Below, piece by piece: positions 1 to 64,000 of a stretch of DNA of 64,000 nucleotides (its first letter is position 1; every line of letters starts with the position of its first letter). Source of the stretch: Spiroplasma endosymbiont of Dioctria linearis. Its GTDB lineage: Bacteria > Bacillota_I > Bacilli_A > Mycoplasmatales > Mycoplasmataceae. The DNA lies in NCBI RefSeq assembly GCF_964030865.1, contig NZ_OZ034984.1, positions 496,001-560,000 on the forward strand, read 5' to 3'. The position numbers and the translations under genes are program-made. Under the pieces are notes generated by a model. The model made no database searches, had not been told where the DNA came from, and worked only from the letters and a program-made list of their open reading frames with translations.

Positions 1-1801
1 GTATTAATTTTCTATGTTCTGGATCCATTGTTGTTTCTCAAAGTTGGTCAGCGTTCATTTCCCCTAACCCTTTATACCTTTGAATTTCAATTTTAGCTTT
101 TGTTTTTTTCATATGACTTGCTAATTCTTCTTCTGTTCATAAATACATAAAGTCCTTTTTATTTGAACCTGTTGTAATTTTAAACAATGGAGGCATTGCA
201 ATGTAAATGTTTTTATTGACAATCAATTCTTTCATATAGCGATAAAAGAAAGTTAGCAATAAAGTTTGAATATGAGCACCATCGGTGTCAGCATCTGTCA
301 TTAAAATTATTTTTCCATAATTGATATCACTAATATCAAAATCACTTCCAATACCAGCACCAATTGCATTAATTATTGTTGTAATTTCTTCATTTTTAAG
401 TAAATCAATTAATTTTGTTTTTTCAGCATTTATTACCTTACCTCTCAATGGTAAGATGGCTTGGAATTTTCTATCTCTTCCAGATTTAGCACTTCCACCC
501 GCTGAATCCCCTTCAACTAAATAAATTTCATTTTCTTGTTTATTTTTTCCTTGTGCTGGAGTTAATTTTCCAAGCATTGTTCTTGATTTTGATTTTGATT
601 TTTGATCTCTAACTGCTTGTCTTGCTTTTCTTGCTTCTTCTTTTGCCCTTCGAGCCAACAGTGCTTTTTCAATAATTGAAATAGCAATTGTTTTATTCTC
701 TTGTAATCAAAAGCTAAAGTGTTCTTCTGTTACTTTTTCACAAGCATATTTAGCTTCACTTGTTCCTAATTTTCCCTTTGTTTGACCTTCATATTGAATT
801 AAACTTTCTGGGATTTTTACAGTTACAATTGCTATTAAACCTTCTTTAATATCTGATGAATCTAGTTTTTTATCTTTTTCTTTTAAAATACTTTGAGTTT
901 TACCATATTCATTTAAAGCTTTAACCATTCCTGTTCTAAAACCAGTTACATGAGTTCCTCCATCACTGGTTTTAACATTGTTAGCAAATCCTAATACTGT
1001 TTCTGAAAAATCAGTTGTATAAGTTAAAGCAATTTCAACATCAATATTTTGTTCGCTACCTTTTAACATAATTGGTGAGCATAAAGCTTTTTGATCACCT
1101 CTTAGTTCATTAACAAATTCTGTTAATCCATTTTCATATAGATACTCAACATACTTATCACTTCTATTATCTTTTAAAGTTAATTTAAGTCCAGAATTTA
1201 ATAATGCTGATTCTTTTAATCTTTCACTAATTGTTGAAAATGAAAACTTTGTTGTTGAAAACATTGTTTCATCAGGCAAAAAGTTAACAGTTGTTCCTGT
1301 TTGTTTTGACGTTCCAATTTGTTTTAACTGATCAACTAATTTTCCCCCATGAGCAAACTTAATTTGTGATATAAGCCCATCTCTGTGAATGATTACTTTA
1401 AATTTAGATGATAGTGCATTAACAACTGATGAACCAACTCCGTGTAATCCTCCAGAAGTTTTATAGCCATCACCACCAAATTTTCCCCCAGCATGCAATA
1501 CTGAGAAAATAATTTCTGGTGTTGATTGACTTGTTCCTTTATAACTTCCTATTGGAACTCCTCTTCCATTATCTTTTACTGTCACTGAACCATCTTTTTC
1601 AATTGAAACGTTAATTTCACTACACACTCCAGCAAGAGCCTCATCAATTGAGTTATCAACTATTTCTCAAACTAAATGATGTAAACCCCTTGAATCAGTT
1701 GAACCAATATACATACCAGGTCTTTTTCTAACTGCTTCTAGACCTTCTAATATTTGAATACTATCTTCTGTATACGATAAATTCTTATTGTTTTCAGCCA
1801 T
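1..1801 (-). CDS. parE: DNA topoisomerase IV subunit B, C-terminal end outside window
   Basis: ATP-binding subunit of the type IIA topoisomerase that decatenates daughter chromosomes with ParC. The start is ATG at 1801, preceded by GAGGTAAA. Two in-frame UGA (Trp) codons split the frame only under the standard code. About 600 residues lie in the window. Visible in order: a GHKL ATPase domain ([35 protein letters not shown]), then the TOPRIM region with [20 protein letters not shown] and [20 protein letters not shown], then the TMDPEHR motif close to the window edge, so only a short tail is missing. The GKLTPAQ segment before the TOPRIM motif is typical of ParE; GyrB has PGKLADC there. ParC would be expected just beyond position 1. 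Confidence 0.93.
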
Positions 1802-1950
1802 ATTTTACCTCATTATTTCATAATAGAATTAATATATCACATTTCATTAAAAAATGTCAATTTAATCAAAAACCCTTTAAAATAGGGACTTGTCTTCAAA
1901 ATAGTTACTTTTTAGGATAAAAAACATTTAATGTGAGAAAAGTTTTAACA

Positions 1951-1974
1951 AAAAAAAGAGTTTTGTAACTCCTT
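1951..1974 (-). terminator. intrinsic terminator of udk
   Basis: On the minus strand just after the udk stop: a short stem GAGTT/AACTC followed by a run of eight T. It also separates udk from the downstream parE. Confidence 0.6.
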
Positions 1975-1994
1975 TCTTTCAATTATTAATGATT

Positions 1995-2618
1995 TTATTT
2001 TTTCAATAAACTGCTAATTTTTGCAGCTACTAAATCGATTGCAATATTATTACCCTCATAATAGGGAATTATTAAATCAGCATGTTCAATTGAAGGTTCT
2101 ACAAAAAATTTATACATAGGTCTTACAGTATTTAAATATTGATTTGTAATGTCATCTAGCTTTCTACCACGTTCATTGACATCTCGCATAAGTCTTCTAA
2201 TAAAGCGAATATCATCATCTGTTCTAATAAAAATTTTGATATCGCCTCTTTTGCGAATTTCTTCAATATGTAATGCTAATATACCATCTAAAATAACTAC
2301 ATTTGAAGGATTTACTTTAATAAACTCTCCACTTTGTGAGTGAGTTTTAAAATCATACACTGGTGCTTCAATTGCTTTAAACTGTTTTAAATCATCTAAA
2401 TGTTTACAAAGTAATTCAATGTCTAATGAACTTGGATGATCAAAATTTAATAACTGCTTTTCTTCAAAGGTTAAATCACTAAAATCTTTATAGTAACTGT
2501 CCATTGTTAAATGCGTTACAGGTTTGTTCATAAAGATTTCATTGGCAATAGTTTGTGCTACAGTACTCTTTCCACTTGCACTTCCCCCTGCTACAATAAT
2601 TATTGTGACTTTTTTCAT
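1995..2618 (-). CDS. udk: uridine kinase
   Basis: Phosphorylates uridine and cytidine to UMP/CMP in pyrimidine salvage, the main nucleotide source for Mollicutes. The protein has 207 residues, the usual family length. The P-loop GGSASGKST is near residue 11. The segment TMDSYYKDFSDL is the conserved DxYY region that binds the nucleoside, FDHPSSLD follows, and the lid-like RRLMRDVNERGR comes near residue 145. The ATG at 2618 has an upstream GAGGT. It diverges from the azoreductase gene across about 100 bp and ends in its own terminator. Confidence 0.93.
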   Translation of the reverse strand: MKKVTIIIVAGGSASGKSTVAQTIANEIFMNKPVTHLTMDSYYKDFSDLTFEEKQLLNFDHPSSLDIELLCKHLDDLKQFKAIEAPVYDFKTHSQSGEFIKVNPSNVVILDGILALHIEEIRKRGDIKIFIRTDDDIRFIRRLMRDVNERGRKLDDITNQYLNTVRPMYKFFVEPSIEHADLIIPYYEGNNIAIDLVAAKISSLLKK

Positions 2619-2722
2619 ATGTACCTCTATATAACCACTTAATATTTTATATTTAATTATTAAAAAAATGAAGTAATTTTAACAAATTTAACTATAAAAT
2701 TAACTTGATAAAGGAGAGAAAT

Positions 2723-3325
2723 ATGGCAAAAAAAATATTAGTAATTACAGGTACAGTTAGTCCTGTTGAAAAATCATTTTCATTAGCTTTAACAAATCGT
2801 TTTGTTAAAGAATATCAAACATTAAACTCGAAAGATGAAATTATTCATTTAGATTTAAACAATGAGCAAATGGCTCATAAGACTCTATCAAGAGAAAACT
2901 TTGGAACTTATTTTAATGAGCAAGATGCTTTAAAATATATTAATCAATTAAAAGAAGTTGATAAAGTAATTATTTCAAGTCCAATGAATAACTTTAATGT
3001 TTCAGCTTTAATTAAAAATTACTTAGATCACATATTATTAGCAGATCAAACATTTTCATATAAATATGTTAAACAAGGAGATGCTAGAGGTCTATTAGAA
3101 CATTTAACAGTACAAATCTTAACAACTCAAGGAGCACCATTTGGTTGATATCCTTGAGGAAATCACACTGAATTTTTAAAAGGAACTTGAGAATTTGTTG
3201 GGGCAAAAGTTAATCAACCAATTCTATTTGCAGGAACTAAAATAGCACCTGTATCAACAACAAATCCAGATGATGCAATCAATGCCATTGCTGACAAAAT
3301 TATTGAAGCTGCTAAAAAGTTTTAA
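2723..3325 (+). CDS. azoR: FMN-dependent NADH-azoreductase (AzoR/AcpD family)
   Basis: Flavodoxin-like quinone/azo reductase, about 200 residues as expected. I chose ATG 2723 because AAGGAGAGAA lies seven bases upstream; a TTG at 2705 in the same frame has no ribosome site. Family features: the N-terminal beta strand and phosphate loop KKILVITGTVSPVEKSFS, the motif SPMNNFNVSALIKNYLDHI that contacts FMN, and FxYxxxGxxGL-like FSYKYVKQGDARGLL. Three UGA Trp codons (GWYPWGN, GTWEF) cluster after residue 145. Monocistronic, with a terminator immediately after the stop. A -10-like TATAAA lies at 2693-2698. Confidence 0.9.
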
Positions 3326-3353
3326 AAATAACCTTAAAAGGTTATTTTTTTTG
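3326..3353 (+). terminator. intrinsic terminator of azoR
   Basis: Stem AATAACC / GGTTATT with an A-rich loop, followed directly by a run of T; starts right after the azoreductase stop. Confidence 0.75.
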
Positions 3354-3384
3354 TTTTAACTAATTTTCTTTTTTGAAGTTTTAT

Positions 3385-3393
3385 TGCTATAAT
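3385..3393 (+). promoter_or_regulatory. extended -10 promoter of guaC
   Basis: TGCTATAAT, an extended -10 (TGnTATAAT), lies 26 bases before the guaC start. No good -35 is visible at 17 bp, as is common for extended -10 promoters. Confidence 0.5.
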
Positions 3394-3418
3394 TTCAAAG
3401 GAATAAGGAGAAATGTAG

Positions 3419-4381
3419 ATGTACGCTTTTGACTATGAAGATATTCAACTAATACCAAGTATGTGTGTTGTTAAATCAAGAAGTGAATGTAATACTGAAG
3501 TTAAACTTGGTAAACATACTTTTAAAATGCCTGTAATGCCTGCAAATATGGCATCAGTAATTAATGAGCAATTATGTGAACTGTTAGCAAAAAAAGGTTA
3601 CTTTTATGTTATGCATCGTTTTAATGTTGACATATATGCTTTTGTTAAAAAAATGCTTAAAGCTAATTTAATTGCATCAATTAGTGTGGGAGTTAAACAA
3701 GAAGATTATGACTTAATTGAAAAACTTGCTAAAGACAATGTTATCCCTGACTATATTACAATTGATATTGCTCACGGCCATTCAATTAGTGTTAAAAATA
3801 TGATTGAACATATTAGAAAACATATGAAAAAATCAACTTTCATTATTGCTGGAAATGTTGGAACACCCTATGCTGTTAGAGATTTAGAATTTTGAGGAGC
3901 TGATGCAACTAAAGTTGGAGTTGGTCCTGGAAAAGTTTGTATTACTAAATTAAAAACAGGATTTGGAACTGGTGGATGACAGTTGGGTGCTATTAAGTGA
4001 TGTAGCAAAGCTGCTCACAAACCAATTATTGCTGATGGTGGTTTGCGTGTCAATGGTGATATTGCTAAATCAATTCGTTTTGGAGCTACAATGTGTATGA
4101 TTGGAAGTTTATTTGCAGCTCATGAAGAATCACCTGGAGCTAATGTTACTGTTGAAGGTGAATTATTTAAAGAATATTATGGTAGTGCCAGTGAATATAA
4201 TAAAGGTGAAAAAAGATATGTTGAAGGAAAAAAAGAGTTAATTAAAGTAAGAGGAAAATTAATGGAAACTTACAAAGAAATGCAAGAAGATCTGCAATCA
4301 TCAATATCATATTCTGGTGGAACTAAGCTTAATGATATTAAAAAAGTAGATTATGTGATTTTAAAAACAAGTAACTTCTAA
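3419..4381 (+). CDS. guaC: GMP reductase
   Basis: Reductively deaminates GMP to IMP with NADPH, balancing purine pools in an organism that depends on salvage. 320 residues, TIM-barrel IMPDH/GMPR fold. Seen: [10 protein letters not shown] near residue 37, [10 protein letters not shown], the glycine-rich [13 protein letters not shown], and the catalytic-cysteine loop [26 protein letters not shown] and [19 protein letters not shown] bind phosphate. No CBS domains, and the sequence between barrel elements fits GMPR rather than IMPDH. Two UGA Trp codons lie around 3895 and 3980. ATG at 3419 follows AAGGAG. It stands alone between two terminators. Confidence 0.93.
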
Positions 4382-4397
4382 TTTGAATATATTAAAG

Positions 4398-4423
4398 AAA
4401 TGCACTAAAAAGTGCATTTTTAT
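4398..4423 (+). terminator. intrinsic terminator of guaC
   Basis: Stem AAATGCACT / AGTGCATTT with a four-base loop and a T run, 17 bases after the guaC stop. Confidence 0.8.
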
Positions 4424-4575
4424 TGACTTTTATTACATCTCAAAGTCCCCTATCGGCTCATTTCAACTCCCCTACTCACTCTTTTATAAGACATTTAGTC
4501 TTTAAATTCTAAAACTGCTCAATTAACTTTCTATTTTATAAATATCTAGTAAAATTATCTTGAGGAGTGATTTAA

Positions 4576-4752
4576 ATGAAAGAAAAATGTCAAATTGCAA
4601 ATTGCGATCAGGATTTGAACTTTATGGATAAAAAAAGAATTTATCAATATGATGAAAATTTAGAAGATGAAACTGCAATTTATGTTTGTGATGATTGTTA
4701 TAAAAAAAATAAAGCTGAAGAAAATAATATTGATTGAGAACATTCTTCATAA
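4576..4752 (+). CDS. 58-residue cysteine-rich (zinc-ribbon-like) protein
   Basis: A small intact frame with a good ribosome site (GAGGAGTG, eight bases before ATG 4576) and its own terminator. The protein has an N-terminal C-x4-C (CQIANC) and a second pair CDDC about 30 residues later, the spacing expected of a treble-clef or zinc-ribbon knuckle, in an otherwise acidic chain ending in DWEHSS (one UGA Trp). Function unknown. The same C-x4-C ... C-x2-[CH] pattern occurs inside the next gene (4809-6125), so the two neighbours may share a zinc fold. Confidence 0.75.
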
Positions 4753-4755
4753 TAA

Positions 4756-4783
4756 AAAATACTAACTTGGTTAGTATTTTTTT
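4756..4783. terminator. bidirectional terminator between convergent genes
   Basis: Perfect stem AATACTAAC / GTTAGTATT with loop TTG, flanked by A and T runs on both sides. It lies between the small zinc-ribbon gene and the convergent gene ending at 4809, so it can serve both. Confidence 0.75.
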
Positions 4784-4808
4784 ATAATTAATTTTAAACT
4801 TAAACTTC

Positions 4809-6125
4809 TTAAAAGAAATTATTGCCCTTATTAAACCCAGCAAAGAATTTCATTTTTAAATATTCTTGACCCATATTTGGATGTTGGAATCTAAATTTAT
4901 TTAAAGCTGAATACAATAATTTTTCTTGTTCATCTAATTTATCAAATCATTGTTTTTGAAATAAAATATTATCAGCCAATATCAGCGAACAATTTGAAAT
5001 AAAAGCCGCTTCATTTTTTGATTTTAAATGAATAATTTTTAAGTACTGTTCAAAGAAACTATTTAAATTTTCTTTGCTTTTGTCATAAACCATTGTCACA
5101 AAAGAATTTGCTTTATCTGAAAACATGACAATCGTTGCAAAATTTTCAGAGATAAAAAAGTTATTAATTGAGTTTACAACTTTAAAATCATCTGGTGTTA
5201 TTTGTGGTTGAAAGACATCTTTAATTGTAAAATTATTTGTTTTGGGTAAACTAAATTTCACAATCCCAAAGTTGTTGTATTGCCCTTTTAAAGTTTTTAC
5301 AAAGAAACTATAAGTATCTAATAAAGAACTTACATGATTTGAAACTTTCTTTAAATTATAAATAAACATAGTTTTAACTCCATCTTCTTCAATTGAATTA
5401 AAGTAGTTTCTAAATTCTTCTTTTAAAGCTTCAAGTTGAACTCTAGAGATGAATAATTTATTTACAATTGTAGGAAAATTAAATAATAAGATTTCTTCAT
5501 CACTACTATTTTTTGTAATTTTAATGTCTGCAATTTGATTCATATGCTCTTGACAAAAGCCAAAATACTTAAATTGATTTGGTTCAACTTCTTTGAAAAA
5601 AGATTCTCCCATTTTGTAGTTATTATCAAACACATTTCTTTTATTAGATGTTAAATAGTTTTTATGATCTAATTCATTAAAATCATACAAACTATTCTCA
5701 ACAGCTTTTTGTTCACAATTAACAAAATTACACTTTTCAGTTTCACTCATTTTTTTGTATTTATTTTCAAATAATTGTGAAGAAAATTTTAAGTAATCTT
5801 CATACTTATCATTGGCAATAATTGCCTTAATAAAGGGCGTATAACTTGAATTTTTTGTTTCTATTAAGTGTTTTTTGCAACATGCTAAAAATTTCTCTCC
5901 ATTAAGGCAAAAACATAGTTCTTGGTCCTTAAAAGTAAAAAAATTATAGCCATTTTTAACTAAAAAATTAATATTGTCATTATCTAGAAAATAGTTACTA
6001 AAAATTGATTCAATAAATCTTTGTGTGTCCTCATTTGATAACTTTATATTTTTAGCTGCTTTATATAAATCTTGTTTACTGACAAGATTTTTTAATAATT
6101 CATTTTGTATTATTTTTTCACCCAT
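4809..6125 (-). CDS. 438-residue cytoplasmic protein with SEC-C-like zinc motif
   Basis: No named family recognised for the whole protein. Near residue 70 it has CFCLNGEKFLACCKKH, close to the SEC-C consensus (CxCxSGxKFKxCC) that binds zinc at the SecA C terminus and in many stand-alone proteins. Further on are CNFVNC (near residue 132) and FCQEH (about 195), a second possible zinc site matching the 58-residue neighbour. No signal peptide or membrane segment. ATG 6125 follows GGGGG; one UGA Trp lies before the last 46 residues. Spaced 65 bp behind the gene at 6191-7291, probably one transcript. It could be a protein-handling accessory factor, but that rests on the motif alone. Confidence 0.7.
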
Positions 6126-6190
6126 AGCAAACCCCCAATAAAAATAGTTTTATTACATTTATATTATACATCTCAATAAGTTTATTATTT

Positions 6191-7291
6191 TTATCTTCTT
6201 TTTTTATTTCAAGCAAACTTTGGTTCAACGTACTTTGGTTCAACAGCATCCTTTTCAAAGATTTTATTATATTTAAGCTCATTTGTAAAAACCAAAGTTG
6301 GATCAGCTTTAGCATTAAATTTGCTAACTCCTGAATAATAATTAAAGTTCTTCTTATTTAAAACTAATTTAGTATTAAAAAATTCTATTAATTCTCTTGA
6401 ATAAACTGCCTTTTCACAATGATTTTCATAGGCAATTTTTCTTATTTCAACAATATCATTTGCTGTTTTTACAGAATAAATTCATTTCAAATCTACTAAG
6501 TAGAAATCAAATAATAAATTAGCAAAATCTTCACGATATTTTTTATTTTCTCTTAATAATGGAATTGTATTTAAAAAATTATCAAAGTGACTATTTCTTA
6601 AGAAAAATTCAATTTCATCAGCATAATTGATAATATCACCATCGTCAATGCTATAAATTGCTTGACCCAATTTTTTAATAAACTCTTCATCATATCTGAA
6701 AGTTGTTTTTAATACTTCTAGATATCTTTTATAATCTTCTTTTTCTTCTTCTTTAACTTTCACATCTTTATATTCGAAATACTTTTCTCTTAACTGACCT
6801 ACAGCATTAATTCCCATAGTAGTTAAAATATCTCTTTTACTTAAATTAGCTTTAAAGAACTTTTCATAGTGACTTCCAATACCAATTACTTTATCTGTTT
6901 TAAATTCTGCTGGCACTAAAGTTACAATTGGAAAAATATAAGGATAAATACACTTAATTGAATAATAAAATATTCTAGATTTTCATGCTTTGATAACCCC
7001 AAGAGATTTTAAAATTTTATTTAATTGTACTAATTCCTCTTCTTCAATAAAAAATAATGCATCAATTTGCAGATTCATTTCTTTATTTGCTAGTTTTTTT
7101 GCAAATTTTGGATAATACTTTTCAAAACTCATATTTGATTCTAATCAAGAACCATTAAATATCTTATTTAGCTCTAAGATATCATTTGCATCACTATATA
7201 TACCTTGTTTTAAAATGTGATCTTCACTTAATGTAAAAGTTTGTTTTCCTGGATGAATAAAATTCTTAGCTATAATCTTTTGTAATTTCAT
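6191..7291 (-). CDS. conserved-looking hypothetical protein, 366 residues
   Basis: Intact frame from ATG 7291 (GGGAGAAAG upstream) to TAA 6191, with four UGA Trp codons. A soluble, charged, helix-rich protein without signal or membrane segments. A Lys/Glu-rich stretch (YKDVKVKEEEKEDYKR) lies near residue 180, and a Lys/Arg tail FAWNKKRR ends it. I do not recognise a family. It is the first gene of a likely two-gene unit with the SEC-C-like gene, and the last gene before the decayed accessory region to the right. Confidence 0.7.
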
Positions 7292-8314
7292 GTTTCTTTC
7301 TCCCATTAAGTTAATTTATTCTATTATATCAAATTTTAATAGGTTTTTAAAGGGGTTATTAATACATAGTAGAATATGTGACAAATAAAGTAATAAGTTA
7401 CAAAATTAATGTATAAAATTCAATTTTTTAAAAGATATAAGATCATATTATTAATATTAAAGTTAATGGTATTGCTTTAGATTAAGTAATAATAAATAAT
7501 TGTACTTATTTTAATATTATAAATAAGAATAAAAAGGTAACATAAGTTTACCAGTAGTTTTAACGTTATTTTTTTAAAAAAAGGAAAAACTAATTTAATC
7601 AAAGAATAAAATTAAAATTCAAGAAAATAAAGATAAAAAAGTTGGATTAAGGTCATACACCAAAAAAGCTAATAAAAGAGTATGATTTAACTTTTGAAAT
7701 ACAATTAGTTTATTTATGAAACACAAAATTATCCAAGTCTAAACTATAATAATACAAACTTTTGTAATGAGTTTTATATAATAACAAATAAATTTAAAAA
7801 AGAGAATGTGATTTGAGTTGATGGAAGCCATATGAAAAATAAAAAATATTTTTAAAAACTTCTCAATATAAATTTTTTTAATACTAGCAGATAAGGTACA
7901 ACATTTGCCAATGAAATTATATTTAGTTTTATTAATAAGAATAGTAATTTTTTAGCTTATTTTATACCCAGACATACTTTAAACACAATACTTCAACCTA
8001 ATCAATTAATGATTCAGTAAAATATAAATTTTATAGACAACATAATAATGAATTCACTTCAATAAAAAATTTTCTTAATAGTTTTGCAAGCTTTTTAGAA
8101 ATGTGAAATTTAAATCATAACTTCAAATATAATATAAATAAAACAGTTTGTAAATATTAAAAACTGTTAGGCCTATGTTATCGTATTCTAACTTTTCTCA
8201 CCTAAAAACATTATATAATTTGTAGGTTTACTAGTTATATATACTTTTGTTAATTTGCATATTTAGAAAAGTCTAGCAAGACAAACTAAATTAGTAGCAC
8301 ATATTAAAACTAAT
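7292..8314. other. gene-free decayed region
   Basis: About 1 kb with no intact frame on either strand. On the plus strand between roughly 7800 and 8160 there are short protein-like pieces separated by stops and frame changes (for example VIWVDGSHMKNKKYF, and FANEIIFSFINKNSNFLAYF), which looks like one decayed gene of unknown family. The rest is simple AT-rich sequence. It marks the border between core and accessory DNA. Confidence 0.4.
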
Positions 8315-8962
8315 TTAATTGAAGACTAATTTATTAAGTCAATTTAAAATTTCAATCATTGTATTTAAATCCTTTAAATTTTTTTCCTTAGTTTCAGCAA
8401 TATATCTCTCTCTATTCTTTCATTCTATATTATTTAGATAAAATGAAAAAAACTCTTTTATTTTCCTTGCATCAATTACTGTTTTATAATCCTCCATTAC
8501 AAAATTTATAAATTTTGTTTTATGAAAACTCGTAGAAGGGATTTTTCAATTAATTGATTCCTTTAATACATCATATAAGTCTATATATTTAATATTACTT
8601 TTTTCAACTCCAATAAACTTATTAAATATCTGTAATTCCAGCTTTGAATCTAAAAAAATAAATTGCTTTTCTTTATTACATTCAAATCAACACCCTAATT
8701 CTTTCTCTCAAAAACTTTTCAAGTTTTTATTTGAATCCAGTGTAAAAATACTCTTATACTCTTCCATAAAAAAAGTTAATTCTTCCTTATTAAAGTCCAA
8801 TTTAGAATAGCCAAATATTAATGGAAAGTCCTTAGTTTCAAAGTTTAAATCAAAGGCTTCAAAATCTATAACTATATTTTTTTCATTTTTAATAATCTCC
8901 AAAATTTTTTTTATCTTCTCTAAATTAACTTCAAAACTAAATTCTTTTCATTTTTTATCCAT
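8315..8962 (-). CDS. 215-residue protein, possible DEDD exonuclease-like fragment
   Basis: Open frame from ATG 8962 to TAA 8315 with six UGA Trp. No ribosome site is visible before the start, so it may be the rear part of a longer gene. Seen near residue 25: NIVIDFEAFDL, a D-x-E on a hydrophobic strand as in the first motif of DEDD exonucleases and of DUF2779-type proteins, which are common in Mollicutes. Later come YIDLYDVLK and a C-terminal KNLKDLNTMIEILNWL that resembles the last exonuclease motif. A clear second Asp motif is not evident. The exonuclease idea is an inference; the reading frame itself is well supported by length. Confidence 0.5.
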
Positions 8963-9049
8963 ATAATTATTATAAATTTTTTTTTTAATTTTTTGAATAT
9001 TTATATAAATAATTTATATAATAAAGAGAACAGATAATCCTAAAGACAC

Positions 9050-9761
9050 TACCACTTGATATTAAATTAATTTTAATAGTTTTTTTAAAATGACTTTCTT
9101 AACTCTAGTTTTAAAATTTTCCAATGAATCAAAATTGTTTTCATATTTTTTGAAGAAAATATCTTTGTATCATTCATATAAAGTTCAGTAGGCAAATTAT
9201 TTTTAAGTCCAACATCTGAAATTGAAAATGTAAAATTATTTAAATTAGCAAATAATCCATTAAATAATAAAAAAAGTATTTTAGTTCCTCTATATGATTG
9301 AATGATTGATTATTCAACTAAATTATCATTAACGATTTTTTGAACTTCTGGCAAAACATTAGTAAACAACTATCCTATTTTTTGCATTCTGAAAGTCAAA
9401 AGATATCATTTAATTGCATTTCAAGCAAAGGCAATCTCACGCAGAATTTTTTTATTTTAATACCAATATTTAAATGTCTTCAAGAATTATCTAAACATTT
9501 TTTTGATATTTATATTTGCTCAGATAATTTTGATTAATAAGATTAGTAGCAACATTAACTCTAGTTCCAACTCCAACCTTATTTTTTGGTCTATTCAAAT
9601 ACTATTAATTAATAATTTTGAGTTTTTAATTCATTTAAAATTTTGTAACTTACAATTCCACTTCCATTGCTACCATTTTTCTTAATGAATCCATTAATAC
9701 TGGCTATTCTTTGCTTATTATATTTAGTCTTTTCATCAATTAATAAAGTTGCAATATTCAT
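9050..9761 (-). pseudogene. decayed gene of unknown family
   Basis: Starting at ATG 9761 the minus strand reads MNIATLLIDEKTKYNKQRIA and continues for about 50 residues to a stop, after which protein-like stretches go on in other frames (VGVGTRVNVATNLINQNYLS; later GLKNNLPTELYMNDTKIFSS). At least three frameshifts or stops. No family recognised. Confidence 0.4.
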
Positions 9762-10227
9762 ATTTTTTCATATATAATATTAAACTTTACATTTTTCTTT
9801 TATTTATAAAGTAGTATTTTAATAATAAAAATAAATAAGACTAAATGCTCCATTTTTTTAAACCTTCATGAATAAACATAATCACATTCCGATTTTTTAT
9901 TATGTTCACGTAAGCATACATACACTTTTGTAATAGATTATATTTTTTTCTTTATAACTGTTGATTTTAATTTCTCATTTTTCTTTGCAATTTTTTTAAG
10001 TTCTGTTTTTAAAAACTTTCCCTAATTTTTTGCTCATAAATAAGTCAGTCACATGTTTTCTTATTAATGAGTATTTCATTATTTATACTGCATCTTTATA
10101 TCCGAAAACATACAATTTGATCGCTAGATCTTAATTTTATATAAATTTATATTTTATTATAACTTTCTTCCTTTTGATATTTATATAATGCTATTCTTTT
10201 TATTTTTCATCTATTATTTTTATTATT
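9762..10227. other. gene-free AT-rich stretch
   Basis: No supported frame, repeat or regulatory site seen; probably decayed DNA between the pseudogene and the IetAS-like operon. Confidence 0.4.
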
Positions 10228-10273
10228 AAAAAATGCAACCTTTATATTGATACATCTGTTCTATTTAAGGTTG
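10228..10273 (-). terminator. terminator of the protease/ATPase operon
   Basis: On the minus strand about 40 bases after the protease stop: stem CAACCTT / AAGGTTG enclosing an AU-rich loop, followed by a six-base T run. Confidence 0.55.
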
Positions 10274-10313
10274 TTTATTTTAAAACTAGCATATATCTTG
10301 TAAACTATTAATA

Positions 10314-12656
10314 CTATACTTTAATTTTACTTTTTTCTTGTAGATTTTCTTTTATTTGAACTCTTTCAACTAACTTTTCATTTTCTTTTTCAAAATTTGC
10401 TAAGGAATTTATACCTATTTCATACAAGAATATTGTATAACCAACTTCAATTTCCTCATTATTATCAAATAAATCTGAGCATGTTAATTTTACTGTTATT
10501 TTATTATCTCCGTTAATTAAATGTAAAGGCTTAAGCATTTTATCAGGATTATTTATTATGCTCTCTATTTCAGCAAATAGTTCATCTTCCAACACTTTAT
10601 TTGGATTATATTTTTTCATTTTACTTATTAAACTATGTTGAGTTTTAAAGTTATCATCCGCACAATCCAAATCTTTTTTATTTCCGCTTTTATTTAATAA
10701 GTTATTTTTATTGTTTTCACAATTAGCATGTAATTTTAATTCTACTTCAGTTGATGAATACTCATCGCCAACATTAAAATCAGTATTACTTAAATAGGAA
10801 ATACTTGTTAAAGGTAAAAATGCTCTATAATATCTTTTTTTCTCTGCTTCTCTAAAAGGTAAAAAAATTTTAAATTGTGTTTCATAGCCTGGTTTTACAC
10901 GTGTTTTACCAATTATTATTTTTTTATTAATACTTGATTTGGTAGAAACACTAATTTGCTTAATTTGCTTCAATATTTTTTCATTTTCGCCATTACATGC
11001 ATTAATATATGATTTTATTTCATCAATACTAAAATTATATTGATCCATTAAATAAGCACATTTTCTAGCTAATAAAGGCGCAGCATATGAAGTTCCCTCA
11101 CTTAATTTATCTAAAAAACCTTCTTTATTATCAATAACTCAGAGAGTATCTTCTACATTTGAATTTTGACTTAAATCATTACCAAATTCATATGCATTTG
11201 GTTTATCAAAAAGATTAAATATTTTTTTCTTACCACTATAGCTACTTATTTTAATTTTTTTATATTTATCCATAAATAAAGAGCCTACTGTTAAAGATAA
11301 GATAGAGTCTCCTCCAATTGAAATATAGCCCTCATTTCCTGATGCTATTATTATTAATATTTTATATTTTTTTTGTAATAAATCTAATTGTCTACCTAAT
11401 TCAGAAATTCTTGGAGATGGAAATTCAAATAAAATTTGAGTAGACAAGTTTCAAATTTTTATATTTGAATTTTTTTTAATTATTTTACTAATTTTATTTA
11501 AAAATATTGATTGAGAGATTATTTGATTAGCAATAATTCCAAAATGTTTTACTTTAAAAATGCCTAGTCCATCTTTATATCCCTTATTATTTATAAGATC
11601 ATTTAATACTATTAATGATGAAACTGCCGTACCATGAGAATAATCAATTTCACTAATACCTAAACTGGAATCATTATGTACATCAATTAAATCACTAAGT
11701 GATTCTTGAAATTCACCATGCGAATCTATAACTCCTATATATGTATTAGAAATTTTATCATGATTTAGTTTAATAAATTCTCTTATCTCATCATTTGTAA
11801 ATTGCTCTTTTTGATATTTATGAGATTCTCAACTATCAATAATATGCCTATCGTTAGTTGCCAAATTAATTAAAAATGGAAATTCATCAGAAATTTTTTT
11901 TACAATATCAATATCCAAATTATAAATATTTCCATCCTGTATAACTTTTTGTTCATTATAAAGTTTGATATTTTTTTTAGATAAAATGTCAATCAGTTCA
12001 TCACTGTTTTTTATAGTATTAAATCTAACATACGCTTGATCACTTATTTTTGAAAAATCATGTTTATAAATTCAAAAGTTAACTAAATAAAATGTATCTT
12101 CAAAAACTCCTTTAATTCTAGTTTTATTACTTAATCCTGATTTTACAGGAAATAGAGTATCTTCTATTTCCTTATCTTTTACAGTAACTGATTTATTATT
12201 ATCTTCTAATATTAATTTACACCTTTTGACTGCATTTGAGTTATCTCTAAGAAAATTAATAACTAAATTTAAATTTCTAATAGTTCCATTAATATCATCC
12301 ATGTTTAATAAATAAGTAATTTCTAATTGATCTAATAATATTTCTTTATCAAATTGATATTTAGAGTCTATTTGAATTAATTTACTTTTTGATTTAAATA
12401 AATATTTAAATCTGTCTCCCTTATTAAGTAACCTATTAAATTTTATAGAAATTGGCAAATTTTCAAAAAAATCACTATATTTTTGAAAATCTATTTTTAG
12501 CTTTTCTAACTTTTCAATTAATTCATAATAATACCTTTTACTTAGTTTTATATTTCTAAATTTTGGAGTTCCTCCTGGTCTAAAATTATTTTTAATAAAT
12601 TGTTTATTATTATCTGAAAATTTAAAAAACTCTATATTATTTTTCATATATTTCAT
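10314..12656 (-). CDS. ietS: subtilisin-like S8 protease, IetS-like anti-phage protein
   Basis: 780 residues, cytoplasmic (no signal peptide). An intact S8 triad is visible: Asp311 in YIGVIDSHG, His341 in DYSHGTAVSS and Ser523 in EGTSYAAP, with the oxyanion Asn441 in IIIASGNEG. The N-terminal 300 residues carry RPGGTPKFRNI near residue 27, an opening seen in proteases paired with AAA+ ATPases. The last 240 residues form a separate domain. The start overlaps the ATPase stop by 20 bp, so the two are translationally coupled; Met4 is an alternative start. S8 protease plus AAA+ ATPase is the composition of the IetAS anti-phage system. An unrelated housekeeping protease is less likely given the partner and the missing export signal. 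Confidence 0.78.
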
Positions 12657-13737
12657 TACTTTCTATTTTATTTTTAACTGTTCTTCTATCTAGATCTAAT
12701 ATTTTAGAAATATCTGTTGTATTGAATCCAATTGATTCTAATTTCTTTGTATCACTTTTTAAATTATCATAATTAAATTTAAAATCAAAAGTATTTGCAA
12801 ATAATGAGGAATATATATTATTATCAAAAAATAAATTATCTTCAACAATGCTATCTATCACTGAATAGTTTAAATTATGTACATTTTTTGCTTCAATTAA
12901 TTTAATAATTTTAGATATAGTTATTTTATCAAACATTATATTATTTTGTTTTAATTTATTTATTAACGCTTTTTCAAATTCTTCTTTTGTAACATAGTCA
13001 AGTTCTAATTTAACATTAAATCTTCTTGTAATTGCAGAATCTATAAGCTTAACATTATTAGTAATAGATATTACAATAGCATTTTTTTTAATTGAATCCA
13101 ACATTATATTAAATGCACCAATTATTTTTCTATATTCATCATTTGTTGCAGTATTTCTATCACCTAGGATTGAATCTATTTCATCAATTAATACAATTCC
13201 CTTACCATCCACTTTTTCAATATCTTTTTTTAATTTCTCAAAATTTTTTTGAGTATCACCTAAAAAAGAAGAAATTACATTTGCAGATTTAACATAATAT
13301 AATGGAAGTCCAGTTTTCTTTGAAATATATTTAATTAATGTTGTTTTTCCTGTACCAGGTTTACCATATATAAGCATTTTTAAACTTACTTCTTTGTACA
13401 AGCCATTATTTAGTTTAGATATCATATAATTAATTTTCTCTATGAAAGGTGGTAAATAATTTATTATTTCCATGTCATTCTCGATATTTTCCAAAATATC
13501 TAAATCAGAAATTACAAAATGTTTTGTGATTTTTTTAGCATTAGTGATTTCAACTCTATTTATGCCTATAGCATTTATAAGATTTCTTTTTAAACTATCT
13601 GCATTAGGTATGCTTTTATCTATAATAGCCAGTATTTTTTTAACTTCCATAATAGTTATTATTTTATTTTTTTCATCAGAATTATTATAAATATTTTTTA
13701 TAGCATCGATAAATAGTTCATTTATTTTATTTTTCAT
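12637..13737 (-). CDS. ietA: AAA+ ATPase, IetA-like, with C-terminal helix-turn-helix
   Basis: 366 residues. Walker A GKPGTGKT at 125-132, Walker B GIVLIDEIDS at 180-189, a sensor strand ISITNN near 224 and the paired arginines ITRRF at 236-240 place it with FtsH/Vps4-type AAA+ proteins. The last 34 residues contain DISKILDLDRRTVKNKI, which has the pattern of a helix-turn-helix. ATG 13737 follows AGAGGTG. It is the first gene of the operon with the overlapping S8 protease. The array of 21-bp iterons starts 22 bp upstream of the start codon, so the HTH may bind them and control the operon; that link is my inference. In IetAS the ATPase is thought to control the protease. Confidence 0.78.
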   Translation of the reverse strand: MKNKINELFIDAIKNIYNNSDEKNKIITIMEVKKILAIIDKSIPNADSLKRNLINAIGINRVEITNAKKITKHFVISDLDILENIENDMEIINYLPPFIEKINYMISKLNNGLYKEVSLKMLIYGKPGTGKTTLIKYISKKTGLPLYYVKSANVISSFLGDTQKNFEKLKKDIEKVDGKGIVLIDEIDSILGDRNTATNDEYRKIIGAFNIMLDSIKKNAIVISITNNVKLIDSAITRRFNVKLELDYVTKEEFEKALINKLKQNNIMFDKITISKIIKLIEAKNVHNLNYSVIDSIVEDNLFFDNNIYSSLFANTFDFKFNYDNLKSDTKKLESIGFNTTDISKILDLDRRTVKNKIESNEIYEK

Positions 13738-13756
13738 AAAACACCTCTTAGTAATT

Positions 13757-13762
13757 ATTGTA
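13757..13762 (-). promoter_or_regulatory. possible -10 of the IetAS-like operon
   Basis: TACAAT on the minus strand, 20 bases before the ATPase start. It overlaps the first iteron, so any protein bound to the repeats would cover it. Confidence 0.35.
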
Positions 13763-13884
13763 CATAATTTAAATAAAAATGTACATAATTTAAATAAAAA
13801 TGTACATAATTTAAATAAAAATGTACATAATTTAAATAAAAATGTATATAATTTAAATAAAAATGTACATAATTTAAATAAAAA
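13759..13884. repeat. six tandem 21-bp iterons upstream of the AAA+ ATPase gene
   Basis: Six head-to-tail copies with an exact 21-bp period, starting at 13759, 13780, 13801, 13822, 13843 and 13864. Each begins TGTACATAATTTAAAT followed by five A; the fifth has TGTATA in place of TGTACA. Each unit contains two small palindromes (TGTACA and ATTTAAAT). There are no spacers, which rules out CRISPR. A 21-bp period is two DNA turns and would put all units on one face. Position and structure suggest an operator array or initiator-type binding site. Confidence 0.85.
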
Positions 13885-14372
13885 AAGATAATTCTCTAAT
13901 TATACATAATATTAAAAAAACATAAAATAAATACAGAGGAATTTTTTATACGTCAAATATTACAGGTAATAAATCAAGACTGTTAAGTAACAAACTAAAA
14001 AAGTTAGTTGATAGACAATATAATGAAATATAACTTTTAGATAACTATCAATTAAATACGGTATATCTTATTCAACAACAATAAATCTTTGTATAAATTA
14101 TAAAATATAAGTAACTGAAGCTTTAATTTCAAAAATAGAAAATAAAACAACCATTTCAGTTTTAGACCAAATTGTTTAGAATTAAAAGATAAAGAGTAAG
14201 CAAATCTTAATAAAAATATTAAATTATTAGAAATGGAAATGAAGTTATAAAAAAGTAAATTTTATAAAAAGAAAAGTAAATTTATTAATGCTATAAATAT
14301 TTAAAAAAATAAAAAAGACATTTACAAATTATGACATATCTTTTATTAACTAATTTTATTATACAATATTTT
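13885..14372. other. gene-free remnant region
   Basis: No intact frame. A short plus-strand piece near 13950 reads NITGNKSRLLSNKLKKLVDR before hitting stops, so this is probably another decayed gene. Confidence 0.35.
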
Positions 14373-14951
14373 TCAATTTTTAATATCTATATTAAATTTT
14401 TTGCATTCTTTTTGAAAGTCATTATAATCAATAAATTTAAAATTATAGTTATTTTTTTTTATTTTTTTTCTTATATTTGAAAGAATTATTCTAAAATAAT
14501 TTATAGATGTTGGTATACATTTATTTTTAAATTTATAAACCAAAATACTTTGAAAATTACTAATATTAATATTATTTATTTTCAAAAAAATAATAGTTCC
14601 CCTAATCTTATTTACCATATTTTCAATAAAACATTCATACTTAGGTATACTAGCCGAAAAACCTTTATAAAAATCATTATTAGAACTACTATCTATAACA
14701 GATGAATGTAAATGTTTAAATTCAAACAAAAAGAAATCTTTATTTTTATTTATAGAAATACCATCAACAATTTTTTTATTATATTTTTTTAAAACTGCAA
14801 ATTTATCTATATTAACTGCTTTTGACTTACATTCTACAACACTGTGATACTCGTCATCTGTATCATGAGTTTCTAAAATATGACAAGTTGTCTTTTTACA
14901 TATAGTTTCACTATTAGAAATTTTTGTAAAGATATCAATAAAACTATTCAT
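14373..14951 (-). CDS. 192-residue PD-(D/E)XK-like nuclease, partner of the upstream ATPase
   Basis: I take ATG 14951, which overlaps the ATPase stop (ATGAATAG), giving an 8-bp overlap and coupled translation. Residues 60-80 read KIVDGISINKNKDFFLFEFKH: Asp63, then Glu77-x-Lys79 on a hydrophobic strand, the signature of PD-(D/E)XK nucleases. Residues after 80 alternate helix and strand (GTIIFLKINNINI; SILVYKF), as expected for this fold. There are no UGA codons. The N-terminal 60 residues have several cysteines (CKKTTC) and could be a separate knuckle. Nuclease function is inferred from the motif and from pairing with an SMC/OLD-type ATPase. Confidence 0.6.
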   Translation of the reverse strand: MNSFIDIFTKISNSETICKKTTCHILETHDTDDEYHSVVECKSKAVNIDKFAVLKKYNKKIVDGISINKNKDFFLFEFKHLHSSVIDSSSNNDFYKGFSASIPKYECFIENMVNKIRGTIIFLKINNINISNFQSILVYKFKNKCIPTSINYFRIILSNIRKKIKKNNYNFKFIDYNDFQKECKKFNIDIKN

Positions 14952-16425
14952 ATCTTTTGTACATTTCTGACAAATAATTAGTAATTTCAAAAGAGTCACT
15001 AAAATTATTAATTTTAGAGCAAAATTCAGATTCAGATTTTAAATAATTAAAAGATGTTTTTATACCAAATTTTTCTGATTCAAATTCAATAGAATCTACA
15101 ATAAAAGGGCTATGTGTTGTTAAAATGATTTTACATTTTGTTTCTTTACAAATCAAAAGCAAAATTTTAATAAATTCATTTTGCATATTTGGATGTAAAA
15201 AGTTCTCCGCTTCATCTAATATTACAAAAGAGTTTTCTTTAAATATACCAGCTCTTAAAATTTTTATTAATGATTGAAAAGTTAAAATACCCTTAGATAC
15301 ATTTTTTTCATTGATAAATTTACCCTTTTTCTTATAAGATCTGCTTTTTTTATCATATTCATTTTCAAAACCTATTTTATTAAAGATATTCATAATAATT
15401 TTCTCAATTTTTTCTTTTTCAGATGCTTCCAAATTATTAATATTCTCTTCTAATTCTTCATCGTTATATCTATAGCGATTAACTAAAGACTCCTTAACTT
15501 TTTGATAAAAATCTAATGAATAATTAGTTGAATAATCATTAACAGATACTTCTCTAAATTCCAATGGTCTTAAGAACATATTATTTATAAAATTATTTGC
15601 TATCCCTTCACAATAAGTAACATCGTTTATAATTCTATTTTTAATTTCTATTTCTTCTACTTTAATACTATTTTTATTAATTAAAATATCTATTTTATTA
15701 TTAAATAAATTCATAGAAATTTTTGAAATTTTACTATCATTAAATTTTGACATTATTTCATAATTACTTCCAAAAAGCGATTCTATATAACTTTTAATTC
15801 TTTCATTTAAAAATGAAATTTTTATATTTTTCATTTTTAAATTATTTTTTTTAATTATTTTTAAATTTCATTTTAATTCTCTCAGAATTAAATTAATTCT
15901 ATCAATTATTCTAAATGATAATCTTTCTTCAAAAGATTTATTAATTATTTCATCTAAACAGTCATCAATGATTTCTACATATAAATTAATAGTTTCATAA
16001 ATTTCACTTAAACTTGAATCATCATTACTTTTAATAAAATTGGATTCCAAAATTAATTTCGTTATATTTGAAATTAAATTATCTTCCTCAATATTCTCCT
16101 TAAATTTAAAGTAATCTATTTTGTCCAAAAATTTTTTATCAGTGATTTCTTTCTCAAATTTCTCAAAAATTTTATTAAACTTTTGAGAAATATTATTACT
16201 TTCAATTAAATCCAAATAATAATTAGTAAGTTTTTTAACTGCTCTAGCAATTATACTTTGAAGACTATACTCTCTATATTCTTTTTGAATTTTTATCATC
16301 ATATAAATAGTTTTATTTAAAGTGCTTTTACCTGAATCATTCATTCCACAAATCAATGTAAGATCTGAAATCTCTAGTTTATTTTTATTTTGAAATAAAC
16401 ATATATTTTCTATATTTAAATTCAT
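14944..16425 (-). CDS. OLD/SMC-like AAA ATPase of a two-gene module
   Basis: 493 residues, read through one UGA Trp at about codon 186. Walker A GMNDSGKST at 27-35, an ABC-type signature-like VSKGILTFQ near 376-384, Walker B SFVILDEAENFLHP at 399-412 and the switch His438 in TTHSPFIVD. This is the AAA_15/AAA_21 layout found in OLD, PtuA, AriA and retron ATPases, with a charged, probably coiled insert of about 340 residues between the motifs. No TOPRIM domain follows; instead the next gene supplies a PD-(D/E)XK-like protein. The start follows GAGGATAGA. A two-component immune ATPase-nuclease is the likely role. Septu, Gabija and PARIS have similar ATPases but different partners. Confidence 0.7.
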
Positions 16426-16434
16426 TATTCTATC

Positions 16435-17101
16435 CTCTATTCTTATTTCTATCTTTTAACTTTTCCAATTAAATTTGTTTATCTAAAATAGTTTGTTGTT
16501 TACTTAAAAGTTCTAATTGTTTATCAAAATTACCATTTCAATTTTGCAGATTTTGTTTAACTACTAATTCAAGATGACAATTATATTTAGAGATTAAATT
16601 ATGAACTCTATATTCAGTCTGCTTATCAATTAATAATGGATCATAAGATTGTCTTTTTAAAAATTTTAAATAATCAAAATTTTTTCAGATTTTTGAACAT
16701 TTGATTTATATTCTTTTTTAGTTCTTGAACTCCTCAATTATTTTTTAAAACTTTATGAATAAATTAAAGATTAAAATTTCAGATTTTGAAAGTATTATCT
16801 CCTCTTTGAAAATCATTAATATCTTCTTCACTACATACTCAATTTTGAATAATTATTAAAATCTTCTATTCTTTTTCTTCATTTTGTCTATTTTTAATTT
16901 TTGCTCATTAATTTGATGAATAGACACCATTATTATTTTCTTTTATTTTAAAAACTATGTTTAATAATTTACTTGCATATTTATTAATACTTTTTTGCCA
17001 TTCTAATTCTCTATATTCTTTTGATTTTTATAGCTAAGTTTGCTTTATACTTTGCAGCTTATTCAGGTGTATATTTTCCAACTAATATTTATTTAATAAA
17101 C
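16435..17101 (-). pseudogene. decayed gene, unknown family
   Basis: The minus strand reads as protein in pieces: EYRELEWQKSINKYASKLLN and KIKENNNGVYSS near 17000, then DYLKFLKRQSYDPLLIDKQT and a coiled tail ending QQTILDKQI near 16480, interrupted by several stops and frame changes. It lies directly upstream of the ATPase gene. No family recognised. Confidence 0.45.
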
Positions 17102-17194
17102 TCATAACTTCTTTCCTTTCATATTTATCATTATTATAACTCTTACATTAAAAAATAGTGAATTAATCACTATTTTTATCTGCATTTCTTTTCT

Positions 17195-17231
17195 TGTAAT
17201 GTTCCTTTTTCTCTGACACCTATATTTTATA
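17195..17231. repeat. terminal repeat of an IS, also present at 55451-55487
   Basis: About 37 bp beginning TGTA-TGTTCCTTTTT and containing GACACCTATATTTTATA, with three or four differences from the copy at 55451. A TGTACTG...GGACA-type end resembles IS3-family (IS150-like) termini. No transposase is attached here, so it is a solo relic. Confidence 0.5.
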
Positions 17232-17440
17232 CCTTTAATATTTTTATTTACCAAACCATAAAATTTTTTATTACTACAATTTAAATCTAAATATTCCATT
17301 AATCTTCTAGATTCATAGATTTTAACTTCATTTTTATAAACATCATTAATTATCAAAATCAAATCTGAATTAATAGTCTTAATTTTTGGCTTACCTTTTG
17401 AAATTCAATTATAATAAGTGTTTTTTGTTAAAGCAATTAG
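17232..17440 (-). pseudogene. gene fragment cut by the IS end
   Basis: The minus strand reads NSDLILIINDVYKNEVKIYE and LMEYLDLNCSNKKFYGLVNK before running into the IS-end repeat at 17231. Family unknown. Confidence 0.4.
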
Positions 17441-17868
17441 TATAGAAAGTCTTATAATTGCAATTATTTGGGTATTTTAATTGTAAAGTTATAAACTACT
17501 TTTACTTTAAATGTATTTAACTCTCACTTATTTACTTCTTTCTTTCAATCATTTACCTTAATTCTTTAAATATTTCATCTCTTAATTTAAAATCTGGACT
17601 TTTTATTTTATTTTTTGACATTAATTTATCAACTCCTATTACTTTTGAATACTATGTTAATAAAAAATTGATTTATAAAAAATACTAATTTATTTTTTTG
17701 TTTTATTGAGTACTTAATCAAAATAAAGTATTTATTTTTTACAAATAATTTATATCAATATATAAGATATTTTAAAAATCTATGTAAAAAAGTTAATCCT
17801 TAGTAGCTTAATATTTGTATTTTTTATTTAATAGTTTCTTCTACTGTTTCTACAAAAATATAAAAAGA
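17441..17868. other. gene-free AT-rich stretch
   Basis: No supported coding or regulatory feature seen. Confidence 0.35.
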
Positions 17869-18120
17869 TTTTTTTTATATTTTTCATCTAATTTTAAATT
17901 CTGTTGCTTTTTTTCTTTATATTTTTCTCTAACTTCAATCCATTTTTCTCCAATTATTTGCTTAACTTTTTTCATATGTTTTGAATAATCCCTAAATTCT
18001 TCTCATGAATATTCATTTTTCTTTATTCTTCTAATAATATTCAATTTATTAGTTTTATTATTTAAATTACATATTACTATATCATATGAAAATTCAACAG
18101 CTCCATCGTTATCTGCTTTT
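17869..18120 (-). pseudogene. C-terminal fragment of a lost gene
   Basis: One frame reads DNDGAVEFSYDIVICNLNNK, then NEYSWEEFRDYSKHMKKVKQ and IGEKWIEVREKYKEKK to a stop. The front of the gene is missing at the junction with the IS3-type remnant on its right, which probably removed it. Confidence 0.45.
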
Positions 18121-18328
18121 TTATTGTAATTGCAGATGTAGAATTATTACAATCTATTTCTTTGAGCTAAACTCTTGTTAAAATAACGTAAAAAAATGGT
18201 ATTGGGGATGCTAAGTAACATTATTTCCTAAAATTTTGGATCATTTCGTTTCGTGTGCATCCACTTTTTAAGATTATATTTATACTATTAAAAATTTTAA
18301 CAAATTTATAAATACAACTTCTAAAATA

Positions 18329-19233
18329 TTAATCCTTATAAAATTTATTACCAAATATTAAATAAAAATACTTTTTAACTCATCTATGTGTTTGTTCTAC
18401 AAATTTATTTCCTTTAAAACCTGAAGCTGAATTTGATCTAATTATATTATGTTGCTTACAAAATTTTTTTGCTTCTTTACTTATAAATGCAGAACCTAAA
18501 TCATTATGCATAATAATTTTCTTTATTGAACCTAAAATCATTTTGCTTACTAAACCTTCTAACATTTCAAGAGTTACTAGTATATTTTCAGAGTTGCCGA
18601 CTGAATATGAACTAATTTCATTAGAGTAAAAGTCATATGCAGGTAAAAATAAGCGTTTTGTTTTAACTCCTCTAATATAAATATTTTTAAATCATGTACC
18701 ATCAATTCCAATCTTTTCTAAATATTTATTAGAGATATAATCTCCTTTTATAAGATCTAAAGAGGTATGTTTCTTATGATTACTTATTCCCATTCTTGTT
18801 TTTGATTTAGAAGAAGCTATTTATTTTTTTTAATTTCAATAAAACTTCCGTTCTAAGCTCAATAATTGTCTCTCTAGAAAGATTTATATTGAAGTCTTTT
18901 AATATCTTTAATCTAGCTTTTTCGGCTTTTCCTTCTTAAGTTCTATTAAATCAGCACTTCGCTTAATTTGTGCTTCTAATTCAAAAAGCTTCTTTTTCAA
19001 TTCTTTATTCTCTTCGCTATATTTGCTAACTTTATTTTAAAGTCTAACTTCATTGGTTTTACTACGTTTTTCCTATCAAATACTTTAATTTCAGATGACT
19101 CATGATATTTTTGATATCAATCTAAAATACTTGAATTAGCTTTTATATTATATTTAATTGCAATATCTTTTAATTTAATTCCATTAATATAATTATTAAC
19201 AGCTTGAGTTTTTAACTCATTTGAATATTTCAT
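18329..19233 (-). pseudogene. frameshifted IS3-family transposase (orfA + orfB)
   Basis: OrfA starts at ATG 19233: MKYSNELKTQAVNNYINGIK, then LKDIAIKYNIKANSSILDWY, the OrfA helix-turn-helix. Its Lys/Glu-rich coiled-coil region is broken by a frameshift. OrfB follows with HKKHTSLDLIKGDYIS, GIDGTWFKNIYIRGVKTKRL (first catalytic Asp region), NSENILVTLEMLE, MHNDLGSAFISKEAKKFCKQ (second Asp, here HND) and GFKGNKFVEQTHRW near the third acidic position. Several stops and frame changes separate the parts, so it cannot encode an active transposase. The family call is from the HTH plus the DDE layout. Confidence 0.75.
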
Positions 19234-19386
19234 TTAGATGTAACCTTTCTTGCTAATACAATTATAATCTTGTTCGGAATTATAAAACAAAAAAATGGGA
19301 GACCTATGTACTTAGACCCCCCTACCGTTTATTAGTAATAATACTTAAATAAGTATACTCAGTAAATTGAAAATATTTTTTTATTA

Positions 19387-20178
19387 TTAACTAGTAATAG
19401 CAAATTTAAATAACGCATAACCTAAATATTCATTATTATTTATGGAAACAATACTGAAAGAATCTTTTTCTTCTGCTTCATTTGAATATCAATTAACAAA
19501 TTTTGTATTTTGAACAGTTATATCGTTATTTTTACTTAAAGCAACGGCTGCTTTCAGAGCTTCTTGTTTATCTTCATTGTCAACAAGTAAAACTTTTTCT
19601 AATTTAAACTGCTCACTAAAAGATTTTAAGTTTCGCCCCTCTAATCATCATTTTTTAACTTCTTTCATGTTATTAATCATTTCTTTAACTCCTACTACTG
19701 ATTCTGGAAATACTGATATATCAGTAGATATTAATCCATCCACAGTTTCAGAAAAATAATAATTTTCATCAAGTTCTGTTGAAAAATCAATATAGTCTCC
19801 TATTAACATTGAAGTCTCCTCTAAAACTTTTTCATTGTTATAGGTTCAAACTTTAATTTCAGCATCTACACCCTCTTCATTTTTAATTTTGAAAGCTGAT
19901 GCTACTATAATTGCCTCATTTTCTAGAAATTTATTTTTAATTCTAAAATTTATAATCTCAACTTCACTAACTTCTTGCTCTTCCATTTCTTCAATTTTTA
20001 ATTGACTAACTGCCTGTTCTTTAGATAAATCTAATATAATTTTTTTAGCCTCATCTACATTAGTAGGAAATTTTGGAATTTTAAAATCACTATTTTGTTT
20101 TGTATTACATGATACAACTGCTACACTTGTTGAAGCAACTAAACTAGTTGTTGCTAAAATTGATAATATTTTTTTCAT
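19387..20178 (-). CDS. 263-residue lipoprotein
   Basis: Signal MKKILSILATTSLVASTSVA with lipobox VVSC at residues 22-25: a membrane-anchored surface protein. The mature part is acidic and hydrophilic with four UGA Trp codons, one pair in KKWWLEGR. The C-terminal 60 residues (ALKAAVALSKNNDITVQNTK ... NNEYLGYALFKF) look like a compact alpha/beta domain. ATG 20178 follows AGAGGTAC. It is flanked by the IS3-type relic and the ISNCY-like relic. Function unknown; it is not a copy of the tandem lipoproteins at 33-38.5 kb. Confidence 0.8.
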
Positions 20179-20271
20179 TTCAGTACCTCTTTCGTCTTAA
20201 TTGACATAAAAATTATATACTATTTTAATTATATTTTTCTATTTGTAACTATTTTATTAATATTTTTATAT

Positions 20272-21731
20272 AAGTAATAAGCAATTTTGCCCCTACCTTT
20301 TAATAATAACCTTGTCCTCCTTTATGATCAACAAATGGTTGTTATATGAAAAAACTACTATTAAATACCATGAAAGAAGAACAACTAAGATTAATTAAGA
20401 AATTATCTTTAAAAAAGACTCTATTAAAAATACAATCTTTAAATTAGATTATAGTGTTAGACACACAAGAAGAAAACTTAAAGAGTATCAAGAGATTGGT
20501 GCAAAAGCTTTTATTCATAAAAATACAAATAAAATACCTATAAATAAAATTCAACAATTATTTAAAGATGAAATAATTGAATTATTTCAAACTAAATATT
20601 ATGACTTTAGTATTAAACAATATTGAGAGCTAAATTGAAAAAGAAAAATAAGTTAGTCTGCAATTAGACACATATTAATAAAAGAAAATATTTTAATTGA
20701 AACTCTTAACAGAAAAACAAAAAAAGATATTCGTAAAAATTTAAAGGAAAACTAACCAAGAAAATTTAACAATCGAGTATCTTTAAATTCAATTATAACA
20801 AGCAAACCCCATCCTACGCAAAAGAAAATTGTAAAGTTTGGAGAAATCTACGAAACTGATGCTTCAAATCATCAATGGATTAAGAACTTAAAATGTCATT
20901 TGCATATTGTAATTAATGAAACTAGTAAAAGAATTTTAGCAGGTTATTTCAACAAACAAGAAACTACTCAAAGTTATTATAGTATCTATAAAAAAGCCTT
21001 TAAACATTATGGTTTACCAAAATTAAATGTTAGTGATAATCGAAATGTTTTTAGTAGTAAAAATAATCGTGATCACTTTTGTGATAGCGTTTCAAATACC
21101 AAATTGTAATTTATTTTTCACTCTTTAGAAGTAAATACAAAAACAACGTCAAGCCCTCAAGAAAAAGCATTAGTTCAAAGAAATTTTGGAACATTACAAA
21201 GAAGATTACCTCAAATAATTAGACTCTTAGATTTAAAAAAATATTGAGCAATTAAATAATTATTTACCCCATCTTATTCAGGAATACAATCAAGATTTTT
21301 CAATACCTTTTGACCAATTAGAATCAGAACTAGAAAATTTGATCATGATGAAAATATTGTTTTCTCTTATCGAAGTAAAAGAATTATTGATAATGGTAAT
21401 ACTATTAGTTTTAAAAAAGCTAAGTGATTTATATGTAAGGGTTTTACTCCAATTTACTTTAAGTCAAAGTTAAAAGTAATGGTTATAGCAACGATAAATA
21501 AAAAGTATTATACACTAATTGGAAATGCCCTTTACAATCTTATTCAAGTTGAAGATGAAAGTTTACATGGAAGAGTGAAAACACTATAGAATTATGAATT
21601 TGAAACTACTAAAGTATCAAAGATTGACTCTTCTTGGAAATCAATTAACTGATATTTTTTTGATAGAGAAAGAAAAAAATACAAGATCTATTTATTAGAT
21701 GAATCTTGTATTTTGGGACATAATAGATTAT
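20272..21731 (+). mobile_element. degenerate ISNCY-like insertion sequence, longest copy
   Basis: The transposase pseudogene starts at ATG 20346: MKKLLLNTMKEEQLRLIKKL, then a helix-turn-helix around LDYSVRHTRRKLKEYQEIGA and INKIQQLFKDEIIELFQTKYYDF. The catalytic core follows with GEIYETDASNHQW (first Asp), AGYFNKQETTQSYY and GLPKLNVSDNRNVF (second Asp). Multiple stops and shifts make it inactive. The two ends are inverted repeats, AAGCRATTWTGYCCC at the left and GGGACATAAT at the right; the repeat is clearer in the 51.5 and 55.5 kb copies (AAGCGATTATGTCCC). Layout and motifs match ISNCY (IS1202-type) transposases of Firmicutes. It ends against the gene at 21735. Confidence 0.7.
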
Positions 21732-21734
21732 TAT

Positions 21735-22379
21735 TTATATATTTTTTTCTAATATTTCTAAATACTTAGAAAAGCTTTCCTCCTTTTTTCTTATTTCCTT
21801 TAATTCAATTTCTAAATACATTTTAATTTTTTCAGTATTTTGTGTAAATTCCCATCCATCAACTTTACCTTCTTTATCTGATTTTTCCTTAATAGCATTT
21901 TTGGATATTATATATCCTTTTTTAAAGTTCTCTTGTCTTAATTCTTTTCTTAGTTTTTGAATAACTTCATAAACAAGAGTTCTTGTTATTACAGTACCAT
22001 AATCTTTATAAATTTCATTATCTAATTGTTCAATCTTATTTTTAATATCCTTAGTTTTTTGTCTTTTATCTTTATTTGAAAATAGAGTACTTTTTATAAT
22101 ATTAAAAATTTCTTTTTTTTCAAATTCTTTTATTTTTTCATTTCTTTTTCATTCAAGTTTTTTATTTATTATTTTTTTTAAATTTTGAATTGAATCTTCA
22201 TCATTATTTAATATATTTTCTATTAACTTTTTTTTACTTGTTTTTTTAAATTTTTTACTTATTAGTAAACTAAAAATTTCATCCTTAATTTTAGAAATTT
22301 CTGTATCTGTTGATTCATTTGTAATATTTGTATTTATTTGCTGCAAACAATCACTAATATCTTTATCAAACTCATTCAT
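21735..22379 (-). CDS. hypothetical basic, helix-rich protein, 214 residues
   Basis: Intact frame with ATG 22379 after AAAGGAGAAAA and two UGA or UGG Trp positions. Lys/Glu-rich, no signal or membrane segment. A central stretch YKDYGTVITRTLVYEVIQKL has the look of a DNA-binding helix pair, followed by RKELRQENFKKGYIISKNAIKE; this is only suggestive. Its upstream region carries the 20-bp extended -10 promoter motif shared with the SIR2 operon and the two-TM paralogue array. The stop codon sits at the right end of the degenerate IS. I do not recognise the family. Confidence 0.65.
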
Positions 22380-22410
22380 ATATTTTCTCCTTTAATTATT
22401 TCCTCAATTA

Positions 22411-22430
22411 AATAATACCAAAAAAACACC
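22411..22430 (-). promoter_or_regulatory. shared extended -10 promoter motif, copy a
   Basis: On the minus strand GGTGTTTTTTTGGTATTATT: a GGYG, a seven-base T run, then TGnTATTAT. It lies about 30 bases before the start of the 21735-22379 gene. Near-identical motifs are at 32174-32193 and 55385-55404. Confidence 0.6.
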
Positions 22431-23169
22431 TTTAAGGGTACTAAATTCGTTTTAATAAAAGCTGTTATAACTAGAATATTTAATTAATTAAAAACAACTT
22501 TTGTTTTAAATTTGTTTGTCTTTTTTTCTAACTCTTTATATAAGATACCATCTTAATTCTTTAAATATTTCTTATAACTGTTTTTCATAAAGTGCTTCCC
22601 AAAACTGCTTTAATAATTTTATAAATTTTCTTAGCACCATAATGGATAAGTTGATAGAAATCCTATCTTGCATACTTATTTTGTTTCCTTGAACACATTG
22701 GATTTTTAATTTATTAAAAATTTTATTTAATTTCTGAATTTCTAACTTTTTATCTAATTACGAAATATATGAAAGCTTATATAAACTAAATTATAAGATT
22801 TATAGATATAAGATATTTATATCTATTGTTTATTTATTATAAATATGATATTCTTAATGTGAATAAATATTCAAATGACTAGAAAACTTCTTATAAAAAG
22901 AAGTTTTTTTTTTTTTTTTAGCAAACTACTTGACTAAGTGCTAAAAAAGTGTTATTTTAAAAGTGAGGATTATCTCGATAAATTTAAAAATTACTGATAG
23001 AAAATAATTTAGTCATTTGAATTTTATTAGTATTAATTTTAACAACTTGAATTAAAAAATAAATTTTATATACATTTTCAATTAAATAAAAGAATAGGAG
23101 AAAAATTTAACATGTTAAAACAAAAAAAATTATCAAGATAATTTCTCATAGAAAGAGAGAAATTAAAAG
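22431..23169. other. region without an intact gene
   Basis: Holds an orphan terminator (22883-22919) and, just before the HNH gene, a tiny frame at 23113 (MLKQKKLSR) with a good ribosome site (AGGAGAAAAA). Otherwise decayed AT-rich DNA. Confidence 0.4.
22883..22919 (+). terminator. strong orphan terminator or leader hairpin
   Basis: Stem AAAACTTCTT / AAGAAGTTTT with a short loop, followed by about 14 T on the plus strand. No plus-strand gene ends before it. The next plus-strand gene is the HNH protein about 250 bp downstream, so it may be a leader attenuator or end a small RNA. Confidence 0.6.
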
Positions 23170-23427
23170 ATGAAATTAAATAATAAAACAATTGATGTTT
23201 GAAATAAAGCAAAAGATTGTGGCTGTCAAGAATCAGATTGTGATACAAATCATAAATTATGTGGAATATGTAGCAATAAAATAGTTTATACAGCACATAA
23301 AAGCAATCAGCCTAATTCTAAATTTGCGTGAGATATTGATCATATAATTCCTTTAAAGAATGGTGGAACTGATGATATTAATAACTTACAAATTTCCCAC
23401 GTAGTGTGTAATTCAAAAAAAAATTAA
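23170..23427 (+). CDS. small HNH endonuclease-like protein, 85 residues
   Basis: Reads MKLNNKTIDVWNKAKDCGCQ, then a CxxC (CGIC), FAWDIDHIIPLKNGG (the catalytic DH of the HNH motif) and NNLQISHVVCNSKKN, the second metal-site region with H-x2-C-N. Two UGA Trp. This is a complete minimal beta-beta-alpha-metal nuclease with a short N-terminal C-x-C. AGAGAGAAAT lies before ATG 23170. A leader with a nine-codon frame and an upstream terminator precedes it. A paralogue of the same architecture is at 32501-32764. Solo HNH genes of this size are found in phages and mobile elements; the target is unknown. Confidence 0.8.
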
Positions 23428-23568
23428 TAATTTAAACTTAGAAGTTATATATAAATTGTATATAACTTTTTTTAATTTCAATTATTTTAAACAAAGGCAT
23501 TTTAAAAGTAATTATAAATACCTTTATATAAATAAACATTTTAGGCTAAACTACTTTTGTTTATTATC

Positions 23569-23760
23569 ATAACTTCACACTCTTTCAACTTTTACTTTTT
23601 ACCACCTAAGCCTATTGTAAAACCGTATAAATCATTAGCATGTTTTTAACAGACTCATGAATTATTTACATCTTCAGTAACTTCTTCATAATATATTTTA
23701 TTTAGTTTTTCAGTTTCTTTGCTTAATTTATTTAAGATTTTAATAGGTTCCAAATTATAT
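23569..23760 (-). pseudogene. C-terminal fragment related to the pseudogene at 43.9-44.5 kb
   Basis: The minus strand reads EVTEDVNNSWVC, a stop, then KHANDLYGFTIGLGGKK. The copy near 44.0 kb reads EVKGDVNNIEPARKYSNDLW and VFRIGLAG in register, so both derive from one gene family, probably an exported protein. The rest of 23428-24050 holds nothing recognisable. Confidence 0.45.
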
Positions 23761-24050
23761 CTAGAAATTTAATATTAACGCAATTTTCAATTTTATTGAA
23801 TAGTATGAAATAATAAAGCTCTCTTTTTGCAAACACTCAATTTTAAATATATTAATTATTTTAAAAAGAGAAACAGAAAATATTTCATATTACATTAATA
23901 TTAATCAGTCTATCACATAAATGATAATAAATAAATTGATTTTTTATAAAAAGGACTAATTTTAAATATTATCAAGCAAAAGGAAATTACATTAATTAAA
24001 AACTTCCTTATAATAAGAAATAATTCCTAGTAATTAATTAAAAGGAATAT

Positions 24051-24938
24051 CTAAAAAATATCTAAAAAGTTAAAAGTTTTTAAATTTAAGCAATCTTTTT
24101 TTACAATATCTATCATTTTTTTATTAAAATTTTTATTATTCATTTTTCTCATACTAAAAAGACCTGGAATTACTGATATTGTATTTATTAATCTATTTTC
24201 ACTAGTATGAAGTTCATCTAAATTATCCAGATCATTATATCTATCAATTTTTTTATAGAAAGTAATAATAGTATCCTTTTTTGAATTTTCTAATTTATAT
24301 TTCTTCTTAGTATTTAGAAATTCTGATAAATCATTAAATACAACATTTTCATGTTTAGTATTAAATAATTTAACTTTTACCTTACAATAAATTTTATTAG
24401 TCCTCTCTTCTAAAAATAATTCCATATATGAGATTTCTATTTCTTGCTTTAAAATTCTAAACTTTATAGTATTATTTACTTTTAAATTTTTTTGAAAATA
24501 TTCTTCATTCATTATTTCATCAATAATATTTAAATTGTCACTAAAAATCAAATCATTTTTTACAAATAAATTTTTTATGGGAATGAAGAAAGCATTAATG
24601 TTTACATTTAATATCTCTATGCCTTTTATTGAGTTTTTTTTATAAAAATCAGTTCAATTGAATAACAATAATTTCTGATAATTTTTCTGATAATTTATTT
24701 TTCTAAGATTTTTAAATATTTTTTTATTAATAAAAAATAACACTATAAATAGAATTACAAATAAAAATAATCCAAGTAAATAAATAATATTAAAGTTAAG
24801 AAAAGTAAATGTAATAAGAAAAATAATTAAAACAAGTAATGAAAAAACACCAGATATAGTTAAAATTAAAATTATATCATTTTCGTGATTGAGTTTAAAG
24901 TCTTTATAATTAATTTTATTAGATTCATTTTTAATCAT
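24051..24938 (-). CDS. two-TM protein, divergent member of a local paralogue family
   Basis: 295 residues through one UGA Trp. Two adjacent membrane segments at about 22-46 and 50-72, then a Trp (LFNWTDFY) and a 200-residue, strand-rich soluble part ending with ISVIPGLFSMRKMNNKNFNK. The same plan (two N-terminal TM, W-x-x-[IF]Y, and a C-terminal GLF motif near an Asn/Lys-rich helix) is found in the three tandem genes at 29220-31989. The soluble part is probably cytoplasmic. AAGGGGGGAAAG precedes ATG 24938. Function unknown. Confidence 0.65.
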
Positions 24939-25186
24939 TATAATCTTTCCCCCCTTAAAATTCTATCAATAATAATATTATTTAATTTAAAATTGTTTCT
25001 ACTATATTAGTAAAGTTTATTTTAAAATGACTTATATTATAAAAAAATATAAGTTAATATTTTTTTGTCTTCTATATTTTAGTATAAATATATGTATTAA
25101 GTGAAAAAATAAAATCTTTAAAGAAATATTTTATTTTATTACTAAAATTAGTTATTATAGAAATAATATCTTTTAATTTTGTCTTA

Positions 25187-25997
25187 CTATTTTTCAATTT
25201 TATAACGTTCTATTTGTGATACGATATTGAAATCACATTTATTAAATTCCACTATAGGGACAACATTCTCTTCTAATAAACTTTTAATATTTTTCTTATC
25301 ATAAATTTGGTCTGAATTATAAAAATATTCTTCACCTTCTATCATTACATAACTTGATTTAATAGTTTCTTCATCTTCAATAGATTTTATAAACTCAGTT
25401 TTTTCAAATAATTTATTAATTTTTAAAAAATTATCAAACTCTTTTTTTGTAATAATAAAATTCTTATGTAATTCCTGACCAACTGAGCTTACTTGCATAA
25501 TTTTTCATTTACTTGGCTTTACTTTTTAAGCTACATCCTGCTTTTTTTATTTTCTTTGCAATTTCTAAATATTCCTTTTCAGAAAGTGAATTTCTATTGT
25601 CAATTGTCCATCCAGATTCTTGATTAATATTGTCACTTATAGAGTCCATACTTATACCAACACTATCAAAATATTGAAGCAAATCATTTACATCATCTTG
25701 TGATTTTTTTAAAATTATACTTCCATTAGTAATTAATGTAACATCTAAATTTATTTTTTTTGATAACTTTGCCATTTCCTTTAATTGATCTCAAAAAAGA
25801 ATTGGTTAACCACCAGCAAAATTTATAGCTTTAAAAAAATATACTTTATTTATAATTATTAATCAATTTTCTAAATTCCTTTTATAATTTGCTTTTGTAA
25901 TTAGAGGCGCATAAAAGCAAAATTTACATCTCATATTAGAAAACATACTAAAATGAAAATTTAGTATTATATTTTGCAAGTCACTAATTTTATACAT
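25187..25997 (-). pseudogene. broken prokaryotic viperin (pVip) gene
   Basis: From ATG 25997 (GGGGAG upstream): HFSMFSNMRCKFCFY matches the radical-SAM loop of viperins (HFTxxCNxxCxFCF) except that the first Cys is Ser. Codon 64 is TAA where the family has GGEP (NFAGG-stop-P). Next come VTLITNGSIIL and FDSVGISMDSISDNINQESG, as in viperin SIVSNGS and LAVSCDSFxEExN. A deletion and frameshift near 25510 follow, then PSKWKIMQVSSVGQELHKNF, ITKKEFDNFLKINK and SSYVMIEGEEYFYNS, matching the viperin C-terminal VTDEEFxxF and SYxMxDPxGRFF. Viperins convert CTP to the chain terminator ddhCTP in anti-phage defence. Three independent lesions make this copy dead. Segment order and motifs fit viperin better than MoaA or other radical-SAM proteins. 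Confidence 0.8.
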
Positions 25998-26203
25998 ATA
26001 TTAAAACTCCCCTTAAATTTTTAATATTTTATCACATTTAATTAATACATTTTATTAAGTTTTTATATTCAGAAAATTTAAATCCTAATAAATTTAAATA
26101 AAAATTTTGGATAAGCGGTAGTTTTTAACAATTCTATTAAAATAAATTATTAAAAATAGATTAAAATATACAGTATTTAAAAGAAATTAATATAAATTAT
26201 TAA

Positions 26204-27979
26204 TTATTTATAAAAATTAATTTTATAAAAGAGATAAGACAATAGAATTAATAATGTGCAATAAATTAGTATTAAAAATATTAACAAGACAGTATTTGGC
26301 CCTTTATAAGAATAATCATGAATAATATATCTTTCTTTTCCAGTATCTTCATCTTGAAAAATATCATATTTTATTTTAATAAAATTATTAGTATGAATAA
26401 AATGTGAAGTATTTATTGTAGCTATATTGTCATAGTTTTTTTCAACTAATCCAAATTTAGTAATAAACTCTAGTCATAAAAATGGACTTGTATAATAATT
26501 AGACATCCCAAAAAAACCTGGGATATAATCATTTGGTTTTTGATTTGATGATAAAAATAGTTTATCTTCATCATAGTTATTTATTATGTAAAAAAGAATT
26601 CCTTGATAAAGTGATTTACCACTTGATATTTCTTGCAACTCAAAAATTATTTTTCTTTTATCTATGCGAGTAGATTCCTTGCCAAAGATATCACTAAAGT
26701 ATTGTTTCATTTCAGATGAAATTAATCCTAAATCATTATATAAAAAATAATCTTCATTTTTAAAATAAAAACCTTTTTGATAAATATCTAGAATCACTTT
26801 ATTAATTTTTTTAAGATCATTATAATAAAAATTAAACTCCTCACTATTTTTAAAGTGTTTTTCAAGTTCACTAATATATAACTGTAACTCTTTTAGAAGT
26901 GAAACGCTTTTTAATAGATAGTTATTATCTTCAAATAGATCATAATCAGACTTTTTAATATCAAAATTTTGCAATTCATTAAATAAACTATTTTTCTCGA
27001 TAATCTCTTTATCATATACTAACTCTCGATAATCTTCTTTATTTGCTAAAAATGTCTTATTAAAACTATTAAATAAATCAATATTATAAAATAAGTTTCC
27101 ACTTCTATAAAAAGAATTATTATTTAGAAAGTAGTTATAATATTCTTTCATGTCACAACTTAATTCACCTTTATCAAAATTATTACCATTACAGTCAAAA
27201 CTTTCATTTCCTTCATAATATAATACTTTTTTTAAATCTAAGTTTTTATCGTTAAAGTCTTTTAAATTTAATAAGAACTCATTTTCATGTTCATTTTCAT
27301 GTTTGAATTTTTGTATATAATAATTAAAATAAATTCTATAACTAGATATTTCAGCATTATTTGAACCAATTGAAGCTGGATTATAGCTTTCATAATCATA
27401 AACTGCAGCATTAAAAAAGTGAAATACACTAAGCAAACCAAGAAAAAAGCTTGAAAAAATTAAAGATACTTTTTGTATATTTAAACTTAATATTAATAAA
27501 TTTAAAGAAAATAAGAAAAGAGGAACAAGAAATACTAAGTAGAGATTTACAAAAATTAACTTTGTTACATAAATGTTTTCATTAAATATAATTAAATTTT
27601 CTATAACAATAACAGAAGATAACACAAAAGAAACTGCTAAAATCATCAAAATTAAAGCAATTAATTTAGAGCAAAATATTTGTCAAACTTTCATTCCATT
27701 TTTAACTTCAATGGTTTTAATACCATTTCTTTTTTGATTATAAAAAAACTCATTTGAAAATAATAGTGATAAAACTACTATTTCTATCATAATTAAAATT
27801 ACATTTATATATTCTAATACAAATAATTGTGCCATTTCTTTTTCTGAAATTTTAATATATAAGCCAAAAGATAAATTTAATACAACCATTAAACTTAAAA
27901 ATATTGAATTAACTAATATAAAAGTCTTTGATTTAAGAATTGATAGAATTGAGTATTTAAAGCAAGTGTAAAAAATCAT
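26204..27979 (-). CDS. ABC transporter permease with large extracytoplasmic domain
   Basis: 591 residues from ATG 27979 (GGAGTGAG upstream, inside the end of the ATPase gene) through two UGA Trp. About five hydrophobic segments in the first 190 residues are followed by roughly 330 hydrophilic residues without membrane spans. A single C-terminal span closes the protein (NTVLLIFLILIYCTLLILLS). The long insert, with the pair CNGNNFDKGELSC, must face outside if the terminal span is to close the topology. Translationally coupled to the ATPase at 27981. Two further operons in this window have the same design. Substrate unknown; ABC-2-type export of a peptide or lipid is plausible. Confidence 0.8.
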
Positions 27980-27980
27980 T

Positions 27981-28709
27981 TTAATTATCTCACTCCAATA
28001 ATCTATCAAAAGATTTATTTTTATCATGAGTTTTTATCGTATCAAAATACAATTTTTCTAAATTCTCTACATTTTTATCATATTTTTTATCCAAAATTAT
28101 TTTTCCCGAATCAATTATGATTACCCTATCTATTATATTTTGTAATTCATCTAAAATATGGCTTGTAATAACTACTGCTTTATTTTTTTCTTTCATATTT
28201 TTCAATAAAGTTATTAATTCCATTCTAGAATTAACATCCAAATTTGCTGTTGGCTCATCAAGAAAAATAAATTCTGGATCATTAATTAAAGAAGCTGCCA
28301 ACATTGCTTTTTTTTGCATACCAGCAGATAAAGATCTAAAGGGTTTGCTTTTATATTTTTCAAGTTCTAATAATTCCAATAAATGATTCATTCTTTTCTT
28401 TGCTTCTTTAGACTTTATTCCTGCTAATTCCGCGCTATACATACAAAAGAAACTTAATGAAATATTTCTAGGAAAAAGTGATTGATCTGTAAAAAAACTA
28501 AATTTACTTAAATTTTCATCTCCATTATTATAAATTATTTCTCCGCTATCTTTTTTATATTCTTTAAAAATTAACTTCAATAATGTAGACTTTCCAGCTC
28601 CATTTGGGCCAAGAATACCAGTTATTTCTCCAGAATTTATTTTAAGATTTATATCTTGTATTCCCTCACCATTTTTAAAAATTTTATTTAAATTTTTTAT
28701 TTCTATCAT
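27981..28709 (-). CDS. ABC transporter ATP-binding protein
   Basis: 242 residues. Walker A GPNGAGKST at 34-42, signature LSAGMQKKAML, Walker B EFIFLDEPTAN, switch His in TSHILDEL. It reads through a UGA Trp four codons from the end (LLEWDN), which places the stop one base from the permease start. Of the CcmA/NatA type that pairs with ABC-2 permeases. ATG 28709 with an extended -10 TGCTATTAT at 28733-28741. Confidence 0.92.
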
Positions 28710-28732
28710 TACTATAATTCCTTTATATGTTT

Positions 28733-28741
28733 ATAATAGCA
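28733..28741 (-). promoter_or_regulatory. extended -10 of the first ABC operon
   Basis: TGCTATTAT on the minus strand, 24 bases before the ATPase start. Confidence 0.45.
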
Positions 28742-29219
28742 TAAGAAAACATAAATAAGTATTAATCAAAATAATAACTATCCAAGGAATTTAAACTAAG
28801 TACTTATAAAAGCATTTAATGATTTCTCCACTTAATAGTTATTTTTTCACAAATTAGTTACTAATTTTAAAGAAGTAAATTTATTGATTTAGTTTAATAT
28901 ACTAAGTATCTTTATTCAAAAATATTTAAAATATAATTTACTCAATTGACTTACTTGATTGATTAAAGTCTATACTATTCTCTAATAACTAATAATTAGT
29001 ATATTATTTAATTAATTCGAAGCCAATACAGTGAAATTATTTTTATGAATAAAATCAATAAGACACTAAACTAATTATATTAATATTTTTTAAGTCATTT
29101 CTTTAAATGATTTAAAAAATAATGTTAATTATATTAAAAATAGTAAAATAAGTATCACTAATATTTTTGCAGTAATGAAATAAAAATATTTTTGACTGAT
29201 ATGCAAAAAAATATTTTAT
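28742..29219. other. gene-free AT-rich stretch
   Basis: No coding frame, hairpin or repeat that I can support. Confidence 0.35.
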
Positions 29220-30092
29220 TTATTCCCTACTATTAGTCAATAAATAAAATATTTTTTGAAGGTCATTTAAAACTGCTTCATTATAATAATTTAAAAAATT
29301 TTTTTTAGTATAATTATCTTGTGCATATAAGCCAAAAATGTAATCTGAAAATGAAAAATCTTTTATATATAATTTCTTGCTTAAATAATCTCTGCTATAT
29401 TTAATTAGCTTTTGCTTCAAAATTAAGTTATTAGTAGATACAATTCTAGTTATACTATTATTTTTTTCAACTATTGTAAAATCTTTAATGCCTTTGAAGA
29501 TTTTTTTAATTTCAATAGAAGATATTTTTTTATTAAAAGTTATTTCATGAGTTAATTGTAAATATAATTCATCCTCAGAAATTAACAATTCTAAATGATT
29601 AACATTAATTTCAATATTATTAATCAATAATAAAATATTATTACTAATTAATATTTTTTTTATAGTTCTATCTACTATCAATTGAGTTAATAATTTTTCT
29701 TCAATATAAAGTAACTCTAAATTTAAATTTAAAGTCTTGAAGTTATAACTATTATGAAAATTAAATAGCTTTATTCAATTTATCTTTTTTACTTTTTTAC
29801 AGTGCCAACTAATTTTAATGTTTTTTAATTTCATAAAAACAGTAATAAAAAAATAAAAAGGAAGAAATAATAGAAAGCAAATAATACTTCCATCACTTAA
29901 TGATACAATCTCTACAAAGATATTATTAGCAATAAAAATATATGATAAAAAAACAATAAGTATAACTAAATATAAAATTAGTAAAAAAGACATTAATAGT
30001 ATAGACTTTCTATTTGAAAAATTTCTTTCATATTTTTTAGGGATATTATTATATTTAAGTTCTTCATCTATAATATTTGAATATTTCTTCAT
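29220..30092 (-). CDS. two-TM paralogue family protein, copy 1
   Basis: 290 residues if started at ATG 30092, which has GAAGGA before it; a frame extension to 30116 lacks a ribosome site. Two membrane segments within the first 100 residues, then INWIKLFNFHNSYNF and a long soluble part ending SDYIFGLYAQDNYTKKNFLN. It follows the family plan of the next two genes but is more diverged. 137 bp separate it from copy 2. Function unknown. Confidence 0.7.
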
Positions 30093-30229
30093 TTTTTTCC
30101 TTCTTACTAATTTCATTTGTTTATAAGTATCATAATTAAAAGTTACATAAAATAATTAATTTTTGCAACTGTGACTCAGAACTTATAAGCTATTCTCAGA
30201 TAAAATAATCATTGATACAAAATTTTTTA

Positions 30230-31090
30230 TTAATTTATAAATAATTCTATTCTCTTTATGTCTTTTTCTATTTGTTCATTATATTTTTCTAAAATATTTT
30301 TTTTATTATGTGATACAGAATAAAAAAGCCCTAAAATGTTATCATTAATTTCTTGAGTTTTATTTTTAGTCGTTTTCAATGTACGATATGTTTTTGTAAA
30401 TCTATCCTTCTTAATAACTTCTAATACTCTTTCTTTTAAACATAAATCTAATTTAAGTTTTAAAAATTTATTTGGAATAGCTTCTACAATTTCTTCTTCT
30501 ACTTTTAATTTAATCGAGTTAAAAATATTATTTTCTTCTTTTTTGTTTTTAATATTGAAATTTAGATTAACACAAACAATTAGAGAGAGTTCATTAGTGT
30601 CTTCATTTAAAATTATTTTCTCATATATGAATTTAATTGATACATCATTTAAGTTAATGATAATAGAGTTTAAAATGCTAATATCATCAATTTTTCTTTT
30701 TATTAACTGCTTTAGATCATAATAAGAGATATTGAATTTATTCAAAGTAATACTATCAATTTTAAAACTTTCTTTATTGCCTAAAGAATATATTTCTTTT
30801 CAATCAATTTCCTTTAATTTAAGATAAAATAAATTACTTTTCCTATCTAATAAAATACAACAAAGGTAGAATAAAATAGCTATTAAAGGTAAAAAAATTG
30901 CTGTTAATAAAGCCATTAAAATCTCAATTGTAATAACATCATTTATTTTATAAAATGTAGTAATTAATAGAAGAGTTAAAGCTTGAATAGAAATACAAAT
31001 TACAATAATATAGTTTATATACTTTACATAATTTGTATCATAATTTTCCTTAATACTTATATTTTTTTCGCTCAAATGTTTTTTTTCCAT
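30230..31090 (-). CDS. two-TM paralogue family protein, copy 2
   Basis: 286 residues, with TM segments near 25-45 and 58-80, then EIDWKEIYSLGNKESFKIDS. The soluble part shares long stretches with copy 3: TLNKFNISYYDLKQLI, ILNSIIINLN, TYRTLKTTKNKTQEIN and NILGLFYSVSHNKKN. The C-terminal helix is Lys/Glu-rich. 35 bp downstream of copy 3, so probably co-transcribed. The charged conserved block after the GLFYS motif faces the cytoplasm if the N terminus is inside. No known family. Confidence 0.72.
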
Positions 31091-31125
31091 TTTTTTCTCC
31101 CTTAAACTATTGAAAAATAAGCTAT

Positions 31126-31989
31126 TTAAATAAATATTTTTTTAGTTTTTTCAATATCTTTATTTATTTGCTTTTCATATTCTTGCAACATATTTTTTTG
31201 ATTATGTAAAACAGAATAAAATAACCCTAAAATATTATTATTAATCTCTTTAATTCTATTTTTGGTTGTTTTCATTGTACGATAGGTTCTTGTACCCTTA
31301 TGCTTTTTAATTTCTTCCAATATCTTATCAATAGAGCAAAGACTTTTTTTAAATTTCAAAAGTTTTTTTGAGTTACTCTCTATTATCTCATCTGAATTCT
31401 TTAATTTAATTAAATCAAGGATTTTATTTATTTTACCTTTATTTTCAATCCTAGAATCCAATTCAATTGTATATATTAGGTTAAGTTCACTCATTTTTTT
31501 ATTTATAATTACTTTTTCATAAGATATACTGATTTTAATTTTATTTAAGTTAATAATAATTGAATTTAATATATTAATTTCTTCAACTTTATCTTCTATT
31601 AATTGTTTTAATTCAAAATATGATATATTAAATTTATTTAAAGTAACATTTTCTATATCAAATTTATTTTTATTGTTTGAATAATAAATGCTTGTTCAAT
31701 CTATTTCTTTTAATTTTAATTCAAATAATTTACTTCTATATTTTAATATGCATACTCCAATAAAAACAAAAGTAGAGACAAATATTAAATAAATAAAAGG
31801 CATGCCTATTAATATTAAAATTCTGTTTAAAGAATAATTATCTTCTTGATAAATAAAATATAATGATCATATAACTATAATAAGAAGACAAAATGAGATT
31901 CATATTGTGTACTTGTAAAACTTATTATAATTTGTATCAAAATTACTTTTAGTACTTATATTTTTTTTAATTAATTCACTTTTTTCCAT
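31126..31989 (-). CDS. two-TM paralogue family protein, copy 3
   Basis: 287 residues through several UGA Trp, including IWISF, IWSLY and IDWTSIY. TM segments near 27-48 and 56-80. The soluble part contains TLNKFNISYFELKQLI, ILNSIIINLN, TYRTMKTTKNRIKEIN and NILGLFYSVLHNQKN, nearly the same as copy 2. First gene of the array; a copy of the shared 20-bp promoter motif lies about 185 bp upstream. Tandem duplication is clear; the role is unknown. Confidence 0.72.
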
Positions 31990-32173
31990 TTTTATTTTTC
32001 CACCACTTTTAACCTCTTATTATTTATTAAAGATTTAATATTTTTCTTATAACTAATTTATAATCTTCTAAACTGTTTAATTATTTTTATTTTAGATATC
32101 ATATTAATTTTAGATGTCATTGTTGATTAAATATTTAAATTTTAATTTATTAATTTTAATTCCCCTTTTATTA

Positions 32174-32193
32174 AATAATATCAAAAAAACACC
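32174..32193 (-). promoter_or_regulatory. shared extended -10 promoter motif, copy b
   Basis: Minus strand GGTGTTTTTTTGATATTATT, one base different from the copy at 22411-22430. The bases before it (ACATCTT / AAGGTGT) can also fold into a hairpin with the T run behind it, so a terminator is an alternative reading for this copy. Confidence 0.5.
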
Positions 32194-32500
32194 TTAAAAG
32201 ATGTGTAAAATTATGAAAATTTGTAAGTACAGAAGTTCTTACTAATATACTTTGATAGACACTATCAATATAAATTAATTTTTGCAAAAAAAAAAAAAAA
32301 AGACTCTATTAAAAAAATGAATCCTCTCTTAATAAATACCTTCTTTTTTATAACTATAAAAAAATAATAGCAACACCATTAAATATAATTGTCTTATAAA
32401 AAAATACTTTTAATACTGGAAATGTTATTTTGTTAATTAATTATAATCTAGAAGTTTTATAACATAAAAGTATCTAAGGTTCTTATTCTATATAATAGTA
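32194..32500. other. gene-free stretch with 16-A tract
   Basis: A run of 16 A at 32286-32301 is followed by GACTCTATTAAAAA, which resembles the helix-turn-helix part of the ISNCY-like element, so a small IS scrap is likely. No gene. Confidence 0.35.
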
Positions 32501-32764
32501 CTATTTATTGCATTTCTTATGCACTGCTTTAAGATTTTCCTTTTGATTTGTACCACCTTGTGCTTTGGGATTTAAATGCTCGACATTTCAACAATTTGAA
32601 TTATTAGGTTGTCATCCTTGATATGCACCATATTCCATTTGTTCCTTACATCTAAAGCATTTTTTATGACCTCTATCGCTAGTATCTTGTTGTGCTCCAC
32701 AATTGCATTTTGGTGCATTCTCTCAGGCATGTCTTGCAATTGTTGGTAAATCTTTTTTTGCCAT
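32501..32764 (-). CDS. small HNH endonuclease-like protein, paralogue of 23170-23427
   Basis: 87 residues from ATG 32764 (GAGGAAATAAAG upstream). MAKKDLPTIARHAWENAPKC is followed by NCG, CFRC, CWNVEHLNPKAQGG (catalytic-site H of the HNH motif) and NLKAVHKKCNK. Three UGA Trp. It aligns with the protein at 23170 end to end: W-x-x-A, C-x-C, C-x2-C, W-x-[DE]-H-x2-P, GGT, N-L, H-x2-C-N. The first catalytic residue is Glu where the other has Asp. A stand-alone minimal nuclease; it lies between the two-TM array and the tandem lipoprotein array. Confidence 0.78.
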
Positions 32765-32855
32765 TTCTTTATTTCCTCGTTCTACAATATTATTATATAA
32801 AAAAAAGCAGATTTTTATAAAGATTTTAATGAAAAACTATTATTTAAACTGAACT

Positions 32856-32876
32856 ACTAATAAGTTTCTTATTAGT
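32856..32876. repeat. perfect 9-bp inverted repeat, possible terminator of the lipoprotein array
   Basis: ACTAATAAG TTT CTTATTAGT. It lies 145 bp beyond the last lipoprotein stop; the T run is on the plus-strand side and weak, so its role is uncertain. Confidence 0.4.
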
Positions 32877-33020
32877 TTTCTATCAAATGATTAATATTTT
32901 AAACATTTTTTTGTTAGCTTATAATTTTAATTTACACAATGAGTTATTTTTTGATAGATAGATATTAAAAAAAACTTATACATATAGAATTATGTATAAA
33001 TTAAATTACTATTTTTCTTT

Positions 33021-33512
33021 TTATTCATGGATTGTTTCTTGTTTAGCTCATTTTTGAATTTCCAACATATACTCTTTTGTATTATTATTTAAAGTTTCAT
33101 CCTTTTGTCACCCTTCAATAAATATATCAAAACTATCTGTTTGATCTCTAAAATAAGTTACTTTTGAGATTTTTGAGTTTAAAGATTCATAGTCTAATTG
33201 CATCATTTTATAAGATTCATACGCTCTTATAAATGTTTCAAATATTCAACTTTTTTGTCAAGCATCGCTATTTAATTTTATTAATTTTTCTTGTTCTTTA
33301 CTACACTCATTACATTCATCAAGTTCCTTTGCTCAAATTGCATTCATTTTTTCTTGTTCTAAAACATAGTTATCTAATGCTTCTACAATATCATCTCCAG
33401 ATTTTGGTTGATCTGGTAATTCAAATTTTTTCTCACTTTGACATGATATAACAGATGTTGAAGTTGAAGCAAATAAAGTTATTGCTGTAAATAAAGTTAA
33501 TAATTTTTTCAT
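33021..33512 (-). CDS. tandem lipoprotein, unit 1
   Basis: 163 residues, last copy of a ten-unit array. Signal MKKLLTLFTAITLFASTSTS with lipobox VISC, then SEKKFELPDQPKSGDDIVEA, a conserved C-x2-C (LDECNECSKEQ), KSWIFETFIRAYESYK and a C terminus rich in Trp coded by UGA (FIEGWQKDE, EIQKWAKQETIHE). Surface-anchored, probably all-helical after the linker. AAAAGGAGAAAT precedes every start at the same distance. It differs from its neighbours mainly in the middle third, around the segment after SKVTYFRDQTDSFD. Function unknown. Confidence 0.85.
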
Positions 33513-33578
33513 AATTTCTCCTTTTAAATGAATTAATAAATATAGAATTATGTATAAATTAAATTACTATTTTTCTTT

Positions 33579-34070
33579 TTATTCATGGATTGTTTCTTGT
33601 TTAGCTCATTTTTGAATTTCCAACATATACTCTTTTGTATTATTATTTAAAGTTTCATCCTTTTGTCACCCTTCAATAAATATATCAAAACCTTCTGTTT
33701 CAATTCTAGAATAAGTTCCACTTGATATTTTTGAATTTAAAGATTCATAGTCTAATTGCAACATTTTATAAGATTCATAAGCTCTTATAAATGTTTCATA
33801 TATTCAACTTTTCTGTCAAGCTTCACTATTTAATTTTATTTTATTTTGTTCTTCTTTACTACATTCCTTACATTCATCAAGTTCTTTTGCTCAAACTGAA
33901 TTCATTTTTTCTTGTTCTAAAACATAGTTATCTAATGCTTCTACAATATCATCTCCAGTTTTTGGTTGATCTGGTAATTCAAATTTTTTCTCACTTTGAC
34001 ATGATATAACAGATGTTGAAGTTGAAGCAAATAAAGTTATTGCTGTAAATAAAGTTAATAATTTTTTCAT
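33579..34070 (-). CDS. tandem lipoprotein, unit 2
   Basis: 163 residues, intact. Same signal and lipobox. The linker reads QPKTGDD (Thr), a marker shared only with unit 4. The middle reads KISSGTYSRIETEGFDIF; WAKELDECKECSKEEQNKIK carries the C-x2-C. One of the copies with an Ile/Tyr-rich FIRAYESYKMLQLDYESLNS helix. Confidence 0.85.
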
Positions 34071-34136
34071 AATTTCTCCTTTTAAATGAATTAATAAATA
34101 TAGAATTATGTATAAATTAAATTACTATTTTTCTTT

Positions 34137-34628
34137 TTATTCATGGATTGCTTCTTGTTTAGCTCATTTTTGAATTTCTAACATATACTCTTTTGTATTA
34201 TTATTTAAAGTTTCATCCTTTTGTCATTCTTCAATAAATTCATCAAAGTAATCTTTATTATCTCTACTATATATCATTTCTGAAGTCTTTGATTCTAATG
34301 TTTCATAATTCAATTGCAACATTTTATAAGATGTAAAAGCTCTTATAAAAGCTTCATATATTCAACTTTTCTGTCAAGCATCACTGTTTAGTTTAATTTG
34401 ATTTTGCTCTTCCTTACTACATTCCTTACATTCATCCAGTTCTTTTCCTAAAATTTCATTGACACGCTTTTGTTCAAAACGATATTTATCTAATGCTTCT
34501 ACAATATCATCTCCAGATTTTGGTTGATTTGGCAATTCAAATTTTTTCTCACTTTGACATGATATAACAGATGTTGAAGTTGAAGCAAATAAAGTTATTG
34601 CTGTAAATAAAGTTAATAATTTTTTCAT
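34137..34628 (-). CDS. tandem lipoprotein, unit 3
   Basis: 163 residues, intact. The variable segment reads DKYRFEQKRVNEILGKELDE. As far as I can compare by eye its whole DNA unit is identical to unit 5, 1,116 bp away, showing a recent duplication of a two-unit block. The middle has LESKTSEMIYSRDNKDYFDE. Confidence 0.85.
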
Positions 34629-34694
34629 AATTTCTCCTTTTAAATGAATTAATAAATATAGAATTATGTATAAATTAAATTACTATTTTTCTTT

Positions 34695-35186
34695 TTATTC
34701 ATGTATTGCTTCTTGTTTAGCTCATTTTTGAATTTCTAACATATACTCTTTTGTATTATTATTTAAAGTTTCATCGTTTTGTCACCCTTCAATAAATTCA
34801 TCAAAAGTATCTGTTTGATTTCTAAAATAAGTTACCTTTGATATTTTTGAATTTAAAGATTCATAGTCTAATTGCATCATTTTATAAGATTTAAAAGCTC
34901 TTATAAATGTTTCAAATATTCAACTTTTTTGTCAAGCATCGCTATTTAATTTTATTTTATTTTGTTCTTCTTTACTACATTCCTTACATTCATCAAGTTC
35001 TTTTGCTCAAACTGAATTCATTTTTTCTTGTTCTAAAACATAGTTATCTAATGCTTCTACAATATCATCTCCAGTTTTTGGTTGATCTGGTAATTCAAAT
35101 TTTTTCTCACTTTGACATGATATAACAGATGTTGAAGTTGAAGCAAATAAAGTTATTGCTGTAAATAAAGTTAATAATTTTTTCAT
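34695..35186 (-). CDS. tandem lipoprotein, unit 4
   Basis: 163 residues, intact mosaic. The N-terminal half (QPKTGDD, EKMNSVWAKELDECKE) matches unit 2; the C-terminal half (KVTYFRNQTDTFDEFIEGWQ) matches units 6 and 10. Such a switch within one gene is the mark of gene conversion or unequal crossing over. Confidence 0.85.
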
Positions 35187-35252
35187 AATTTCTCCTTTTA
35201 AATGAATTAATAAATATAGAATTATGTATAAATTAAATTACTATTTTTCTTT

Positions 35253-35744
35253 TTATTCATGGATTGCTTCTTGTTTAGCTCATTTTTGAATTTCTAACAT
35301 ATACTCTTTTGTATTATTATTTAAAGTTTCATCCTTTTGTCATTCTTCAATAAATTCATCAAAGTAATCTTTATTATCTCTACTATATATCATTTCTGAA
35401 GTCTTTGATTCTAATGTTTCATAATTCAATTGCAACATTTTATAAGATGTAAAAGCTCTTATAAAAGCTTCATATATTCAACTTTTCTGTCAAGCATCAC
35501 TGTTTAGTTTAATTTGATTTTGCTCTTCCTTACTACATTCCTTACATTCATCCAGTTCTTTTCCTAAAATTTCATTGACACGCTTTTGTTCAAAACGATA
35601 TTTATCTAATGCTTCTACAATATCATCTCCAGATTTTGGTTGATTTGGCAATTCAAATTTTTTCTCACTTTGACATGATATAACAGATGTTGAAGTTGAA
35701 GCAAATAAAGTTATTGCTGTAAATAAAGTTAATAATTTTTTCAT
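35253..35744 (-). CDS. tandem lipoprotein, unit 5
   Basis: 163 residues, intact; sequence identical to unit 3 as far as read, including silent sites, so the duplication is recent. Contains DKYRFEQKRVNEILGKELDE and the C-x2-C. Confidence 0.85.
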
Positions 35745-35810
35745 AATTTCTCCTTTTAAATGAATTAATAAATATAGAATTATGTATAAATTAAATTACT
35801 ATTTTTCTTT

Positions 35811-36302
35811 TTATTCATGTATTGCTTCTTGTTTAGCTCATTTTTGAATTTCTAACATATACTCTTTTGTATTATTATTTAAAGTTTCATCGTTTTGTCA
35901 CCCTTCAATAAATTCATCAAAAGTATCTGTTTGATTTCTAAAATAAGTTACCTTTGATATTTTTGAATTTAAAGATTCATAGTCTAATTGCATCATTTTA
36001 TAAGATTTAAAAGCTCTTATAAATGTTTCAAATATTCAACTTTTTTGTCAAGCATCGCTATTTAATTTAATTTTATTTTGTTCTTCTTTACTACATTCCT
36101 TACATTCATCCAACTCCTTTGCCAAAATTATGTCCACTTTTTCTTGTTCTAAAACATAGTTATCTAATGCTTCTACAATATCCTCTCCAGATTTTGGTTG
36201 ATTTGGTAATTGAAATTTTTTCTCACTTTGACATGATATAACAGATGTCGAAGTTGAAGCAAATAAAGTTATTGCTGTAAATAAAGTTAATAATTTTTTC
36301 AT
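35811..36302 (-). CDS. tandem lipoprotein, unit 6
   Basis: 163 residues, intact. The linker is KKFQLPNQPKSGEDIVEALD (Gln and Glu unique to this copy). The segment EQEKVDIILAKELDECKECS is shared with unit 10, and the C-terminal half is shared with units 4 and 10. Confidence 0.85.
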
Positions 36303-36367
36303 AATTTCTCCTTTTAAATGAATTAATAAATATAGAATTATGTATAAATTAAATTACTATTTTCTTT

Positions 36368-36859
36368 TTATTCATGGATTGCTTCTTGTTTAGCTCATTT
36401 TTGAATTTCTAACATATACTCTTTTGTATTATTATTTAAAGTTTCATCCTTTTGTTTTGATGCAATAAATATATCAAAGTAGTCCGTATTAACTATAGTA
36501 TAAGTTTTTTCTGATATTTTTGATTCTAAAATTTCATATTTTAATTGCAACATTTTATAAGATGTAAAAGCTCTTATAAAAGCTTCATATATTCTACTTT
36601 TCTGTCAAGCATCACTATTTAATTGTATTAATTTTTCTTGCTCTTTACTACATTCATTACATTCATCAAGTTCATTTTTTCAAATTTCATCCGCTTGACT
36701 TTTTTCAGTAGTAATTTTATCTAATGCTTCTACAATATCATCTCCAGATTTTGGTTGATTTGGCAATTCAAATTTTTTCTCACTTTGACATGATATAACA
36801 GATGTTGAAGTTGAAGCAAATAAAGTTATTGCTGTAAATAAAGTTAATAATTTTTTCAT
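36368..36859 (-). CDS. tandem lipoprotein, unit 7
   Basis: 163 residues, intact and the most diverged copy: DKITTEKSQADEIWKNELDE in the variable segment, LKYEILESKISEKTYTIVNT in the middle, and FIASKQKDE where the others have GWQ. Its repeat unit is 557 rather than 558 bp (one T fewer in the spacer). Confidence 0.85.
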
Positions 36860-36925
36860 AATTTCTCCTTTTAAATGAATTAATAAATATAGAATTATGT
36901 ATAAATTAAATTACTATTTTTCTTT

Positions 36926-37417
36926 TTATTCATGGATTGCTTCTTGTTTAGCTCATTTTTGAATTTCTAACATATACTCTTTTGTATTATTATTTAAAGT
37001 TTCATCCTTTTGTCATCATTCAATAAATTCATCAAAGTAATCTTCATTATCTCTACTATATATCATTTCTGATGTCTTTGATTCCAATGTTTCATAATTC
37101 AATTGCAGCATTTTATAGCTTCTATAACCTCTTATAAATGCTTCATATATTCAACTTTTCTGTCAAGCATCACTGTTCAGTTTAATTTTATTTTGCTCTT
37201 CTTTACTACATTCCTTACATTCATCCAGTTCTTTTCCTAAAATTTCATTGACACGCTCTTGCTCAGAACGATATTTATCTAATGCCTCTACAATATCATC
37301 TCCAGATTTTGGTTGATCTGGTAATTAAAATTTTTTCTCACTTTGACATGATATAACAGATGATGAAGTTGAAGCAAATAAAGTTATTGCTGTAAATAAA
37401 GTTAATAATTTTTTCAT
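36926..37417 (-). pseudogene. tandem lipoprotein, unit 8, nonsense mutation
   Basis: Full-length copy of unit-3 type (DKYRSEQERVNEILGKELDE), but codon 31 is TAA where every other copy has GAA (KKF-stop-LPDQ). The signal also has TSSSVISC. Translation would yield a 30-residue peptide. The rest is open to the normal stop, so the lesion is young. Confidence 0.85.
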
Positions 37418-37483
37418 AATTTCTCCTTTTAAATGAATTAATAAATATAGAATTATGTATAAATTAAATTACTATTTTTCTTT

Positions 37484-37973
37484 TTATTCATGGATTGCTT
37501 CTTGTTTAGCTCATTTTTGAATTTCTAACATATACTCTTTTGTATTATTATTTAAAGTTTCTTCCCTTTGTCATCCTTCAATATATTCATCAAAAGTACT
37601 TGTTTCTCTTTTTACATAAGTTACATTTGAAACTTTGGAATTTAAAGTTTCATAGTCTAATTGCAACATTTTATAAGATTTATATGCTCTTATAAATGTT
37701 TCATATATTCTACTTTTTTGTCAAGCTTCACTATTTAATTTTATTAATTTTTCTTGTTCTTTACTACATTCATTACATTCATCAAGTTCCTTTGCTCAAA
37801 TTACGTTCATTTTTTCTTGTTCTAAAATAGTTATCTAATGCTTCTACAATATCATCTCCAGATTTTGGTTGATTTGGTAATTCAAATTTTTTCTCACTTT
37901 GACATGATATAACAGATGTTGAAGTTGAAGCAAATAAAGTTATTGCTGTAAATAAAGTTAATAATTTTTTCAT
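37484..37973 (-). pseudogene. tandem lipoprotein, unit 9, frameshift
   Basis: Two bases are missing after EALDNY (AAAATAG in place of AAAACATAG on the plus strand), shifting the frame and ending it at residue 63. The remainder is conserved: its C-terminal part reads KVSNVTYVKRETSTFDEYIE in the original frame. The unit is 556 bp from the next start, as the deletion predicts. Confidence 0.85.
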
Positions 37974-38039
37974 AATTTCTCCTTTTAAATGAATTAATAA
38001 ATATAGAATTATGTATAAATTAAATTACTATTTTTCTTT

Positions 38040-38531
38040 TTATTCATGGATTGCTTCTTGTTTAGCTCATTTTTGAATTTCTAACATATACTCTTTTGTA
38101 TTATTATTTAAAGTTTCATCCTTTTGTCACACTTCAATAAATTCATCAAAAGTATCTGTTTGATTTCTAAAATAAGTTACCTTTGATATTTTTGAATTTA
38201 AAGATTCATAGTCTAATTGCATCATTTTATAAGATTTAAAAGCTCTTATAAATGTTTCAAATATTCAACTTTTTTGTCAAGCATCGCTATTTAATTTAAT
38301 TTTATTTTGTTCTTCTTTACTACATTCCTTACATTCATCCAACTCCTTTGCCAAAATTATGTCCACTTTTTCTTGTTCTAAAACATAGTTATCTAATGCT
38401 TCTACAATATCATCTCCAGATTTTGGTTGATCTGGTAATTCAAATTTTTTCTCACTTTGACATGATATAACAGATGTTGAAGTTGAAGCAAATAAAGTTA
38501 TTGCTGTAAATAAAGTTAATAATTTTTTCAT
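38040..38531 (-). CDS. tandem lipoprotein, unit 10 (first of the array)
   Basis: 163 residues, intact. It lies 20 bp after the stop of the 700-residue surface protein gene, so it is probably in the same transcript. Contains EQEKVDIILAKELDECKECS (shared with unit 6) and KVTYFRNQTDTFDEFIEVWQ. The upstream spacer differs from the other nine where it joins the larger gene. Confidence 0.85.
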
Positions 38532-38551
38532 AATTTCTCCTTTTAAATTAA

Positions 38552-40654
38552 TTAATAAATATTTGACGATTCAATTTCTATAATTTTGTTTATAGTTGAC
38601 ATAATATCATTATCATAAATTAATAAAGGTATAGTCAAACCTAAACTCGTTTGGTAATTATATAAATAAGTTTTATAAACTTGTACATTTATATTACTAT
38701 TTTGTTTAGCAGCCTTTTTAACGGCATCAAGTGCTAAATCCTGACTTTGATAATAAATAAAGTTAGAACTATCATTTACATCTCTAATTCTATACACAGC
38801 ATATCTACCATCTGAAATAATATTATCATAAGATAATTTAAAATTTGGATCTCATGTTTTTATTTCATCTCTATGTACATATTTTGCTGTTAATGAAATA
38901 TTATTATGTAATTTTCTTAATGCTGCCTCTTCACTTTCTCCAGATGATTCTACTTTTCCAAAAGCATCATAAACTATATATTTTTTTTGTAATGTTCTTT
39001 TACTGTTTATAATTTCCTTTTCTTTGGCCTCTTCAAGGGTATTTGCCAACAGTTTACCATCTCTACTTGATAAATCTTGATCTGTTCCATATGAATATTT
39101 TAATACAGAACTAAAAGTACCTTGCAGTGGTAAAAAATTATCTAATTGTTCTTCTGTAACATAAAAATCTTCTCTCATTTTATACATTGCTTTATTATCA
39201 ATTATATAAGGCTCTTTTAATATTCTTTCCTTTATTGGTAAAAAGTCATTATAACTTTGAATTAATGAGTATTTGAAACCTTGATTACCATTAACATCAT
39301 ATAATTTATCTTTTGCAATAGATCCTTCTTTATTTAAATTTAAATTATTATTTTTAAGATCTTTAAAAGTTAATTCCTTATTTGGATTTTCAAAATTTTG
39401 TAATCCATTAAAATAATTTGAGAATCATTTACTATAAAAATTTGCTAAATTATCTTGTGTCATATCACTTGTTGTATATGCATTTCCCATTTCTGGTGAG
39501 AATCATATTTCATCTCCACTTATTTTATCTTTTGTAATATATCCTGTAAAAGAAGTACGAGTTTCATCGTAATAACTAAAATCATCTATTGTAACTTTTT
39601 TATTTTTATAACTAGAATGCATTAAATTAATTTTTCCATTACTACATGATTTTTCATTATATTTAAAATTAAAAGTCTTTGTTAAATAAGGTCTCTTACC
39701 TTCCTTCTGACTTTGTCAATTAGTTCTAAATTCTCCAAGAAAAGAAGATCAAGAATTAAATGTTTTATTATCTAACATTTCCAAATTAACATAGTCACCA
39801 AAACCATAATCATCACTTGCTCCTTGACATTGAACTGTTATTCTATAATCTTTTTTTGGCATAAATTTTATTCTATATTTAGAGTTAGTATCCAATAAAT
39901 TTTTATAATAACCTTCATAAAATTCTGATTCCAACTCTCTTTTTAATTTAGCAAAACTCTCTTCTTGAGTTCCAAAGAAATTAATTGGTTTAATTGCTTG
40001 TTGATTTAATCCTGTTTTTTTATTGACATAATATCCAGAAGTAAATTTTGATATTAAAGCCTCAACATCATTTTGATTGAAAGCATTATAGTATTCATTT
40101 GCATAAATATAGTATAAAGATTTATTAATTTTTAGATTATATTTTTCATTATTTTTGGCTTCATCAGGTGTATCAAATCATTCAATTTGATCATAACTGT
40201 ACTTTGCTTTTACATTTCCCAAATTAGCATAAGTATTTAATGCATTTTCTTTTGAAAGAGCTATATTTCCAAAAGCATCTCTATATACTTGACTAAAATT
40301 ATTGATATTAACATCATAAATTTTTTTATCATCTAATGTCATATGCTCATAATTTTTAATAATTTTTGATGGATTTGAAGAAGTCAATTGCATTTGTACA
40401 AAGTTATTTTTTAGAATATACTCATCTAGTTCCTGAGGAGAATTAAATTTCTTTCCATCAAAATAACTATATTCAGTATCTCCAATATATAGTCTATTTT
40501 CTTCTATATCCTTATAAAGCTCTTCAATTTGTTGATTTGATAAATTGCGAAATTTTATATTACTAATATTGTTTTCACTAGTAAGTAACGGTAGTATAGT
40601 TGAACTACTTAATACCAGAGCTAAACTTACTTTATATAATAATTTTTTAAACAT
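38552..40654 (-). CDS. large secreted surface protein, 700 residues, with repeated Y-x-D-G motifs
   Basis: ATG 40654 follows AGAGGGGTGAAG. N-terminal signal-like segment KLLYKVSLALVLSSSTILPL, no lipobox, no other membrane span. A degenerate module of about 30 residues recurs: EYSYFDGKKFNSPQELDEYI, QVYRDAFGNIALSKENALNT, YIVYDAFGKVESSGESEEAA and FIYYQSQDLALDAVKKAA (pattern aromatic-x-D-x-F-G, then Ser/Asp, then a short helix with A-L). The same module occurs in the upstream gene, so the two are paralogous in part. Several UGA Trp. 18 bp behind gene 40673-43432. Probably an adhesin or antigen; function unknown. Confidence 0.75.
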
Positions 40655-40672
40655 GTTTACTTCACCCCTCTT

Positions 40673-43432
40673 TTAATAAACTTCATGAGTTTGTTGCTCA
40701 ATTCATTTTCTAAATTCTCATTCATTTAAAAATATATTGTCTTTAAAATCAAAGGTTTTTAACTCACCATTTTGATTAATTACTTGATAATTAATATTAT
40801 TATCTAGATAAGTTAATAACTGATTTAATGTTTTAAAATACTTATTTTGTCCATAAAAATCCAACTTATAAAAGTCATACTGACTTCCTTGATATTCTTC
40901 TAAACTATCATAGATTGAAGTTTTTATTAGATCACTGTTAATAATTAACTTAGATTCAACAGGTTGATTAATTTTAATGAAGGAAATAATTTCTTCTTCA
41001 CTATCCTTATAAATTTTTTCACCATTTTTCATTATATAAAAATATTTTTTATTAAATTTGGAATTAGCAATGTTTTCTTTTAAACTTGATATTGCATCAT
41101 ACTTATTTTCAAAAGCATTTCCAAAACCATCTAAATAGTATTCTTTTTTATGAATTACATATTCTTCTTTAAATAGCTGTTCAATAAATATTTCCTTTTC
41201 TTTAACTAAAGCTTCTTGATATTCAGATCAAGTAAATCCTCCTGGTGAGTTTACGGGCTTATTAAATTTATCATTTGTTAATGTATAAACCTTGCTTTTG
41301 TTCATAATACTTGCAAATATTTTTCTTGAAGAGAAGTAATTTTGAGGATTTTTGTAGGCATCTAATATTAACTCTTCTTCTGCTGTATCTTTATGCAAAT
41401 AATACTTATTTTTAAACTCATAAATAGTTGTTGATGAAGATTCTGGGTTTTTTGGAACTAAATAGTTTATTGCTGAATCTGAAATTTTTATAACGTTTAC
41501 TTTTGGATTTGGTTTTTTAATTGATATATTAATTAAAGGAATTTTAATTGTAGGCACTGTATAAAATAATGATGTATTTTGATCTAATTTTGCTTCAAAA
41601 CTAACTACTGACATAAAACTTAAAGCTTGACTTATACTCCATGCCTTTCCTACTCAACTTAATCCTGATACTAAACTAGTAGCACTTGCTTTTGAATTAT
41701 AATTCTTATCTGTAAATCCTTTAAAACCAATTCCTTTATAAATATCTTCACTCTTACTTTCAATTTCCTTTTGATTTTCTTTATTAATTTCTTCCATGTT
41801 ACTATCTATTTGCAACTGAGAAGTATTTTTATCTTTAAAGGTATTTTCAGTTTTTTTCTTATTTTTGCTTAGCTTTTCAAGTGGTTCCATTACAGTTTCT
41901 GCTATTTTTTGAAATTTTACAACTCCATCCAGTAATCTTTTATTTGCACCACCTTCTGAATAGAATTTATCCACATTTATAAAAAGAGAATATATATCTT
42001 CAAAACTACTTTCTCTTAAAGATTCCAATCCATTTTCAGAATCATTTGAAAAAACGTTCTCAACCATTTCTTCTTGTGAATTAATTATATCTGCTAATAT
42101 ATATACAAACGATTTTTCTAACTCTTCATAAGAAACACCAATTCTATGTACTTTACTTTTTATTAATAATTTATTAAATACAACTAGCAATTTATTAAAA
42201 TTTGTAAATTCTTTATCTTTAATAAGATTTAAATCCATTGACGCATCTTCAAAATAATTTTGTTTAATATTACTCATTATAAATTCTAATTCTTCCTTAC
42301 CTTCTTGACTCCAATCAATATTCTCTTTTAAATATTGCAAATATTCAAAAGAGGCAAAATTACTTTTTTCACCAGAATTGGATTTATGAATTCAAGGCAA
42401 AACAATATCAATGACAGTACTTGTCATTGATGATAAACTGACAGCATAACTATAAGCAATTAAAGGATTAATATCAACAGAACCAGTTTGTTCAAATTTA
42501 ATATTATTATCTTTAATCTCTTCAGTTGATTCAAAATATTTTGGACCAACTAAATATCCATTTTGTAAATTAAGATTTCCTACTTGTGCTCAATAAGATT
42601 TTTTATCTGCATCTAAAACTTCTTTAATATGCTCTCTAGATAATTTTGGATCTAAAGGTTTTATTAAATTTTCATATTCTAAGTAGTTATAATCGGAAAA
42701 AGCTTTTCCATTATATTCAAAACCAGTTGTCATATTTTTTCTTAATCAAGATTTAATTTCTGTTTCTGTTTGACATATTCCACTTTGCAAATAGCAAGTA
42801 GTTTTATCATCACTTTTTTCCAACTCTTTTAGTTTAATTTCTTCATAGTATGATCTTGCATCACTTTCATTGTTTGTTTCTTTACCTTCAACGAAAATTG
42901 ATGATTCATAATTAAAGTATGTTTCTAAAGCATTATCTCTTGAAAGATATGCTTGATTATCATGACCCCTATAAACTTTAACCTCTTCTTCTACATTAGA
43001 AGTTACAATATCAGAAGAAAGTTCTCCAGAAGCATTAATTGTATAATTGCCTGGATTTCTCATTGTTTTTTCTTCTGTGATTTTGAATTTCTGATTTATA
43101 TATAAATCTAGTTCTTCTTTTGTGTTAAATAACTGATTGTCAAATTTAAAAATATTTGTTTCGTAGTTAAAAGTTCTTTGTGCTTCATTATAAGCATAGT
43201 TATAAACTTCTTCTTTTGTTAAAAACTCTTTACCTGCAAAACTATAACCTATTGGCTGAGGTTCTACAATATTATTATTTGTTAATACAATACTAACTGG
43301 AACTATTGTTCCAATAGTTCCAATAGATATAAGTGAAACAATAGAAAGTCTCTTTTTTGTTAATCACTTACCATTTTTTGATTTAAATATTTTATTTACT
43401 AATTCAGTAAAATTATTAGTATTTTTTTTCAT
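40673..43432 (-). CDS. large membrane-anchored surface protein, 919 residues
   Basis: N-terminal cytoplasmic basic stretch, then a membrane span near residues 33-52 (LSIVSLISIGTIGTIVPVSI). The extracellular chain carries the repeated module: VYRGHDNQAYLSRDNALETY, YYLDGFGNAFENKYDAISSL, YFYIMKNGEKIYKDSEEEII and FYKLDFYGQNKYFKTLNQLL. A middle section of about 350 residues (from KENIDWSQEGKEELEFIM) is helical and Lys/Glu-rich, and a hydrophobic span occurs near residue 600 (SISQALSFMSVVSFEA). Ends QQTHEVY. First gene of the presumed transcript that continues through the 700-residue protein into the lipoprotein array. No family recognised. Confidence 0.75.
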
Positions 43433-43849
43433 TTTTTCTTTCTCTTTTGAAAATAAATTAAATAAGCATAATAGAGAGTTTTTATCTAATTGCTTTATTT
43501 TCTAAATTTTCCTCCCCTTATTTGCTGAAATTTACTCATATGTGCATTAGTAAAAACTTCACACAATTATTTTATACACCTAATTTATTGCAAAATCAAT
43601 ATTTTTACCATAAATTTAACAAATTTTGGAAAAATTTTGCAATAATATAAGCGCATACTTTAGAATGTTATATATAACTTTAATAACTTATTAACAATAA
43701 TTAACAGTATTGTATTTGTAAGATTTAACTTTAAAATTAAGAATTGTATCTAATTCAATTATTTCAAAATAATTTGTCATTTCTCATTAAAAATTCTTTG
43801 ATAAGACTTTTTAATTCGTTTTTTAAATAAATTTCTTTTTAATCTCTAA

Positions 43850-44520
43850 TTATTGTTAAAGAATTATTAAGATCTCAATCAAGATTTGAAAAATAAGGTA
43901 TAATTGGGCTTCCTTCATTTATCCATACTTTTGTATGGAATATAAAATGTAGTCTAAACCTTTTTTCTTTATCGTTATAACTTCACACTATTCCTGCTTT
44001 TACACTGTTCCTGCTAGACCAATTCTAAAAACTCATAAATCATTACTATATTTTCTAGCTGGCTCAATATTATTTACATCTCCTTTAACTTCTTCATAAT
44101 ATTTATAAACAGATGCCTGTTCGCTTGATTTATCAGTACCAAATGATGATCCAAATATTAATGTTGGCTCTGTAGAAGTTCTATTTCATCATTGTTTCGT
44201 AAATTTCTTGTATTTAGGTTCATCACTAAATCCCAATGTAATAGCTAAATATTGCTCAACAATTGGACTACCATAACCCCCTGTGTGTTAATCATAGCGA
44301 ACTTATTCTCAATTAAGAGATTCCTTATTACTAATTGATCTACTTCATAAACAGAATTTTCAGATTCTGAAGTAGATCAATAAATATTTCATTTTCGAAT
44401 TCACTTCTATAATTTGTTTCAACTTGTCTTTCCTCGATTAATACATTACTAATAATTGGAATTGCGCCACTACTTCCTATGGATGCAATTCATAATAAAC
44501 ATATCATTTTAGACATTTTT
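43850..44520 (-). pseudogene. decayed exported-protein gene
   Basis: Starts like an exported protein (MSKMICLLWIASIGSSGAIP, then ISNVLIEERQVETNYR), is frameshifted near residue 47, and continues in pieces (SENSVYEVDQLVIRN; EVKGDVNNIEPARKYSNDLW; RLHFIFHTKVWINEGSPIIP; YFSNLDWDLNNSLTIIRD). The middle piece matches the fragment at 23569-23760. The flanks (43433-43849 and 44521-44725) hold no gene. Confidence 0.55.
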
Positions 44521-44725
44521 ATTTGTTTTTCCTTAACTCCATAAGCACCTACAAATGATATATCCATTGGTCAAATAAAAGTAATTTATAAGTACTTATG
44601 GTGCCTTTTTAGCACCAATATTTGTAACTAAAACTATTATTATAATAAAAAGTGTTATTAATTCAATTATCTACCTTTAGCAATTTGCAATATTTGCAGT
44701 TATAATATATTAAGGAGTTTAAATA

Positions 44726-47284
44726 ATGTCTAGGGAAGAAAAGATTTTTAATTATTGAATAAAACTTTTAAATGACTTATTTAGTTTAGATCAAAAACAA
44801 ATAGAAAAAGAAAATCTATTAAATTCATCTAAAATAAAAAATCAATTAGCAGTTACAAAAAATGATAATAATAGTGTTTATAGCAGTATAAGGTATTTTT
44901 TTAATAAGCATTTTCAAAATAACTATAAAAATTTAAATAAAGAAAGTATTTTATATTACTACATAAATAGCTCTTATAAAAACTGAGACAATATAAAAAA
45001 TAGAAATTTTATATACCCTTTTGGAATAAATAATAGTCAAAAAAAAGCTGTGGAAAATGCTTTTAAATCTAATTTTTCTATAATTCAAGGTCCGCCAGGA
45101 ACAGGAAAAACTCAAACAATATTAAATATTGTTTCAAATATTCTTTTAGATAAAAAAACAGTTGCTATTGTTTCAAATAATAATTCAGCTATTGATAATA
45201 TATTTTATAAATTGAATCCCAAAATTAAGGATAGTAATAATTATAAAGAACAACTAGAAGTAATTTGATTTTTATCTTCTTTCTTAGGGTCATTTTCAAA
45301 AAATAAAAATTACTTTACATTGGAAATGCAAGAAAAAATAGCATCTGCAAAAGAAAAATGAAAAAAAGCATTTGAAAAATCCAATGTAAATATGGAAATT
45401 AGTGTGCAAAATGATAAATTTCAAGTACTAATTGAAGAAATTGAAGAAATTGAAATTTTAAAGAAAAAAATATTAAGAGATGAAAAAGTATTACCTAAAG
45501 TTAAAAAAGAAAAAGAAATATATGAATCAAAAATTATCTTAAAATATAAAAATAACACTAATTTATTGAAATTATCCCTTGATAAATTAAATAAATTTTA
45601 TATTAAAATTAAGGTCTACAAAAAAGATAAGCTATCATGATGATTTAAATTAAAAAATAAATTTAAATATAAGCTACCTAAGAATTTTTTTAAATACGAC
45701 TTCATATCAGAAATATACTTTCACGTTCTAAATAAAAAAACTAAAGAGCTAAAAGAAAACTTAATTAAAAATAAAAAATTATTAAATGAGATTGATAATA
45801 ATCAATTAGATGACTTAATAAAAATATCAAAAGAAATATTATATAACTCTATTTATGAAAATTATATGTCAGAAGAAAAAATAAACTTAACAGCAAATAA
45901 CTTTACTGAAGTTAGTTCTGAATTTATAAAATTATTTAATAAACAGCCAATAGTTCTAAGTACAATTTTTTCATTAATAAATTCTAAGCCAGCAGATGTA
46001 CTATATGATTATTTAATAATAGATGAAGCTTCACAAACAGACATGTTAGCTAGCATTGCTTCAATGGCTTGTGCAAAAAACATAATAGTAGTTGGTGATT
46101 TAAAACAGTTATCTCAAGTTAACTCCCCTAACTATAAAAATTACTTTGAAGAAAATAAACTATTTTTAAATGAAGGATATGAATACTGAGAAAATAATAT
46201 TTTGAAATCTCTTATAAAAATATATGGTGAAAAGATTCCTAATCAACTATTAAGAGAACATTATAGATGTGATCCTGCTATCATTGAATTTTGTAATCAA
46301 AAGTACTACAACAATGAACTGATTATTATGACTGAATCAGAAAATGAACAAAGTCCTTTTGAATTAATAGTTGGTGAATCTTTATACTATACTGACACAA
46401 ATAACTCTAAAACTAGTAGAAAAGAGTTAGAAAATATTAAACAATATCTTAGTGATAATAAAATTAGTGACATAGGAATTATTAGCCCTTTTAGAGATCA
46501 AGCTAATATCTTAAATAAACAATTAGGTACAGATAAGATAATTGCTAATACAATTCATGCTTTTCAAGGACAAGAAAAAGATTCAATACTATTTGCTGTT
46601 ACAAGACAATCAATAAAAGGAAAAGATGATTTTGTTTCTAATCCAAAATTAATAAATGTAGCTGTCTCAAGAGCAAAAAATAAATTTATACTTGCATATT
46701 CAAAAAATATTAATAGTTGTCCTGACAATGATATCAAAGACTTAATAAATTATATTCAATTTAATTTTCCAAATAGCAAAGAAGTTTATAAAAAGAATAC
46801 TGAGTTTTATATTTTATCAAAAGAATATAATAATGATTTAATAGAGTTTATTAAAAACTATAATAAAAACCACTTCAATGGTGCTAAAGAACCAACTGAA
46901 ATAATAATACATACAGTTCTAGAAAAAATTATATCGCTGGAGGAATTTAATAACTTAGATATTACCCTATTCAAAAAATTAAGTCATATTATTCCTAAAG
47001 CTATAGAGAATGATATTTTTAATAAAAGAGAAAAAGAATTTTTAAATCATCACTGATCTCATATTGATTTTCTGGTTTATGATAAATTTAGTTTTGAACC
47101 TGTCTTAGCAATTGAAGTCGATGGATATACATTTCACAGAAAAGAAAAACAAAAATGAAGAGATAATTTAAAAGATAAGGCTTTAAAAATTCAAAATATA
47201 CCTATCATGAGAATTAGTACAGATACATATAAGAAAATTGGACTTTCAATAATTAATAAAATAAGAGAAATAAAAAATAAATAG
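44726..47284 (+). CDS. UPF1-like SF1 helicase fused to a C-terminal PD-(D/E)XK nuclease domain
   Basis: 852 residues, intact through UGA Trp codons. Helicase motifs: I GPPGTGKTQT (122-131), II IIDEASQTD (431-439), III VVGDLKQLSQV, IV LLREHYRCDP, V NTIHAFQGQEKD and VI NVAVSRAKNKF (643-653). A coiled, Lys/Glu-rich insert of about 200 residues separates motifs I and II, as in the UPF1/DNA2 group. Residues 779-852 read HIDFLVYDK (Asp781), VLAIEVDGYTFH (Glu797, Asp799) and IPIMRI, the DUF2726/DUF559-like restriction-endonuclease fold. Such fusions are common in bacterial defence islands. It stands alone on the plus strand with TAAGGAG before ATG 44726; TATAAT at 44701-44706 is a likely -10. Confidence 0.85.
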
Positions 47285-47946
47285 AGAACGTTAATAATTG
47301 AATCAAATATTAGAAATATAATATATGATTCAATTTTTTACTTGAACAATCTTTAATTTATTTTAAAAACAATCTTCACTTTTTTAGAAACTCAAAATCA
47401 TATAATTGGTTTAAAAAAATTATTTTTAGAGTTAATTTTAAAATCAGTTCTAATAAACATGCAAAAGAATTTTTAATTACAATCAAATAAGTAAAGTTAT
47501 AAATTTAATAATATTTGCTTAAAGAATAAATAATTTGTTTTTGAAAAATTAAGCATTAAGAAAAAACTGCTAAAATTTAGAATAGATTATTCCTTATTTA
47601 TTAAAAAATCAATAAAGAGTTTTTAAATTAAACACTTTTAAAAATTTAACATTTTATTAATAAATATATTTATTTTATAATTACAAAATATTAATATTTA
47701 AAAACACTTAACTTTTAGCTTTATGTAATGCTTTATAATCGTCAAAATAAAATAAAAGTAAATTCATTCAATGAATTTACTTTTATAAAAAACTTTATTA
47801 TTTTGTAATTTAACTATCAATTTTCAGGAGAATAATAAAATATTATTCTCCTTCCAATATTTTTTTACTTTGAGCTTCTTTATGTTAATAGTTTATCCTA
47901 ATTTCAATGATAACTTCTCATTTAATATATTTTTAAATTTTTTTTA
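47285..47946. other. gene-free stretch with two perfect palindromes
   Basis: AT-rich, no coding frame. 47754-47784 is a 14-bp perfect stem with a three-base loop and U-rich flanks on the minus strand, a fair terminator for the ABC permease that ends at 47947. 47827-47851 is a second perfect stem, GGAGAATAATA / TATTATTCTCC, with an AAA loop and no T run. Confidence 0.5.
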
Positions 47947-49467
47947 TTAATAACTTTTTTTATTAATAAAAATTAAATATGCACCAAAAGTTAGAATTAA
48001 AGATATTAATGTATAAGTTATATATAATATTTCTACCTTCAAGAATCTTTTAGTTTTTAAATTTGTTATAGTTATTTCAGATTCTTTTGAATAACTCTTA
48101 ATATTGTTTAAACTTGAAAATAGCTTCTGACGTGCCCCTATTTGATTAATTAATATATCATTTTTATAATCCACTGATTGATACATCAATGAAAAATGTC
48201 TAAGAGGATTAAATACATTTTTAATATTTTCAACCTTTTGAGCATTAATAATATCTTCGGTTGTTATTACAGAACCATCCATCTTAGTAAACGGTCTTTC
48301 TGAAATTATATAATATACTTTATTCATAAGTGTTCTTGTAAATAAATACTCATCAGGGCTATAGTTATTCTTAATTTTTTCTTGTAAATCTAAATTTAAA
48401 TTAATTTTTTTTGGTTTATAAGACAGATCTAATTCTTGATAGAACAAATAGTTTACAGCATCTTTATTAATAAAATTATAAACTTCATGATACTCTATGC
48501 CATTTTTTGCTTCTATAGCTTTATTTGTTAGTTTTAATATTTCTTCTGAATTAGTAGTATACTCATTAGAAAATTCATAAACATTTTCTCATGTATTTAT
48601 CTTTGATTCTGAAAAAAGAGATTCAATTTCAAGGGAGATATCTTTAAATACTACAGCTTTATTTTGAACCTCCAATTCTCAAGTTTTATAACCAGCCATT
48701 ACTTCTTCAATATCCATAGACATAAATTCAGGTTGCTGTAAAGCAAAGTGAAGATTTGATATTTTCTCACTTTTTTTTATTTCTTCAAATTGCTGATTTG
48801 CATAACTAAAGTTGATTGCCATATTATTAAGTTGTTTAATATTTGAAGAGGAATTAAAACTTGATATCATTCCTAATAAACTAACCACTACCAACAATAA
48901 CACTGAAAATAATGTAGCCAGTGTACCAATAATTGATTCTCTTTTTAATAACATTGAGAATAAAATAGTCACTGAGAAAACCATTAAAACAAAAATAGAG
49001 TATCACCCATATACTGAGATGTATATCTTATATACTAAAATATTTGCATTACCATTCGCTAAAAAAATTGAATAGAAAATAATTGACTTAATTAAACTAA
49101 TAAGTAAAAAAGAAAACAGAACAATTAATATAAACATAACTCTACTAAAAAAAATACTTTTTTTAGAAATTCCATATCTTAACTCAAGTTTATAAGTATT
49201 ATCAACTATTTGATTTAATAGTATGGTCAAACTGTAAAAAATTGTAATAAATAAAAATATTATAGAGTTTATTATAATAATTAAATTAATTGACAAATAT
49301 ATATTTTCTACACTTTTGTTTGTATTTAAAATTAAAGACGAGATAAGTTCAGATACAAAAATAGATGAGAATGCTATTACATATATTAATCAATTTGTCT
49401 TTTGATTTTTAAATATAATTAATTGATTAATAAAAGTAATTTTAAGAGAATTTTTTTTATTTTTCAT
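47947..49467 (-). CDS. ABC transporter permease with extracytoplasmic domain
   Basis: 506 residues from ATG 49467, overlapping the ATPase stop by 11 bp. About five to six N-terminal membrane segments end near residue 205 (LFSVLLLVVVSLLGMISSFN). Some 260 hydrophilic residues follow, then one C-terminal span (ILYITYTLISLILTFGAYLI) and a Lys-rich tail. Same topology as the permeases at 26204 and 57455. Substrate unknown; the upstream gene of the operon encodes an exported protein. Confidence 0.8.
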
Positions 49468-50194
49468 TCATATACTCCTCTAAACTACTTTTTATTTCCT
49501 CAGAATTGTTTGAACTATATTTATTAAATATCTCATTAATATTATCACTCTTATTAAATTTTTTATTATATGTAATTTGACCATCATCCATAATAATTAC
49601 GTGATCAATTAATTGCAATACTTCCGAAATTAAGTGAGTAATTATAACTATAATAGTATCTTCAGACTTTAATTTCCTTATTACATCTAAAATAATTGTT
49701 TTATTTTTAATATCTAAATTTGCTGTAGGCTCATCAAAGAAAATAATCTTTGGTTTAAAAAGCATACAAGCATATAATGATAATAATTTTTTTTGTCCTG
49801 CCGATAAATTTTTAATTTTAATTTTTCAATATTTTTTTACATCAAAAATACTTGCTAAATAATTAATTCTATTCTTATATTCTTGTTTTGAAAGTAAGTT
49901 AATATTTACTAGTATTTCAATAAAATTTCTAACACTAATATCATTAGGCAATTCATTATTTTCTGTAAAAAAATATCAATCCCTAAAATCAATATTTCTT
50001 TGCTCCAAATTATCTAAATAAATTTCTCCCGAAGTCTTATTGAGTTCATTAAAAATTATTTTTGTTAATGTGGTTTTACCTACTCCATTATTTCCAAAGA
50101 GTCCATAACAATTTCCTTTTTCTAGAAAAAAAGAAATATCTTTAAGAATATTTTTTTCTTTAAAACTCTTATTTATTTTATCTATTTTTAGCAT
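49457..50194 (-). CDS. ABC transporter ATP-binding protein
   Basis: 245 residues. Walker A FGNNGVGKTT near residue 34, signature NLSAGQKKLLSL, Walker B IIFFDEPTAN, switch His THLISEVL. Two UGA Trp (RDWYF, KKYWKI). It starts nine bases after the stop of the upstream exported-protein gene and overlaps the permease gene. Pairs with the ABC-2-type permease. Confidence 0.92.
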
Positions 50195-50203
50195 TTCATT
50201 TTC

Positions 50204-51337
50204 CTAACTATAAATTATATAAGTTGAGGTTGCCCCCACCATAAAAGTATTCATTAAATTTGGTATTATTTCAATTGAATTAGTTTTTTCTGATTGACCT
50301 TGTGAGTTATCATAATCAAAAAACATACTAATACCATTTGCTATAACCTTCTGGTCTCTTTTAGTTACTATTTTATTTAGATTCTTTGTAGCATCTATAT
50401 TCATTAAAGAGTTTGGAAACCAAATAATAGAAACTCATATATTATAGTAAGTATTTCCAACTATTTTTACTCCACTAAATATTTGTGTTGTTAGTGTAGC
50501 TAATCCAAAAGTATTGTTTTTTAAAATTAATTTATTATCAATATTGTTAAGCCCTGTTACATACGATAAGTAATCTATTTTAAAATTAGAAGTGCTTGAA
50601 ACTACCTCATCTTTAATATTTTCTTGACCATTAGTATATAAAAAAGTATACTGATCATTTTTAAATTGTCCTAATGAAGCATGATGAACTAAACTACCCC
50701 AAGCCCAAGAATATCAAACTCCCAAATGAGATTTAATAGTAAGATTATCTCCATTTCATTCTTCATATAAAACAAGTCTTGCCGCTTCATTATTATTATG
50801 TTTTGAATCTGAAAAGTTAAATATTGTTTTACTATTATTTTTATTTTGCAAAAGATAAGTAATACCAGTTGTTGAATATGAATGATTCTTTCCAGCTGGA
50901 TATGTTCATCTATTAATATCTCAATTATTTCAAAAATTAACCATATATTCATATGTTATATTAAGTGCAGCATAATTATTTACAAATTCATCTCTACTAT
51001 TTGCATAATCTCTGGTATTAATTGTAATACCTTGAATTAAATGTTCATATCAAGTATCTTTGGGTACATATCCTAATAAATAATCAATAGGTTTTACAAC
51101 ACTAGGTAAATTTTTATCTCCAGTTGTATCAATAAAAATTCTGTAGTTACTTCCGTAATTTTTACCGTTAAATTTAATATCATTATTTAATAAATCATCA
51201 TTATTAAAATTTACTGATTTTTTTATATCTACTACTTCATACTTCTTATTATCTATAATAAGAGTTGATAAATTTAATATAGAGAAAATTGATAAAACTA
51301 ATACAAAAAATATATTAATAATTCCATTTTTTAACAT
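50204..51337 (-). CDS. exported Trp-rich protein at head of ABC operon, 377 residues
   Basis: N-terminal hydrophobic segment GIINIFFVLVLSIFSILNLS, signal or anchor, without lipobox. The mature part is rich in Trp and Asn (MVNFWNNWDINRWTYPAG; GVWYSWAWGSLVHHASLG), with a strand-rich look. GGAAGC precedes ATG 51337. First gene of the three-gene operon with the ATPase and permease, so it may be a substrate, chaperone or binding component. No family recognised. Confidence 0.7.
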
Positions 51338-51419
51338 TTTTTGCTTCCTCTTTCTTTTTGATTATTAAATTTTTAGAATAATTTTACTTTGATATTAAAT
51401 TTTTATTATTGTTAACTAA

Positions 51420-51447
51420 TGCCTATTAATTAATAAATTAATAGGCA
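51420..51447. repeat. perfect 12-bp inverted repeat
   Basis: TGCCTATTAATT AATA AATTAATAGGCA, about 85 bp upstream of the exported-protein gene. It can act as a terminator toward the IS side or as an operator; no way to decide from sequence. Confidence 0.5.
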
Positions 51448-51550
51448 TAAAATATTTTTATATGTATAAAATCTATTTATACAAAATTATTATAATGCAT
51501 ATTTTTAAATAAAATAAAAAATATTATAATATTTTTTATTAAGATTATAA

Positions 51551-52352
51551 GTAATAAGCGATTATGTCCCTACATATTAACAAGCGACTTTGTCCTCTTT
51601 TATAATCCATAAATGTTGGTTTTTTGAAAGGACTACTATTAAATACAATGAAATAAGAACAACTAAGATTAATTAAGTAATTATGTTTAAGAAAAGACTC
51701 TATTAAAAATACAGCCTATAAATTAGGTTATAGTGTTAGACACACAAGACAAAACTTAAAGAATATCAAGAGACTGGAGAAAAACATTAGTTGAAAGAAC
51801 TTTTGGAACTTTGCAAAGAAGATGAACTCAAATAATTCTACTCTTAGATTTAAAAAATATTGAGCAGTTAAATAATTATTTACCCCATCTTATTCATAAA
51901 TACAATCAAGATTTTTCAATACCTTTAGACCAATTAGAATCAGTAGCTAGAAAATTTAATCAAGATTAAGATATTATTTTCTCTTATCGAAGTGAAATAA
52001 TTATTGATAATGGTCATAGTATTGATTTTAAAAAATTAAGTGATTTATATGTAAGTATTTACTGCAATTTACTTTAAGCTAAAGTTAAAACTAATGATTA
52101 TGGAAACAATAAATAAGAAGTATTATGCACTAATTGGAAATGACATTTACAATCTTATTCAAGTTGAAGATGAACTTTTACATGGAAGTATGAAAACACT
52201 ATCTAATAAGGAGTTTGAAACGACTAAAATACCAAAAATTGACTCTCCTTGGAAAGCAACTAAATGATACTTTTTTGATAGAAAAAGAAAAAATACAATA
52301 TCTATTTATTAGACAAATCTTGTATTTTGGGACATAATCGTTTTCTATCTAC
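51551..52352 (+). mobile_element. internally deleted ISNCY-like copy, left of SIR2-HerA
   Basis: 802 bp with both ends: AAGCGATTATGTCCC at the left and its complement GGGACATAATCG at the right. It contains the start of the transposase (HTH region) and the C-terminal part, but about 660 bp including the first two catalytic Asp are missing compared with the copy at 20.3 kb. The junction (GAGA then AAAACATTAG) is at the same place as in the 55.5 kb copy. Many further stops. Confidence 0.75.
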
Positions 52353-52453
52353 AATATAAATGCTATTTTTAGTATAAATATTCTGAATAATAAATAATTA
52401 CAAAAAGAATATTTTAAATTATAGACGTATTAATATATTGAAAATAGAGCTAA

Positions 52454-54256
52454 CTATTTTTTATCAAACAAAAGAATATTTTCACTCTTTGGTTTAGTGC
52501 CTTTCATATTTTCTATATCAATCTTTATAAAACGCGCATCTTCAAAAGCTGTTCCTGAAACAAGACATTGACCTGGTACCAATGTTGGAAGCAAACCTAT
52601 TTTGTCGTTTCCAACATAAGAGTTAGTTTGCTTAATGATATCAATATCCTTATCGTTTATTAACTTATGAATAATAAAATTATGCATTTGAGATAAAATA
52701 TCTGTTGGAATATCTGCTGGTCTTTGACTTGCCAAAGTTAAAAATAACCCATATTTTCTTCCCTCTCTTATAATCTTTTTTAATATATTAAGTGAACTTA
52801 TATTTTCATCATCCTCTGATTTTACTGTTACGTTATGTGCTTCATCTATAATTAAATTTATATAATTTTTGTTTTTTTCAGCTTTTTTTATTTTTCCTAA
52901 AATTAAACTAGTTATAAAGTTTATTATTATATTTTTATTTGAATCAGTATAATTTTGTAGTTCAAAAATACTAATCCCATTGTCAAAAAAATCAAAAAAA
53001 TCAAAAAAATCATTTTCAAAATTTAAATCAAAAATATCATTAAATTCATCACGTACTAACAAACTTCTATTATAGACTGGCATTAATCAATCATCGTTTC
53101 CACCGTCAATTACAATATGATACAAAATTAAAAAAACAAAAAAATTTATATCCTTTGAAATATTTGTTTGTAATTTAATAGAATTTTGAAATATTTCAGT
53201 TTTAATAGTTTCATTAATTTTTATATCCGGTTCTTGATTTAAGAAAATTTCTCCTATATGTGCTGACCCTGTTCCTCCATCTTTTTTGGCTATTCTAATT
53301 TTATTTAAATTTTTTAAAAATAATTTTCAACTTTCGTCGTCTTTAAATAAAAAATTTGAGTTTTCTATAATAGTTTTAAGCTTAAAAAGTCAATCAAATT
53401 TTTTATCTTTACAAATTTTAAATATTATATCTTGTAAATATTTCTCTACTTCATTTTTTTCTTCTTTTATTATCTTTTTATATTCTTTTCATGATTTCTT
53501 AATTAATGGAGCTTGAGTCTTTGTTGTAGCATTTAGAACATTACATCATATATCTCCATTAATTTCATTAAAATTTATAGTTATTTTATTTTTATTATCC
53601 AAATATATTGTTTTTGAAAAATTAGATAGATTATTTTCACATATTGAATTTGAATATTCATTATTATAATCAAATAAAAATAGTTTGACTTTTATATGTG
53701 AATTAAAAAGTTCTCTGTTTTCTATAAGATCACTAAAAATTTTGGATAAGGTTACAGATTTTCCAGATCCAGTATTTCCAAAAATACCTAGATGAGAGGC
53801 AAAAAAATTATTTAGATTTGTTTTAACATTAAAATTATCATTTTCTAGATCTTTTCCTATTTCATATTCATTCTTCAATTTCAAATCATTGTTAATTATT
53901 TTGAGATCTTCCAACGTTAATTCATAAACTCTACTTCCTAAAATTATAGGAATTCCAAAACTTCCTTTTATAAAATTTTCAGTATTTTTTTTATTTATAA
54001 AAGAGCCATAAATAGTAGCATCTAATTCCTTATATATTTCTCCACCTGTGCTTTTATTTCTTATATACTGTGCACCAATTATTTTAAGTATTATAGTATT
54101 AAATCCAGTTTGAATTTTTACTAATGTATTTGCATGGGGGTTAAAATTTTTTGTTTTTAAATTGTAAGGAGAATCTGAATCTGATTCAAAACAATAAATG
54201 TAAACTTTTCTGACATCCAAATTTACTTTGGTTACATAACCTATTGCGTCTTCCAT
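52454..54256 (-). CDS. herA: HerA-like DNA translocase of a SIR2-HerA defence pair
   Basis: 600 residues, open throughout with several UGA Trp. N-terminal HAS-barrel-like region (AIGYVTKVNLDVRKVYIY; GIPIILGSRVYELT). Walker A GIFGNTGSGKSVT at 157-169, a Walker-B strand YINLIIDEAHN at 465-474, and GLFLTLASQRPADIP with an Arg-finger-like SQRP as in HerA/FtsK ATPases. An odd acidic DFFDFFDFFDN lies at 417-426. It starts six bases after the SIR2 stop, with GAGAGGGAT as ribosome site. In the known system HerA hexamers assemble with SIR2 subunits into an anti-phage NADase/nuclease complex. Confidence 0.85.
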
Positions 54257-54262
54257 TTTTTA

Positions 54263-55312
54263 TTAATCCCTCTCATTTATTTGCTTATTGTCATTATTTA
54301 TAAGTGAAAATAAATTTTTCAAAGTTTTGAATACATTTGAAGTTTTAAAACTATATAAATCCATTTCAACTTCACTTTTATTAATTCTTTCTAAAATTAC
54401 ATTATCAAAATCCTTTTCTTCTTCTAATATATTAGAAACTAATCCATTACTTGTGTTTGAAAAAAATTCCATATTTATTATTATATTTGCATCATTAAAA
54501 GAATCTCTCAAAATTTCATTGATGTGTTTATCGCCAAAAGAATAGCCAATTACAAATATAATATTTTTTCCTTGTTTATTATCTAACAAATTTCTCATAT
54601 TTATATAACCTTTAAAAATTTTCATATCAGATAAAAAATTACTATATTTTGTTCTTCCAGGAATAATAGGTTCATTTTTATTTCCATGAATTTTTTGAAT
54701 ATAATAAGTTGGAATAAAAGTCTTTGTTGAATCATGATAAACTGTATAATTAAAAACGTTTTCATCAAATCCTTCTTTATCAATTATGTACGAAGGCATC
54801 TTGTTTTTTAACAATATTTTTTGAAGTAAATTATCATAATTTAAAGTTCAAAAATATGTTTTCTTATTTTGTGTTAGATTGCCATTACCTTTATTTTTAT
54901 TTATATTTAATTTTTTTAATGAGACTATAAATGAGTTTATTTCTTCAAGATCATTTAATTTCAAATCCATTTTACTATTTTTTAAAGATTTTACAATTTC
55001 ATCATAAGTTTCAAGATTATCTAACTCCAAATCCATTTTAATATTTTCAAAAAATGAGTTTATTATTTCGTCTTTTACTTTATCTTCACTTTCAGAAATC
55101 ATATCATCCATTCAGCTTTCAAAATCTTCAGTAATTGAACTTGTTTTGGAGTTAACTATTTTAGTAATACCCTTTATAGTTTTTTTTAAATCACTTGCCA
55201 AAGGTAAAACTCCATTATTAAATCCTGCACCTATTACAAAATGCAAATTATTTGAAGATAAAATCCTTTTAAATTCTTCAAAGCTTAACAAAATTTTTTT
55301 ATTATTATTCAT
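54263..55312 (-). CDS. SIR2-like NADase of a SIR2-HerA defence pair
   Basis: 349 residues. Seen: LHFVIGAGFNNGVLPLASDL (NAD-binding GAG at 28-30), FWTLNYDNLL (Asn158 and Asp160 of the SIR2 TxNYD motif), QKIHGN (His209 at the catalytic position) and IIFVIGYSFGDKHINEIL, the GxSxxD/H-type second NAD-contact motif of SIR2_2 proteins. A helical insert of about 80 acidic residues lies at 60-140, with two copies of a near repeat (KMDLELDNLETYDEIVKSLK and KMDLKLNDLEEINSFIVSLK). AGGAG before ATG 55312. It forms an operon with herA. Expected to deplete NAD during infection. Confidence 0.87.
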
Positions 55313-55384
55313 ATTATTACTCCTAATATACTAATCATTTTTTCATGGATATATAAATTTATTTTTTTATTCAAATATATTATT

Positions 55385-55404
55385 AATTATAACAAAAAAA
55401 CGCC
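55385..55404 (-). promoter_or_regulatory. shared extended -10 promoter motif, copy c (SIR2-HerA)
   Basis: Minus strand GGCGTTTTTTTGTTATAATT: GGYG, seven T, then TGTTATAAT, a perfect extended -10. It lies about 80 bases before the SIR2 start. Confidence 0.65.
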
Positions 55405-55450
55405 AGAAAAAAGGTATTTAAAATTTTGTATTTTCATTCATATTATGAGT

Positions 55451-55487
55451 TGTACTGTTCCTTTTTTTCGGACACCTATATTTTATA
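55451..55487. repeat. terminal repeat of an IS, second copy
   Basis: TGTACTGTTCC, a T run, then GGACACCTATATTTTATA, matching 17195-17231 with a few changes. It lies between SIR2 and the right ISNCY-like copy; no attached transposase. Confidence 0.5.
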
Positions 55488-55542
55488 ACTAACTCTATTC
55501 GTATTATAAAAATATTGATACATTTTCAAATTTATAATATGA

Positions 55543-56346
55543 GTAATAAGCAATTATGTCTCTTCATATTAACAAGCGACTTTGTCCTCCTTTATAATCA
55601 ATAAATGGAGGTTTTATGAAACGAATACTATTAAATACCATGAAGCAAGAACAACTAAGATTAATTAAGAATTATCTTTAAGAAAAGAATCTATTAAAAA
55701 TACAGCCTTTAAATTAGGTTATAGTGTTATGCCCACAAGACGAAAACTTAAAGAATATCAAGAGACTAGAGAAAAAAGTATTAGTTAAAAAAACTTTTGG
55801 AACTTTGTGAAGAAGATGAAATCAAATAATTAGACTCTTAGATTTAAAAAAAATTGAACAATTAAATAATTATTTACCCCATTTCATCCATGAATACAAT
55901 CAAGATTTTTCAATACCTTTAGAAGAATTAGAATCAGTAGCTAGAAAATTTGATCAAGATGAATATATTGTTTTCTCTTATCGAAGCGAAAAAGCTATTG
56001 ATAATGGTCATAGTAATAGTTTTAAAAAAGCTAAGTGATTTATATGTAAGGGCTAAGCTCCAATTTACTTTAAGCCAAAGTTAAAAGTAATGGTTATGAA
56101 ACGATAAATAAGAAGTATTATGCACTAATTGGAAATGACATTTACAATCTTATTCAAGTAGAAGATGAACCTTTACATGGAAGTATGAAAACACTATCTA
56201 ATGAGGAATTTGAAACGACTAAAATACCAAAAATTGACTCTTCTTGGAAAGCAACTAGCTGATAGTTTTTGTATAGAAAAAGAAAAAATACAAGATCTAT
56301 TATTAGATAAATCTTGTATTTTGGCACATAATCGCTTGTTATCTAC
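55543..56346 (+). mobile_element. internally deleted ISNCY-like copy, right of SIR2-HerA
   Basis: 804 bp, same orientation, same internal deletion and same end structure as the copy at 51551 (right end ATAATCGCTTGTTATCTAC). It carries its own extra mutations (for example GGCACATAAT at the right end), so the two copies have been diverging since they separated. Confidence 0.75.
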
Positions 56347-56496
56347 AATTAATTACTATTTTTATATTTCATTTATTTTAAAATTTAAATAATAGTTTAA
56401 TAAATTATAATAAGAAATTATTAGAAAACTTTAACTGTTTTTAAAAGAAATAAAAATTAACTTATATTAACTACTTTTATACAATTATTTATTTTT

Positions 56497-57432
56497 TTAT
56501 TTGACTTCTATATTTTGATTTTCTAAAGCTTTATGAATTGACTCCATATTTATTGGCAATTTTACAAGATTTATTAATGGCAAATTATTTTTTATTAAAT
56601 ATAAGAATAAGTAATTAATCTGACGATAGTTTTTAGCTGCAATTACTAAGGAGTTTTCATCTCTATCATATTTAAAGGATTTAATATTTTCTTGTAATAA
56701 GAAATCTCTAAATTTTTCTACATCAAATAAATCCTTGATAAATAATTTATACTTGGAGTAAATGTTTAATGTCTCTTTTGTGCCTTCAAATATTTTCTGA
56801 CCACTTTCTAAAATAATATACTCATCAATAATATCTGAAATTTCATCAATATTATGAACAGTAATAATTATTGTCTTACCTTGTTTTTTAAACTCTACTA
56901 ATAAATTTTTAACTTTATTTCTTCAATATGAATCTAAATTTGCTCCAGGTTCATCCATAATAATTATTTCAGGATCTTTTATAAAGCATAGAATTAAATT
57001 AATTCTATTTTTCATTCCCCATGAAAAATCTTTAACTTTTTTATTTCTATGATTTCAAACATCAAAGTATTCCATTCAATACTTAACCTTTTCTTTTATT
57101 TTGCCTTTTTTTACTCCCATAATTAAACAACTATCTTTTAAAAAGTTATACGCAGATATATCATGTAAAGCAAAATCCATTTGAGTATAATATCCAATCA
57201 TTCTATTTGCTTTGTGATAACTTCTTGATTTTCTTTTTATATTATTAATTGTTATTTTACCTTTATATTTTTTAATTATTCCCAATAGTGCATTTAAAAT
57301 AACAGTTTTACCACTACCACTAGTACCTAATAGTCCAACAATTTTACATTGTTCAATTTGAAAGCTTATTGGGCCGACTTTATTTGACTTAAATTTTTTA
57401 ATAAAATTATCAAATATAATTAATTTTTCCAT
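56497..57432 (-). CDS. ABC transporter ATP-binding protein
   Basis: 311 residues from ATG 57432, ten bases after AGGAGG; a TTG at 57441 is a poorer start. Walker A GLLGTSGSGKTVI, an atypical signature FSWGMKNR in place of LSGGQ, Walker B EIIIMDEPGANLD and switch His TVHNIDE. About 100 residues follow the ATPase core (YKLFIKDLFDVEKFRDFLLQ onward), a DUF4162-like tail seen in some ABC-2 ATPases. It lies 22 bp after the permease gene, so here the gene order is the reverse of the other two operons. Confidence 0.88.
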
Positions 57433-57454
57433 TTTATTCAAACCTCCTTTTCTA

Positions 57455-59323
57455 TTATTGTAAATCTAAGGAATTAAATTTATAAAATGCTATGGAGAAT
57501 AAAATTATACTAATAACTCCTTGAATAACTAAATACCAGCATGGATTTGTTCCACTATCATAAGAAGTTTTATCAATTGAACCATTCTTAACTTTTAAAT
57601 CATATGTACTATAAGGTAAAAGTATATTTTTTTGTGAATCTAGTGAAATATAAGACTTTAATTGTGGATCAAATCAAATATCTTCATAACTTAGACCAGA
57701 GTAATAAGTATAATTTACAAATACATTTGATAAAAAATTAAAATGAAAGAACATATTATAAATGTTTCTTGTACTTACATAATCATTTCACTCCTGGCTT
57801 GATTCATTTAACTTATAGTTTGTTGCAATAACATAATTTGAGGTGTAATTAATGAAATAATCTTCAAGAATTCTTGTAGTAATCATTAAGGGATTATAAA
57901 TTGAAGAAAATAGTTTTTCATTAGAGTTATAATTTTCATCCATATCAGCTTCAACTACTCTTTGACCATCTTCATCTTGAATTCTTAAACCATTTAAATT
58001 CATAAAATGATTTTGATAGATATCTTTTAAATAAGAAATATTGAAACTTCTCTTATCTAAAGAAGCATCATCATTTAAGTTATTACCACTCTGCCCTTTT
58101 CTAATTAATTCAATATAGCCTTTTTTCTCTTCTGTAATAACTCCTTGTTCATCTACTGATTGTCAACATGCACTTGGATCAACATTATCACATGAATCTA
58201 ATTGAATATAATCATCAAATAAGTAATAAAACTTTTGTTGAAAATGAGTAGTATATGAATTAATGTAATTATTAAATTCTAGTAGTTCCTTTAAAATTTT
58301 AAACTTGTTATAACCATTTTCATCTTTAAAGTTGGGATCACTATTTTTAATTTTATTTTCCAATTCGCTAGTACTAATAAATTTATATTTTAAATAAGTT
58401 TCCAACCTTATTTCATCATCAAATTTCAAATCAGAAAGAGCTGAGTCAAATGGAACTGAAGATATTTTAGCATCAAAGCGAATTTTCAATGGCTCATCAT
58501 CAATTATTCCTAACTCTTTTCAAAAGTTTTTTCTATTCTCTATATTTTTAGTCTCGCTTATTGTGCTTATTCGATATTGATTTTCTAAGAAGTTATCAAC
58601 AATATATTTACTTAAATTAGGATAAGCTATTTGCGATTTATTAACATTAGAGATTAAATCAAATGAGTTATAAATATTATCTGTTCTTAAAATAACAGTT
58701 CCTGCTTCTCCTGAAAAACTTATATTTTTTGATTTTTCTGATGTCTTTAAAAATTGATATGGTAATGATGAAATAAAGCTAAATGACATTATTAAAGTAA
58801 CTATAATTATTGATGCTTGTGGTGAAAGTACTGATAATAGAAATAATACAAAATTTGATAATAAAATTATAATTAAAAATAAATATAATGTATAAACCAT
58901 AGATATTTTAAGAACCACTGGATTATTAAAGTTAGTAACTGCAATAATTGAAAAATTAATAGTAAATAGTATAAAACAATAAACTCAAATAACCATATTT
59001 GTTGTAATAAATAATTTAGATCTTTTCAAATGTTGTGTAGAAATAATATTTATTGTTTTATCAGTTTTTTTAATATGAAAAAAATAATTTAATAATCTCA
59101 TGGAAATTAAAATAACAATAGCACATGTATGTATTAAAACGTAATAGTTAAATACAATAAGTTTCATATCAGAAGTTGGAAATATCATTAACATTAAACC
59201 AACTAATACTGATAAACTCATAGATATTAAATACATTATCATAAAAGTTTTTTCTCTTAAAATACTTTTAAATTGATATTTAAAAATTGTGAAAAAACTA
59301 ATATTCATCTTAATATCTTTCAT
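57455..59323 (-). CDS. ABC transporter permease with large extracytoplasmic domain
   Basis: 622 residues from ATG 59323 (AAAAGGAGAGAAATT upstream). Six or so N-terminal spans end near residue 200 (IIIVTLIMSFSFISSLPYQF). About 390 hydrophilic residues follow, with CDNVDPSACW, and a last span sits at the C terminus (WYLVIQGVISIILFSIAFYK). Many UGA Trp. Same layout as the permeases at 26204 and 47947, with a longer outer domain. Confidence 0.82.
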
Positions 59324-59636
59324 AATTTCTCTCCTTTTTTTTATTTTAAATTTTCCTACTAAAAAATTAATTAACAAGTTTAGTAAGTTTTACTAAGAAA
59401 ATATATATCTTTTATTAAGGTATTATATTGTTTGCCTATTTAATTTTAAAAACTTTAGAAATCATAATAAATGTAAAAGACTCTGATTCCTTTATAAAAT
59501 GCAGAATATAATGAATTCATATATTTAAAAAGAATAGCTCCTTTTAAATTTAATAACTATTTATACTCTTAAAGATAAAGTGCCCCTGCTTTTAAATGGG
59601 AAATCTGAAAATTTGAATTTTAAAATTAATTTTAAA
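59324..59636. other. gene-free stretch before the third ABC operon
   Basis: No coding frame supported; must hold the promoter of the permease gene, but I see no convincing one. Confidence 0.35.
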
Positions 59637-59668
59637 CAAAAAACAAACTATTTAAGTTTGTTTTTTAC
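59637..59668. terminator. terminator of the 560-residue lipoprotein gene
   Basis: Stem AAACAAACT / AGTTTGTTT with a five-base loop and T runs on both strands; 87 bases after the lipoprotein stop on the minus strand. Confidence 0.7.
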
Positions 59669-59754
59669 CAGAAACATATTTACAGTTTTGACAATATGTT
59701 TAATATTTACAAAAAATAAACTCTATTCTTTAAAAATTATGACAATATCTATTA

Positions 59755-61437
59755 TTATTTTGAGTATCCTTGAGAAAATAAAACAGTTCTTTTATTTATG
59801 TTTACTGTGTAGCTTGATTTGAAATAATCCATTTCAAATGCAACCGATAATTTATAACCACCTAAGTAGCTATCTTTAAATAAAGTATAAGCACTTCCTG
59901 AATTATAAGAATGATTAATAATATAAGCATATTTTCCATCTTTGCTATCAGCAGTTCATGATACGTTAAATAAAAAATGACTCTGTTTTGAATTTGAAAT
60001 TAATTTATCTCTCTCTGTTCTTAAATTAGAATGCTCTAAGTTTACAAAGCTATTAATATTTTGAGTTTTATTTTCTATTCCTAAAGAAGATCATTTATTA
60101 AATAATTGTGAGTTTCTAGAAAAGGAGAATATTATATGTTCTTGATCATAACCTGCACCGGATCACTTAACTGTTTGATAAATATCACCAAAAGCATTAG
60201 TTGCAACTTTAAAATTATCTTTTAGCACATTAACAAATTCGCTACTTTTTCTTGATACCACTTCTCTATTTTGAAAATATCCAAAACTTAAAGATAAATT
60301 AGGTATATCAATCTGTTCTTGATCATTAATTTTATAATTAAGATTAGTTAAAGTTATTGAATTGAATTTAATAACTGAGTTTATAAAAACATTCATATTT
60401 TCATTATTACCTAAACTCAATGAAATCTGATTTAATTTTGATGATAAGTTATCTATCATGTATTCTTCTGAAATATTTTCAGTAGAAGAGATCAAACTTT
60501 TAATATTTGCATCATTTGATTCTGTATTATCTAAAAATCTTTTTAATTCATCCTCTCCAAGTTTATTTTCCCTGTAAGATAATAAATTCTTAAGATTAGT
60601 AAAAGACTTTTGTTTAGATATTGTTAAATCAATGTTGAACTCATCTTTTACAAATTTTAAAAACTTATTTGAATAACTTGAATCATTAAAATAATTCATA
60701 ATTTCATTATTATTCTGCTCTAAAAATGTTCTACTACCTAAATTTAAATCTGTCGAATAAACTCTGCTAATATCATTTAATAGAAATTTTTCTTCAACAC
60801 TATTATACATATCCTGAATATTTCCACCAATTTCTTCATCATCTGTTATAGAAATTACATTTGGTACGTCTTGAATTTTATACTCTTCAAATTCCCCTGT
60901 TTTATTTTGAAAATTAACTGAGACTGAATAATTGAATTTAGTTGTTCCAAATCATATTCTTTTGTTACCCTCTTCATATGATTTAGTTTTAATTTCAATT
61001 TGCTTATTAGGAACTATAACTAGTTCTTTAAAAACAGAGCTAGTTCCTGCAAGCAGAACTGAATATTTTTCAACCTTATTTAAATCATTTATTTTTTGTT
61101 TTAATTCATTTAATTTAAATAAATTATTAAAGTCTTCAATAATAATTGGTCTCACTTCATCATCTGCGATTTTATTACTATCACTTCCCATAAAATCTTC
61201 AAATTTCTGTTTATTAAAAAATTTTAAATTACTTCCAGGTTTATCTATTATTAAAAAATTTTTATTAGTATCTGCAATATGTTCATTTAAAATCTTATTT
61301 ACATCATTTTTAAACTCCTTTATCAATGTTTCAAGTTCTAAAACAGGCGGAGCTACTTTATTTCCACAAGCCATAACGCTTAAGCTTGGTGTAGATATTA
61401 AACCAATAGCACTTAATAAACTTAATAATTTTTTCAT
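59755..61437 (-). CDS. 560-residue lipoprotein, possibly phase-variable
   Basis: Signal MKKLLSLLSAIGLISTPSLS with lipobox VMAC at residues 21-24. The mature chain begins with helical, acidic sequence (LIKEFKNDVNKILNEHIADT), passes through a strand-rich middle (FNYSVSVNFQNKTGEFEEYK) and a helical region (LLSYRENKLGEDELKRFLDN), and ends in a strand-rich 130-residue domain starting at KWSGAGYDQEHIIFSFSR. UGA Trp at several sites. AAAAGGAATAAA before ATG 61437. The promoter region contains a 17-base homopolymer. Surface antigen of unknown function. Confidence 0.82.
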
Positions 61438-61463
61438 ATATTTTATTCCTTTTCATTTTTATT

Positions 61464-61493
61464 ATTCTATTTAAAAAAAAAAAAAAAAAGCAA
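61464..61493 (-). promoter_or_regulatory. promoter with poly-T spacer, possible phase switch
   Basis: On the minus strand TTGCTT (61488-61493), then an 18-base spacer made mostly of a 17-base T run (plus strand A at 61473-61489), then TAGAAT (61464-61469), 27 bases before the lipoprotein ATG. Slippage in the run would change the -35/-10 distance. Alternative: the T run is the tail of a terminator formed by the palindrome at 61500-61552. Confidence 0.5.
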
Positions 61494-61499
61494 AGAAAA

Positions 61500-61552
61500 T
61501 TAATACACTTAAAAATGTTTTATTAACTTTAAAACATTTTTAAGTGTATTAA
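61500..61552. repeat. perfect 22-bp inverted repeat upstream of the lipoprotein promoter
   Basis: Arms begin TTAATACACTTAAAAATG and end CATTTTTAAGTGTATTAA, fully complementary over 22 bp with a nine-base loop. On the minus strand it is followed by a T-rich stretch, so it could terminate transcripts from the right, or serve as an operator for the lipoprotein gene. Confidence 0.75.
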
Positions 61553-62136
61553 TTATTTTAGGATATAAAAAAAATTTCAATAAATAAGGTTATATTAATA
61601 AAAACAACTAAAATAGTTTTAATGACTTTACTATATTTTTAGCCAGTTATTTTAAAAAAATACTAATTTGAGAATTAATAATACTTAAATTTAGACTAAT
61701 AACTAAAGCAAATAAATCATTTTGACTTATGCTGTTAGAAATAACTATAGGATCTATTATTCCTTGTAATTTAAAATAATCTAGATTGTGTTCTAATTGT
61801 AGTCTATACTCAATTCAGAATATATAAAATACTTTTATTTTAAATGTATTTACTGTTTTTTATATGGAATATTTATATCCTTTCCTTTCACTTAAAGATT
61901 ATCTTTTATATCTAATTTAAAATTCTCATTTCATCATCTAATTTGACTGTTGAACAATTTAGTCAATAACAAAATAAATTTATAGCAATTTAATCTCCTT
62001 TTTTAAATACTTAGTTAATTTAAGAAAAAAATTTTAGTAAATTAACTAAAAAATGAAATCTCTTCAAAGTCATTCCTAATTTAAATATAATTAAATAAAA
62101 ATTTATCTTATAAAAAGATAAATTTAAAAGTAAAAC

Positions 62137-62594
62137 TAGGTAAATTCAAATACTCAAGCATATATTACAAAAATAGTTCCAACTCCTGCAAATGATGCTG
62201 GGAGCAACTAATCATGAGCTGTTACTGTAGTTTCTGTAATAATTAATACTAGATAAAAAAACTTTAAATGCTGACGCAATAGTTCTAATATTAAGTGCTC
62301 ATGCTACGGCACTAAGAAAATTTAGACCTAAATTATGTTTTTGTCTATAAAATCCAATTGATGCTGAACCAATTCCAAGTGAAGCACTAGTAGCTGAGGC
62401 TGTAAATGCTTAAGGAATACTAACTCCAAATCATCAAGCTGCTGCTCAAAACCCAGCTGAAGCAATCCCGCTAAAACTGCTAATGAAGATAAAGTATTTT
62501 GTGCTATTGCAAGATCTCTTGAGAATTTAGTTAATGAAGATTTATCTATTAGTTGAATTTTCTTATTTCGGGGCAGGACTGTTATTATATACAA
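62137..62594 (-). pseudogene. decayed small hydrophobic Ala/Gly-rich membrane protein gene
   Basis: One minus frame reads SGIASAGFWAAAWWFGVSIP, a stop, then AFTASATSASLGIGSASIGF, YRQKHNLGLNFLSAVAWALN and IRTIASAF, after which it breaks up. GC content is visibly higher than the surroundings. Two stops or shifts make it inactive. It could be a membrane protein or a bacteriocin-like peptide gene; no family recognised. The rest of 61553-62773 holds no gene. Confidence 0.45.
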
Positions 62595-62773
62595 AATAAA
62601 ATTTTATATTCTTGCAATTACAATTTCCCTAGTATTTATTAATTTATAGGAATAAAAAATAAAGTTAATATAATTTACTTAGTTTCAGAAATTTATCAAC
62701 TTTATTTTAAGAATAACATAAATATTAAATTTTACCTTTAAAAAATTTATAATTAATAATACATGTTATATCT

Positions 62774-64000
62774 TTAAATGAATTTAGTTTTTTGAAATAT
62801 AGAAGTTGAATTATATAGTATTCCTGAAACTTTTATATTAGAAATATATATATTGTCATTTTCATAAATAACAAAAGTAGAAAACTCTTTTTTATTTCAT
62901 TTTTTTGAATAATTTTTTAGTTCAAAACTATTCAAATCTAAATTAACTACAATATTTTCAGTTACTTCATCTTTAATACTATTAGTTTTCTCAAGAGAAA
63001 AAATAATATTACTATTCTCATTATATAAATTAGTAATTTTTACAAAGTTAATTCTAGGCGAATCTCAGTTATAAATTATAGTTATTTCCATTAATTTATT
63101 ATTAAAAAATTCTGATAAAGTAATTTTGTTACTAAATTTTTCTATCATATAAACTTTATTTTTATAATTAAAAATATTGAAAATAGAACTATTAGGAGTA
63201 TTAACAACTCATTGTAACTCTAATTTATTGTTAGAAAAATTAATTTTATTTAATGAACTATCATAATCATTACTTGAACTTCATTTAGATACATAGACAT
63301 CTTTATTATAATACAATAATTTTGATAATCTTGACTCTGTTCATTCAAATATTAAGTCTTCACTAGTTTCTAAATCATAAACACCCAAATTATTTGATTT
63401 TCCAGCTACATTAGATGAAATTAAATAATAAATTTTATTTTCTACAAAAATCATTGAGAACATATTATGAGATTTTAAGACTACGATTTCACTAGTAGAT
63501 AAATCAACTGAAACAATTGAGGCTCCATTATATCAAATATCACTATATAGAATAAAAAGTTTATTATTATATATATGAAAGTTAATTCCAGAAAAATTAA
63601 ATGTCGACCTAACAGCATCTTCATCTAAAACAACCGATCCTAAATTCTCAACATTACCATTATCTAAATTTAATTTATAAAAATTTGCTCTATTATAATT
63701 ATTATAATCATTAATAATAAATTGATAATAAATTTCATTACCAATTAAAATGGATTTACCACTTATCTCTTCAAGATTTTCTTGAAGTTCAATAGAGTTT
63801 ACTAAAATAAATTCTGAATTTATTTTGTCTTCAACTTTATAAAACTCAAGTATATTCTCTTTTACAATTGTTCCATATCAATTATTTTCAATTTTTAATG
63901 GTGTATTAAAACCATATAGACTCCCTTTAGATAACTTACCCACATTTTTTTGAGCAATAATACCTGACTCATAGTTTAAATTTTCTTTATGAACTTGATT
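62774..64000 (-). CDS. beta-propeller-like surface protein, N-terminal part outside window
   Basis: The frame is open from the window edge to TAA 62774 (408 residues seen) with UGA Trp codons. A repeated strand pattern recurs every 40-60 residues: GNEIYYQFIINDY, NNKLFILYSDIWY, ENKIYYLISSNVA, NKDVYVSKWSSS, KNKVYMIEKFSNK, NDNIYISNIKVSG. This alternating hydrophobic pattern with a preceding N-[KN]-x-[IVL] turn is typical of beta-propeller blades. No membrane span in the visible part; the missing front presumably has a signal or anchor. Function unknown. Confidence 0.65.

Follow-up and report, generated by a model that had tools for sequence, protein, structure and literature searches.

What is the pair of overlapping genes in the genome of the Spiroplasma endosymbiont of Dioctria linearis, one encoding an ATPase and the other a small nuclease-like protein, and does it belong to a known type of anti-phage defense? 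An earlier note on this DNA had proposed an uncharacterized two-gene immune-like module. We analyzed the locus within a window of 64,000 nucleotides (positions 496001–560000 of a 1.23-Mb contig). With a probability of about 80%, we read it as an intact but divergent pair of genes for anti-phage defense, of the "OLD-ABC ATPase + novel REase" or WonAB-like type, where homology to WonB is proposed from the architecture and the published description.

Layout of the locus

Interrupted reading frames indicated that the organism reads TGA as Trp (code 4), and the features of the locus under this code are listed in Table 1. The ATPase frame needs this reading at W186. For the partner, the code changes the length of the product. 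The earlier note had given 192 residues, which is wrong because positions 14373-14375 are a TGA that is read as Trp (W193); the protein is 9 residues longer, and its stop lies at 14346 rather than at 14373. The overlap of start and stop that the note described is present and spans 8 bases reading ATGAATAG, with the ATPase stop codon TAG at 14946-14944 and the partner start codon ATG at 14951-14949. This overlap suggests that translation of the two genes is coupled. A promoter and terminator scan found no terminator at the locus, and promoter-like sites were no commoner than in shuffled sequences.

Table 1. Features of the ATPase–partner locus and of the adjacent operon, in window coordinates.
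Feature	Position	Strand	Basis
OLD-type ABC ATPase, putative sensor/regulator, 493 aa	14944..16425	−	code 4 ORF, Pfam, motifs invariant in relatives
PD-(D/E)XK-like nuclease partner, putative effector, 201 aa	14346..14951	−	code 4 translation, invariant residues, AlphaFold/Foldseek
Overlap of both genes, 8 bases, ATGAATAG	14944..14951	−	sequence and translations
IetA-like AAA ATPase, 366 aa, adjacent separate defense operon	12637..13737	−	PADLOC IetA 8.6e-37
IetS-like subtilase, 780 aa, adjacent separate defense operon	10314..12656	−	PADLOC IetS 2e-32; Pfam Peptidase_S8 1.9e-11

The ATPase

The translated ATPase contains Walker A GMNDSGKST (K33), the signature NVSKG, Walker B within FVILDEAENFLHP (LDEAE; D404, E405) and the H-loop TTHS (H438), all of them invariant among its relatives. 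Pfam assigned AAA_21 (1.2e-14) and AAA_15 (2.4e-14) to the protein and detected no further convincing domain, neither a TOPRIM nor another nuclease domain; a TOPRIM domain is absent because only 55 residues remain after the H-loop. Both the complete motif set and the lack of TOPRIM were thus described correctly in the earlier note, and of its label "OLD/SMC-type" the OLD part stands, while "SMC-type" is a looser label than "OLD-type ABC." PADLOC matches of the ATPase were scattered over NsnB, AriA, PD-T4-4_A, HEC-02A, and PtuA. The class of the protein is clear, but the PADLOC score alone assigns it to none of these families.

Identity to the nearest relatives is ∼30-35%. The window ATPase and 69 of 74 family members share a distance of 33 from the Walker-B Glu to the H-loop His. 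After the H-loop, 56 of 80 relatives (loci L047-L126) carry a conserved tail, DVT..I..IY.KL..P(L/F)..L (L..P(F/Y/L)..L), which is found in none of 14 HEC-02A proteins and is missing from the window ATPase and from one relative, L003. This tail is possibly the site where the nuclease docks. In another relative, L010, a Walker A G is replaced by D.

Active site and predicted fold of the partner

The partner family had no match in Pfam or NCBIfam, a sequence search of the PDB returned nothing meaningful, and the single PADLOC match of the window partner was HEC-02B (E 0.0059). D49, D63, E77, and K115 are invariant in 71 partner homologues, and K79 is kept in at least 90% of them. The Asp63 and Glu77-x-Lys79 that the earlier note had singled out are present, and the conservation of this residue set supports its view of the partner as PD-(D/E)XK-like. 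As read from the alignment, the order acidic–acidic–ExK–Lys is that of PD-(D/E)XK nucleases. Between ExK and K115, ∼24 additional residues are inserted in the window partner.

AlphaFold modeled the window partner with moderate confidence (pLDDT 72.7), and Foldseek returned no significant match; the hits of this weak model (CD38 and others) were at noise level and were discarded. The model of a distant family member, L047, reached a pLDDT of 91.9 and a pTM of 0.86. When its PDB matches were counted and classified by hand, 44 among the top 50 belonged to the PD-(D/E)XK superfamily, with E-values of 0.01–0.3 and none below 0.001, and the other 6 were TIM barrels. Bunya- and arenavirus cap-snatching endonucleases ranked first (best E 0.012, not significant), followed by Hjc, N.BspD6I, Cdn1, SfsA, Avs3, and others. 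The bunyavirus enzymes have a similar active-site order, D ... PD ... (D/E)xK ... K, and we claim a common origin with them no further than the PD-(D/E)XK superfamily. A search of BFVD gave scattered endonucleases, none of them significant. With no E-value below 0.001, the resemblance of the L047 model to PD-(D/E)XK nucleases is suggestive but short of formal significance.

Recurrence of the pair

Among 298 genomes of the order, related ATPases occurred in 8 other genomes, each with a partner-like gene beside it that bears the signature D-A/S-I … (L/F)IEFK. The pair is apparently intact in 7 of these further Mollicutes genomes; in the eighth (L008) TAA stops interrupt the ATPase frame. Four other Bacilli carry the pair as well. 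A scan of GTDB with the ATPase alignment yielded 80 loci, which span Bacillota, Spirochaetota, Planctomycetota, Actinomycetota, Bacteroidota, Campylobacterota, Pseudomonadota, Synergistota, and archaea, and the partner lies directly downstream of the ATPase in ∼76 of the 80, some frames being broken. Five loci (L011, L013, L014, L020, and L023) were excluded since their ATPases belong to other systems or have no partner. Broken copies also include three in which the partner is split across two frames (L057, L076, and L086).

Because most partners of the final profile came from these same 80 loci, we used an independent profile built solely from 10 Mollicutes and Bacilli sequences. It matched in 67/80 loci, always directly downstream of the ATPase, and gave no other match across 763 kb; the search of 7 whole genomes with the partner profile gave 0 or 1 match each. 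Since the matches lie directly downstream, with none elsewhere and at most one per genome, the ATPase and its partner are a real unit, beyond chance. The neighborhood search proposed in the earlier note thus finds the partner nearly always present, and the idea of a recurrent two-gene immune-like module gains support from Mollicutes, Bacilli, and the GTDB loci alike.

Mobility and genomic neighborhood

The pair is present on three IMG/VR contigs (L127, L128, and L129) and on a phage-labeled GenBank record, MT835532 (L046), where we judged the roles of surrounding genes by eye from their translations. It is flanked by lysogeny genes and a recombinase in L127, sits just ahead of terminase genes in L128, lies near structural and lysis-type genes in L129, and falls within a mobile-element-like stretch in L046. 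Its distribution in the host genus is patchy (2 of 20 genomes), and in other Mollicutes it forms a lone cassette amid housekeeping genes at differing sites. These observations show that the two genes are inherited together and carried horizontally, phage contigs included. A plasmid collection held no match to the ATPase or the partners. In one of the other genomes (L153, G085), a translated repeat VLLLHNFTGYHN with unique spacers at 18072-19001 resembles a CRISPR array and lies ∼7.5 kb from the pair of that genome.

In the window, transposase fragments lie near the pair, and the region is AT-rich. The IetAS-like operon that the earlier note placed next door is indeed there, 609 bases from the pair, with the PADLOC scores of Table 1. 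Its genes overlap (10314-13737, minus strand) and score well under the NCBIfam equivalog cut-offs, for instance 100 versus 510 bits for the IetA-like ATPase, which marks the operon as divergent. Elsewhere in the window there is a SIR2-HerA-type defense pair at 52454-55312 (minus strand), in which a SIR2 protein of 349 aa is followed by a HerA-like ATPase of 600 aa (PADLOC HerA 4.6e-75). A Superfamily-1 helicase at 44726-47284 (plus strand; PADLOC MkoA 8e-52) has a DUF2726/MTES_1575 restriction-endonuclease-like C-terminus and is possibly a single-gene defense protein. We also observed a tandem array of at least 8 full copies of near-identical 163-aa lipoproteins (MKKLLTLFTAITLFASTSTSVISC...) at 33021-38531 (minus strand), and two solitary small HNH-like proteins of 85 and 87 aa at 23170-23427 (plus strand) and 32501-32764 (minus strand).

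Comparison with WonAB and other described systems

WonAB, a prophage operon of V. cholerae, pairs an OLD-type ABC ATPase with a PD-(D/E)xK nuclease (Nat Microbiol 2025, PMC12137116). Its defense requires both genes, the ATPase residues of WonA and K71 of WonB, and acts by abortive infection, in which translation is inhibited, genomic DNA stays intact, and tRNA or rRNA is the suggested target (PMC12137116). WonB toxicity depends on WonA, which excluded a simple antitoxin model, and WonB was modeled as docking onto a C-terminal extension of WonA (PMC12137116). The authors note a likeness to PD-T4-4 and link the system to a class from Krishnan et al. 2020, "OLD-ABC ATPase + novel REase," which occurs in 0.96% of bacterial genomes and whose definition we take via the WonAB paper (PMC12137116); a review restates this description (PMC12409358). 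The earlier note knew of no named system with such a partner, and this does not hold, since the architecture had already been published under that class name with WonAB as its tested representative (PMC12137116, PMC12409358) and a related candidate, HEC-02, is also in PADLOC.

We compared the window pair with WonA and WonB (AWB73976) by architecture and published description; for these proteins, as for SHI83489/SHI83462, the comparison covered published residue numbers. Shared with WonAB are the two-gene operon, in which an OLD-type ABC ATPase lacking TOPRIM precedes a small protein with a PD-(D/E)xK active site, the carriage by prophages, and the Walker-B Glu to H-loop His distance of 33 (E300 and H333 in WonA). 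On the other hand, the window proteins are divergent and come from a Mollicute that reads TGA as Trp, the C-terminal tail of the ATPase is shortened, and the partner has its insertion between ExK and the helix Lys. Because WonB was modeled on the C-terminal extension of WonA and the tail of the window ATPase is shortened, the docking of the partner may, by analogy, differ from that of WonAB in this branch. We read the window pair as a further, divergent member of a described defense type and not as a new kind of system.

Other systems share part of this architecture. PD-T4-4, reportedly an E. coli system from Vassallo et al. 2022, likewise has two genes for an ATPase and a nuclease, and the window ATPase matches PD-T4-4_A at 6e-14 (its relatives up to 1.7e-25); however, PD-T4-4_B is matched by 0/71 partners in PADLOC at E ≤ 0.01, and we rejected this identity for the partner. 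PARIS (AriAB), Septu (PtuAB), Gabija (GajAB), OLD, and AbiLi/RloB have a related AAA_15/AAA_21 ATPase module but differ in their effectors (TOPRIM, HNH, RloB, or, in Gabija, a UvrD-like helicase together with the TOPRIM of GajA), none of which occurs in the window pair. Septu, PARIS, and Gabija were likewise set aside, as searches of Pfam, NCBIfam, and PADLOC linked the partner to no HNH (PtuB), TOPRIM (AriB), or UvrD-like (GajB) protein.

Alternative explanations

HEC-02 is a candidate system in PADLOC, and the pair might belong there instead of with WonAB and the OLD-ABC + novel REase group. Because one HEC-02B profile found no match in 245 genomes of the window organism's phylum, we took true HEC-02 loci from Pseudomonadota (16 of 200 genomes). 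These combine an ATPase with an adjacent ∼180-aa protein in which D27, D42, E55, K57, and K92 follow the partner's D / D / ExK / K layout, and hhalign places the catalytic residues of HEC-02B and the partner profile in the same register. The window ATPase matches HEC-02A at 1.5e-13, the partner has the HEC-02B match given above, and several HEC-02B models match other partners (best 1.6e-6). Yet the hhalign probability is 27–37%. HEC-02A proteins are shorter (330-390 aa) with a Glu-to-His spacing of 32, not 33, in 14/14, and HEC-02B has a conserved C-terminus of its own, WN..FP..PV.R, and KDP after ExK. In a FastTree phylogeny, the 14 HEC-02A proteins all group apart from the rest with support 100, on which ground we rejected the ATPase as a member. 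Membership in HEC-02 is therefore very improbable to us, and a distant common ancestry of the two is likely. Our literature search found no published description of HEC-02. Within PADLOC, the model PDLC04146, labeled HEC-02B, matches ATPases (7e-9 to 3e-17) and looks mislabeled, and PDLC04145, labeled HEC-02A, matches one partner.

The architecture could also be WonAB-like with a different target. The ATPase would then detect either phage DNA or replication intermediates, and DNA would be broken down by the partner, much as many restriction-type systems do. PD-(D/E)XK is chiefly a DNA-nuclease fold and OLD-family ATPases are frequently linked to DNA, both of which count for DNA cutting, and the Foldseek list of the L047 model includes Hjc resolvases, N.BspD6I, and Avs3. 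Nevertheless, the best structural matches of that model, though not significant, are RNA endonucleases, and WonAB leaves chromosomal DNA intact while stopping translation (PMC12137116), so that we hold a DNA-cutting effector to be unlikely but worth keeping in mind. Small, overlapping, patchy, and mobile genes would also suit a pair that resembles a toxin-antitoxin system or serves plasmid stability and does not act specifically against phage. We find this reading highly improbable given that WonB toxicity needs WonA in WonAB (PMC12137116), that the plasmid collection had no match, and that both the phage contigs, with the pair beside lysogeny or packaging genes, and the adjacent IetAS-like operon fit defense. 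Lastly, the AT-rich surroundings, the transposase fragments, and the broken copies in L008, L057, L076, and L086 could point to a decaying, non-functional remnant, but under code 4 neither window frame is truncated or lacks a catalytic residue, leaving this the least probable explanation we considered.

Proposed mechanism

Returning to a WonAB-like defense module, the overlapping genes encode an ATPase that itself lacks a nuclease domain and a partner whose D-D-ExK-K residues, like its predicted fold, are consistent with a PD-(D/E)XK nuclease. By analogy, mostly with WonAB, a dimer of the ATPase would bind and stabilize the nuclease and sense infection, and ATP binding and hydrolysis would license the nuclease. 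The nuclease would then cut a cellular nucleic acid, with tRNA or rRNA likelier than chromosomal DNA, and this cleavage would halt translation and growth and thereby abort phage replication. We favor an RNA target because of the WonAB precedent and of a structural likeness, itself not significant, to nucleases that cut RNA. A bolder version, which we regard as quite doubtful, is that the Mollicutes pair forms a branch with a mechanism of its own. There, a PD-(D/E)XK enzyme whose D-D-ExK-K site is cap-snatching-endonuclease-like would work as an RNA endonuclease governed by an OLD ATPase that lost its docking tail, and sensing and docking would be unlike those of WonAB.

Significance

With this pair, the range of a recently recognized ATPase–nuclease type of defense comes to include wall-less bacteria whose genetic code is altered, and it extends to many phyla, past the mainly Gram-negative span given for WonAB. 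The alignment of 71 sequences, the four invariant residues, and the confident fold of the family make the target of the effector, RNA or DNA, directly testable.
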